From Antedon mediterranea (Eukaryota > Echinodermata > Crinoidea > Comatulida > Antedonidae): a stretch of 64,000 nucleotides of DNA. Below the pieces are notes generated by a model. That model ran no database searches, was not told where the DNA came from, and saw only the letters and a program-made list of their open reading frames with translations. The stretch spans positions 9,561,312 to 9,625,311 of the forward strand of contig NC_092675.1 of assembly GCF_964355755.1 (NCBI RefSeq), read 5' to 3'. The translations under genes and the position numbers were made by a program. Position 1 is the stretch's first letter, and every line of letters begins with the position of its first letter. Shown here piece by piece: positions 1-64,000 of this stretch.

Positions 1-1370
1 CGCCACCAATCGAGACGATTGCATTCAACACAACTCATATTGGTCATCTTTCCTAACACAAGAAATATTCCTTAAGCTCTGTCAGTCTACACTATCAAAC
101 TTTATGTGACAAAAAATGTGATGTGCCCATATATGAACATGATGATGTCATATCACTACCATATTTAGGCATATCACTACCATGGTTAAGTTCATGGTTC
201 CATGATTCACGGGGCTGACCTGCGGAAAATGACCACCCTTTTGACTCTGAAGTTGTATTGACGAGTTAGGCAGCACTTTTTTGTTTTATCATTACATTAT
301 AAAATCGAATTTCTTATTCCAAATTTGTGTTATTTTTAATGTCTGCAATGTTATGGCTTTTAAATCTTATACTTCATTTCTTTAAAGCCGTGCCTGCGCA
401 GTTGCGTAATTGTTTAAAACTTAAATAAAATGACTGATTATCCTTATTTAAAAAAAAAGATAGACTAGGTATATAAGACTAAACCTTCAGTTTCATAAAT
501 GAAACAGGTCGCGTTCTTTTCCATTTAACGTCAAGTTCTTTTTCAAAAGTCAAATTAAATGAAATAAACTATAACAAGATATTAGGAAACATTCACATGG
601 AATTAAATATATCATGAAAACACGTCAACGCGACCTAGAAATAAATGCTAGAGTTTACCAGGTTTATGATTAGAATCTGGTCAATAGAAACTACAAGTCC
701 CTAAAGATGGATAGGCTGATTGTTAACAGTGGATTCATATTTACCTTTTTTAAATTGCGGGAATATTTTTGATCTCTGTGAACTTTGGTCTAGTTTTAAA
801 ATATTAATTTATATCTGTTTACATTACATTCATTTAGAACTATAATACAGACCTGATACTCTTTATATAGCGTGAGACAGTGTGTCTATAAAACAATGTT
901 CCTTAAATACCGATTGAAGATCACAGACTAAAAGGTATATAGTTATGCCTCATCCGACAGTAACAATTTATAAAATAGGACATGAATTCAAAACTATAAC
1001 AAATGTTAAAACAAACTTAATTTAGTTGCCAGCATTTTGTATGGTACCGAAGAGAAATGTCCACAACATTATTGTTGAATCTGAAATGGTTGGTTTTATC
1101 ATGAAAAAAAAAAAAATTTAAATAATGGTCATACGAAAACTGTGTTCTTTTATAAAAAGGTCTAAATGAAAATTTACTGTACAATGATGGTACAGTATCA
1201 TCATCATTTTTTCATTTTTAATACCGGATGGAAGTTTATATAAATAAGTTGGTTCCCGCAAGGAACAACAGGACATTGAGCTCGCTTTGCTTAATATAGA
1301 AACAGTCGTATGATCTTGTCTTGCTGCGACAGGCCTGAATACATTATCCTCCGCGGCGGCGAGCGGTGTA
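1..1370. other. AT-rich stretch, no gene seen
   Basis: No splice-compatible coding or repeat family recognised. A TATATAAATA at about 1237 and a small GGTTCCCGCAAGGAAC hairpin at about 1251 are the only notable words. Confidence 0.6.
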
Positions 1371-4194
1371 TAGTGGAGTCTGTTAGGGCTGAAATAAGGG
1401 TGTTTGGTTCAGTTTCTTCCAAAAGCACCAAATTTGGTATACAGGTTGCCCACCCTATACAAATTCAATTTTTGATGGGCGCCAAGCAAAATGACCCCTT
1501 GTGTCACCTAATTTGCATAATTTAAAATGGCGGACATTTTCGCTTAAACAGTCTATATCTCTAAAAATACTGGTCATAGAGAGTTGATTTTTAGCCCAAA
1601 ATGTTCAGAACATAACATTCCTATTTACTCTAATGAAGTTTTTTTTTTTAAAAATGACCGGAAGTACCAGTTTTAACCTTTGACCCATATTTTAAGGCAT
1701 TGCCATATCTCAGTAAATAGTTGTCACAGACAGTTTATTTAAGTGTCAAATTGTTCAGAATATATATGTTACTATTTAATTTAATGAAACATTTTATCCA
1801 AAAATGACCGGAAGTACTCAGTTTTGCCTTTGACCGTTACGATGTAATTACCAGTCTTGTTACGGTTAATATATTTTGATATCCATAAAACTACTTGTCA
1901 TAGAGAGTTAATGTTGGTGTCAAAATGTTCAGAACATAAACATTTCTATTTACTATAATAAAGTTTTTTCTCAAATAATGACCAGAAATACCATATTTGA
2001 CCTTTGACCTGTTTTTTCAGGCAAATTGCCATATCTCATTATTGGGTTGGAGTGGAAAGTTCATTTTGGTGTCAGATTGTTCAGAATATATATGTTTCTA
2101 TTCTGCTTAATAGACGACTTTTCAAAAAAATGTCAGGAAGTATAGTTATTGACTTGTTAAATACATAAAATTTATAAATTTGTTCAGTTAATTGTATAGT
2201 TAACTGTATATTTATGATATTATTTTGCAACCCACTTTTGAGCACTTGTCGAAGATGGCTGCTTGCATGTGCAATTGAACAAAGTATACTGAACAAAGTT
2301 GAATAGATTGTCCTATTTGTAGTAGAGTAATGTAAATGAGAAATGAGAAAATTGTATATACAAAAAATACCCAATCTCATCTAATCGAGTACTTAAATGA
2401 AGTCTTCCACATATTTAGCAATAATGTGTAGGCCTACTGATGAAATCCAGTAAAAGTTTTGTTTTGGAAAGTTAGTGTTTCCGTCACTTGTGTTTGCTGT
2501 TGCATAACAATTTCATGTTGCTACATTTCTCTTTGTTGCCATAACACGAACAACCACTGAATGGGGAAAAGACACCGAAGATTTCTGTCCTCCAGACATA
2601 AGTCATCCAAGGACCGTCCAGCTTGGTGGTTCTCAAAGATTTTCAAATTAAAAAAAAAAAGCTCAGCTCATCAATACATTATGTTACACAAGCCAAGAGT
2701 TGTTACCAACTCCAATATAACAACAATTTAACATTTACTAATCAACCAAAAATCAAGTAAAAAGGCAATAATGAAAAAGATGTTACTAAGGCGTAATGTC
2801 ATAAGTAACAAAACTGTAATACCCAAATCGTGTCCAGATGATGGCCACATTTTTAAAAATTAAAATTCGAGAATTCTGCCAAGTTTGGCGGACCAAGGAT
2901 TACTTTAGGTCTGGTGGAAAAAATATTTTTCAGTTGTGGTTCGTGATATGGCAACAGTAGTCTAGTTTTTATATTGTGCATCCCGAAAATGTCCATCCTT
3001 TTAATTAGTAGGTTATACCCCAGTTTGAAGGCCCTTTAAAGAAAGATACTCAGCAAAGAAATGCAATATAGGACAATTACCCTGAATGTAACAACCAAAC
3101 AAACACAAGTGATGGAAACACTAACTTTCCAAAACAAAATTTGAATAGATTTCATCAGTAAACATTATTGCTAAATGTGTAGAAGACTTCATTTAAGTAC
3201 TCGATTAGATGAGAATGAGATTGGGTATTTTTTGTCTATACAATTTTCTCTCATTTGCGTTACTCTAGACTCATTACAAATAGGACTATATTCAACTTCA
3301 TTCAGTATACTTCGTTCAATTGCACATGCAAGTAGCCATCTTCGACAAGTGCTCAAAAGTGGATTGCAAAATAATATAAATATACAGTTAACTTGAACAA
3401 ATTTATAATTTTATGTATGTAACAGGTCAACTGTACTTCCTGACATTTTTTGGAAAAATCTTCTATTAAACATAATAGTAACATATATATTCTGAACAAT
3501 CTGACACCAAAATGAACTTTCCACGCAACCCAATAATGAGATATAGCAATTTGCCTGAAAAAACAGGTCAAAGGTCAAATATGGTATTTCTGGTCATTAT
3601 TTTAGAAAAAACTTTATTATAGTAAATAGAAATGTTTATGTTCTGAACATTTTGACACCAACATTAACTCTCTATGACAAGTAGTTTAATGGATATCAAA
3701 ATATATTAATCATAAAAAGATTCGTAATTACACCGTAATGGTCAAAGGCAAAACTGAGTACTTCCGGTCATTTTTGGATAAAATGTTTCATTAAACTAAA
3801 TAGTAACATATATATTCTGAACAATTTGACACTAAAATAAACTGTCTGTGACAACTATTTACTGAGATATGGCAATGCCTTAAAATATGGGTCAAAGGTT
3901 AAAACTGGTACTTCCGGTCATTTTTTTCAAAAATACTTCATTAGAGTAAATAGGAATGTTTATGTTCTGAACATTTTGAGCTAAAAATCAACTCTCTATG
4001 ACCAGTAGTTTCAGAGATATAGACTGTTTAAGCGAAAGTGTCCACCATTTTAAATTATGCAAATTAGGTGACCCAAGGGGTCATTTTGCTTGGCGCCCAT
4101 CAAAAATTTAATTTGTATAGGGTGGGCGACCTGTATACCAAATTTGATGCTTTTGGAAAAAAGTGAACCAAAATATCCCTAACAGACTCCACTA
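1371..4194. mobile_element. 2.8-kb inverted-repeat (foldback) element A
   Basis: The left arm (1371 to about 2505) is matched, reverse-complemented, by the right arm (about 3090-4194). Outermost match: TAGTGGAGTC against GACTCCACTA. The loop of about 580 bp (2505-3090) has no recognisable coding. Within each arm a unit of roughly 150-170 bp recurs about four times, marked by GACCGGAAGTAC and TTTGACC motifs next to ATTTACT/ATTTAAT and GTTCAGAA. A 3-bp GTA may flank both ends. No transposase is present. Confidence 0.8.
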
Positions 4195-7140
4195 GTATGT
4201 CCATGGGCGTAGAATTGAAACCCTTTGATCTCAAGAGCTCAGCACCATGTTACTAGATTGAATTAGTTCCTCTGACTCGTCAACTGGGGCAGCACTAGAA
4301 CTTATTTCTCCATGATGAAATCGATTGAGTAAGATTCACGTCGATCATCGGTTAGTTTCGACTGCCAAATTTGATAGATATTTTCATGAATGGTGCCATC
4401 AATATACTTGCAAAAGGTTTATGAAATACAGTATAACAAAATTAGACAGTTACGAAGTGAGACCTGCTTTCACTACGATAACAAAATGTACAACGATCAA
4501 TGGTTGCCGACCCGATGATGCTTTTAGTTTATTGTCATCAAGGCATATGTAGCTTATGAAACATGACCTGCTGTATGGGGAAAAGAAAGTACTCGGTAAA
4601 AAGTGACTAGATCACTAAGTAATATCATATTAAGTTGAGTCGGATTGTAATCGGTTTATGAGATATTTTGATTTGCACAGACAGCGTTATGTTCAAACTG
4701 AGAATACAAGCGTCGCCAGACACTTGATTTACGACCGACTTCGATGTTGCACATTAAAATTCAATACCGACATTATTTTTTGCTGTCATTTCTTAACCCA
4801 TGGAGATAGGTTTAGAGAGGGCGTGGCAGGGCAGCCAGTTTCGTAGCATAAATATATAAGAAAATGTAATCCGAACCTACTGACGTCACCAACAACTTTG
4901 GGCCAATAGCAAACCGTTGGAGCGAAGAACAGGTTTTGATCGGTTAGTATGTTTACACCTATCAATGTTTACACCTTTAAAACAAAGCTCTTATATACTT
5001 GCAAGTGTCATAATCAAATGAGTAGGGGGGGGGGGGGGGGGGTTAAATGTAAAAGATGCGATACGAGGCCTAGCATTATGTTTCATGCTATGCATGTTTC
5101 ATGCTATACATTCTATCTACTTTTTCCCTTTTAATTTTCTTCCTACACATACCAAACTACAGTATTCCTACTGTGCCTCTATCCACATCACTATTTAATC
5201 AGAATTGTTACTGAATTGACTGTCTCCTGTCAAGCATGCGTGTTCTATCATGCGCATGGCTAATGAGTCACAATGCTGAAAAACCTGGTTAATTTACACT
5301 ACGCCAGGGTGGGACAAATTTATGCCAAGTATGATTTAGCAAATGATAAAAAGATAGAACCAAGATTAGGCTAGATTGGCAATGGATGTAAAGAGTTCAG
5401 ATATTTGCGGTAGAATAGTGTTAATCACCATGAAAATACCCATCGGCTTATGATCAAAGAACAGGAAGAATTTGCCTGTAAATACATCAGAAGCTATATG
5501 ATGTGATATTTCCTACTTGTGTTTCGCCTCAGGCGACATTTTGTGGCCGGTGGTTAAATTCTCACTGTAAAATTGCATTAAAATATAACGAAGCTGATAA
5601 TAAAAAGCGTTACAGATACGCACTTATCAAGACGGCAATGCCTGTGTGTTGTTAAAGTAACCATGCATACAGCTTAGAAAAAAATATGCATGCATGTATA
5701 CTGTATAGTTATGAATTATGAAAGCTGTGTAAATTGTAAACAATTATAGGTGTCAGGGCAAGGGTTCAAAGTACCGTTTGGTACTAGACCAGTGGACGTG
5801 TTGGTTGAGGCCCATTGGGCCTCTCAAATATCCTCCCTTCCCAGCCAAACAGAAATACTATCTACTTCGGGGTAGTTGTCAATTGTCATCAGTATTCCAA
5901 AATTGGTCGCCTTAGAGCCCACACGCTATGGGTATTGGAATTATATCTGGTCTTATTACACATCAAATCAAATATTAACACTCTCGCATGCAATTTGTTG
6001 AGTTTGTCGAATGAAAAAGTATTGAGTTCTAATACAGAATTAATACATTCATAATGTGCTAGCTTTATATCATAAGCTTTATGAAACAAGACAACCGAAT
6101 GGGCCTTGAGGTTATTTTTTGCAAAGATAAAACATAAACTTACTTAAGGTGGAAAGACGAGTCACTCCTGTTTACTGTCAAAACTGAACACAACGTCAAC
6201 ATGTTAACCAATAAAGTTTTCAATCCACAAACCAACTGACAAGAGATAATTGGCGGAAATTAGTGAACAAGAAAGCTTTCAAACGTTAGCTTTGACAGGT
6301 CGCTTGCCCCATTCCTTCTAATTCAATCCGTTTTCGCTTGCCAACCAAGGCCGAACACTCTGCATTTAGACCTACATGAAAATTAAACAATTTTATATTG
6401 AAATCTCTGTTTTTCACACTCGTCCCATACTATGCATGCTTTATTTATGTAAATTGTTTAAAAGAACAAAAGGAAAACAAAAAACAACTGATAGGCTATA
6501 CCTGATTAAACAATACAAACAAGAAACTATGAATGACTTGGAACTCCGACTTAGCTTTCGTACTAGAGTACTCCAGTAGTATTCGTGGGGACTGTACTGC
6601 ATACCGTGATTTGCATACGAGGTACGGTGCCTGAAAAATTCCAATGTCCAACTCCACGTGGTCAAAAAGCTTCAGAATTTAATTGCAATGAGATTTCATA
6701 GGTTCTAGTAGACTTTACCCAAGTCTGTAATTATTGTATGTTTATTATTTATTCTGATGTCCTCATTTTAGTTTGGTAAACGCAAGTTATTTATTGTGGC
6801 CGCCCATCTTCGGAAGTCAATATTAATAATTAACAGTGTCGATTACCATTACCAAAGTAATACAACCTTAAATGAGCCATATGTATTGTATCTTAATAAT
6901 TTCTTTTGACGACAATACTGACTTAGTCTCCTGGTGAATTCAATAATCCAGTAGAAATCAGCTGGCGTCACTTTGCAACGGAATTACAGGCAAATCAGAA
7001 CAAATGCAGAGTGATGGAAAACGGAAGGACTTGAAGAAACATTGCAATAGTTTGAAAGCGAGTTATTTCGTACACTGCGTTGACAGATTTCGTCATTCAT
7101 TGCGCACTCTAAATACCCGACGGTGAAACTCCCCTCCCTC
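4195..7140. other. Intergenic, no gene seen
   Basis: Open frames are under 80 codons and have no recognisable residues. Contains a G18-19 run at about 5025-5042. No repeat copies elsewhere in the window were noticed. Confidence 0.6.
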
Positions 7141-7352
7141 ACAATAAAGAAAGCTAACCAGCGGAGAAAAATACAGCTACCTTAGTTCTATAACTGCACG
7201 GCCCTATATTGTATTCTATGGGCGGCCGTTAGGGTCAGAATAGACAATATTTTAGAAGCACGATAAAGAAAGTTACGCAGAGAAAAAAAACTATATAGCT
7301 TACCGTAACCGTATTGTATACTATGGGCGGCCGTCAATGTCAGAATAGACAA
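7141..7352 (+). repeat. Two ~119-bp direct repeats
   Basis: AATAAAGAAAGCTAACCAGC (7143) and GATAAAGAAAGTTACGCAGA (7262) start two units that share TATGGGCGGCCGT and GTCAGAATAGACAAT. Confidence 0.75.
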
Positions 7353-9142
7353 TGTATAAACACAAACATACATAATAGTTAATGGTGAAGAGGCCAATGG
7401 TGACTAAGGCCAATGCTGCTGCAAAAGAATTCGATTGCTAAGCCTACAAAAAGAGAGTAGTACTGAGTAGGACTACTGTATGGTTTTGTTTTTAACACGT
7501 TTGAATCGAAGCAACACAAACTTTAATCAGGACACGATGAGTACCGTTATCCTTGTAGGCCTACAGTATCAATTTCAAGTTTAGTTAGACGAAATAAAAT
7601 ATATAATATTGATTTTATTTAAAATTTAAAAACCTTAATAATAATATATAAATAATATAATTTATACTAATACACAATTTAATCAGAGTCATGCCTTGGT
7701 TTCGCAAGGGTCATACGTTTATATTGTGAACTATAACAAAGTATCGACCCGAAACGCCTTGTCTAAGTGTGGTTGTGTGAGGAAATTAGCCCTGAGGAGC
7801 ATGCAAATTTCAGTGTAACCACTTTTTCTTTTAGGCCTATCTCATCTCGAGAAAAGCAAAACTGTATAATAAAATTGATTTCGGTGCTGTTACGGCCTTC
7901 AAAACCTTTTATTTCTATGTACACAGATGTCCATCAAATAGGATCTGTCAGTATAAACAGGAACAGCATATTGGCTTGTCGGTTTTACAGTGATTCGTGT
8001 CGAAGTGTGATGCTATAGTTCAAAATGTTTCTGTCATTTCTGATCAGCATTGCTAAGTACAATTGACAAGTAACGACAGTTCCAATGAACAGCCCAGTAC
8101 AGATTCTCCTTCAATGGCTTGTCAAACCGTTCTTCTTTGCCGAACATTCATCAGTATCTTATAAAAAGTTAGGCCTATGCGTCTTTAAAACAAATTATCC
8201 TTGGACGCAACGCGACTACGTGGACATGATCTGACCCTCACAAGCAGTGTTCGCATCGTCTATCGCGTCGTGATTGTCCAAGATGTGGCTACGCACTTGC
8301 ATTATTCAAGTAACAAGACGCATAAGCACCCCACCCACTTTGGATCGGGTTAGCAAAATTAGACATAGACACCACGATGGCCGTTTTCATAAACTGAAAC
8401 TTCATTTGATCTCTCATAGGCCTAATATAACTAACACAAAACGATGGTGACTGTTGTTAAAATAGAAACTTGTTCATGTCGATAACTTCTAAATTGTGCC
8501 CTCAATTTCGACATAATTACGCGAACGATATTAAGCGTCGATCGTCCGTAATAAAATTGAATACGTAAAAACACAGTAACACGTACGCGTGCTAAGTTTA
8601 TTTTAAGTCTCCGAGAGACTGTACAGTGAATAGAATAGTACAGTTAGTTACAATCTTTAAAAAAAAATATGCGTGTGCTTTACTTTCATCTATTTATTTA
8701 TGGGCACCATCAATTTGTCTCTTCGTGATCAATTATCTCTATTATCTCTATATCTATCATCATCGGCCCGTTTCATCATATTGATGAAGGACTACTAAGA
8801 CCGTGTTCGTACGGCGATTGAAATACACGTTTATTTGGTTTTTACCCTTGGGGTAAAACCCATACGACGTTCGTACGAATAAACAAAGTACCGGTAAGCT
8901 GACACGAAACCAATTAAGATCGGAATTCTTAGGTCAAAAAGCGCCCTCTGTGCGTCGACCCATATCAATTGACATGGCGTGTTGACAAATTCAACTGGAT
9001 ATTGCATGTCGTTTCGCGCGCGAATCGTTCAATTATTATTTTTCAATCGACAACCAGACCTATATATTTATAATACATCGAATACAATTTACTTTTTAAA
9101 TAAATAATGATCGAAAATCCTGCTAACGTATGTTGTTTGTTG

Positions 9143-9325
9143 ACCACGTGTATTTATCGTGCGAGCCGAACTATTGTTGTGGAAATTCCATTTAATGTAC
9201 GTACACGCACTGTACCCCTCTTGTAAAAATCACCACGTGTATTCATCGTGCGAGCCGAACTATTGTTGTAAAAATTCCATTTAACACGCACTGTACCCCT
9301 CTTATCGTGCGAGCCGAACGGTTGA
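9143..9325 (+). repeat. 89-bp tandem repeat, 2 copies plus a fragment
   Basis: ACCACGTGTATT(T/C)ATCGTG, then CGAGCCGAACTATTGTTGT and ACGCACTGTACCCCTCTT; units start at 9143 and 9232, with a partial one at 9303. Confidence 0.8.
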
Positions 9326-12300
9326 TGTGGTAATTCACAGAAACCAGGCTACCACAATACAGAACTCCCTGCCGTTACATGTACATTATAAGCCACCGAT
9401 TCGCAAGTTCAGGTCACCGGAAAAAAACCAACGAGTTGATTATTTATATATAATTTTACAAAACAATAGATATACATTCGCATTAACGAAAAAGAACATT
9501 TTAAACAATAATTGTTAAGAAATCAGAAAGCTTATTTGAGGTCGCGATTTGACATGATCCCGTTAACGCTTGATTAATTATACCCCGAGGCAGCGTGTAA
9601 TTGGAATGGGATTGAAATAACCAGTAAAGTTGGTGGATTTTTCGTCCAGATGGTTTTCTAATTTTTTATAGCCAGAGGCGTAAGTTAATTGCCACACGCG
9701 ACCTCACAGTTGGAAGTACACGGTAGTTTCAGTCCCGTCCGAACGGGCCCATAGACGAGGGCCGAATGCGGCATTAGTCACTATGATGTTTTTTCAATAT
9801 GAAAACACGGCCCATATCCTATAATCTTTTACCATCATTATCCTAGATACGGTAGTCATGCGATGATAAATGACTGGTTTGTCATTTTTTAATGATCGCA
9901 TGGAGGGATCAATCAAAGTTGCCATTCTCGTTGGCGTTATTCTTCAATTAATGTAAAAAAATGATTACTTCTGGATTGATCCACAAAAACAATCGTGTTT
10001 TATATCCATCACGGCGAACATCAATAAAGCATCTTCAATCAGTATTGCTTAGTTGGTAAAATAATTTAGTTTTGTACGGTATCTAGTTCAGGAGTGTCAT
10101 GGAAAAAACCTACATACGGCAAACAATGCCGATTAAAATGTGGTTTTTTTTCGCATAGAAAAAAAATAATCCGTCGAAAGTAGAGTGCTGCCGCATATCT
10201 ATTCGAATAGCTGCATTTTAGGACCATGGATGAAAAAAGACCATACGAAGTTTTCGAACCAAGAAAAACAAACTTGACCGGTTATATCGGAAAAATAATG
10301 TCAGAGCCATATAATATGGCTCTGAATAATGTCATATAACAGCGCCCTCTGACGTGTGGAAGTTTTCAAATCGAGGTGGAATACAATACAGCAGTATAAA
10401 TTTTTTTTATACGCCACCACGGTTTAGTATGTTAAATAAATGTTTATGCTGCCGTCAAAGGTTTTTATTGAACGTTTTATTAAGTCTATTAACGATTGAA
10501 TAGGGCAATGATTGACATACATTTTTCTAATAAGATACATCATTCTCGTCATAGAACAGTATTGCAAAGAGAATATTTGCAAACAATCAAATATATAGGC
10601 CTATATGCTGTTGTTACTGGGTCTTACGTATAGTATAGTAGTCGTTTCTACGACTTTCCAATTTTCAATAACAAAAACAGCTTTTCAAGGTTTTTTTTAT
10701 AGTTTAGTTTACGTAACAATAACTGATTCATAATAGTAGTAATTATTATTAATATACAAGTTATAATTTATAAACATTTCGGTTGTATACATACCCCCCC
10801 CCCCCTCCCCCTATTTGACATATGGATCCGCCACTGGGATTTAGGGTTAATTAAATGTTTTCATCTTCTGGGTCAAGCGACATTGCCAGAATGGTCAGAA
10901 TTGCTGTTTTGGACATTCACACAATCAAGTAGCTGGCTAATAATATATACGTATTTTAATATAGGCCACGGTGTTATTGATGAATGTGACGATTTGCTAA
11001 AGGAGAACTGTTGCGAGATAAAAGATATATTCCTTGTATTTTTGTGATTTTTAAATTAGGAATTAATAGAAAGGAATGAAAACAGGCCAGTATTTTGTAT
11101 AATATAAACCGGGATATTGATGATCAGTATACAATAATGTTAGGAACCGTGGCACAGCGCCACCACTTCATCGTTGTCGATAGTTGTTTTATACAGACAT
11201 ATCACTTTCCTCTTTTGTCAGAACAGGGACCGTATGTTAACCTTGGAACAAAATAGGTTGACATGAATAATTCTCTATCAATTACCGGCATGAATTTTCT
11301 AATGTCGACACTCATTAGATGAGTTCTCGTTTTACAAAATCAATCAACGAATGAGCAGGGCGAAAACATCCGTTCGTTCATCTGCAGCATCCAGGTAGTA
11401 ACATGGTTTTCGTCCTTGTTGTAGTCACCGAATGATGAGCAAAAGAGCAGTGAACTTAATTTATGTATGGGGTTTGGATCACAGGTGTCGTGGCGGTACT
11501 CTGACCACCTGGTAAATAGTGGCACCTGCTGCTAGCCCGTGATCATGAGCGGATCCACACCCATCATGAAGGAATGACTCGTACGAAAGTTGAATTCTTT
11601 GTACATACATGGCCTATGATTTTATAGCTCCTTGTTCGTATTTTTTAAATAGAAAATGTTCCCTTAACAAAGTGTCCCCTGAATAGTAGAGGTGTCCCAA
11701 ATGAGAGGTTCTATCATTTAAAAAGACGGCCGGCCGAAAAAGGTTATCTTTCATTAAAAACAATGTTTTCTATCTATTTCCAAACTAATCCGGGTGGTTC
11801 CATCTGACAGCTGTATTTTTAGTTCCATTTTATTTTTATTACAGTATTATTATTATACCGTAGATATTAACAATAACAATATTTTAATTCTTTTCTTAAT
11901 ACATAGGACCTATCATTGCTATTTTATCATGAAGAGTATAAATAGTATTATAGTACAGTGCCTAAAATTAATTAAGGTCAGTGATGATTTTCAAAATAGC
12001 AGACATATCTTGACCGACCGTTTGTGCTGTGTATAACCTATAATCAATAGTGACTATTTATTATAACAAACGGTTAACAAAGTGACATTTTGCGGGTCAA
12101 AATTTCCAAAGCATACTGTAAATTAAATGTTTATACCACATATTTCAAAACGAATTATAAATAGAGACATTGAAATTGACAGAGCATGATGCTGATAAAA
12201 AGCGAACGAAGCTCGGTCGCCCAAACTGACATGTGTGCACAACTCCCAACGGATGACTCGTCCTATCACAACCCCCTCCGCGTACGCAGACCACGGTGGT

Positions 12301-14255
12301 TTGTTTAAAGCTTAAGTTATAATTCCTTCAATATTCATCATATTATTAATAAGCAATTGGTTACTGATGTCCTTCAAACGTAACCATGTCGTTGAATGAC
12401 ATTTGAAGGGTGCAGGAAATATCTGTACCACGTCAAATTTCCTCAATCTGAATAAATCCATAAATCATCTTTTGAAAAATCCCTCAATAGCTTTTGATTT
12501 TATGGATCAACTCATTAATAATTATAATAAATATTAACTTGTTATACACGTAAGAAGTTAGTAATGTAATTGAAGCGTGATTCCTAACGAGTGAAATTTA
12601 GGACACATTATCTTTTTTAAGTCATCATAACTCATAGGTTTTAATTTGTTAACGACCAATCATCACTTTGTTATGCTGTTGTTGCGAATACATCAGCTGT
12701 ATAATGTGTACTTTAAAAGAAAGGTCACTCCTCGCATGTACGTGTTGTTAGTTTAGTTAATACGTTCTAAAATAGTAATTACTTCATTAGAATCTAATTA
12801 AGGCATTTAAATCAGTAAAATTGCAGATAAAAACCACAAAACACACCCAAGTAATAAGAACAGGTGTATAGCATACATATGAGCTGTGCACGAGTTGTTT
12901 ATCGTCTTGTAAAATTCTCGCTCGAGTTCTCGTCGCATAATTTGTCCGTTTGCACGTTTTCTACGGACGCCCTCTCTGTTAAAAAATCGTATAATTAACT
13001 ATGTTTATCTGTTCAAATTTTCATCATTTCCTTTCGTTAGGCTATCCGTGAATGAGATTGTAATGTGCTGGCTCAAACACCATGTGCATAACTAAAACGT
13101 TTCTTAAGAAGAAGAAGAAAAAAAAGGGTTTACATTTTACCATTTTGTTGTCAAATTTGAGCCATTTCTTTCAACACAAATAGGGGAGATTTAAATAGGC
13201 ATTATTTTGTTATGCAGTGTAAATACAACACGATGTTATATACAATGGATTCATTATGTTGTGTCTACGATGTAATTCACGTACATAATCCACTGTAGGC
13301 CAGTATACAACATTCTTTACAATGGTTACAATAGAACCGTTGGAGGAACATTGTAACATCACACATAGCTTTAAGCAATAACGTTTGTACACAGCATGGA
13401 CCATGAATATACTAGGTCTATGGTTGTATACCTTCTCTTCCTTGGTGTTTTTTTTTTCTCGAATTCATTAAATTAGTTTTATTCTGTGTATAAAGGAAGG
13501 AAATAACAGGCCTATTATACATCAATCAAGGGCGCCACATGAGTACAAAAAGTTCAATGCTCCTATATTGACCACATGCACAGATATATATCGATAGTCA
13601 GACAATTTCCGTTATTATTGTTATTGGTTGTACTGTTTAAACGTTTATGGTTTTAAATACTGATAAGTATTACATCAAAGAAATGCCGCTCCAGTCAATC
13701 ATTTTGTAAAGACGGATTTAAGTTGATTGATGTAAACAAACACCATGCCTAGATATTGATACTATCTATCAGTGTATTGGAACATAGTACTTATGTGAGT
13801 AATTATTGTGTGACAATCGACTATTATGAGCTCACACTAAACTATTGTTTTTCACGCACTTTTCGAATCAATAATAATTTCTTACAATTTAGTTTTTCAT
13901 TAATTTTGCTATTTATTGATGATGGTGTTGCTGTTGTTTAATTGTATCAATTTGTTCTTATTTTGTTGATTTGTATGGTTTTGTTTCTTTTTTTTCAAAC
14001 ATACAGAGTTTTAACTACTGTATAATATTTAGTAAAGCTCTGACAAATGTGGCCAAATATGGTAGTGATACGTCATGTCAATATATGGGCACATCAATGT
14101 TGTTTTGTCACAACAGTTTGATAGTGAGAAAGAACTTTAGTAGTACTTCAATATTAGTTAAAATGTAGTAAAAGTAATGGAAAATAACCCACGATAAAGG
14201 TACAAACATCACTTCAGTGTCTCTCAACAAGAACTCGATGGCAGCCTGCAATAGT
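9326..14255. other. Intergenic, no gene seen
   Basis: AT-rich single-copy-looking sequence. Minor structures: a hairpin TCAGAGCCATATAATATGGC at about 10300 (AGAGCCATAT/ATATGGCTCT) and a C12 run at about 10796 next to GGATCCGCCACTG, a common DNA-transposon terminus word. Confidence 0.6.
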
Positions 14256-14377
14256 TAGTCTTGGTTCTAGATCGTAATTAGTAAAGATAACTATTCTGGC
14301 ACATATGGCGTTTCATACGTATACTACTAATAAAAACATCGAAACTCCGACTAACTACAGACAAGGAGCAAAGTCTA
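14256..14377. mobile_element. 122-bp MITE, same family as 57520-57693
   Basis: Starts TAGTCTTGGTTCTAGA, ends GCAAAGTCTA, and shares GTTTCATACGTATACTACT. It is flanked by GCAATAGT (14248-14255) and GCAATAGG (14378-14385), an 8-bp duplication with one mismatch. Confidence 0.65.
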
Positions 14378-17078
14378 GCAATAGGCATACAAAACAAACA
14401 ATATAACGACGGACGGGCCACAACCGCCACTCAATCAAGTCATCAAATCATTAACATGTCACAATAAGTCACTTATCAAGAAAAAGGGTCAGATAGTAAA
14501 GATCAAAGGGATGCCGTCGAAAGTGATTTACCTGTTATGGTACCTGTCGCGTGATTTAACTGAGAGCGTACCGTAATTAGAATGTACAGAAAGTAGATAA
14601 CCCGCCGACAGGTGGTTTTCTAAAAAAGCTTGCACCGAGAAAATGAGATGCATTCATCTCGCAAAATGGAAAAGTTAATCTTAATATTAGATGAACTGCA
14701 CTGGTTTTTATTCAATGGAAAAAAAATCGATAGTTTTAAAATTTTACCAAAAATATCAAGCCAATTTTTAAATGATTTGTTGTTAATGACATACGCAAAT
14801 ATACCTCCCTGAATTGACCATACATTTTATCCATTCATCCAGTCATTAGAAAAAACATACAAATTGGACGTGTACTTCCGTAATCATCTCCAATTAACTT
14901 TAACGCGTTATCCTATTACGATAATTTCACATAAAACGCGTTTTTAATTGAACATTGAAACTAACAGGATCTTGCCAAAGGGTGTGGCGCCTAGCGTACT
15001 TAGCGACCCTCTGTCATAATACTCCAATTAACAGATATTACCGTCTGTGGAAGAGTTACCAATTTGTAGAATATTAATTAATTACGAGTATATCACCAGT
15101 CATATATTTTTGTAAATAGTTGTTTCTAGAAAGTATACATTGTATTGAGTTCGGTTATCTGTCTTTCGAACAGTGGCATGATAATATAAAACAAAAACAA
15201 CATAGGCCTATATTTGTCTAGGCCTAACTGTAATGTAATAACGGTGTGAGAGATTCCACGATTTTAAAGCAACGGTTGAATGTTCAGGGTGGGAGGAAAG
15301 TGAATTGTGTCCAGTTAAAGTGATTTTTCTAAAAATGTGTTTTTGGGTAAAGCAAATCACGAAGGCCTAATATAATATGTGAAATGGCGTGAATAACCGT
15401 AGGCGGTTATGTAAAATTTGATATTTAAAAAATAATATGATAGATGAGTGTAGGTCAACCGATTAACCTAAAGAATGTCGATCATCCGGACTTAAAGTTT
15501 TTTATTTTTTTATTTTATCAAAATGAATAAATGAATAAATGTTAAAAACTATTTAAAAGTAATGCTGTTTTACTTTTTCTTTTCCATGTGACAAGAGAAC
15601 AGATCGGGAAATAATGGACAGCAGCGGAGAATGATCGATGTACAAACGATTGGTTACGATTCAACCAGACGACAGCCTTTACTTTTCATATTATTTTTCC
15701 GCTTCTTTCGAAATGTCAATTGTCATCAAAACTATCAGCTAGCTCTTCTCTGTAGTGATAGCCGTTTCCCGACAACGTAAAGCGCAAACGGAAAGGCAAA
15801 AACAAGCACAGGCTTTGGGCTGCTCAAGCGGAAATCCGCGCTGATTGGCAGGCCTAGATCAAAGTATATCCATAACTGAATGCCGTTTCGCTGTTGGAGG
15901 ATTATTTACGAACCTGCCTCGAGAGATTTGAATGCATAAGGGATATGAAGTACGCAATACATAATTCAAAGCGTAATGAAGACCGATCGTCCAATGACTA
16001 TAAAACTTTACGGGATCTGGAGACAGACCAGAAAGAAGCCGACATGCTATAAATAAAGGCTGATGGAAGACTTTAAATGCCTGTCAGAATAATAACGAAT
16101 TTGCACTGATGATGGACGTATACAAACAACCGATCCATTATCAGGCTTTAATTTTAACCGTAGATGTCGCTGTTCAGATATAAAGTACCATCATAAATTA
16201 ACACTCTGTGATACAGTTTTTTTTTTCAAAGGTGACAGGAAGGCAATTTAAAAGAGCTTTATTTCAAATCGAAAAGATAATTTGTCGGGAGATAATTGTC
16301 GGCAATGAAAGTACATTCTCATTTACAAGAAACGATCCATTTCAATACTTTTCCATCGGCAATTTGCACTTTTAATACTATTTTTGTTTGAAGTGCGAAT
16401 TAATGAATGGCATACGTTATGAATAACGGATGTCATAATTCTGCACAACTTTCACCTCTCCACCACACAACATACATTTTCTCTAGATACCAGTCTCGGC
16501 AATCTACAACAAATTAAAAGGGCAACTTTTGGAATGGCTAAAGCCTATAAATATAATTGCATTGATAAGGACACCTGGTGAAAAACATTTTTGTCAACCA
16601 AAGATACAAAGAGTGGCGAAGATGCGCGCATCATTGCATTATTATTAATGTTTTTTACTTTTGACTTATAACGTTTATTTATTTCTTCTTATAAACGCCT
16701 CGCCACATGCATATATAGGCCTACACAATATATTACAACAAATTTCTTTTGTAGAATTCATGAATTGATTGAAATTATCTACAATTTACAATTGACCAAT
16801 TTTTGCTGCATTTTATCATTGTTATAATTTCAACATTAAACATGTTACCACATTATTCCTAATCATAAAGCCAGCGGAACAATAAACGCTCTGGACGTTT
16901 ATTCAAATAAATACCGTATGGTATATTCTTTTAGTTTTTTTCCGACGGTGTGTTCTGCGCATTTCGAATGGTCCATTGGTCAAATTATCTACGGTTGGTC
17001 TTACGTCATTGCATGTGGGAACCACGCTTTAATATGATTGAAAATGTTCATCTGGTTTGTAGTACAGTAATAAGTTAT
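14378..17078. other. Intergenic, possible conserved non-coding DNA
   Basis: Less repetitive than the rest. Balanced-complexity blocks with TAAT, CATTA and TGTCA-type motifs (about 14440-14960 and 15590-16420) could be regulatory, but nothing is demonstrable from one sequence. Confidence 0.3.
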
Positions 17079-17163
17079 TAGAAATGTTCTTTTTTCCAAA
17101 CCAACAATTAGTATGTATTTAGTTTACATACTAATTGTTGGTTTGGAAAAAAGAACATTTCTA
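17079..17163. repeat. Perfect 39-bp-arm palindrome
   Basis: The arms are identical reverse complements for 39 bp around a 7-base loop (TTTAGTT). Both flanks carry AACCACGCTTTAAT (17022 region and 17166 region), the end sequence of the GCTTGGTTC MITE family, so this may be a rearranged member. Perfect arms imply youth or gene conversion. Confidence 0.8.
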
Positions 17164-18529
17164 GTAACCACGCTTTAATGTTATGCATTTCACACCAGTT
17201 ACACTTTTAAATCAACCTTTTTTTCCACGATTTGTTCGTTGCCATCGTATCAAAGCAAAAATGTGGTAATGTTTGTTCAGTTTGTTTTCCATGTATATAC
17301 ACTTTCCATTTAAATTCACTATAGCTATCGTATATTAACGAAATACATTGTTATCATTAGTATTCTGATGAATATTCACAATTGGAGATCAACCTCTTTA
17401 GCGATTGTGATTGATCTACATGGATAATTATCGTAGATTATTGCCTGTTGGATCATCTACCTATGATTTTACATATGCAGACTTTCACTCGGAATATTGA
17501 CAAATAAGAGAAGGTGAAATGATCGATGAACTAGCCATAGGCATGAATAACAAGAAAGTGGAACAAGCAGAAAGCCGAGTGCCTCACGTAAAATCGTAAT
17601 GAAAGCCTGCCAGGCTAAGTGACATTATCGGCCACTGTAATTAAAGCGGTAAATACACTCAAAAGAAAGAAACAATTAGAAGGAAAATAAATTCGTACAG
17701 AGTACGGTACTCAATCATTACAATAATCATTATGCTTATCAAAAGTCATGTAAATATATCATTAATTCTAAAACCATTTCGGAAATTGGAATTGCACTCT
17801 TGGAAAGCAAGAATTACAACGTAATGATTGCATGTAGAGGGCGAAGTGTCATTTGTTATGACATACGAAACAAAACACAAGTAGGGTTTCTATCCGAGTT
17901 TTGTATGCCTAAGGGTTCAGGTGAAATGGATTATTGGATATTTCATGACGTTCACAGGATAAAATCTCGAAAAAAAAACTTTAGATTGAAATTGTTTATG
18001 ACTAAAGAGAAAATAATTAAAGCACCCAGAAACAGGCCGAGCGAAATACTGTACATCGCCCAGTTATTGAGCGCTTAATTTATTATTTGTTAACGCCATT
18101 TCATTTCAAACGTAAGTATACTTTAAAGTTCCAATTATCACCACCAATTAATTTAATATACAGTACTTGGACAGACGCAAAAGCAATGGTACGAAGACTG
18201 AATTTTCAATTAAATTCTATAACTAGGTCTAATCTACAGGGAATATAAACAGTACTTGATTTGTTTCAGTGTTTATTTCAGATACAGAAGGAAATAATAT
18301 AAATATTATTGCTAGTTGGTAACAATATCCATCTTTTTCAGTGATGATTAAATATTAGAGGAAAACTTATCAGCATCAATTCGGTATCAACATCACTATT
18401 CATCATATCAGACAACAAGAATCATAATATAACATGGCATTCTGTTCTAAATGTGTTAAAAAAGCTCATAATTAATTTTTTTAGTGAGTTGAGTATATTA
18501 TTTATTCGCGAATTAATGCGCTGCATTGA
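17164..18529. other. Intergenic, no gene seen
   Basis: A 92-codon open frame at 17800-18078 (MESKNYNVMIACRGRSV...) shows no family motif, splice context or codon bias, so I do not call it. Confidence 0.5.
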
Positions 18530-19149
18530 TGATGATGGCCATTGAAATAATGATTTGTGGACTATGATATATTTTAGTAACTTGTTTGGTTTGTGTTACT
18601 GGATGTACTATGATGACCATTGAAAGACTGATTTGTGGACTATGATATATTTTAGTAACTTGTTTGGTTTGTGTTACTGGATGTACTATGATGGCCATTG
18701 AAAGACTGATTTGTGGACTATACTAAGATATATTTTAGTAACTTGTTTGGTTTGTGTTACTGGATGTACTATGATGGCCATTGAAAGACTGATTTGTGGA
18801 CTATGATATATTTTAGTAACTTGTTTGGTTTGTGTTACTGGATGTACTATGATGGCCATTGAAAGACTGATTTGTGGACTATGATATATTTTAGTAACTT
18901 GTTTGGTTTGTGTTACTGTATGTACTATGATGGACATTGAAAGACTGATTTGTGGACTATGATATATTTTAGTAACTTGTTTGGTTTGTGTTACTGGATG
19001 TACTATGATGGCCATTGAAAGACTGATTTGTGGACTATGATATATTTTAGTAACTTGTTTGGTTTGTGTTACTGGATGTACTATGATGGCCATTGAAAGA
19101 CTGATTTGTGGACTATGATATATTTTAGTAACTTGTTTGGTTTGTGTTA
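18530..19149. repeat. 78-bp minisatellite, 8 copies
   Basis: The unit contains GATGGCCATTGAAAGACTGA and TTTAGTAACTTGTTTGG. Unit starts lie at about 18534, 18612, 18690, 18774, 18852, 18930, 19008 and 19086; one unit has six extra bases. As 78 is a multiple of three, the minus strand stays open with a 26-residue period (MAIIVHPVTQTKQVTKIYHS...), which I regard as a by-product. Confidence 0.9.
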
Positions 19150-19521
19150 TACATTATTATATTCTTTGATAAATTTTTTAAAATAATTATGTCAACTTCA
19201 TCACTGTTTACTTTGCAATAAAGGAAATAAATAATAAAAAACAATGTGTGTTATGAATACAGATTGCCACTATGCAAAAAATTATTTATTCATCAAATTA
19301 ATAGCCTGCGCATATTATAACTTATAGAAATACATATTTAGTTAATTTTTATTTTTTATTACATAAATATCTAACAGTAACAATTTATTTACGTTTGGTT
19401 TACATTTTACAATGTTTCGACAACATTAGTTTATGACTTTCGTCATCACATTTATATAACGTGAATGTGATATCATTCCTTATTATTACTGATACCATTC
19501 CGGAATTATTCTTCAACTTAT

Positions 19522-19680
19522 AGTGCAGCTGTAGCTTGGTGGTTAACGTGCTTGCCTTCCAATCCAAAGGTCCAGATTCAATCCTGACCTAGTGCCAGGG
19601 TTGTAACTCACCAATCTTTTAACTCCACTCCCTAAACCTCAAATGAGACTTGGTTTACAAGGACAAACAATTATAAAACA
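19522..19680 (+). repeat. tRNA-derived SINE (Gly-tRNA-like head)
   Basis: GTAGCTTGGTGGTTAACGTG, then TTGCCTTCCAATCC and a B-box-like AGATTCAATCC resemble a degenerate tRNA-Gly(UCC). A body follows (TTAACTCCACTCCCTAAACC) and an A-rich end near 19680 (AATTATAAAACAAAA). Confidence 0.6.
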
Positions 19681-21098
19681 AAATAGTTTATCCATCCTGT
19701 AATTGTCAAGTTAATCTCTGGTTGATGCGTATGAAAGAAAAAACAAATATAGTTCCACGTCTCATGAACATTGTCATTTTGGCCGTACAAACATAGGACT
19801 GATGAAAATAATTCCCCCAACGAAACACTGTGGGGTTGTACACTTCATTATATTGAAATATAATTGATAGTATGTGATATGATATTGTTTTGAAGTAGCT
19901 GTCCCTTTCAAAATATCATTATGGAGTATCAAAAGGAATAATGGCGATTAGATTTTTTTTGTAAGTAGGATGCCTAACAAATGGTTGATTAACATGTAGC
20001 AAGCAGCAGCGTACGGCTATGAGCGCTTTCTGGCTAAACCGATAAGCTGCAGGCATTAAAATATGTTGACAAAGGCTATAAAACGCCTTCCAGTCATGTT
20101 GGAGGGCCATAGGGTCCCTAAACCAGGGACCCAGGCCTCTGTGTTACACTACTTGTAGCAAACCACGTTTCTCGCACGTAGTCAAATCATGGAGGTATTT
20201 CATTACCACCAGTGCCATAATAATAATGGTAACATTTAGATTACAGTACATTCAACAGGACCAATAATACATCACATATTCATAAAGTAGTTTGTATAAG
20301 CCTCACTTATGTTGTGTAAGTCTCACTCACTTTATGTATTTAAGTAGGCCTATTGGTACACTGCCTGGCAATCATTTGAGTCCAATAAGTTTCTCTACTG
20401 GTTCATACATCCATTCTGTGTCATTCAACTTTCCCATTTCTTTTTTCAACTCTTCTAATCGTTGTTCATGAAGCTCTAGATATAGAAACAATAACATCAA
20501 CGCTATTATTAGACTGTAATTACAGTACTGTATAATAATATTAATAGTCTTTATGCTATAAATAACAGAGGGCAGCAGACAATAAATTATCTTGTCTTTC
20601 TACTACTAATGTGTGCAATCCTTTTATTACACATAACACACATGGAAGTTGCAATAAGACAATAATAGACTTACAATATGCCTAAGTAGTCTTTAGTTTC
20701 TACAATTTTAATATTAGGTGGCCTAATAGGTAATACCTTTTTTGAGTTGCAAAAACTTCAGTTCAGTGTCTTGATCAATTTGAAGTCGATTCAATTGAGG
20801 ATCTAGATACGAACAAACATAAGCATTGTAATTGATTACAAAATGTATTCCAATAATTGAAAAAGGCTCTCTCAAGATTTAATTTCAATTTCATTTCTAG
20901 TAACATTTATTTCTTTTTTCAGATAAAACATTAACATTTGACAAACAAAAAGGATTAAAATAAATAATAAATATGCTTCTGCTTCAAAAAAATAAACAAA
21001 TCATGCTAAAAGAAGGACTGGATTACATTAAATGTAAAAAATTGTGTGTAATAAAAAAAAGAACAAAAAGACAGAACAAAACACACACAAACCAAATA
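19681..21098. other. Intergenic, no gene seen
   Basis: AT-rich. A GGGTCCCTAAACCAGGGACCC hairpin-like word lies near 20113-20132. No coding signal. Confidence 0.5.
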
Positions 21099-23929
21099 GT
21101 CCGGGAGCCCATGAAGATTTGTTTAGCATTGCGAGTACAAAAGGTCTGAGGCATAGAATATGTCAAGTAGGGTCCAGGGACCATCAAACGGCCGTTCTTA
21201 AGTTCCCGCCCCTGTACCACCAACTCTAGGGAGGGGCGCTCAAAATACCCCAAAATTTGATTTAATTAGCATAATCGAGTACATAAATGAAACCAATGTT
21301 AAAATGTTTATTTTTAGGGTCTAATTGAAGATCCATCATTCTTAAGTGTCAGCTCCTGTACCTAGTCCACTTAAGAAAGCCACTAATTAGCGCTAATTAG
21401 CATTTTAATTAGCATGGTCGAGTACATCGATGAAACCTTGGGTAATACAATAAGTACATTTACGCAACTGAGAAAACGTAATTCTTAAGTGCCAACTCCT
21501 GTACCATGACCCCTTAAGAAAGGGTCAAAGGTCAATATATGTCTCACCTATACTTAATTAACATAATGAGTACACCTGTAAAACCAATGCAAAAATGTTT
21601 ATTTTTAGAGTCTAGTTGAAGATCCGTCATTCTTAAGTGTCAACTCCTGTACCTAGTCTACTTAAGAAAGCCATTAATTAGCGCTAATTAACATTTTAAT
21701 TAGCACAATCGAGTACATCAACAGAACCTTCGGCAATACAATAAGTACGTTTTCCCAACCAAGAAAACGTAATTCTTAAGTGCCAAATCCTGTACCATGA
21801 CCTCTTAAGAAAGGGTCAAAGGTCCGTTTCTGTTTTAAAAAAACTTGATTATGCATATTGAAGAAAATTATAAAATATTTATACCAAAATTAATTTTTCG
21901 TTACGCGGATGCATACCACTGTATGAAAACATTCAAACTCCTTTGACACCTTAGTGGGGTATCCAGGATTTTGAAGTCGGAGGGCCGGGAGTTGCCAATT
22001 TGCCGACAAAATCAGTGTCATTACTTGTACTGTACATGCCTAGGCCTACACATCAATCAACAATGCAAAATTAAAACCAAATTAAACATTATCTGTTAGT
22101 ATGTTGTATTAATTTTACAATAAAGAAAGAATTACGAAAATCTGACTGGTGGTAGTTTTTTCGAAATATAGGGTCTAAAACATCGCCGAAAATGATCGTT
22201 TTTAGCCATGAAAGATGTAAAACAATCTGAGGCCTCAGTCGACAATTCTATTAGTATTAACTGTGCCATTTTTGGTTAAAATAATTACATATAGGCCTAA
22301 TTACGTTATTTAGTAATTTATTTTATATATCACCACTGGAAATATCAATAAAACATGTTATTAAATGATTATAAAATATATAAAGTTGTTTAATTAACGG
22401 AATTCGGAAAAATTCATTGCTCTAACTTTGTGTGTAGTAACGATCAAAGAGATTCATGGTACACGCGCGAGAGCAAACACTCCGCTGCGGGTGATTCGCA
22501 TCCACTAATCAAATCAGCCAGAATCCAAAATCATTCAACCGTGAGCAATGCCAATCACGAGAAAGCTCAGCTTTGATTGGCTTACGATGACATCATATCA
22601 CAAAATGGTGGTTTTGTAGTTGAGCCTCGCGTTCCAAAAATGAAAATACATGGATATTTTTTATGGTATGTATTAGAAAATGTTAATAATAAAGGCCTCA
22701 TACCGAGAAAAAAACCGGGTTTTTGGCACTTATAATAAATTTATCTTAGAGAAAAAGCACATGGCATGTGGAACTATATAATCTTAGCGTAGGAACCACA
22801 CAAATCCTAGGTCATGAGAGGCTCAACTGCAAAAACAAGGTTGAATAGGGTCTTTACTCAAAGACTTTCGAGTACAGTAAACAATCTAGCGCATACGGCC
22901 GTACGTACGTGCTAAATAAGATATTTTGACCACATTTTTTACATGTTTCGTTAGATGTAATAAATTTCGTTAAATGTAAATAAAAAATAGTTGATCTGAA
23001 GGGATCAATGATATGATATGTAAATAAACAAACATACAAAAGAATTATGTTTACAGTTCAATTATTGTTAGAATAATAGTTTATTCTTATTTGCCTAACT
23101 TTATTTTTTTCCCGGCACCTTTGTTTGCCGACGGACGCGATGATGTGCCGACGAACCCACTGGATACGCCACTTTTACTACTAATTATACTGTAATAATG
23201 TTATCTCCTTGTCCCACTACTTTGCTCCTAACAAACTCTCCCTCAACCCAATCATAACATCTTATTTAGAGTTATAATAATGATAATATAATAATGTCAA
23301 TACTTAAAACTTGATTGAAAACCATGAAATCCCATCAGTTAAATCTATAAATTTTATTGAATCATCTTTAATAACAGCCTCTCATCATGGAAACTCTCTA
23401 AGAAAATGAGAAAAAAGTGTGTCTTGGAATCCTATCAAAGTTATCTTCCTTCCTCCCCTCTAGTATTCTCAAAACTCATTATCCTTAACTCATCCTTTCT
23501 TATTCGAGCTATCGTAATATTGTGTTGGCCAACCCAACAAACATCCGTAATTTCATATTCTGCAAAAATTCTTCTAATTATATATCTGGCACCCATTCAC
23601 TGTCGCATTACTCCCATTTATTTTTCCTTCCTTTACTTCTTAAACTCAAATGATCATGCGGACATTAATTCTTTTACCAGCAAGGACAAGGTGTATCTTT
23701 TTGCTACTAATAACACCATTCAATCCTGCCACAAGATCTTCATCTTTTTGGGATTCCGTCTTCGTCCATTAATATTTAGGTGATCATTTTTTACATTATT
23801 ATTATTATTAATAAGTGGTTTTCTTAATAAGCGGAATGGGTAGGCATACAGGTGATGGATCTTAAGTTGTCTCTAAATATAAACATTTTAGAATTGGTTT
23901 CACATTGTGTTCTCACGGTCTAGCCATTT

Positions 23930-24190
23930 TGCCGCCCGGCACATTGCCACCCGGCCCTTTGCCACCCAGCCTTTTTTACTACTTGGCCTTTAGCCACCCA
24001 GTCCTTTGCTACCCAGCCGTATGTGGCATATTGCCACCTTGGGCCTTTTGACACCTGGGCCCTGCCACATGGCCAATTGCCACTACCGGCCATTTGTCAC
24101 CCGGCCATTTTCAACCCAGTCTGTGGCCATCGCTTAGTTTCCAACTGGCCTGTTGCCACCCGGCCTGCTGCAAACTGGCGTGCTTGCTAC
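23930..24190 (+). repeat. Degenerate TTGCCACCCGGCC array (left half)
   Basis: About 20 imperfect copies of a 12-14-bp word (GCCACCCGGCCNTTT). The same word in reverse complement forms the array at 24713-24860, giving a nested inverted pair around a ~520-bp loop. Confidence 0.75.
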
Positions 24191-24712
24191 AAAGGCGCGT
24201 AGCGTCTGTGCGAATATATAATAGGTCTATACTTTTCCCCGCTCTCAGTAAAATTATTTGTGACTTGGGGGGGGGGGGGGTGGAGTCAATTTATTAAACC
24301 ATCTGAGATCCATCTGTGACCAATGATGGTATACAAGATCGTGGGATTTAAAAAAAAAACCTAATATCACGATATAGAGATAATTAGGCCCTATATTCTC
24401 ATGCAGTGGATATGCTACTGATCAATGTTAATTAAACAGTTGTTTTTACGAATTGTTTTGTGACAGTCAATTGCAGATTCTGTATATCATAGGATTTTGT
24501 CCTTATGAAATCAGTAACAAAATTGTATACATTTATTTGGATAAAATACAAATTAAGTGGTAAACAAGGTGGTCTACTTTAACAATTATTGGAAAACAAC
24601 TGGGTCTATACTATAGAAAAGCAATTAATTAAAATGATTTACACATTTTAATCTTGCGTTCATTTTATTTTAATTGCAGGCCTAATTAAGAAGGGCAAAT
24701 AACACTCTTAGA

Positions 24713-24860
24713 TCAGGAGGCAAAAGGCCGGGTAGCAAAAGGCCGGGTGGCAAAAGCCTGAGTGGCAAAATGGACTGGCCCGGGTGGAAATGGGCCGGTG
24801 TCGAAATACCGGGTGGCGAAAGGCTGGCAAAAGGCCAGGTGGCAACCGGCCGGAACCTTG
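24713..24860 (-). repeat. Degenerate CCACCCGGCC array (right half, inverted)
   Basis: Reads GGCAAAAGGCCGGGTGGC-like units on the plus strand, the reverse complement of the 23930-24190 array. The loop 24191-24712 holds a G10 run and AT-rich sequence without a gene. Confidence 0.75.
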
Positions 24861-24988
24861 TACTACTTACTATGCTAATTAAAGTTCAGGTGGGACATAT
24901 ATTGACCTATGACCCTTTCTTAAGGGGGGTCATGGTACAGGATTTGGTACTTTACCTTTTCTCAGTTGGTTAAACTTACTTATTGTAC

Positions 24989-27900
24989 ACATTCATTTAG
25001 ACTAGACAAAAAGTAGTGAGCCCTCTAGCGGTCATTTGTGATTTCTGAGATTCATCGAAGCGCGACAACATCACCGGAAATGATGTGAATTTAAAATTTT
25101 AATAGGGTTAAACTCTTTTAACCAATTGAAAGCCTTCATTTATAGTTCCTTATGAATAATTCATGAGAATAATTAAAGCAAGGGTTGAAGAAGCATGTGA
25201 CTTGGTTTTTGGAAGGAACAGGATAGCAGTTATGATCGTGTCAGGTAATCATTGAATTTGCTCTTCTTTTTGTTAGATTTTATACGGTTTTTATCAATAA
25301 TAATATTGTACATTTTTACGAGACCATAAAAAAATTCCTCAATTTTTGAGTAAACGAGTGACTAAATAAAAAGTTACTATGTAATGTAAATATTCGTTTG
25401 ACAAAAAAATAGGCATGTTGATATTTTCAGGTATTTTTTAAATGGCGATTGAAATAGGTAAACAAATCACATGAATGACAGTGTTTTGTGCGAAGCTGGG
25501 CCTAGCCTTGATGGTCCAACGCGTACTGCGTGTTAATCAATGCGTATAGATATAAACGTAGTCGTTTAGGCCAATTTTTTACATGTTTATTTATTAATAT
25601 TAGGCCCCATTCTCATTTATTTTAATTAATGCACTGAATGTACCACACTTTACAATTCTATATAAATTAGATTTTGTACTTGTATTAAATTCAAACGTTT
25701 TATGGGATTTAAAACATTAAGCTAGGCCTAGTAGTAGGCCTAGGACCACAGGCTAGGTTTGTCAGCCTAATTTATCATGCAGTATACCTCTAGCCCATCT
25801 TTCAAATACATATTTAAATTAACATACTTTTTATATTTCTATATTTTGTATAGGATCTGACTCCAGAAAACATTTGCATCACTTGAAAGCGGCTATTTAT
25901 GGACAGCATGTTGACATTCAAAAAAATTTGACCAGCTCTTATTAATTAAATGTCTTTAAGGTTTTCATTATAAAGAAATGTACGGTGACAGAAATTTAAA
26001 TGATTCTCATAATAGAGGTTCTCATAGATTTAATATTGAAGGTAAATAAATAAAGGTGTTTGTTATTCTTGCCTTTAGAAATAAACATGTTGTTAGTACT
26101 ATATTATTAGGCCATTATACAAATTAAAACTAAAAAAATACAGTAATCATATTTAAGGCCTACGCAGCAGTACCTTATTTGATTTGATTTTTTTCAAATA
26201 TTTAATTGATGAAATAAATGAGTTTGACTTTTCAATTAGTTGCTATTTTATTATTAGTTTCTGTGTGTTTTTATTTATATTCTTAAAATAATTGTATACA
26301 ACAACTTTAAAGTATTGCGAAGAAGTGATCAAATTATAGTATTTGTATGTTATTGTCGCTTAAAATTATGGAGTTAAAGTATTTTATTTTAGGGTGACAG
26401 AAACGGTTAGGCAAGAAAAGAAATAAATTTGGGAATTTTTTTATGCGGTAAAAACAATTAAACATAATCTACCCCTAATGCATGTAAATGTAGAAAACAT
26501 TGCTTATGTTAGCGCGACCGAAACTCGCTACTGGGAATAGAGCCTGCAAAAGCGACGCGTGCACACCTACTCGGGCACCGACGGAGCGTGATCGATAGTA
26601 AATATACCCGACTTCAAATGATCATAAAATTCTTTTAAAAAATATCAACATTTTGATTTTTTGAGGATTAAAAGTAAAGATATTGAAATTTAACATAATA
26701 TTTATAAATATGTATTTAAAAATTCGGGAACAATTTTAGCGTGATATTAAAACTAACGTTTTAGAGTTCCGCGATTTCCTACGCAGGATTTGTTTCTTTT
26801 CATTGTTAATGGGCGAATGTTACCTAAACTAGAATCGTTATAAATCTTTTAAATTTGTATCTATATATAAATTTACGTAAGGGCAAAATTCGGTAAATCG
26901 CGCGTTATTTCTAGAATGTTTACTCGATGGTATATAAAGTTGGTTCGTACTTTCGATTTGCCCCAAATAGGGGTGTTTTTCGATCGTGGTATACACTGTC
27001 TAATGGATGTCCGTCTTGAAAAATACCCGCAGAAGATCATACGAGGATGCTTCGCATTTTCCTATCTCCTCCTACGATAATTGTTTTTAATGGCTGAAAA
27101 CCGGTTGAACAGCTCGAGTACAGCATCATAATGTTGAAGACAGGCCGATTTTCTTTAAAAAATACTATTTTCATAGATTTAATATACGTTTATACAAATG
27201 TATTGATTTGCGATGAATGGAACATTCCAATCTCTGTTCCACAAGTGTCTATTCCCTCAGGCGTCGTAAAGGCAAGTACTGTATACTCATAACAGAAATT
27301 CGATCCATTTTTTTTTTCAACCAACCCCACCATTTCAATCTGTGCTGCAGAGGTTGGATATACATTTTTTTTAAACGGATAATGAGCTAGCGTTTTCACT
27401 CGCCGTATATTATGTACACATCTTTATTATTGCAGTTAGACCACCCACATCACCACCCTTTCCTCACTGGCATGAGTAGCGTTGGTGGGTAGGGTAGGAA
27501 CCAACTTAAGTATGAATTGGCTCTAAGAAAAAATTGAAAACCATTATGCCTACTAATTAAGTTGAGTTAGATAATTTAATATTTATTGACGATTAAATCG
27601 AATTTATGATTTTCGCCGAATAGAGGTGGTTTTCACAAATTGTGTTATATTATATAAACATAATACACGTCGTAGTGATGTATCGTTACATGTACTTTTC
27701 TATTTCAATCGACTATGACGGTGATAGTTTCAACAAAGTATTAAATCGCAATGTTTTACTGTGTGTAGTGGAATATTATTAGTAAAACATGAAAACAATT
27801 AATATTTCGTTACTAAATGGATAAAGAATATATTTAAAAATTGTTCCTCTTTGCACCCATCCTCTTCCCCATCCCTCAACCCTAATGTTACATACAAAAC

Positions 27901-28430
27901 ACAAATTAAGTTTGTTTAAATTTAAACAATTGGTCTCATTTTGTGACAAGTTTCTCTTTTGGAAGTAATTCCCAGGGTGCTAAATTTAGTTGAGTACATA
28001 AATCAGTGTCTATTTATTCGTTCCTGTAAACGACATGTATTATTGTCCTGCGGTACGTACATTTGAAATCGCCAGTTTTTTAACTCTGAAATTATTATGT
28101 ATTCGAGAACCATCTGTGGGCACGACCTAGATGGTACGCGAGCGAAGCGAGCGTACCATCTAGTTATAAGTAATTTCTTTAGTATTCTTAGTAACATCGA
28201 ATGTCTCTAATTAACTAGCAGTTATTTATACTAACTATTGTTCAATAATAAGCGTGTATGAAGTGAAAATCTATAGTAATAATGTTCTTAGTCAGTTCGT
28301 CTCGCTCGCGTGAAGTCTTCGGGTTTCTCAATAAAATTCTCAGCGGTTTGATAGGCTCGCGCTAATGTTTAAATCAAAAGCGCTCTCAAAACACTTTTTG
28401 TCCAAAATTCCCAATATGACGTGGGTGTGT
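24989..28430. mobile_element. 3.44-kb insertion splitting the right arm of element B
   Basis: Other copies of the arm read CTTATTGTATTG..AAGGTTTC without a break. Here CTTATTGTAC is followed by 3,442 unrelated bases and then GTACTTTCCAAGGTTTC, so GTAC (24985-24988 and 28431-28434) looks like a target-site duplication. The insert is AT-rich, with no ORF above about 70 codons, a TATATAAAG at about 26930 and a palindrome at 28127-28163. Its class is unknown; the ends (ACATTC... and ...GGTGTGT) are not clear terminal repeats. Confidence 0.5.
28127..28163. repeat. 37-bp palindrome
   Basis: CTAGATGGTACGC is followed by GAGCGAAGCGAG and then GCGTACCATCTAG: 13-bp perfect arms with a CGAAG-type turn that extends the pairing inward. 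It lies inside the 3.44-kb insertion. Confidence 0.7.
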
Positions 28431-29355
28431 GTACTTTCCAAGGTTTCATCGATGTATTTGATCATGCTACTTTTAATGACCACTAATTAATTAGTTTCTT
28501 AAGAAGATTAGGTACAGGGGAGTTGATAATTAATGATACAGTAGATCTTCAACTAGACTCTAAAAATAAACATTTCTGCATTGGTTTTACATGTGTACTC
28601 ATTATGTTAATTAAGTCTAGGTGGGACATATATTGACCTTTGACCCTTTCTTAAGGGGTCATGGTACAGGATTTGGCACTTAAGAATTACGTTTTCTCAG
28701 TTAGGTAAATGTACTTATTGTATTGTCAAAGGTTTCATCGATGTACTCGACCATGCTAATTAAAATGCTAATTAGCGCTAATTAGTGGCTTTCTTAAGTG
28801 GACTAGGTACAGGAGTTGACACTTAAGAATTACAGATCTTCAATTAGACCCTAAAAATAAAAATGTTAACATTGGTTTCATTTATGTACTTGATTATGCT
28901 AATTAAATCAAATTTTGGGGTATTTTGAGCGCCCCCTCCCTAGAGTTGGTACAGGGGCGGCCTCACTTGACATATTCTATGCCTCAGACCTTTTGTACTC
29001 GCAATGCTAAACAAATCTTCATGGGCTTCCGGATTAAAAAAACAAACAGGAAGCATAAAGACAATGAACGATGTAAATGGTAATTATTGGAATTTGGTTG
29101 GTAGCCACATGGAGCAGAGGAGACTAAAACACGATGGGTCAGTGGTGAGCAAAAAGAAAGTGTGCATATTTTATACATTTTTTATAAAAACAAAATACTG
29201 ATTAATAAATAGGTTTATTACGAAACTTAAAGACCTATAAAATTAATTACCTAAAGGTATCTAATTTTATATTCGGCCCGGGATGATTCGGCCCTGAGAC
29301 GATGGATTCGGCACACTTTTATTTAATTTATCGACTTTAATATGCATTTTTAATT

Positions 29356-30839
29356 CGCCGTGGTTTGGATTCCGGCACCGGAACTCAACTGCCCACCGTT
29401 AGGGAATCCGACATGCTATTGCGTATGCCCATAGCTCTGGGAAGTGAATTATAGCTTGCACTTATAGAGTGCCACACACACCACACCACCGAGAGTCGAA
29501 GTGTTATAGGGATTACTGTAGCCTAGATAGTCGTTGCGCGAGGGAGAGAGCGATGGATGAAACTTTGCCTATGCCATACATGAATTAATAATTAAAATTC
29601 GACTACGCCACGCGTTAAAATAATTATAATGATATTAATAAGTATCAGTTTCTATCTAAGATTCGTAATGCGGTTTTTAGCGTTGCGACCCTGACTTCCC
29701 GAACAGTTTTTTCACATCCAACTTGTGATTGCATGTTGTTATCAGGGACAACTCCCTGTTGTTATGTACAGTATAATGCGTTATGAAAAATCATAAAACT
29801 AGTCATGTAATTATTATAATTCATAATGATATGAAGTTTATATATGAATAAAGCAACCACTTTTTAATTACAAAATAAATAGGCCCACTGGTCACGTCTA
29901 ACTGGTAGCCCTAGCCTAGATTAGTGGATCCCGTATTAGTAGGCATCTATAGGCTAGTTCGCCGTGTGGCGCAGCTATGAAATGATCCATCGCTGTTGAT
30001 AAGTATAGAGTCGCCGATTACCTCGCTCTGGGCATGCGTATTTTATATGCTTATAAAATTAAAAACGCTGTGGTTAGGATTCCGGCACCGGAACTCAACT
30101 GCCCAGCGTTAGGGAATCCGACATGCTATTGCGCATGCCCAGAGCGAGGTAATCGGCGACTCTCCTCTACAATAACAGGGATGGATCATTTCATAGCTGC
30201 GCCACACGGCGAACTAGCCTACATGCGTAGGCCTACTAATACGGGATCCACTAATCTAGGATATGGCTACCAGTTAGACGTGATCAGTGGGCCTATTTAT
30301 TTTGTAATTAAAAAGTGGTTGCTTCATTCATATATAAACTTCATATCATTATGAATTATATACAGTAATTACATGACTAGTTTTTTTGATTTTTCATAAC
30401 GCATTATACTATACAACATGCAATCATAAGTTGATTTGTTGACGGCAGCCACCGCGTAGATGATGTGAAAAAACTGTTCGGAAATTCAGGGTCGCAACGC
30501 TAAAAACAGCATTACGATTCTTAGATAGATACTGATTCTTATTAATATCATTATAATTATTTTAACGCGTGGCGTAGTCGTATTCTAATTATTAATTCAT
30601 GCATGGCATCATAGGCCAAGTTTCATCCATCGCTCTCTCGCTCGCGCAACGACTATCGAGGCTACAGTAAATCCCTATAAAACACTCCGACTCTCGGTGT
30701 GGTACGTGTGTGGTGTGTGGCACTACTGTATTATTGTGTAAGCTAATTCCCTTCCCAGAGCTCTGGGCATGCGCAATAGCGTGTCGGATTCCCTAATGGT
30801 GAGCAGTTGAGTTCCGGTGCCGGAATCCTAACCACGGCG
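29356..30839. mobile_element. 1.5-kb foldback element C
   Basis: The left arm (29356 to about 30037) and right arm (about 30131-30839) are imperfect reverse complements along nearly 700 bp. The ends read CGCCGTGGTT... and ...AACCACGGCG. The ~93-bp loop contains a third copy of the arm terminus (CTGTGGTTAGGATTCCGGCA onward), so the structure has three copies of the end. No coding capacity. Confidence 0.8.
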
Positions 30840-31377
30840 TATAAAATAAGCTTTTTCCCCAAACTTTATTTTCAAAGAGACTATGCCATGGGGTAGGACT
30901 AGTAGTAGTACTACTAGGGATAAAGATGCAATAAAGCAAACATTTTGAAAACATTGTCGAAAAGTATCATTTTTTACTCACGCGAACGATGTAAACAAGT
31001 TACGCCCTCTGTTAGCCGCTTGGCGAATGCAAGTAATAAATTGAATATAAAATTACGTTTTTTTTATTTATTTATATATTATATCAACATTTTCAATATC
31101 AATAGAATACGGATTTTTAAACACCTTTAAAAACGTGATAAATACCAACAAAAATTAATATGAATTTGGTCTAAAGTGAGACGTTTCGGCCGGCCCACAA
31201 AGTGGGATGTTTCGGCCAATAAAGTAGGCCGAATCGTCCCCCGGATTCGTCGCCCGCCAACCAATTTGCCACACACGACGTACACACAACCACGGCCGTT
31301 TAGAGGGCCTAGCAAAAGGTCTACCAAACCAAATACACCCAGAATATGCGATACGATTTGTCTGTAAAACATCTCAC

Positions 31378-31474
31378 CGTTTGTTACGTTCTCTTCTATC
31401 ATCGATGGTGACCTAAATAATGCTTTCCTAATTGGAAAGGAATCAACTGGACTTAGGCCTACACTGTCCGCCAT
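31378..31474 (-). CDS. Candidate first coding exon (unidentified protein)
   Basis: An AAAAATGGCGG start opens MADSVGLSPVDSFPIRKALF and RSPSMIEENVTN before a good donor, ACG|GTGAGA. ATGGCGGA starts followed by about 30 residues and a consensus donor are typical of metazoan first exons. I do not recognise the protein. Downstream exons would lie below 31370, where I found only the foldback element at 29.4-30.8 kb, so the gene may continue far to the left. The same strand reads open beyond the donor to 31127, but that part looks non-coding. Confidence 0.3.
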
Positions 31475-33099
31475 TTTTTAAATGATGAAGAACATCAGTT
31501 AATGTTTCGACGTTGGTGGCGATATTTTACAATTGGCATGTACTGTTGTACATATTAATATACAACATAACAGCAAAGATAGAGTGGTTGGCAACAGATT
31601 GGCAACAGATTGGCAAGCAGCTGCTCATTGATGAGAAATATTTCTTATTTATTTGAAATGAATAAAATAACCGCTGTATATTAATTTCAGTTGCTTTAAA
31701 AACAAACACAGGCAGCTGTTTTTATCTGTAACAAAAGTGAAGGCAGTTTAACCATATTATAGGTCCATGGTTTAACCCTATCTTTTTTTCAATACTCTTA
31801 CAATTATTTAAATTTAATTTACCTCTACTGAGGATGGACAACCCTAATAAATTAAAAAATTGTTGTTTATTTAAAGAGAGTAAACATGAGTAAAAGAAAC
31901 TGTAAATGTATTATATCACTTTATTAAATATTTGTCCAATCCTAATATAACTTAAATATAAATTTTAATCAAATCACCCAATGTGTACAAATAGTTCCAA
32001 GTTTTTAAATATACAAAATAACATGCTCTCAATGTTAAAATAACTCAAGCTCATCATATTGTAATTTAATTCTACTATCACTGAGTATATCCTGGTGCCC
32101 CAATTGTACAAGAAATGTACAAATCAGAAAGAAAATAACCAAATGTGTACGGTACTATTTCTACTTCGTTCATTAGTATTGGGTCTACCATGTACATTAT
32201 GTGTAGACCTAATAGCTGGCCATGTTGACAGACATTCTACAACTTAAGAAAGTAACCATAAACAAAATAAATCATAAGATATATACAGTATAGTAAATGT
32301 AAACAATAATGAGAAAAATCCAATACATTTTAAGAAAAGTATTTACAAGTAATCTCCAATCTATAGACCTAATCTGTCAAAATATTTGATAGTACTAGTA
32401 GGCCTTTGTATTCATAATAAAAAATAATAACACAGTATTTAAAGCAAATACATCCTCATGATAATAAATAACCAAACCCATACAGATTATTGTACATTTA
32501 AAACAAAGTAAAATGCTATAACATTTTTAGGATAATTGATAAATGAAAAAAAGATGTATTTTCTCCAAAATATAAAAAAGGTTGTAATGAAATGGCAATG
32601 CATATTATACTAGTACTGTATAACTACATACTACAAAGGGATTTATCAACTATATCTAAAAAAATAAACAACTTTAAACCTTCTGAAAGCTGCAAACTAT
32701 CATTCTCTGCCAGTGGATACATGTTTTAATATACTGTAGCCCCTTCCTATGAGTACAGTGTATAAAGTGTATAAAATGGGTGTTGTCAGAATAAGGTTGG
32801 ATTGTTTTTTTTTTCAGAAGTGACCCCTTAATAGAAGTATAGCTAAGGAGGGTTCTAGTGTATCTATTTTAAACAAAATAATGAATAAGCCTAATCTGAT
32901 TCTAATCTAATCCTAATCTGATTCTATAAACGGTGGTTTTAATATGGCAACAAAATTATAACTAAGCATCATTTAAGTTTTTTTTTATAAATCTACATTT
33001 TGAATAAATTCAAAAACATTTTTCCCATCCTTCCTCTCAATAAAATGGCATAATGAATGGAATAAAGTTAATCACTACACAATTGAAATTAGGATACTT

Positions 33100-33135
<36 letters not shown>

Positions 33136-34571
33136 CCAAAGGCAAATTACTGAAAATAATATATATAATAATGTATATATATATATACATACACAAAAAA
33201 AATTAAATAAATTGGAAGGAATAAAACAGACCTAGGAAAAGCAAACGGAAACAACAACAAAGCAGAGAAATTTCAATAAAGAAAAACAATAACAAGAAAG
33301 AAAAGGCACAAGAAAACAAATTAAAATAAGATGTGTACATTATTAGTAAATGAGTTTGTTATACTGTAATGTACAGTATGATATTTAAATTAAAAAATTA
33401 ATTTTTCTAATAAATAAACATACTTCTTGGACATTATTAACCTTTATTAGTCAGGGTAGGACAAACCAAAGCATAAAACAGTACATAACAATTGCATTGC
33501 AACATTTTCCAAAAAGCTAGCTACTATTACTCATACTGGGACAAAGAGGGAATTGAAATAATATTAAGAGAGTGTATCTAACTGTAGTGTGAGAAAGCAT
33601 ATTGCACAACAGATTGGCTATTAATTAGAATAATCTATACAGAAATTAAATTTGGGCATATTTTGGTGAAATTAGGTAAAACGGTAATTAAATCAACCCA
33701 TTTATCTCAAATCTAAAAATGAAACGAAACGAAGCTACTATGAATGGCCCATTTTAGAAAGTGCCTCAAAATACCAAAACATTCTTTTCAAGATGGACGG
33801 TATTTTAATTTTTAAACAGCCTATGAACCCTAAACATTCTTTCAAAACATCAGTAAAAACAGCATGTGTGATTTCCAATAATATTAAAAAGAATTATAAA
33901 TTAATACCAAACATATCCTCTAAAATCATATTAAATATATTTAATAATACCCAGGCACTCATTTTCATTACATAAGGTTCAAACTTATTATGTATGCAAG
34001 TTAATAAAAATTAACCAGTTATACTATGTCCTACCTCCACCGGTATAAAAATCTGATTATATGCCATTTATTATTTAAAACCTAAATAATTAAATATCCG
34101 AAGTGAACAACAACTTTTTTTTTTACTTAAAACAAAAATAATTGTCTACATACTATAGAAAATTGGAAAATACTACTATTATTTTTGGCTGCAAATGTGC
34201 AAATTGGCACAATCAGTTATATTGCTATCTTGTCTTGTATATCATCAGGCTGAATAATCTGTTCTATGTTGAATTCTACAATAAAAAAAAAAACAATTAA
34301 ATAGTAAACATATATTTATTTACAAACAAGTATACATTCTTAATTGTTATCAGCAATAAATGCATTTGTAAAAATTCAACTAGTGTTTTATGTAGTCCAC
34401 CAGTCAGTGAAAGTCTAGTTTAGTTAGGCCTAGGCCATGTCACGAAGCTTCCACCTGCCAACATTTTTTTGTGTGCACGTCCAAGCTAGTTAGGGCCTAC
34501 ATACAGTAGGCTGACATTGGCAATGTTTTCGGCAGCGTTAATTTGGAGGGATGAAGAGCATGTAATGTTAC
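31475..34571. other. AT-rich region downstream of the TGN gene, possible long 3' UTR
   Basis: About 3 kb with very low GC, several AATAAA on the minus strand (34320-34315, 34072-34067) and almost no MITEs apart from the (TA)n piece at 33.1 kb. It could include the 3' UTR of the minus-strand TGN gene; the polyadenylation site cannot be fixed. Confidence 0.35.
33100..33195 (-). mobile_element. Short Penelope-like terminus in (TA)n
   Basis: A TA microsatellite (33103-33132) runs into AAATCCAAAGGCAAATTACT and GAAAATAATATATA. Identical to the end at 50383-50402. Confidence 0.45.
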
Positions 34572-34679
34572 CTAAGCTTTGAGAGTTGGCATAGCATCAC
34601 TCACATTCTGGTTAAGTCTACGGTAACTTCCACCTCGCTTTCCATTCTTTCCTCTTCCCTCAATTATAACTGCAATTAT
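34572..34679 (-). CDS. TGOLN2: TGN38/46-like gene, exon 5: cytosolic tail with YxxPhi signal
   Basis: This 35-codon terminal exon is easily missed because of its size. After a TTTTTACAG acceptor it reads IIAVIIEGRGKNGKRGGSYR, then RLNQ and a short tail ending TLKA and TAG. Alignment with the vertebrate tail (IIAF...LEG...YQRL) is direct: the tyrosine signal is YRRL here, with the same spacing from the membrane within a few residues. The tail extends 13 residues past the signal. Confidence 0.88.
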   Translation of the reverse strand: MIAVIIEGRGKNGKRGGSYRRLNQNVSDAMPTLKA

Positions 34680-37600
34680 CTGTAAAAAGTTTAGAAATCA
34701 GTAAGGATTACCTACAACAAACAAATTATGAGATCAATTAAAATATATATGTAGCAGGTCACTCACTTTCTTGGAATCCATGTGGTTGACCATACTTAAC
34801 TAATGGAGACTATAGACCTGGCCTGTAACCACTCAAGCTTGGTTCTCACTAGAACGTAACGCAAGGACGTAAACGCAACGCAAGCGTTTTAACCAATGAC
34901 AAGCGAAGTTATAGACAGTTAGCAATCACAAGCGAATAAGCCATCGCTTGTGATTGGTCAATTCACTTGCGTTGCGTTACGTCCTTGCGTTGCGTCACAA
35001 GTGCCTTATTTTATGGAATTGGTATCAAATAATTACTTGGGTGTGACCTTAATGGATATACCAGCTCTTGGGAGGGGACAAGGAGGGTCACCTTCCTGGA
35101 TTATTCCTTAAATGGAGATACACAATCGCGATCACAATCTGGAAATAACTTGGACTAATAGCTACAACTTAATAATTCTCTGTGTACCTGTATATAGTGT
35201 AAAGTAAAGTACCCTTGAGAAATTAACAAGAGTCTGTGTCAGATATAAAGAGTGCTAAATATATGATTGAACCGAATTTGAATAAAAAAATCAGGGGCAG
35301 ATGCAGAATGTTTTACATGGAGGAGCGCTAACATAATATTTATAGTAAAAAATAAATATCAAGAAGTAAGTAGAAATATCAATGACGGTTTAGCTGTCAC
35401 AGGGGACAGAGCACGACCCAAGCACTACACCACTGGATAATACTTTTTAAATCAAACTGTACTTTTATTCAGGTATAAAAATGAAATATGTATAATAAAT
35501 AATAACAATACTAATAACATTGTAAGTTGCCATAAAATTGGAAAAGCTGATCTTTCGTTGCTATATTGAGGAGTGCAATTAAATAATATAGTTTGTACAT
35601 TTAAGTTGTGTGTAATGTTGAATACAGTAGAATAACATCTCTTGCTCCCTCTCAAACCTTTTGTATCTCTTGCACTTGAAATCCCTTCTGTTTTGAGGTA
35701 CGAGAAATAAACTTACTTTTCGCTTGTTGTGATACGCAATGTATGTTGCTAGAATCAGAATTATAGCCGTCAAGGAATATGCTAAGAAATGACTAGATGA
35801 TTCTTCTTCTTCAAACTTTCGGTTTTTAAAACTATCATAAGTTTTCTGATTTTCCTTCAGGTAGTAGTCATCTTTTCCAAAATCACCACCAATATTGGGT
35901 TTGTATTTCTGAACATTTTTTTCATTATCCTGAAAGTGTAAATAAAACTTATAATACACTACAATAGAAGGTAAATAGAGAGAATTTAAAAAAAAAAACT
36001 TTTGAAAATAAATTCCTCCCCTGGCGAGATTCAACAACACTAAGAGAGAACATTCTATTTTTGGATCTATCCTGGAAAATCTTTTATAAATGTATTTATT
36101 TGTAATGTCAGTAATTTATTTTATCACTTTATATATGTTTTTTATGACGATTTTCCTAATAAATTCAAATCAAATAACATTTACAATTTTAAAAAAACAG
36201 TATAGTATTAAAATTCTAGCATTTTACTATCTGAAACTGTACATTTTAATTACTAAATTCTTTTTAAGCTTTGTGAAAGCACAATTATTTTAATCTATAT
36301 ATTGTTTTACCTATCAATTAAATTTAAAGTATTTAACCACAACTTTTAACTGAAAACCACATTTTCTGTAAGGTTTGCACTTGGGTAGTAAAGTTTTAAT
36401 ATTCATAAATCACGTACCTCAAATGATGAGTCAGGTGCAGGAACACTGTCATAATCATCTTCAGATGAATTGTCTTTACTTTGATCTTCCTCGTCCTCTT
36501 TGTTTCCACCACCAATGTCCGATTTGTTATTTTCATCTTCATTGTTTTCACTTGCTCCATCACTAACGTTTGGTTCCTTCCCTTCATCTTCATTGTTTTC
36601 ACTTGTTTCACCACCAACGTTTTGTTTCTTCAATTCATCTTCATTGTTTTCACTTGTTTTACCATCAACGTTTGGTTTCTTCCTTTCATCTTCATTGTTT
36701 TCACTTGTTTCACCATCAACGTTTGGTTTCTTCCATTCATCTTCATTGTTTTCACTCGTTTCACCATCAACGTTTGGTTTCTTCCCTTCATCTTCATTGT
36801 TTTCACTCGTTTCACCATCAACGTTTGGTTTCTTCCTTTCATCTTCATTGTTTTCACTTGTTTCACCATCAATGTTTGGTTCCTTCCCTTCATCTTCATT
36901 GTTTTCACTTGATTCACCACCGTTTGGTTTCTTCCCTTTATCTTCATTGTTTTCACTTGTTTCACCATCAACGTTTGGTTTCTTCCTTTCATCTTCATCG
37001 CTTTCACTTGTTTTACCACCATCGTTTGGTTCCTTCCCTTCATCTTCTTTGTTTTCACCACCAACATTTGTTTCTTCCTTCTCATCTTCATTGTTTTCAC
37101 CACCAGCGTTTGGTTCCTTCGCTTCATTGTTTTCACTTGTTTTATTCCCAACGGTTGGTTCCTTCCCTTCATCTTCTTTGTTTTCACTTGTTTCACCACC
37201 AACTTGTTTTGGTTCATCTCCATTATTCAAGGTTGTTTCTCCACTCACTTCTTTGCTGTTTGGTGTAATAGGCTTGTCACTTTCTTTTAAAAAACAATAA
37301 AAAAAAAAATGTTTATTAATTTAAGCAAATAAAAATGGTTCCTGTTAACTAAAAAAGGCCTCAGATAATTCTGCGAGATGATAATATTGCAGTAACTCAC
37401 AAATTGCTCAAGCTTATGGAAGTCCAAATATTATGTTAGGAGGTAGTCAATTTGCAGTAATACTATTACTATATATTTGTTTGAAGGAGGAGTTTATTCA
37501 AAGCGGGGCATTTATTCGAATAAATGCGGTAACCATAATAATCAGATTCTCTGAAAGTACTACCTCCTACATTACACATTATATTAATAGAAACTTAAGC

Positions 37601-40600
37601 TTGGTTCCCACTAGAGACGCAACGCAAGGATGTAGACAAAATGTAAATGAGTTGACCAATCACAGGCGATAGATTATTCAAACTGTCGCTTGTCATTGGT
37701 CAACACACTTGTTGCGTTTACATCCTTGCGTTGCATCCTAGTAATTGGAATCAAGCTTTAGTGGTAAAATACTGTACTACTGCACACAACAACAGCAATC
37801 TTATTTTCTAATACAGTATAGTATTTCATTGGACTACTGTATCTTTTTTTTAATTACCAGGCCTTAAATTTACAATTGTGTACTGTACCTTTCATATAGA
37901 AATTTAAATACCAAAGCATGTAACAAACTCGACGTAGAGAAGGATGATTAGGATTACATACATCGCAACTTGGCATGGCATCAGGAATTTTTAGGAATGC
38001 ATGCGGACAAAGGTATTCCTCTCTTTCGCCAGGGGTCATATCAATGCTGATCCATCCAAGAGAAATATTTTCATATTTCTTGTTAACACAATACTCATGC
38101 AAAACATTAATAGCAGATGTGCAGACTTTAGACTCATCAACATTTTTAGGGTGTTTACATGCAACAGTGAATGGACTGGGATGTTGTGGATCAACATCTT
38201 GATAAAAGCTAAGCATTGCTTTATTTGAACAAAGAGCAGAAGTTGCCAATACAGATATATCAAATGTATTTTCGGGTGGACTTTTCTCACCAAAAGTACT
38301 ACCAGTATTTGTTGTAGAAGTGCCAACTTTATTTGGCAGGTCTGGATCAGGATGTTCGTTTTCTTTTAAAAGAGGAGGTTCATCATTGTTATTACTGTCA
38401 TGTCGATTTTGATCAACCTTTTCATTCTCTGCTTTGTCTGTAGGAAACTTGGTTGCTGCTAAAGAAATAAACAATTATTATTTATCAATTGGGATGGTAA
38501 TGACAAATTCTGCAGTGTAAAATTAAATTGTAAAAATATACTGTATTATTACAGATTTATTCCTACTATACACTTAATATTGGTTATCACTACCATTAAT
38601 GATAAAATAAACTGTAAGCTTTATCTATTCTTAAAAACCTTTATTAAAGTTCCTTTTAGAGTGTTGAGAAAGCGTAAGGCAGCGAGCCAGATATTTGTGC
38701 TAAGCACCATTTAATCATTTCCAAACATGCGAGGCATGCAGTTTACAAATTCAATAATGTGCATACTGTATCTTAACGTTCTACTATGCTATCATATTAT
38801 ATTAATAAATTATTTATATTTTTGTAACAGTATTCGGCATCCTATAGCACGTGATTTCAGCATGCACAGACTTCTCTCTGAGTGGCGTGCCAAAGACATT
38901 TTTGACATTCCATTCTCTAGAAAATCAACATGTGTACCTCTCTCGCCAAAAAAGTGAACAGCAATGGCCGGGAAAAGATCAATAACTGGCGGTGAATAAA
39001 AGTTAACTGATCAAATAACATGCCGCAAAGAATAAAATTGCCAGATAAATCTGGAGCGCATGTGAAAAAGACATGACCCGATCATCCGACAATCGTCATA
39101 CCCTAAAATTTAACTTTATAGCTAATAATATGTTCAGCCCTAACCTAGAGACCTATGTTGAAAATAATGTTGATATAATAATTGGTGTAGTAATCATACA
39201 ATATTCCTGTATTTAACGAACGATTTCTATTTTTGTCCATACAAACTACTAAGCCTGGCGCTACAGTAGTACTAGTAGTTTCATTCGCCTGATAACTAAC
39301 TTTATCGTCGTGTGTGAATACCATCCACACCACATAAGAATGTTGTAATGATGAATTAAAGAAGAATCACATAAAAAGTAAAAGTTTAATTAATGATTTT
39401 GCAGTAGGCCTAGGCTAGCCTAGATACAAATACAAAAAAAAATGTTAACTCGCAAAACTGTGTGTGTAAAAAATGTAACTAGGGGCCTGTTACTGCTGCA
39501 ACTGCTCAAAATACGGTATAAAAATATGGTATTTTTATACCGTATTTTTTAGTACCCCGTTTCTGCTAACAAAACTTCTTGGGTGGTCTTGTTAAATTTC
39601 CTCCTTTTTACCCAAATTGCCATTCATTCATTTGGTCGATAATTAAAAGTCGCAATGAAGGAAGTTTTACGTCTCACTTTCAACAGCCTTGCCCTAGTGA
39701 TAGAGATGTTGTGAGAGCACAGAAAACAATGTAATGGGGACAAGTAATTCGTTCCCTCCCCGAGTTATTGTCTTTTGCAATGTTGTACTGCTTTCGCAGG
39801 CTCTTCAGCTTTAAGTTTACTTGCTTTGGAGACAAGTCTCTTCCATACTCCAGCTTTATTTTTTTAGAAATGTCTTTATAATGTGGTTGTCCCTTATTCC
39901 TTTTAGTTGGCCGGACATTTTAGCTTCCCCACACAGAATTATATAGTAAATACTGTGACGTCTTCGCTCCACGTTTTCGCCGAATATCTATACACGTGTG
40001 TAAAACAGCTGAGAGCGACAGAAAATAAAACACGATGTTGACCTCACGTCGCAGGTAAAAAAAATACGGTATTTTTTATTGGCAGCAGAAAAGGGTACAA
40101 AAAATACGGTATAAATTTGTAAATACCGTATTTTATCCACAAATTTTGTGGGAAAAATACGGTATACAAAATATGTTATTTTTTTTATGAGCGCAGTTTC
40201 TGCTGCCAAAAAAATACGGTATATATATACGGTACTCCAAAAAATACCGTATAAAATACGGTATTTTCTTGGCAGCAGAAACAGAGCCTACTACAGTATA
40301 CTAACTACCTGATGTTGTACGGGTTGTTTCTTCAGCTTCTTTTATTTGCCATAGCAATAAACAAGCTACACGAAGTGGTGTGCTAGGTTCACATATCTGC
40401 TCATCAAGAGACCCGATGTCAGTGATCATTTTAACAGCCTCACGAATTCTATCTTCATTTTCACTTGCCATGGATTTATCTAAACGCGTGTGTAATACCG
40501 CAAATACATTATAATCCAAGATAGTTTTGGCTTTAGCATTATTACATATTTTACTTAGTTTGTCAAGTATCGCTTTGCACACAGTCGTTTGTTGGTCACT

Positions 40601-40825
40601 GTCAGGTGTAGCACAGGCCAAAAACAAGCTAGGACTACTTGGTTCTAGTTTGTCTTCCTCGAACAGCTTTTGTACGCGGTCGTCGTCAGCAGTTGCTGAA
40701 CACTCGAGCGAATTTGTAATGTTGGTCTTGTACTTCTCGTATGTCTGTGTATATTCATTTACAGGAGCCCCATTTACAATAAATAGTAATAATAAATGCA
40801 ATGCTGCAATGATATATACATTCAT
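34572..40825 (-). CDS. TGOLN2: TGN38/46-like trans-Golgi network integral membrane protein (5 exons, 757 aa)
   Basis: Join on the minus strand: 40825-40309, 38458-37889, 37283-36418, 35929-35717, 34679-34572 (2,274 nt). All introns are GT-AG and the phases 1, 1, 0, 0 close perfectly. Residue layout: signal peptide 1-19; six-Cys domain 1 (about 42-155); Asp/Pro/Asn-rich linker; six-Cys domain 2 (about 249-351); acidic repeat tract (about 363-650, unit near GETSENNEDEGKKPNVD); transmembrane helix 698-717; cytosolic tail 718-757 with YRRL at 741-744. The helix-tail block YIAYHNKRK followed by IIAVIIEG is the hallmark of vertebrate TGN38/46, which cycles between trans-Golgi network and plasma membrane using a YxxPhi signal read by AP complexes. 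The Met at 40825 is preferred because it opens directly onto a hydrophobic signal; an upstream in-frame Met lies at 40849. Three MITEs lie in the introns. A possible AATAAA (minus) lies at 34320-34315. The family call is firm; the function of the cysteine domains is unknown. Confidence 0.88.
34837..35006. mobile_element. GCTTGGTTC MITE copy in TGN intron 4
   Basis: The inner 120 bp are almost identical to 43589-43770 (GCGTTTTAACCAATGACAAG through ATTCACTTGCGTTGCGTTAC). The right end is diverged and lacks the ...GGGAACC terminus, so its boundary is approximate. Confidence 0.7.
35717..35929 (-). CDS. TGOLN2: TGN38/46-like gene, exon 4: juxtamembrane stalk and transmembrane helix
   Basis: The acceptor is ACTTTCAG and the donor AAA|GTAAGT; both junctions are phase 0 and the exon is exactly 71 codons. 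A charged stalk leads to EEESSSHFLAYSLTAIILIL and then ATYIAYHNKRK. The serine-histidine-aromatic entry, the helix and the exit AYHNKRK are near identical to vertebrate TGN46. The basic NKRK is the cytosolic stop-transfer signal, giving type I topology. Confidence 0.9.
36418..37283 (-). CDS. TGOLN2: TGN38/46-like gene, exon 3: acidic 17-aa repeat tract
   Basis: This 866-nt exon encodes about 288 residues dominated by Glu, Asn, Asp, Lys and Gly. Near the middle the repeat is a clean 51-bp unit (GETSENNEDEGKKPNVD and variants); both edges are degenerate. It opens ESDKPITPNSKEVSGE and closes DYDSVPAPDSSFE before a GTACGT donor. Long acidic repeats in the same position are typical of mammalian TGN38/46, although the repeat sequence is unrelated. 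The tract is predicted to be disordered and lumenal. The 51-bp unit should make copy number polymorphic. Confidence 0.85.
37599..37756. mobile_element. GCTTGGTTC MITE copy in TGN intron 2
   Basis: Left TTAA at 37595-37598 and GCTTGGTTCCCACTAG start; the right end is ...GGAATCAAGC followed by TTTA. It is palindromic with a diverged centre (ACCAATCACAGGCGATAG). Confidence 0.7.
37889..38458 (-). CDS. TGOLN2: TGN38/46-like gene, exon 2: linker and six-Cys domain 2
   Basis: The acceptor is TTTCTTTAG and the donor G|GTACAG. The exon is 570 nt, a multiple of three, and lies between two phase-1 introns, so it is a symmetric module. Residues 173-240 form a polar linker rich in Asp, Asn and Pro. Cysteines follow at 249, 273, 285, 296, 323, 337, 340 and 351. 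Six of these align with the exon 1 domain: the C2-C3 spacing (12) and C3-C4 spacing (11) are identical. Cys323 and Cys337 are extra and could form an additional disulfide. Confidence 0.85.
39482..40288. mobile_element. 0.8-kb MITE in TGN intron 1 rich in AATACCGTATTT
   Basis: Terminal inverted repeats GGGCCTGTTACTGCTGC and (reverse complement) GGCTCTGTTTCTGCTGC differ at three positions. CTA lies just outside or at both ends (39479-39481, 40288-40290), so the duplication is TA or CTA. Subterminal zones at 39508-39555 and 40050-40275 consist of ATACGGTAT/ATACCGTAT palindromic words; the middle is unique with no coding frame. Confidence 0.65.
40309..40825 (-). CDS. TGOLN2: TGN38/46-like gene, exon 1: signal peptide and six-Cys domain 1
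   Basis: The exon begins MNVYIIAALHLLLLFIVNG, a clear secretory signal, with cleavage likely near residue 19-20. It carries cysteines at 42, 71, 83, 94, 145 and 155, in contexts LEC, LAC, TVC, KIC, QIC and VAC. It ends TTRTTS plus one base (phase 1) at a GTAGTT donor. The domain ends in an RVACLLLWQIKE-type helix that recurs in exon 2 as RRVCYMLWYLNF. One NxT sequon (NIT) precedes the first cysteine. I recognise no named domain. Confidence 0.85.
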
Positions 40826-40887
40826 CTTCAAGATATGTTTTTCAAACACTATAAAAAAAGTATTTAAACCCCGAAAAACTTCCTTGT

Positions 40888-40908
40888 TGACGTCGTATGC
40901 GTGACGTG
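40888..40908. promoter_or_regulatory. CRE-like TGACGTC and UPRE-like TGACGTG pair upstream of the TGN gene
   Basis: TGACGTC (40888-40894) and TGACGTG (40902-40908) lie 63-83 bp upstream of the chosen start codon, eight bases apart. TGACGTG is the core of the unfolded-protein-response element bound by XBP1/ATF6/CREB3-type bZIP factors, and TGACGTC is a near CRE. bZIP control of secretory-pathway genes is well established; that these sites act here is an inference. No transcription start is known. Confidence 0.35.
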
Positions 40909-41218
40909 TTTAGTGTACATATAGAGGGCGCACGCTGCTTGCGTTGCCAGGAAATCAGTGTAAGGTAAGGAATATTAAAGAATAATAATTATGTCCTTTT
41001 GGCTTTAACAGTTTTATTAATTTCATTTCAGTAAATATTAGAATATAGCAACCAAGGGCTGAATTAGTGCGGTAGCCGGCCTCATGATACAAACGATAAA
41101 ACTATAAAGACCAAAAAAAAGGGGGAAAAGTACATGTTAGCAAAACAAGTAGACTCATAATTATTTAACTTCACGAATGAAGAAAAAAAGGAGTAGCTCC
41201 TTACAAATATAGTAATAA

Positions 41219-41799
41219 ACAAGAAATATTTCTTACAAAAAACGCTGCTCGCTTATTGACGTAACAGTTTTAAAGATATATTGTCCCTCTGAAAAACATT
41301 TTTTATTTAAAATTTGTTTTTGAATGTGTCATTTTATTGTCACATATTAGTTATTTTACCTGAAAAAATGTAATTAAAAGCAAAAAATACTTCAATTGTC
41401 TGTCAGGCAGACAATGTGGTTTTTGAGTTATAATTAAACGTTTCTTTTCTCTTTCTATAATGTGAATTTTGATATGAACAGACTCAATTTAGTTTATTTT
41501 ATTGCTAAGGTCAAGTCTGTGGGTCACTTCATCACACCTTAGATACTTCAAGTGTGAAGTATCATATTACAAACAAACACTTTCATGGACTGTTTTGATA
41601 ATAATTCAATGATTATCTGAGCAGCGAAATACAGTATTATCATGGGACTCATAAATACCAGAAATGCAGCTGCTACCTATAAATTATAGTGGAGTTTCCA
41701 TTTTAACAAAAATGTCAAAGTGTAGTACAAAAACTGCTGCTTGATTTCATCTAATTAATGAGTCATCTCGTGTGACGTAGCGGGCTAGAGCAGCAGCGT
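41219..41799 (+). mobile_element. 0.6-kb repeat element, copy 1, upstream of the TGN gene
   Basis: From ACAAGAAATATTTCTTAC to GGGCTAGAGCAGCAGCGT. Shared internal landmarks with copy 2 are AACGCTGCTCGCTTATTGA, TGTCAGGCAGACAAT, a CACTTC ATCAC block and TCCATTTT. It begins about 400 bp upstream of the TGN gene start codon, so it may contribute to that promoter region. No ORF. Confidence 0.7.
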
Positions 41800-43588
41800 A
41801 AAAAAAATACGGTAGGCAAATAGATTGTTGATTGTTGAAATATTGTGACTCTTATGATCTGCAGGAATCCGAGACGAATCGTCTCAGGGCCAAATCGTCC
41901 GGCTACCATCAGGAGGTATAGTTTGGGGCAATGGATCTAGTTTGTTTCGAGCCTGGTGATTGTTTCTCTTAAAAGTTAGACATACTTCTAGCTTTAAATA
42001 AGTAAAGTCAGATTCGTGAATATGACATTTTCGACAAACTTTTCTTTTTCTCTACTTTAATTCATTTTTTCCAGCAATTATTCAGTAAAATCACAGAAAT
42101 GTGAGATTATAAAAATGAAAAAATAGCATGATTTATAAAATATTTTTTAAAGACATATTTTAGTCATATTTGCACAAACTTTCTATTAAATAATATATTC
42201 GTCGGCTGTCTAATTTTATTTTGGGAGGGGCGGGTGGAAAACAGTGTTTTAGGTTATTTATAGGATGATGTATCATAGATGAATATAATTCGATTTTATT
42301 TTGAATTGTTATAATTTAGCAGCTACGCTACTGTAAAATTCTCCTACATAAGATTACTCCGGAAAAATAATATATCTAGCCAAAATGTATGTATTTTTGT
42401 GTGTGATTTAGAGGCTAATTTCACTACAAGTATGTGTATGCGAGTTTGGTGTAAAGGTTATGTAACCAGCCTTTCAACTAACTTTTTTTCAATTGTTTCA
42501 GTTGACTTAGAATAGAAACGCCAAACAGAAACGGGTGTATTTAAAAAGAAATACGTTTTTTAAAACTACTCGTATAAAAAAACATGTACATTAAATCAAA
42601 TCAAATTAAATAAAATTACAAATCACTAATTATAATTCTTGCCCCTTGTAGTTTTTTAGACAAGTAGCTAAGTTTACTTGTTACTGTAAGACTGCTCGCC
42701 GGCTTTTCAATATTCTCTCCTATCTTTTAACACTAACAGGTCTCAAAATAATACTAAAAGTGGTCCAGAATTAGGGCCGTGTTCCGGATTGCCTTCAAAA
42801 TTTGACCACATATCTATCTGTATTTTCATTTTTAAATTTGTTAAAAATTTTGCAATAGCTTTTTGAGTAATCCTGCTAACAAACAGACAGACAAAGACAC
42901 GCGATCGATTACAACCTCCCTGGCGAGGTTAAAAATCAACTTTTTAAATAGGGTTTGGCCGGCCCTTTAGCCAATCATAGTCCACACACCATGTTGGTAA
43001 CAAAACAAGGTAAAGACAAAATAAATAAATTGTAATAATGTGGGCCGGTTATTATTCTTGATTCTGAAAGTGACGGTGGTAAGAGTTTGCAAAGACGGCC
43101 CATGGCTAACTTTTGTCAGTCTCAAGCCCCTGTGGGACCAGTGGAAGTCACCAATCGTTCACCCCATGCGGCATGATAATGGCCCTCAAAGTTGATAAGA
43201 ACCTAACAGTCTAGATTTAAAAAACCTCTAGTTTGCTAACTATGCTCATTTCATTCATAGCTCTTTTTTTATTATTAGATCTCATGATATTTACAAGCAA
43301 ATCTTATGTGGTGTTGGCAGCTAAAAGAAACATAATTAAAAAAAAAAAATCGGACAGAATAATTATTAGTTGAATAATCTTGCTGTTACACATTTCTTGA
43401 AATTCTTATCAGGTGGAAAGACTCAACAGAAACATAATTTTAAAAAAATTGAAAAGACTGTTTTTAGTTGAATAATCTTGCTATGTACATTTCAACAACC
43501 GTCTAGATGACTGTCAATAGTTAAGTTAAGATCTACCCACTTGACAGCTGTAGAATCGGTGAGCAGGTTTAGGGTTTGAGTCGTTTAA
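41800..43588. other. Intergenic, no gene seen
   Basis: Contains GACGAATCGTCTCAGGGCC at about 41873, a word also seen inverted or degenerate at 29280 and 31180-31246, and otherwise AT-rich filler. Confidence 0.5.
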
Positions 43589-43770
43589 GCTTGGTTCCCA
43601 CTAGCGACGTAACGCAAGGACGTACGTAAACGCAACGCAAGCGTTTTAACCAATGACAAGCGAAGTTATAGACAGTTAGCAATCACAAGCGAATAAGCCA
43701 TCGCTTGTGATTGGTCAATTCACTTGCGTTGCGTTATGTCCTTGAGTTGCGTCGCTAGTGGGAACCACGC
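43589..43770. mobile_element. 182-bp palindromic MITE flanked by TTAA
   Basis: GCTTGGTTCCCACTAGCGAC at the left is mirrored by GTCGCTAGTGGGAACCACGC at the right. TTAA sits on both sides (43585-43588, 43771-43774), as for piggyBac-type insertions. Inside are ACGCAAGGACGTA and ACGCAACGCAAG and their complements, and an ATCACAAGCGAATAAGCCAT centre. Relatives lie at 34837-35006, 37599-37756 and a fragment at about 59570-59636. Confidence 0.75.
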
Positions 43771-45870
43771 TTAATGTAATAGTGGACTATGAGATTCCAA
43801 ATTATAGTTATCATCATACACACACAAAACATTGATTGTTTGCGGCGTGCAATGTTTGTTTACATCTGTACATAATGGTACAGTACTATTTCAAGTCATT
43901 CAAGAAAACTTTCAAAAGCCACAATTTATTTCAAACTTTCGGGTCATCATCATCAGCGTGCCTTATTTTGTTGATCACTTGAAAGATATACATTTGCAGT
44001 CAACCAAATCCAATAGAATGTTAACTGTAGAAAAACCAAACGTAATTCATGTCAATACACATAATAATTCGCTATTTTACAATAGAAATATCAGCTGATT
44101 CTCAAATTACGATCGTCATTATCAAATATTTTAATTTATTGCAATACAACATTAATTGAATAGGAATATTATAAGAAATCATCAACGATAATGCTATATT
44201 TTTGAAAAGGGAAATACTTACACTCCATTTAATACGACGACACATTGTCTTTTCCTTTGTTTCTTATGATGCCGCTGAAATCCCATGTAGCAGAAAATAT
44301 CTAAGAATCGTGAATATTTCGAATATTGTCGTTGTATGTAATCATATTAAATTATAATTTTACTGAAAAATAAGCGTATATGGTACGACATTCACAATAA
44401 TTGGGCTGATCCGAGATGTGTGTATAAGCATGGACCTAATTACATGGAAAAAAACTAGGCATTGCTATTTAACAACAGCTCGTCTTGTCGAGATGAACTT
44501 ATAACATCTAATAATGTTTGGCTGCGACAAAAACCAGTAGGTACTACTAAAAACAGTACTACTATAATAATAATATGTACATTCTCTGCGCCGCGCGGTG
44601 TCTGTTAATAAGGGGAATGGGTGGTGGTGGTGTCGTCGCAGTCACTGATAAACACTTTGATCTCCGGAGCTCAGCATCCTGTTGTTATATTGCCAGGATA
44701 TAATTCGAACTATAGGTATTAACAGAATTAAGAATACAGTGATAAAACTTATAGGTTGACCGAAATATTAAACACGTTTTTACGATCCAGAATGAAATAA
44801 AAAAAATAAATATGAAGTCTATATTCACACTACCGTACTTACTTTATGTCTAACGTGGTATAACACGTATAGAGTAATAAAAATGAAAACGACTGACAAA
44901 TTACGTAAGATGTAATTTTCCGTTTCCTTCACTGTATGATGGGGCATAATAAATACTGGTTCATCCTTGGAATATACCTTGCCTGTTTAAAATAAATTGA
45001 ACACATTTAATATGAAACTGTATAATAACGAAATGGAATAATAATAAACACGGATATAGGCTTATGTTATAGGCGTCGGACTTTATTTATCAGTTTAAAA
45101 GGGAGGCTTGTATATTGATAATGTATTTACTACCATGAAATAAAATACATATAATACCGTAGTGAAATCGAGAGATAATTCAATAGAAATTCAACTGTGA
45201 ACTCATCATGATTTTTACATTGAATATCTCAGCTCAATACTGTCAGTGACGTAACGCAATGACCCCTGGTTTAGAACTCTTAAAGGCTAGGTGCGGGCAA
45301 ACAATTTCTATTGATCATACATTCCAATCAATTTCGATCTATAGTTTCCCATATGTTTCATAATTGTTGGGATTTTATTTGTGTTACACGAGCTTGTTGA
45401 AAATAAGCATTTTCTTATCAGTGGGGATAGTTCAAAATTAATTACACATTAAAATCTCTATTCTTTTGTACACAAATGTTGTAAATAGTAAGGCATTTTA
45501 AAAAAAAATTATGAAAAATAAACGGTGTGGTAAAATATGTTATCAGATGACTAAATATAGGTAATATAACTTAAATTTTACGTTTCTGGTATTTTTATTT
45601 TTCATGCTATAGCAAAAATTATCCACCGTAGGCCTATATCTACCATATTTTTCACCTTCTATGGGAGTCACTTTTGACATGTTATTACACTAGGTAGAAC
45701 TACCTCTAACTACTGAAAAAAAAAGTCTTTTTAGCAGAATTTTGCCAAATTTCGTATTTGACTATTTTATAGGAAATTCATGTTTTTTCGTTTTGATTTC
45801 TATTACACATATTTGATTTATGTAAAATTAACCAGATATTATATTAAAAATTCATGCCTAAATCTGATCT
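43771..45870. other. Region between HHIPL 3' end and TGN upstream DNA, no gene seen
   Basis: No open frame with family features. A minus-strand AATAAA at 45599-45594 may end the HHIPL transcript. Confidence 0.5.
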
Positions 45871-49106
<3,236 letters not shown>

Positions 49107-49342
49107 TGATTTTGCTTTTATTGTAAGCTCTCAAAAATATAGCAGATAATCTGAAAAGAAATATATAAATGATAAAGTTTTGGTCATGAAAGATTAGAAA
49201 AAGGTTTTGCCAAACGCCGAGGAAACTCTCATCAAAATGAATGTTTATCATTGAATGAGGAGATGTACTGATATCAACCATACATCATTGATTTTCTTTA
49301 TTATAAACAGCAGATAATCTGAAAAGAAATACAGTATATATA

Positions 49343-49527
49343 TATATACAGTATATATTTGCACTGATACCCACAGCATTGTCATTTTTTTTTTTTACAA
49401 CGCTGTGGGTATCAGTGGCTGGATAATCAATGGAGATACAAAATAAAGGCGAAAAGCTAAATCAAAACGAGAAGTAAAACAGCCAGAAAAGTTAGCAGAG
49501 CTTTCGGGCAACACTAGCCCTTCATCA

Positions 49528-49574
<47 letters not shown>
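49343..49574 (-). mobile_element. Penelope-like terminal fragment with hammerhead-like core, copy 1
   Basis: On the minus strand: TA repeat, then CTGATGA, a GGGC...GCCC hairpin, CGAAAGC, and CAGCCACTGATACCCACAGC further on. CTGATGA-hairpin-GAAA followed by a very short stem is the core of the hammerhead ribozymes known from Penelope-like elements. The fragment is flanked by (TA)n, a known preference of these elements. A second inverted GATACCCACAGC lies at 49369-49380. Confidence 0.55.
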
Positions 49575-49577
<3 letters not shown>

Positions 49578-49621
49578 GAAACGATAAAGATGAGGAAATC
49601 TGTGAGAATGAGGAAAAATTC

Positions 49622-49692
49622 GCCCCAACCGAGACTCGAACTCGGACCGCCTGCTTGATATGCAGATGTCCTAACCATTAGACCACTGGGGC
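49622..49692 (-). tRNA. tRNA-like cloverleaf, anticodon AUC (copy 1; probably SINE-derived)
   Basis: On the minus strand the 71-nt sequence folds fully: acceptor GCCCCAG with TTGGGGC (one G.T), D stem GTC/GAC, anticodon stem TCTGC/GCAGG, loop ATATCAA, 4-nt variable region, T arm CCGAG-TTCGAGT-CTCGG, discriminator G. A-box TGGTCTAATGG and B-box AGTTCGAGTCT are good. Anticodon AUC would read GAU (Asp), but animal tRNA-Asp uses GUC. An identical copy 364 bp away inside a shared ~200-bp repeat points to a tRNA-derived SINE or tRNA pseudogene. Confidence 0.6.
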
Positions 49693-49985
49693 TTTCATGG
49701 TATTGTTCGAACTCGATTGGATAGCGACTCTTTAACATTCTCGGCGTGGTACGGCGGAACAGCACTAGTCCTCAGTTGTACGCACGCGCACCAGAGATCA
49801 AATTGATACGCCCTCATCTTACAGTATTTTTATTCACGAGGCGGGATCTCAGAAGAGATACTTTTATATATATAAACAAATCAGGCACAGAACATTAATT
49901 CTAAACCGCCCGGTGATATACTGAAATTTAATTAATTAATTTGAAACGATAAAGATGAGGAAATCTGTGAGAATGAGAAAAAGTC

Positions 49986-50056
49986 GCCCCAACCGAGACT
50001 CGAACTCGGACCGCCTGCTTGATATGCAGATGTCCTAACCATTAGACCACTGGGGC
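49986..50056 (-). tRNA. tRNA-like cloverleaf, anticodon AUC (copy 2; probably SINE-derived)
   Basis: Identical over 71 nt to 49622-49692. Both copies lie within a ~200-bp repeat (49573-49774 and 49938-50138) that extends about 80 bp upstream (CTGTTCCGCCGTACCACG...) and about 50 bp downstream of the tRNA-like part and abuts TA microsatellite. Confidence 0.6.
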
Positions 50057-50281
50057 TTTCATGGTATTGTTCGAACTCGATTGGATAGCGACTCTTTAAC
50101 ATTCTCGGCGTGGTACGGCGGAACAGCACTAGTCCTCATATATATATATATAACTAATACCCACAGCATTTAGTTATATATATATATATATATAAATCAT
50201 ACTGTAAATTATAGAAACAGTGCTCATATTCGGAACATTATGATTTATATATAATTTACACAGTGCTACGCAACATCATTG

Positions 50282-50545
<264 letters not shown>

Positions 50546-50831
50546 CAATTATTGAGGATATCTTAGCCAAGGATTTTTCTTTAACATTTAATTTTACATT
50601 TTTAAGTGAAATTTTTATTTTTGGTTCCGATCTTCTTTCGAATTGTGAAAATGCTTTATTATTTTATTATGTACAACAATTTCTTGTTAATTCTTGAAGA
50701 TTTAATTGATGTTTCTGTTAGTTGTTTTAAAATGTTGTATTTGTTAATCTGAGGCGCCTTGAAGCTAAGATGGTTCCATCTTGTAAGGCGCCTCTGTGTA
50801 ATATACTGAATAAAAAAAAATAAAAAAAAAA
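50546..50831 (+). mobile_element. LINE 3' end with terminal stem-loop and A-rich tail
   Basis: GAGGCGCCTT..AAGATGG..CCATCTT..AAGGCGCCTC (50751-50794) is a long paired hairpin, followed by CTGTGTAATATACTGAATAA and a poly-A/TAAAA tail. 3' stem-loops before short tails are typical of L2/CR1-clade LINEs. The 5' limit is a guess. Confidence 0.5.
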
Positions 50832-51009
50832 GTGAAGGAATTTGGATAACGTCATAGTATAAAGCTGGCAAGTGCTGCCTATATATATTTTTATATATAT
50901 ATATTATATAATAATAATTTATATTATATATAGGCCTATATATATATTACTTTTTAGGTTATTGGCCAATGAAGATTAGAAAGATGTTTTGCCAGGTCTT
51001 CATTGACGG

Positions 51010-51540
51010 GAGTTTTTGGTCGTTAAGAGAGGTGGTCGCTTACGTGGTCAATGATGAGAAGTGGTCCCTTAAAAGAGACGGTGGTCGTTCAATAGAGGTG
51101 ATCACTTTCGAGAGGTCGTTGTCATGGGAGGTGGTCGATCATGAGAAGCTGTCACATAATTTAAAAGAGTCGTGACTGACGAGAGGTGTGGTCGTTAGGA
51201 GAGGAGATCGATTACGAGAGATTGTCAATTATTAGAAGCGATCCCTTAAAAGAGACGGTGGTGGTTCTATAGAGGTGGTCACTTACGAGAGGTCGTTGTG
51301 ACGGAAGATAGTCGATTATGAGAAGCGGCCTTTAAAAGAGAGAAAGAGGTCGTGGTCCCTTACGAGAGGTGTGGTAGTTAAGAGAGGTGGTCGCTTACGA
51401 GAGGTGGTCGATTATGAGAAGCGGTCCCTTATGAGAGGAGGTGATCCATTACGAGGTGGTCGATTTTGAGAAGCGGTCCCTTAACAGAGATGGTTGCTTG
51501 CGATGTGTGGTCGTTTTGTTTTCAAGAGGTGGAAAGATCG
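51010..51540 (+). repeat. Degenerate GAGAGGTGGTCG array
   Basis: Purine-rich words GAGGTGGTCG, ATGAGAAGCGGTCCCTTA and AAGAGACGGTGG alternate, with a higher-order period near 180 bp (compare 51030-51130 with 51195-51300). Confidence 0.7.
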
Positions 51541-51719
51541 ATGCATTTGCACATGATTTAGACATTTTTGTAAAATATATAACATTTTCTACATCAGCTG
51601 GCGATAGTAGGCCTAACTACATAAGGTGGGAGGTAATTTTCGTTACTACATAAGCTGTCGACCGTTTATACATTAGCTGGTGTTGATTTATATTTACTAC
51701 ATAAGCTGTTGGTGTTTTA

Positions 51720-51850
51720 CTACATTAACGGTGGATTGTTCTACGTTAGCGGTGGATTGTTCTACATTAGCGGTGGATTGTTCTACATTAGCGGTGGATT
51801 GTTCTACATTAACGGTGGATTGTTCTACATTAGCGGTGGATTACATTAAC
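51720..51850 (+). repeat. 21-bp tandem repeat, about 6 copies
   Basis: The unit is GCGGTGGATTGTTCTACATTA with small changes (ACATTAACGG variants). It sits in the array cluster at 51.0-54.2 kb. Confidence 0.85.
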
Positions 51851-51967
51851 GGCTATTATTTCGACAGCTGGCGTTTTTGGCATTAGCGGTTGTAAACACA
51901 CGTATTATTATAGGCATATAATGGTTGTTTCTGGGTAAGATGCACGAATGACCACATTCACAACTAA

Positions 51968-52022
51968 ACAAGGCCATATAAATGGCTGCAGTCGCGTGCT
52001 TAAATTTGAGTTAGTGTTTATC
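51968..52022 (+). repeat. Dispersed repeat fragment, copy 1
   Basis: AACAAGGCCATATAAATGGC, then TGCAGTCGCGTGCTTAAATT and TGAGTTAGTGTTTA, also found at 63855-63909. The match stops abruptly after GTGTTTA. Confidence 0.65.
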
Positions 52023-52129
52023 GTGTTACCAGTTTTTAGTCACGTGTAGGGTTGTGTTCGTACGTATAAAAAAATAAGCGTTTATTTTCAACCTAGCCCC
52101 AAGGCATGCTTCAGACCGTATCCGGATAT

Positions 52130-52990
52130 TCACCCCCTGGACATTTACCCCCCGTAAAACTACCCCCCGGATAACCACAACCTGGACCACTACCCCCTTA
52201 GGACAACTACCCCTTTAGGACAACTACCCGCCGGACAAATACCCCCCGGACAACTACGCCCTTAGGACAACAACTCCCTTAGGACAACTACCCTTAGGAC
52301 AACTACCCCCTGGACAACTACCCCCCGGACAATTACCCCTAGGAACAATTACCCCCCCGGACAATAACCCCCCGGACAATAACCCGCCGGGACAATTACC
52401 TCCCCCCCCCCGGGTAATTACCCCGCGGACAACTACCTCTGACACACTACTCCCCGTAGGACAACTACTTCCTGGACAATACTCCGAGGGAAAATAATCT
52501 TTTAGGACAACTAACCCCCGGACAACTACCCCCGGACAATTACCCAAGGAACAATTACCCCCCGGACAATAACTCCCGGACAATTCCCCCCCCCCCCCCC
52601 CCGGGTAATTACCCCGCGGACAACTACCTCTGACACAATACTCCCCGTAGGACAACTACTTCCTGGACAATACTCCGCTTTTAAGACAACTAACCCCTGG
52701 ACAACTACCCCCGGACAATTACCCAAGGAACAATTACCCCCTGACAATTACCCCCGGAGAACTACCCCCTCCCCCCCCCCCGCGTAATTACCCCGCGGAC
52801 AACTACCTCTGACACAATACTCCCCGTAGGACAACTACCTCCTGGACCTGGACAATACTCCGAGGGCAAATAATCTTTTAGGACAACTACCTCCGTAGGA
52901 CAACTAACCTCTGGACAACTACCACCCAGAAAACTATCCCTTTAGAACAACTACCCCCCGGACGGACAACTACCACCCCGGACCATTCAA
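52130..52990 (+). repeat. GGACAACTACCCC array with ~220-bp higher-order repeats
   Basis: Dozens of 12-14-bp words (GGACAAYTACCCCC). Blocks beginning ATTACCCCGCGGACAACTAC recur at about 52415, 52605 and 52785. Poly-C runs interrupt it (52400, 52586, 52770). The inverted counterpart lies at 53940-54170. Pro/Gly-rich open frames across it are artefacts of the repeat. Confidence 0.85.
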
Positions 52991-53616
52991 CAACCTGACT
53001 CTGCAACAGTGTATAATAGGAATTAATAACTATATTTTAATTCGTTACTTTGACGAATTACTATTCATTATTGTAAACAAAAGTAAAAGATTGAACATAA
53101 ATAATTATAGCCTGGTATAAACTGAAGATTGTCACACATGATCATAGGATAGTCGAACGTATTATATAGTACTCCCTGTATTTACTGTAAAGACTGGGTT
53201 CGCTAATAATAATAATTTTTGCGTCAGGACAATGCTTCGATAACCACTGGTCTTAAAAGAATTAATTTTTGTCTCAAATTTGTCATATATGTATTTTTGT
53301 ACACTTGAAGAATAATATCACTTTTGATATTTGACCTCAATGTTCACTCACCGGATAAACGGCGATCTTTAAATAAATTCCCCTCAAATAAACGGTGACC
53401 ATGTCACTCCCATGAAACATCATATGGAATAATCGGCGTCTATTTCCATTAGATTATACCCCCTCCCATTGAATAAACAACTTTCTTTCAATAAATATCC
53501 ACCTAAAAAACACCTAAACAATAAACAGCCCAGGCCGTTTTTTCAATAAATACGGTACTTTAAATCTAGCACATCTAGGGTCTAGCGTGCTGTTAAACAG
53601 AATAATCGGTTGAAAA

Positions 53617-53880
53617 CGGGTGTTTCGAAACTAGAGACCCGAGACCAGAGACCCAATACGAAAAGGGAGACCTAAATATACGAAAAGGGAGACCCAAATA
53701 TACGAAAAGGGAGACCCAAATATACAAAATGGGAGACCCCACTATACGAAAAGAGAGACCACACTATACGAAAAGGGAGACCCTAATATACGAAAAGGGA
53801 GACTCAAATATAGGTCTCCCTTTTCATATTGGGTCTCGTGTCAGGTCTCTGGTCTCGGGTCTCTAGTTTCGAAACACCCG
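53617..53880. repeat. 264-bp hairpin enclosing a 22-bp tandem repeat
   Basis: The outer arm CGGGTGTTTCGAAACTAGAG and the following GACCCGAGACCAGAGACCC are mirrored at 53825-53880. Between them are about 7 copies of a 22-bp unit (ATACGAAAAGGGAGACCCAA..). GAGACC/GGTCTC words dominate. Confidence 0.85.
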
Positions 53881-53939
53881 TTAAAAACAGATGATTTCAT
53901 TTTTACAGAAACCGGTCCTATATATTTGTCTACTTTTGG

Positions 53940-54170
53940 ATTGGGGGAGGGGGTGGTAGTTGACCGGGGGTAGTTGACCGGGGGTAGTTACCCGGGGGAG
54001 GTTATCCTAAGGGTGTAGTTGTCCTAAGGGGGTGGTTGTTGTCCGGGGGGGGGGGGTAGTTGTCCGGGGGGTTGTTATCCTAAGGGGGTAGTTGTCCGGG
54101 GGGGTAGTTGCCCGGGGGGTAGTTGTCCGGGTGGTAAACATCCGGGGGGTAACTGTCTAGGGGATAGGTG
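53940..54170 (-). repeat. Inverted GGGGTAGTTGTCC array
   Basis: Reverse complement of the 52130-52990 word set (GGGGGTAGTTGTCCGGGGGG, TCCTAAGGGGGTAGTTG). Together with the left array and the hairpin at 53617-53880 it makes a nested inverted layout over 2 kb. Confidence 0.8.
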
Positions 54171-54211
54171 TCCTAGAACCCTTCAGACACCATTCGTACG
54201 TACAGATTATT

Positions 54212-57200
54212 GAGGTATATTCAGAGCGTCATTTCGACGATCGAGCATTCTCTACTTTTACGGAGCGCCATTTATGCCTTTATTTACTTCCGAAATAGAA
54301 ATAGTACTGCGGTAGCTGCTTCAGTGGACCAAATTTAGCACCGGTGGAGCACAGTGATATAAAATAGAAAAAAGTCACTAATATCTTTTCGTATGTTAAT
54401 ACACTGTGCTCAAGTGGACCCAATTTGGAGCCAGTGGAGCACAGTGATATAAAATAGAATTAATTCACTGAATTTTAATATCTTTTCGTATGTTAATACC
54501 GGGGTTAATACACTGTGCTCAAGTGGATCCAATTTGGAGCCAGGGGAGCACAGTGATATAAAATAGAAATAAGTCACTGAATGTTAAATCTTTTCGTATG
54601 TTAATACACTGTGCTCAAGTGGACCCAATTTGGAGCCAGTGGAGCACAGTGATATAAAATAGAAAAAAGTCACTGAATTTTAATATATTTTCGTATGTTA
54701 ATACACTGTGCTCAAGTGGACCCAATTTGGAGCCAGTGGAGCAGAGTGATATAAAATAGAAAAAAGTCACTGAATTTTAATATATTTTCGTATGTTAATA
54801 CACTGTGCTCAAGTGGACCCAATTTGGAGCCAGTGGAGCACAGTGATATAAAATAGAAATAAGTCACTGAATGTTAATATCTTTTCGTATGTTAATACAC
54901 TGTGCTCAAGTGGACCTAATTTGGCGCCAGTGGAGCACAGTGATATAAAATAGAAATAAGTCACTAAATTTTAATATCTCTTCGTATATTAATACACTGT
55001 GCTCACGTGGACCCAATTGGCGCGCGCGCCAGTGACCACAGTGATATAAAATAGAAAAAAGTCACTAAATTATAATATATTTTCGTATTTTAATACACTG
55101 TGCTCAAGTGGACCCAATTTGGCACCAATGAGAGCACAGGGAAATAGTCACATACAAAAACATCGAGAAAAAATACTTCTGGATTTCAAAAATATTTCAA
55201 ACTTATTATATAAATTCAATATCGGTTACTCCATCCGTAAACCAAAAGAAAAATTAGTTTCAGGCCATATCAGTGATTTTAGTAATTTTCGTTCGTTTAA
55301 AATGTATATTTATGATAGAACATAGAATTCCAACACATTTTTTAAACTTTACATTTTGATCGTCATCAATTGTCCTACACATTTGAAATTTGGTAATATA
55401 TGTTCAATAGGTTACTACACGTTCAATATGTTACTACATAATTCATATTTCTAACATATGTCTTTTTTTTTATCGCTAAAGTTTAAAAAAATGTGTTGGA
55501 ATTTTATGTTCTTTCATAAGTATTTATTATAGGCAAACGCAATTAGTTATTAAAATCACTGATGTGGCTTGAAACTATTTTTTCTTTTGGTTTACGGATG
55601 GAGTAACCGATATTGAACTTATATAGGCCTACCAAGTTTGAAATATTTTTGAATTCGATAAATATTTTTTCTAGAAGTTTTTGTATGTGACTATTTCCCT
55701 GTGCTCCCATTGGTGCCAAATTGGGTCCACTTGACTTTTTTTTAATTTTATATCACTATGCTCACTGGCGCGCGCGCCATATTGGGTACGTCCACGTAAG
55801 CACAGTGTATTAACATACGAAAAAGATATTAAAATTCAGTGACTTATTTCTATTTTATATCACTGTGCTCCCCTGGCTCCAAATCGGGTCCACTTGAGCA
55901 CAGTGTATTAAATACGAAAAGATATTAAAATTCAGTGACTTTTTCACGCTGCTGCTCTAGCCCGCTACGTCCCATTAGGACTACTCAATCAGAAGCTAAA
56001 GCAAGCAGCAGTTATAGTTCTAAGGACAGACAGTTTTGTGAAAATGGAAACTCCACTATAATTTATTGATTCCAGCTGCTACAGTAGACCCAAAAAACGT
56101 CTGGGAAAGAGTCTATTAGGACATGTCATGCTAAAATTACAAATCCCTAAGCATTTCTGGTGGTATATTCACTGTCAGATATTCATTGAATTACAGGAGT
56201 ATTATCGAAACAGGCCATTAAAGTTTGTGTTTGTAATAGGATACTTCACAATTGAAATATCTAGGGTGATGAAGTGACCCCCAGATAATAAAATTAACTA
56301 AAGTGACAGAAATTGAGTATTCACTTCTGTAACAAAAAAATAATATTTATTCACATATAAAAAAAGAAAAGAAACCCAAAAACCATTGTCTGACAGACAA
56401 TTTAAGTATTTGTTTCTTTAAATTACATTTTTTTTCAGGTAAAATAACTATTATGTGACAATAAAATGACACATTCAAAAACATTTGAAATAAAAAATAT
56501 TTTTCAATAAGCGAGCAGCGTTTTTTGTAAGAAATATTTCTTGTCCATTTTATATCACTGTGCTCCACTGGTGCCAAATTAAGTCCACTTGAGCACAGTG
56601 TATTAACATACGAAAATATATTAACATCAATGACTTATTTCTATTTTATATCACTGTGCTCTCCTGGCGCCAAATTTGGTCCACTTGAGCACAGTGTATT
56701 AACATACGAAAAGATATTAAAATTTAGTGACTTATTTCTATTTTATATCACTGTGCTCCACTGGCTCCAATTGGGTCCACTTGAGCACAGTGTATTAACA
56801 TACGAAAAGATATTAAAATTCAGTGACTTATTTCTATTTTATATCACTGTGCTCCCCTGGCTCCAAATTGGGTCCACTTGAGCACAGTGTACGTAATAAC
56901 TTACGAAAAGATATTAAAATTCAGTGACTTATTTCTATTTTATATCACTGTGCTCCCCTGGCTCCCAATTGGGTCCACTTGAGCACAGTGTATTAGCATA
57001 CGAAAATATATTAATATTCAGTGACTTATTTCTATTTTATATCACTGTGCTCTCCTGGCGCCAAATTGGGTCAACTTGAGCACAGTGTATTAACATACGA
57101 AAAGATATTAAAATTCAGTGACTTATTTCTATTTTATATCACTACTGTGCTCCACTGGCTCCAAATTGGGTTCACTTGAGCACAGTGTTGGCCTATTAAC

Positions 57201-57488
57201 ATACCAAAAGATATTAAAATTCAGGGGCTTATTTCTATTTTATATCACTGTGCTCCTCACTGGCGCCAAATTGTGTCCACTTGAGCACAGTGTATTAACA
57301 TACAAAAAGATATTAAAATTAGTGACTTTTTTCTATTTTATATCACTGTGCTCCACCGGTGCTAAATTTGGTCCACTGGAGCAGCTACCGTAGTACTATT
57401 TCTATTTCGGAAGTAAATAAATGCATAAATGGCGCTCCGTAGAAGTAGAGAATACTCGATCGTCGAAATGACGTTCTGAATATACCTC
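54212..57488. mobile_element. 3.3-kb inverted-repeat element D built of ~105-bp tandem units
   Basis: The outer ends GAGGTATATTCAGA(G/A)CGTC mirror each other. Inside, both arms are arrays of a ~105-bp unit containing TAATACACTGTGCTCAAGTG, GGACCCAATTTGG and GTGATATAAAATAG: about 8 copies on the left (54345-55130) and about 11 inverted on the right (55700-57390). A unique inner segment pairs 55135-55352 with 55478-55715 around a ~125-bp loop. The right arm carries a 599-bp insertion (55946-56544). Confidence 0.85.
55946..56544 (-). mobile_element. 0.6-kb repeat element, copy 2, inserted in element D
   Basis: Reverse complement of 41219-41799. It interrupts a 105-bp unit between GACTTTTTC and CCATTTTATATCAC. 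Its ends are ACGCTGCTGCTCTAGCCCGC and ...GAAATATTTCTTGT, and ACGCTGCT occurs near both ends in inverted orientation, like a short terminal inverted repeat. Confidence 0.75.
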
Positions 57489-57519
57489 GATTATTTACCG
57501 ATTATAACCAGTTATGCCC

Positions 57520-57693
57520 TAGTCTGGGTTCCAGACGGAGTTTTGTCTTAATATTAGTTAAAAGATAAATATTTTGGCACAGATGACGTTTCATACGTAT
57601 ACTACTTGATTTTGGATTTTCAGACAAAAATCGCGGTCGAAATAAAAACAAATAAATAAAAAAAAAAGATAATACAGACTTGGGGCAAGTCTA
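57520..57693. mobile_element. 174-bp MITE with 9-bp target duplication
   Basis: GTTATGCCC flanks it perfectly (57511-57519 and 57694-57702). Ends are TAGTCTGGGTTCC and ...GGGGCAAGTCTA, an imperfect terminal inverted repeat. The interior GTTTCATACGTATACTA is shared with the copy at 14256-14377. Confidence 0.75.
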
Positions 57694-57796
57694 GTTATGC
57701 CCATGCTTGAACGATTCATGGCCATGCTTGAACGATTCATGGCCGGAAATTACGTTTAGAGGTCAGCCCGGTTTGTAACCTACGACCCACAACAAC

Positions 57797-59295
57797 GAAT
57801 TGTTTCGTGCGAATTATTCAAATTTCTTTGTTTTGTATACGCCTTTTTCACGAAACGGAAGGAAGCGTAACCAACAGAAATAACATAGCGTTTTTAGCCT
57901 ATTTTCGGAGGAAAAGTTACTTAAAAATCCTCAACGGACAGTCGTATGGACAACATTTTTTACTGTAAAATGTTCTTTAAAGATTAGCCTACATAACTGT
58001 GTGATTGAACACAATTAGAATTTTTTTTATTTTCACTCATCGAAAAAACACCACGGTGTAAGCATAGGCCCCGCAACTTTGCCGCGAAAACGCCGGTGAC
58101 AAACGCCTATGCTTATACACTGTGGTGTTTTTTCGATGGATTTTAAGTAGTGACAACAAAATTTCTACTTTTTTTCAATCACACAGTGATGTAGGCCAAT
58201 CTTTTAAGAACATTTCACAGTAATTTGTTTTCTCATACGATCCTCCGTTCAAGAGTTACGATTTTTTAATTAACATGGTGTCCTGAAATCCCCTGAAAAC
58301 GCTATGTTATTTCTGTTGGTACGCTTCGTTGCACGGCATTGTTTGTCAACGATCGAACTTGATCTCTTTCGTTTCGTGAAAAAGGCATTCGCTGTTATTA
58401 AATATTTTTACCAACTACAACTTGTTTTCTTACGACCACCCTTATGCCATTTGAAGCCGAAAATCCTGTCGAGATATGCCTACTCCTTACGACCATTTTT
58501 TATGTTACTTGACGATGATTTTGAGCCTACCCTGAACAACGATTTAGACCAAAATATTGACGATCGACGTTCTAGCCCTGCACCAACAAGGACAACACCG
58601 CCTCAAACACGAACGTTGTTATCGGAGATTAATTACACGCCGTAGGCTGATCGAATTGTTTCGTACGAATTATTCAATTTTCTTTGTTTTGTATACGCCT
58701 TTTTCACGAAACGGAAGACATCTTCGATCGATGACAAACAATGCCGTGCAACGACGAAGCGTAACCAACAGAAATAACATAGCGTTTTTAGCCTATTTCC
58801 GGAGGACAAGTTACTTAAAAATCCTCAACGGACAGTCGTATGGACAAAATTTTTACTGTAAAATGTTCTTTAAAGATTAGCCTACATAACTGTGTGATTG
58901 AACAAAATTAGAATTTTTTTTATTTTCACTCATCGAAAAAACACCACGGTGTAAAGCATAGGCCCCGCGACTTTGCCGCGAAAAAACGCCGGTGACAAAC
59001 GCCTATGCTTATACACTGTGGTGTTTTTTTCGATGGATTTTAAGTAGTGACAACAAAATTTCTACTTTTTTTCAATCACACAGTGATGTAGGCCAATCTT
59101 TTAAGAACATTTCACAGTAATTTGTTTTCTCATACGATCCTCCGTTCAAGAGTTACGATTTTTTAATTAACATGGTGTCCTGAAATCCCATGAAACGCTA
59201 TGTTATTTCTGACCAAAATATTGACGATCGACGACAACACCGCCTCAAACACGAACGTTGTTATCGGAGATTAATTACACGCCGTAGCTGATCGG
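57797..59295 (+). repeat. Tandem duplication of a palindromic unit
   Basis: Copy 1 spans 57797-58645 and copy 2 58653-59295, the latter lacking the segment 58321-58545. Each copy holds a ~450-bp palindrome (57863-58325; 58754-59210). Its centre folds CGAAAAAACACCACGGTGTA against TACACTGTGGTGTTTTTTCG, and its ends are AACCAACAGAAATAACATAG and its complement. The segment 58321-58390 is also inverted at 58688-58760. An open frame 58304-58645 ends in DDDFEPTLNNDLDQNIDD and RRSSPAPTRTTPPQTR; I cannot assign it and suspect it is a transposon remnant. Confidence 0.65.
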
Positions 59296-60110
59296 AGATT
59301 TATTATACGCCCGTAGGCTGAATTTACGTCTAAATTTGGTGGACTTTTTACCTCGTTTGGCATAGACCTAATTGGTTTTTAATCGTCGTATATGGAACAA
59401 AATACAAAAATGAATAATAATAATAATAATAATTAAAAACACCCTATAGAGCTCTTCCGAATCGATTCATTACAATTGACCAACTGAACACACTTTATCG
59501 TTGATCTTTAAAAAAGCAATTATTAAAAAAAATATTCATCCGCTTCTGGCATTTTCTGACACTTGAGATGATCCATCGCTTGTGATTGGTCAAGACACTT
59601 ACGTTTACGTCATTACGTCATAGTGAGAACCAACTTTAAGAAGTAGGCTATGGGTGTGTCCCCAGATAGTTCGAGGTTGTAAACGTGACCATAACGTTTA
59701 AGGCCCGGCCTGCACTGAAAATACCTTATAAATGATGCCATTATAATCATAAGCGTACACTATTTTATTGGTCAATTTAATATATTGATAGCAGTTAAGT
59801 TGTAAGAAGCATAATCATGATGTAAAGTGTAAACAAAGTACTTACTACATGTAAATGCTGACGCTCTGGTCGTGTTTCGATTCCACAAAATAGTATTGGG
59901 ACACTGCTCTTCATGGATCACTAAGTCTGTTACTAACATTAACAATGAAAATACTTAAATGAATAGTTGCAATGAAACTTTGTTATTTAAATTTGATTGT
60001 TATTTAAATACATCCGTGGTTGATTCAATTCAAAAATAATAGTTACATCTGAACTAAGAAATTGTTTGTTTTCTCTGGTAGTCGGTACAAAAGCGTGTGT
60101 CATGTTTTGC
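59296..60110. other. Intergenic, no gene seen
   Basis: Apart from the MITE fragment at 59570-59636 and an (AAT)n run at about 59413, nothing recognisable. Confidence 0.5.
59570..59636. mobile_element. Fragment of the GCTTGGTTC MITE family
   Basis: Holds the right half only: CATCGCTTGTGATTGGTCAA, ACACTTACGT and CATAGTGAGAACCAACTTTAA. Confidence 0.5.
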
Positions 60111-60260
60111 ACATGTTATCATTGACTGTTGTAGGCCTTAGTACATGTTATCATTGACTGTTGTAGGCCTTAGTACATGTTATCATTGACTGTTGTAGGC
60201 CTTAGTACATGTTATCATTGACTGTTGTAGGCCTTAGTACATGTTATCATTGACTGTTGT
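60111..60260 (+). repeat. 32-bp tandem repeat, 5 copies
   Basis: The unit is ACATGTTATCATTGACTGTT plus GTAGGCCTTAGT. Copies are adjoining with no spacers; the last is truncated into a GTTGTT-rich stretch. Confidence 0.9.
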
Positions 60261-60369
60261 TATCATTGTTGCTGTTGCACATGCTGTTGTTTCACATTTT
60301 GTTGTTGAGTTCTAGCATTTCTTAACAAACAAACTTTAGTTTAGATGATTACAATATTATCGATAGTTG

Positions 60370-62285
60370 CAGTGGTGGCGCCAGCGGGGGGGCTACGGGG
60401 GCTCTATCCCCCTCGTCGGGGAGCCTAGCCCCCCCCCCCCCCCATCCCGTCGGGGAACACGGGTACTTTTTGTCGGGGAATATAATATACAGTAAAAAAC
60501 GTTCGCGTTCACTTCATATAGCTTCAGCGCCTAGAAAACCACGACGTTCCATTGACCGTGAGATTACGTCAGAGGGCTATTATGCACTTTTATGCATTCA
60601 TTATTGCCAGAGATCTAACTACTAAACAATAGCTAGTACGCACTTGTTTGGCGGTATCCCTTTGTACGAATCGTTCACCGTTGGGTCGAGACGCGTGATA
60701 TCATGTTCCATCCAGGGACCAAAATGTGTAATGTAGTTATTTTCCAGGCGAAGTTTACCGACGGTTACCGAAGGGAACACGGGTACTTTTTGTCGGGGAA
60801 TATAATATACAGTAAAAAACGTTCGCGTTCACTTGGTAGCTTCAGCGCCTAGAAAACCGCGACGTCTCATTGACCGTGAGAGTACGTCAGAGTGCTATTA
60901 TGCAATTTATATGCATTCATTATTGCCAGCGATCTAACTTACTACTAAACATTAGCTAGGTACGCACTTGTCTGGCGGTATCCCTTTGTACGAATCGTTC
61001 AACGTTGGGTCGAGACGGGCGATATCAAGTTCCATCCAGGGACCAAAATGTGTAATGTAGTTATTTTCCAGGCGAAGTTTACCGACGGTTCGGGTACTTT
61101 TTGTCGGGGAATATAATTCGTTCGCGTTCACTTCGTAGGCTAGCTTCAGCGCCTAGAAAACCTCGACGTTTCATTGACCGTGAGAGTACGTCAGAGTGAT
61201 ATTATGCACTTTATATGCATTCATTATCGCCAGCGATCTAACTTACTACTAAACAATAGCTATATGTACGCACTTGTCTGGCGGTATCCCTTTGTACGAA
61301 TCGTTCAACGTTGGGTCGTGATATCATGTTCCATCCAGGGACCAAAATGTGTACTGTAGTTATTTTCCAGGCGAAGTTTACCGACGGTTACGTCGTGTAC
61401 TGTGTCGACGTACGCTACACTACAGCAAAAACGAATTATGTTAATTGTTCGTATGTTCACCAATTTTTTAATTTACAAGTAACCTTCTGTACCGTGGGGC
61501 ACCTAAAATAAATATTTCATCCATTACTAAACAAAAAAACATGCCATTTTCGCTTAGCCAACATCTTATTATAGCTAAGTTATTACATTTTCAATGTCCT
61601 GTATGTCATGAATTTCTCACCACTCGGAAGTCCAGATGGTACACAGGCATACACTTGGGAGGAATAAACTTATTTCCCCGACTGAAAAGGTCTACGCTTG
61701 CGTTTTTTAAGCCTCTGGGCCTGATGTTTCCAAAGTATAAAATGCAGCTCTAGTTTTAAACATTTTCTTAGCTCAGCCCCAACAATAAAGCTGGTCATAT
61801 TTCGAAGTACAAGAAGTGCATTTTCCGGGACCTAACATCTCTATTTTTCAAACATTTCTTAGCTCAGTCACAACCATGATAGGGACTTATATATTTTGTT
61901 TCATGTTTTGAAGTATAATAAGTCCAATTTCCAGGACCTCCAACTCTATTTTTCTAAATTTTCTTTGAACTTTAATTTTTTAAATTGAAAAATATGGATT
62001 GAAACAGTCATCGCGCACCGTTTTTTTGCACGCAGTATTTTATTTATGCATTATAAAAAATGGAAAAAAATGGCTACCCTAAATCTGATTAAAATGACCT
62101 CAAATGACGCTAGAACGCGTTGCTTCCGGGGGGTTCGCCCCCTGGACCCCCACCGGGGCCGCCCCCTGGACCCCCACCGGGACCCTTGGCGGCCCCCAGC
62201 CTTGTGATGCTCGCTTCGCTCGCATATCCCCCTCGTCGGGGGAATGTATCCCCCCCGCGTCGGGAAGATCCTGGCGCCACCCCTG
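60370..62285. mobile_element. 1.9-kb non-autonomous hAT-like DNA transposon with 8-bp target duplication
   Basis: A perfect 8-bp duplication GATAGTTG lies at 60362-60369 and 62286-62293. Terminal inverted repeats are CAGTGGTGGCGCCAGC (left) and, reverse-complemented, CAGGGGTGGCGCCAGG (right). CAG-type ends with 8-bp duplications are the hAT signature. Subterminal DNA is G/C-rich (CCCCCTCGTCGGGG on both sides). The interior holds three tandem ~315-bp copies (60449-61400) and a ~105-bp duplication at about 61755-61965. No transposase remains. Confidence 0.85.
60449..61400 (+). repeat. Three ~315-bp tandem units inside the hAT-like element
   Basis: Each copy runs from ACGGGTACTTTTTGTCGGGG to CAGGCGAAGTTTACCGACGG, starting near 60457, 60779 and 61087. 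Each contains TTCCATCCAGGGACC and GTACGAATCGTTCA. The third copy continues into CGTCGTGTACTGTG, and an open frame of 66 codons from 61311 spans it; that frame is in repeats and I do not call it a gene. Confidence 0.8.
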
Positions 62286-62410
62286 GATAGTTGACTCGAT
62301 TTATCATCCCCTTGACCATTTTCACCTCTAATATAACAATGTCTTGCCCATCTCGCTCGACTGTGTGAGGGCGCAATAAACTTTCGATCGCACAGCGAAG
62401 TAACCGGGAG

Positions 62411-62748
62411 GCGGGAGGCGATATTTCTTTTCGTACATAAGTTGGGGACCCCTCGTGAAACGTCACAAAATAAACATGAATATTCATTATCATATCCATA
62501 AGGTGTGACGTAAGAATTCAGCTAACTACAATTCGCTAACGCAAACGATTTCTGTCGAATCGTCTGTGTAGTCGAGTGGATAAGACTATGGACTTCATGT
62601 CGATGTATGGGGTCCGACTCCCATGAGCTACTTCTTTTACTTTCTAGTGAGAGAGAGATTATTTGGAGGGTCAGGTTTAGTTATATTTAGGAAGTAGTTC
62701 GGCTATTTTTCACATGGGATCCCCAACTTATGTACGAAAAAAAATCGC
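62411..62748. mobile_element. MULE-like MITE with 9-bp target duplication, carrying a tRNA-like segment
   Basis: AACCGGGAG occurs at 62402-62410 and 62749-62757. Inside it, GCGATATTTCTTTTCGTACA..TAAGTTGGGGACCC (62418 onward) is mirrored by GGGATCCCCAACTTATGTAC..GAAAAAAAATCGC ending 62748, a ~35-40-bp terminal inverted repeat. A 9-bp duplication suits Mutator-like elements. A 7-bp extra GCGGGAG at the left end looks like slippage of the flank. Confidence 0.7.
62563..62640 (+). repeat. tRNA-derived SINE-like segment
   Basis: The A-box TAGTCGAGTGG and B-box GGTCCGACTCC are both present at tRNA-like spacing, but the T stem and acceptor stem do not pair properly. It is therefore a derived sequence, not a working tRNA. 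It lies inside the MITE at 62411-62748. Confidence 0.55.
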
Positions 62749-63129
62749 AACCGGGAGCTAATTAAGATAATTTTCGAAGGTAAGCGATGCAGAAACTTTT
62801 ATTAATTAGATATTCTGCTATCTTATTAAATCAGTGGCCGTCAATCAATGTTAATAATCCATGAGCACCCCTTCTATTAAAAATAAATATATAACAATTA
62901 AGCACAGGGCCTAGATGTTGGATAGAAAAAGTAGGCTATTTGATTGCTTTCATACTAGCGTATGAAATAAGATTATTTTAGATAGGCCTATAACTATGAT
63001 ATGCCATACCTTAACCCTAAATTATGAATTTAAGTTTTTCAATATCACTTACTTGGCACAGAATTTTTGTAATATAAATTAAAATATAATGCACCCTAAG
63101 AAATTATTTAGTTTCAATTTTGATTTTTG

Positions 63130-63286
63130 AAGGTGCAGAATTAAAATTTAAAGTTCGTTCAAATACTTTATATGATAAAGCTTTTGATAATAATAACAAA
63201 TGTAACTTATGCGGTACAAGTTTTGACAAAGACATCATTTCATCCTCAATTGCCCAGCTTTAGATAATATACGTAATCAGGAATAA
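63130..63286 (+). pseudogene. Decayed LINE reverse transcriptase C-terminus (zinc-knuckle region)
   Basis: The frame reads GAELKFKVRSNTLYDKAFDN then NNKCNLCGTSFDKD, and after a one-base frameshift HFILNCPALDNIR and a stop. CxxC...HFxxxCPAL.xIR is the cysteine-histidine cluster that ends many non-LTR retrotransposon ORF2 proteins. What follows to about 63830 is AT-rich, broken remains and a 3' end with AATAAA motifs. The element is 5'-truncated and dead. Confidence 0.6.
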
Positions 63287-63830
63287 TTTTATTTATATAT
63301 GTGGATATAAATAAAAATGGCAGCAAAAAGATGTTTGATAATTTTATACTTCTCATGAAAATGACAATTTAATTGATGGAGAGTGTGAAAATATTTTGGA
63401 TAGCTTTTGTAAAAGATAGGCCTACCTAAAAAGCATGGACATTTCATAATGATTCATTGAAATCCAAGACTCAATAATTATTTTATCTACATTGCTATAA
63501 TAAGTAAATTGAAAAAAGGGGATTGATGAGGGTGGGGTTGTTGTAATAAGTTGTTTTAACAGTTGATTTTATTTAATACACTTTTACTTATACTTGTGTT
63601 TGTTTCTTTTGTGGAAAGTAATGAGTATGTATTGATTAAATAAAATTGATATTGTTTAGTATCTAATGTTAATCATTTGATTTTGTTCTATCTTCTTTTC
63701 TTTGCAATTATACTTTTCTCTATGTAAATTTATTTATTTATTTTCGTATTTTATATGATATATTTTATATTGTTATTTTGAAGGATGCACCTTGTGCTAT
63801 GTAATCCAAATAAATAAAATACAAATATCG
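63287..63830 (+). mobile_element. 3' part of the decayed LINE with A-rich tail
   Basis: AT-rich sequence following the RT remnant. It ends CACCTTGTGCTATGTAATCC and then AAATAAATAAAATAC, which looks like a CR1/L2-type 3' terminus. No frame is open for long. Confidence 0.4.
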
Positions 63831-63854
63831 AGGTCTATGATAAGACCCAGTTCA

Positions 63855-63985
63855 AACAAGGCCATATACATGGCTGCAGCCGCGTGCTCAAATTTGAGTT
63901 AGTGTTTACCGACCAACCGACCGACCAACCGACCGACATAGTGAGCTGTAGAGTCGCATTTGCACGCGACTAAAAAGGGGAAGAG
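63855..63985 (+). repeat. Dispersed repeat fragment, copy 2, with CCGACCAA tandem
   Basis: Same start as 51968-52022, then (ACCGACCAACCG)n at 63908-63938 and CATAGTGAGCTGTAGAGTCG with GCATTTGCACGCGACTAAAA. Probably the end of a larger element continuing past the window. Confidence 0.55.
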
Positions 63986-64000
63986 TTTACGTGAAGTAAC

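Follow-up and report, generated by a model that had tools for sequence, protein, structure and literature searches.

The TGN46-like gene of Antedon mediterranea described here raises the question of whether a protein of this kind may carry a discrete, duplicated cysteine-rich domain in its lumenal part, and what such a domain would do there. Proteins of the TGN38/46-KCT2 family are type I membrane proteins that cycle between the trans-Golgi network (TGN) and the cell surface. Vertebrates have two paralogues of the family, and TGN46 is a standard Golgi marker. The function of TGN46 is still given as unknown in a 2023 review (PMC9988951), and a 2024 paper argues that this function is lumenal cargo sorting (PMC10928510). 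According to the 2024 paper, human TGN46 sorts cargo into CARTS carriers through its lumenal domain, which disorder prediction marks as essentially intrinsically disordered (PMC10928510). An earlier, sequence-only reading of the locus had held that vertebrate TGN46 lumenal regions are repeat-rich and lack a six-cysteine domain like the one seen here, in agreement with this prediction. Our preferred reading, to which we assign a probability of roughly 0.55, is that the locus encodes a single-copy TGN38/46-KCT2 protein with two homologous, disulfide-rich and probably all-helical lumenal domains, which probably bind cargo or ligand.

The window, a 64,000-nucleotide stretch of contig NC_092675.1, contains five minus-strand exons that join in frame to encode 757 residues. 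The introns are of the GT–AG type, with phases 1, 1, 0 and 0. The exons are as follows:

40309–40825, minus strand: exon 1, with the start codon, a hydrophobic signal-peptide-like N terminus and domain 1 (D1)
37889–38458, minus strand: exon 2, a cysteine-free linker and domain 2 (D2), symmetric in phase (1-1)
36418–37283, minus strand: exon 3, a 289-residue acidic, cysteine-free repeat stalk
35717–35929, minus strand: exon 4, the membrane-proximal region and transmembrane helix, with HNKRK at its end
34572–34679, minus strand: exon 5, the cytosolic tail IIAVIIEGRGKNGKRGGSYRRLNQNVSDAMPTLKA and the stop codon, absent from the sequence-only reading

The predicted order along the protein is a signal-peptide-like start, D1, a linker, D2, an acidic repeat exon, a transmembrane exon and a tail. 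The signal peptide was called by eye from the hydrophobic N terminus; besides this, one hydrophobic stretch was found by eye as the lone candidate transmembrane helix. The placement of exons 1 and 2 on the minus strand at 40825–40309 and 38458–37889, as first proposed, was reproduced. Their open reading frames, of 202 and 206 codons, respectively, are long for the local base composition; an open reading frame of at least 200 codons occurred in one of 30 Markov-simulated windows. The exon 1 donor (CAG/GTAGTT, phase 1) is of moderate strength by eye, and the exon 2 acceptor is a tandem TAG/CAG. Six lumenal N-glycosylation sequons are present in the 757-residue model. Taken together as a prediction, exons 1–5 very probably form a single gene.

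The assignment to the TGN38/46-KCT2 family was supported by the Pfam model KCT2 (PF17818), which matched the transmembrane segment and tail (E = 7e-13; bit score 49.6, cut-off 26.2) over model positions 97–180 of 187. Exon 4 alone scored 31 bits against the same model, also above the cut-off. The protein had been proposed to be of the TGN38/46 kind, and this match bears the proposal out. In the 354.4-Mb, 18-contig genome, PF17818 gave two matches, of which only the TGN46-like locus was above the cut-off; the other, on contig C2, fell below it and is full of stops. The family features present are the PF17818 segment, a repeat-rich, low-complexity lumenal region and a Yxx-phi tail motif; a short cytosolic tail bearing a Yxx-phi motif for internalisation is characteristic of the family. 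From these comparisons, the gene appears to be the only TGN38/46-KCT2 gene of the genome and, with one gene here against two paralogues in vertebrates, may be the pro-orthologue of both.

Chromosomal linkage was also considered. The neighbours of vertebrate KCT2 include TCF/LEF and VDAC genes: in human, TCF7 and VDAC1 are near C5orf15, and TCF7L1 is near TGOLN2. These two markers were picked from the vertebrate linkage before searching, and both (2/2) were found on contig C6, which carries the TGN46-like gene at 9.60 Mb and makes up 8.9% of the assembly (31.7 of 354.4 Mb). The TCF/LEF gene (PF08347; best PDB match TCF7L2, E = 3.9e-8) is at 21.18 Mb, 11.6 Mb from the gene, and the VDAC gene (PF01459; best PDB match VDAC2, E = 3.6e-27, with VDAC1 also matched) is at 15.74 Mb, 6.1 Mb away. 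The other porin locus, on contig C8, is TOM40-like. This linkage is on the scale of the chromosome (6–12 Mb) and not local synteny, and as such is supportive of the family identity.

The stalk, membrane segment and tail contain the following features:

36532–37203, minus strand: tandem array of a 51-bp (17-residue) unit in 13.7 copies, within exon 3
35732–35791, minus strand: transmembrane segment of about 20 residues, by reading
34614–34625, minus strand: YRRL, a Yxx-phi sorting motif within the tail SYRRLNQN, by reading

In exon 3, 96 of the 289 residues are D or E, and the exon had no match in Pfam. As in TGN38/TGN46 (TGOLN2), a repeat-rich acidic lumenal stalk is followed by one transmembrane helix, here a putative one, and by a short basic tail that contains a Yxx-phi motif. 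This motif is YRRL in the Antedon protein and YQRL in rat and human TGN38/TGN46. The membrane and tail segment is likewise of the PF17818 type, which we take to cover TGOLN2. The repeat unit of 17 residues differs from that of human TGN46, which has 14, and, unlike TGN38/TGN46, the Antedon protein has two cysteine-rich domains at its lumenal end. The likeness to KCT2 (C5orf15) lies in the transmembrane and tail match to PF17818, whereas positions 1–96 of that model were unmatched by exon 1, exon 2 or exon 3, and KCT2 is not known to have a cysteine-rich domain. A donor-like AAT/GTGAGT is found at 34599–34607 (minus strand) inside exon 5, just after YRRLNQN, and would permit alternative tails. 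Alternative tails are found in human TGN46/48/51.

The two lumenal domains were delimited as follows:

40328–40714, minus strand: D1, with six cysteines, at residues 42, 71, 83, 94, 145 and 155
37890–38258, minus strand: D2, with eight cysteines, at residues 249, 273, 285, 296, 323, 337, 340 and 351

All 14 cysteines of the 757-residue model are inside D1 (6) and D2 (8), and the even number in each is consistent with complete disulfide pairing. The spacings in D1, 29/12/11/51/10, are exactly those first given. In D2 they are 24/12/11/27/14/3/11, and the six-cysteine pattern 24/12/11/44/11 proposed for this domain is obtained only when Cys 323 and Cys 337 are skipped. Due to these two extra cysteines, the disulfide pattern would not be wholly common to D1 and D2. 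In a MAFFT alignment of the two domains, five cysteines share columns, while the first (249 in D2) is matched by order only. The PSxF..AC and RVAC/RVC..LW contexts are present in both domains. The VCxxAI motif, also described as shared, is found in D2 (VCTSAI), but D1 reads VCKAIL, offset by one residue.

The claim that the two exons each encode a domain with six cysteines in common order, related by descent, was confirmed by BLASTP and by shuffling. BLASTP aligned D1 and D2 over 110 columns with 28% identity (E = 3e-9), and the identity was 27–28% across alignments. The local BLOSUM62 score was 88, compared to a mean of 26.7 (SD 4.4) for shuffled D2 sequences, and none of 2000 shuffles reached 88; nor did any of 2000 reach the D1/D2 score when the cysteine positions of D2 were held fixed. 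When the cysteines were masked, the signal was weaker, with 11 of 2000 shuffles reaching the score. The cysteines carry much, but not all, of the similarity. At the DNA level, blastn found no same-strand similarity between exon 1 and exon 2 at E up to 1. Over 119 aligned codons, identity at the three codon positions was 0.41, 0.57 and 0.34, with 0.29 expected at the third position from base composition. The excess at positions 1 and 2 over position 3, together with the decay of DNA similarity, is the pattern of an old duplication under protein-level constraint. By these sequence comparisons, D1 and D2 are homologous and constitute a duplicated domain.

A profile search of both domains had been suggested at the outset, and no described family was matched: hmmscan against Pfam at E up to 10 returned no more than two hits, DUF1294 (E = 0.087) and zf_RING-like (E = 0.16), which fell far short of the cut-off. 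A sequence search of the PDB gave no significant match (best E = 0.022 and 1.1, in implausible families). Both searches used single-sequence queries. Within the genome, which was searched exon by exon with only the best candidates scored, the D1 search at E up to 0.001 recovered D1 alone, and the D2 search, relaxed to E up to 10, recovered nothing beyond the two domains themselves. Among the matches listed from open-licence PMC full text, no paper dealt by title or abstract with a cysteine-rich domain in TGN38/46 homologues. As far as these collections show, a protein with D1 and D2 appears to be new for the TGN38/46-KCT2 family. AlphaFold, run with a two-row alignment, gave an all-helical model of D1 (pLDDT 61.9, pTM 0.61), in which 59 of 129 residues had a pLDDT of 70–90 and 46 were below 50. 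The corresponding D2 result (pLDDT 41.4, pTM 0.37) was not usable as a model; its helices, predicted with low confidence, are at places corresponding to those in D1. Fold searches with the middling-confidence D1 model (pLDDT 62) yielded no meaningful structural match. The folded ectodomain previously ascribed to the protein is weakly supported by these models (pTM 0.61 for D1 and 0.37 for D2). Because of their cysteine content and the duplication, D1 and D2 are nevertheless likely to be folded.

A mobile element was observed within intron 1, at 39483–40290, with its boundaries read by eye. Its ends are similar in inverted orientation (GGGGCCTGTTACTGCTGC and AGGCTCTGTTTCTGCTGC), and it has CCGTATTTT-rich inverted repeats. 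An open reading frame at 39680–39919 matched a Myb/SANT-like domain (PF13837, E = 2.3e-9), the sole Pfam match among those intron 1 frames that were scanned, which are part of the total. At least 39 other copies of the core, 92–94% identical, are present in the genome. The element ends about 18 bp from the exon 1 donor, and our guess is that it is Harbinger-like.

Some features of this intron would fit a different arrangement, in which exon 1 constitutes an intronless gene of its own, encoding a small secreted cysteine-rich protein, and the TGN46-like gene keeps one domain and has another first exon. Eight bases beyond its donor, the exon 1 reading frame runs into a stop, which would in principle let exon 1 stand alone; intron 1 contains six AATAAA/ATTAAA motifs, and the transposon adjoins the exon 1 donor. 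However, the open frame of exon 2 has neither an upstream methionine nor a signal-peptide-like segment; exon 1 provides the two, and its donor is in phase with exon 2. The homology of the encoded domains is what an intragenic duplication would be expected to produce, and the Myb/SANT-like frame between them is explained by the transposon. We therefore consider two separate genes very improbable and retain the five-exon gene.

It is possible, if somewhat doubtful, that D1 and D2 are highly diverged copies of a described cysteine-rich lumenal fold beyond the reach of profile searches. HMMER misses distant relatives, the queries for Pfam and the PDB were single sequences, and models at pLDDT 62 and 41 leave room for a known fold; on the other hand, what those searches did return was confined to the sub-threshold DUF1294 and zf_RING-like hits and the implausible PDB families noted above. 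The main functional rival is that the doubled domain is structural, serving as a spacer, dimeriser or protease shield and binding no cargo. In its favour, the lumenal domain with which human TGN46 sorts cargo is, by prediction, essentially disordered (PMC10928510). A duplication that keeps the cysteines and core motifs at 27–28% identity suits a binding module, but is still compatible with a structural one; we regard the structural role as unlikely. By analogy with the human protein, the likeliest role of the doubled head is to bind cargo or ligand from the end of a flexible stalk.

According to this preferred cargo- or ligand-binding reading, D1 and D2 would sit in tandem at the lumenal end, atop a long, acidic and probably disordered repeat stalk, where the two heads may capture secretory cargo or a ligand, either inside the TGN lumen or at the cell surface. 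Clathrin adaptors would read the YRRL tail, leading to retrieval of the protein to the TGN. In human, the counterpart of the head's job would fall to a lumenal region that is predicted to be disordered. Exon 2 presumably arose when a domain unit of the exon 1 type was duplicated; its symmetric phase (1-1) is what one would expect of a unit whose duplication or insertion leaves the reading frame intact. This duplication would have occurred long ago, since no DNA similarity is left. We find it decidedly unlikely that the tandem disulfide-stabilised helical module represents a new domain family and the ancestral folded, cargo-binding ectodomain of TGN46-like proteins, which vertebrates would have lost, leaving the disordered stalk to sort alone.

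Elsewhere in the window, gene pieces at 47420–49130 (minus strand) contain folate-receptor-like (PF03024) and glucose/sorbosone dehydrogenase (PF07995) domains, a layout that we take to be that of HHIP-like proteins. Two tRNA-Asp-like matches, which share the unusual anticodon ATC and have the same Rfam score, are found at 49621–49692 and 49985–50056; the frames beside them look like tRNA-derived SINEs, although this is a guess. Repetitive stretches at 52219–52787 and 56347–57393, with frames reading PPDNYPPG-like and GPLEHSVLTYEKILKF-like repeats, are, also as a guess, probably non-coding.

A TGN46 relative with a discrete, duplicated cysteine-rich head would offer a defined domain with which to find cargo. 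It would also show an ectodomain changing radically between lineages while the membrane segment and tail stay recognisable, and hints that a protein with a floppy ectodomain in people may elsewhere have folded binding parts.
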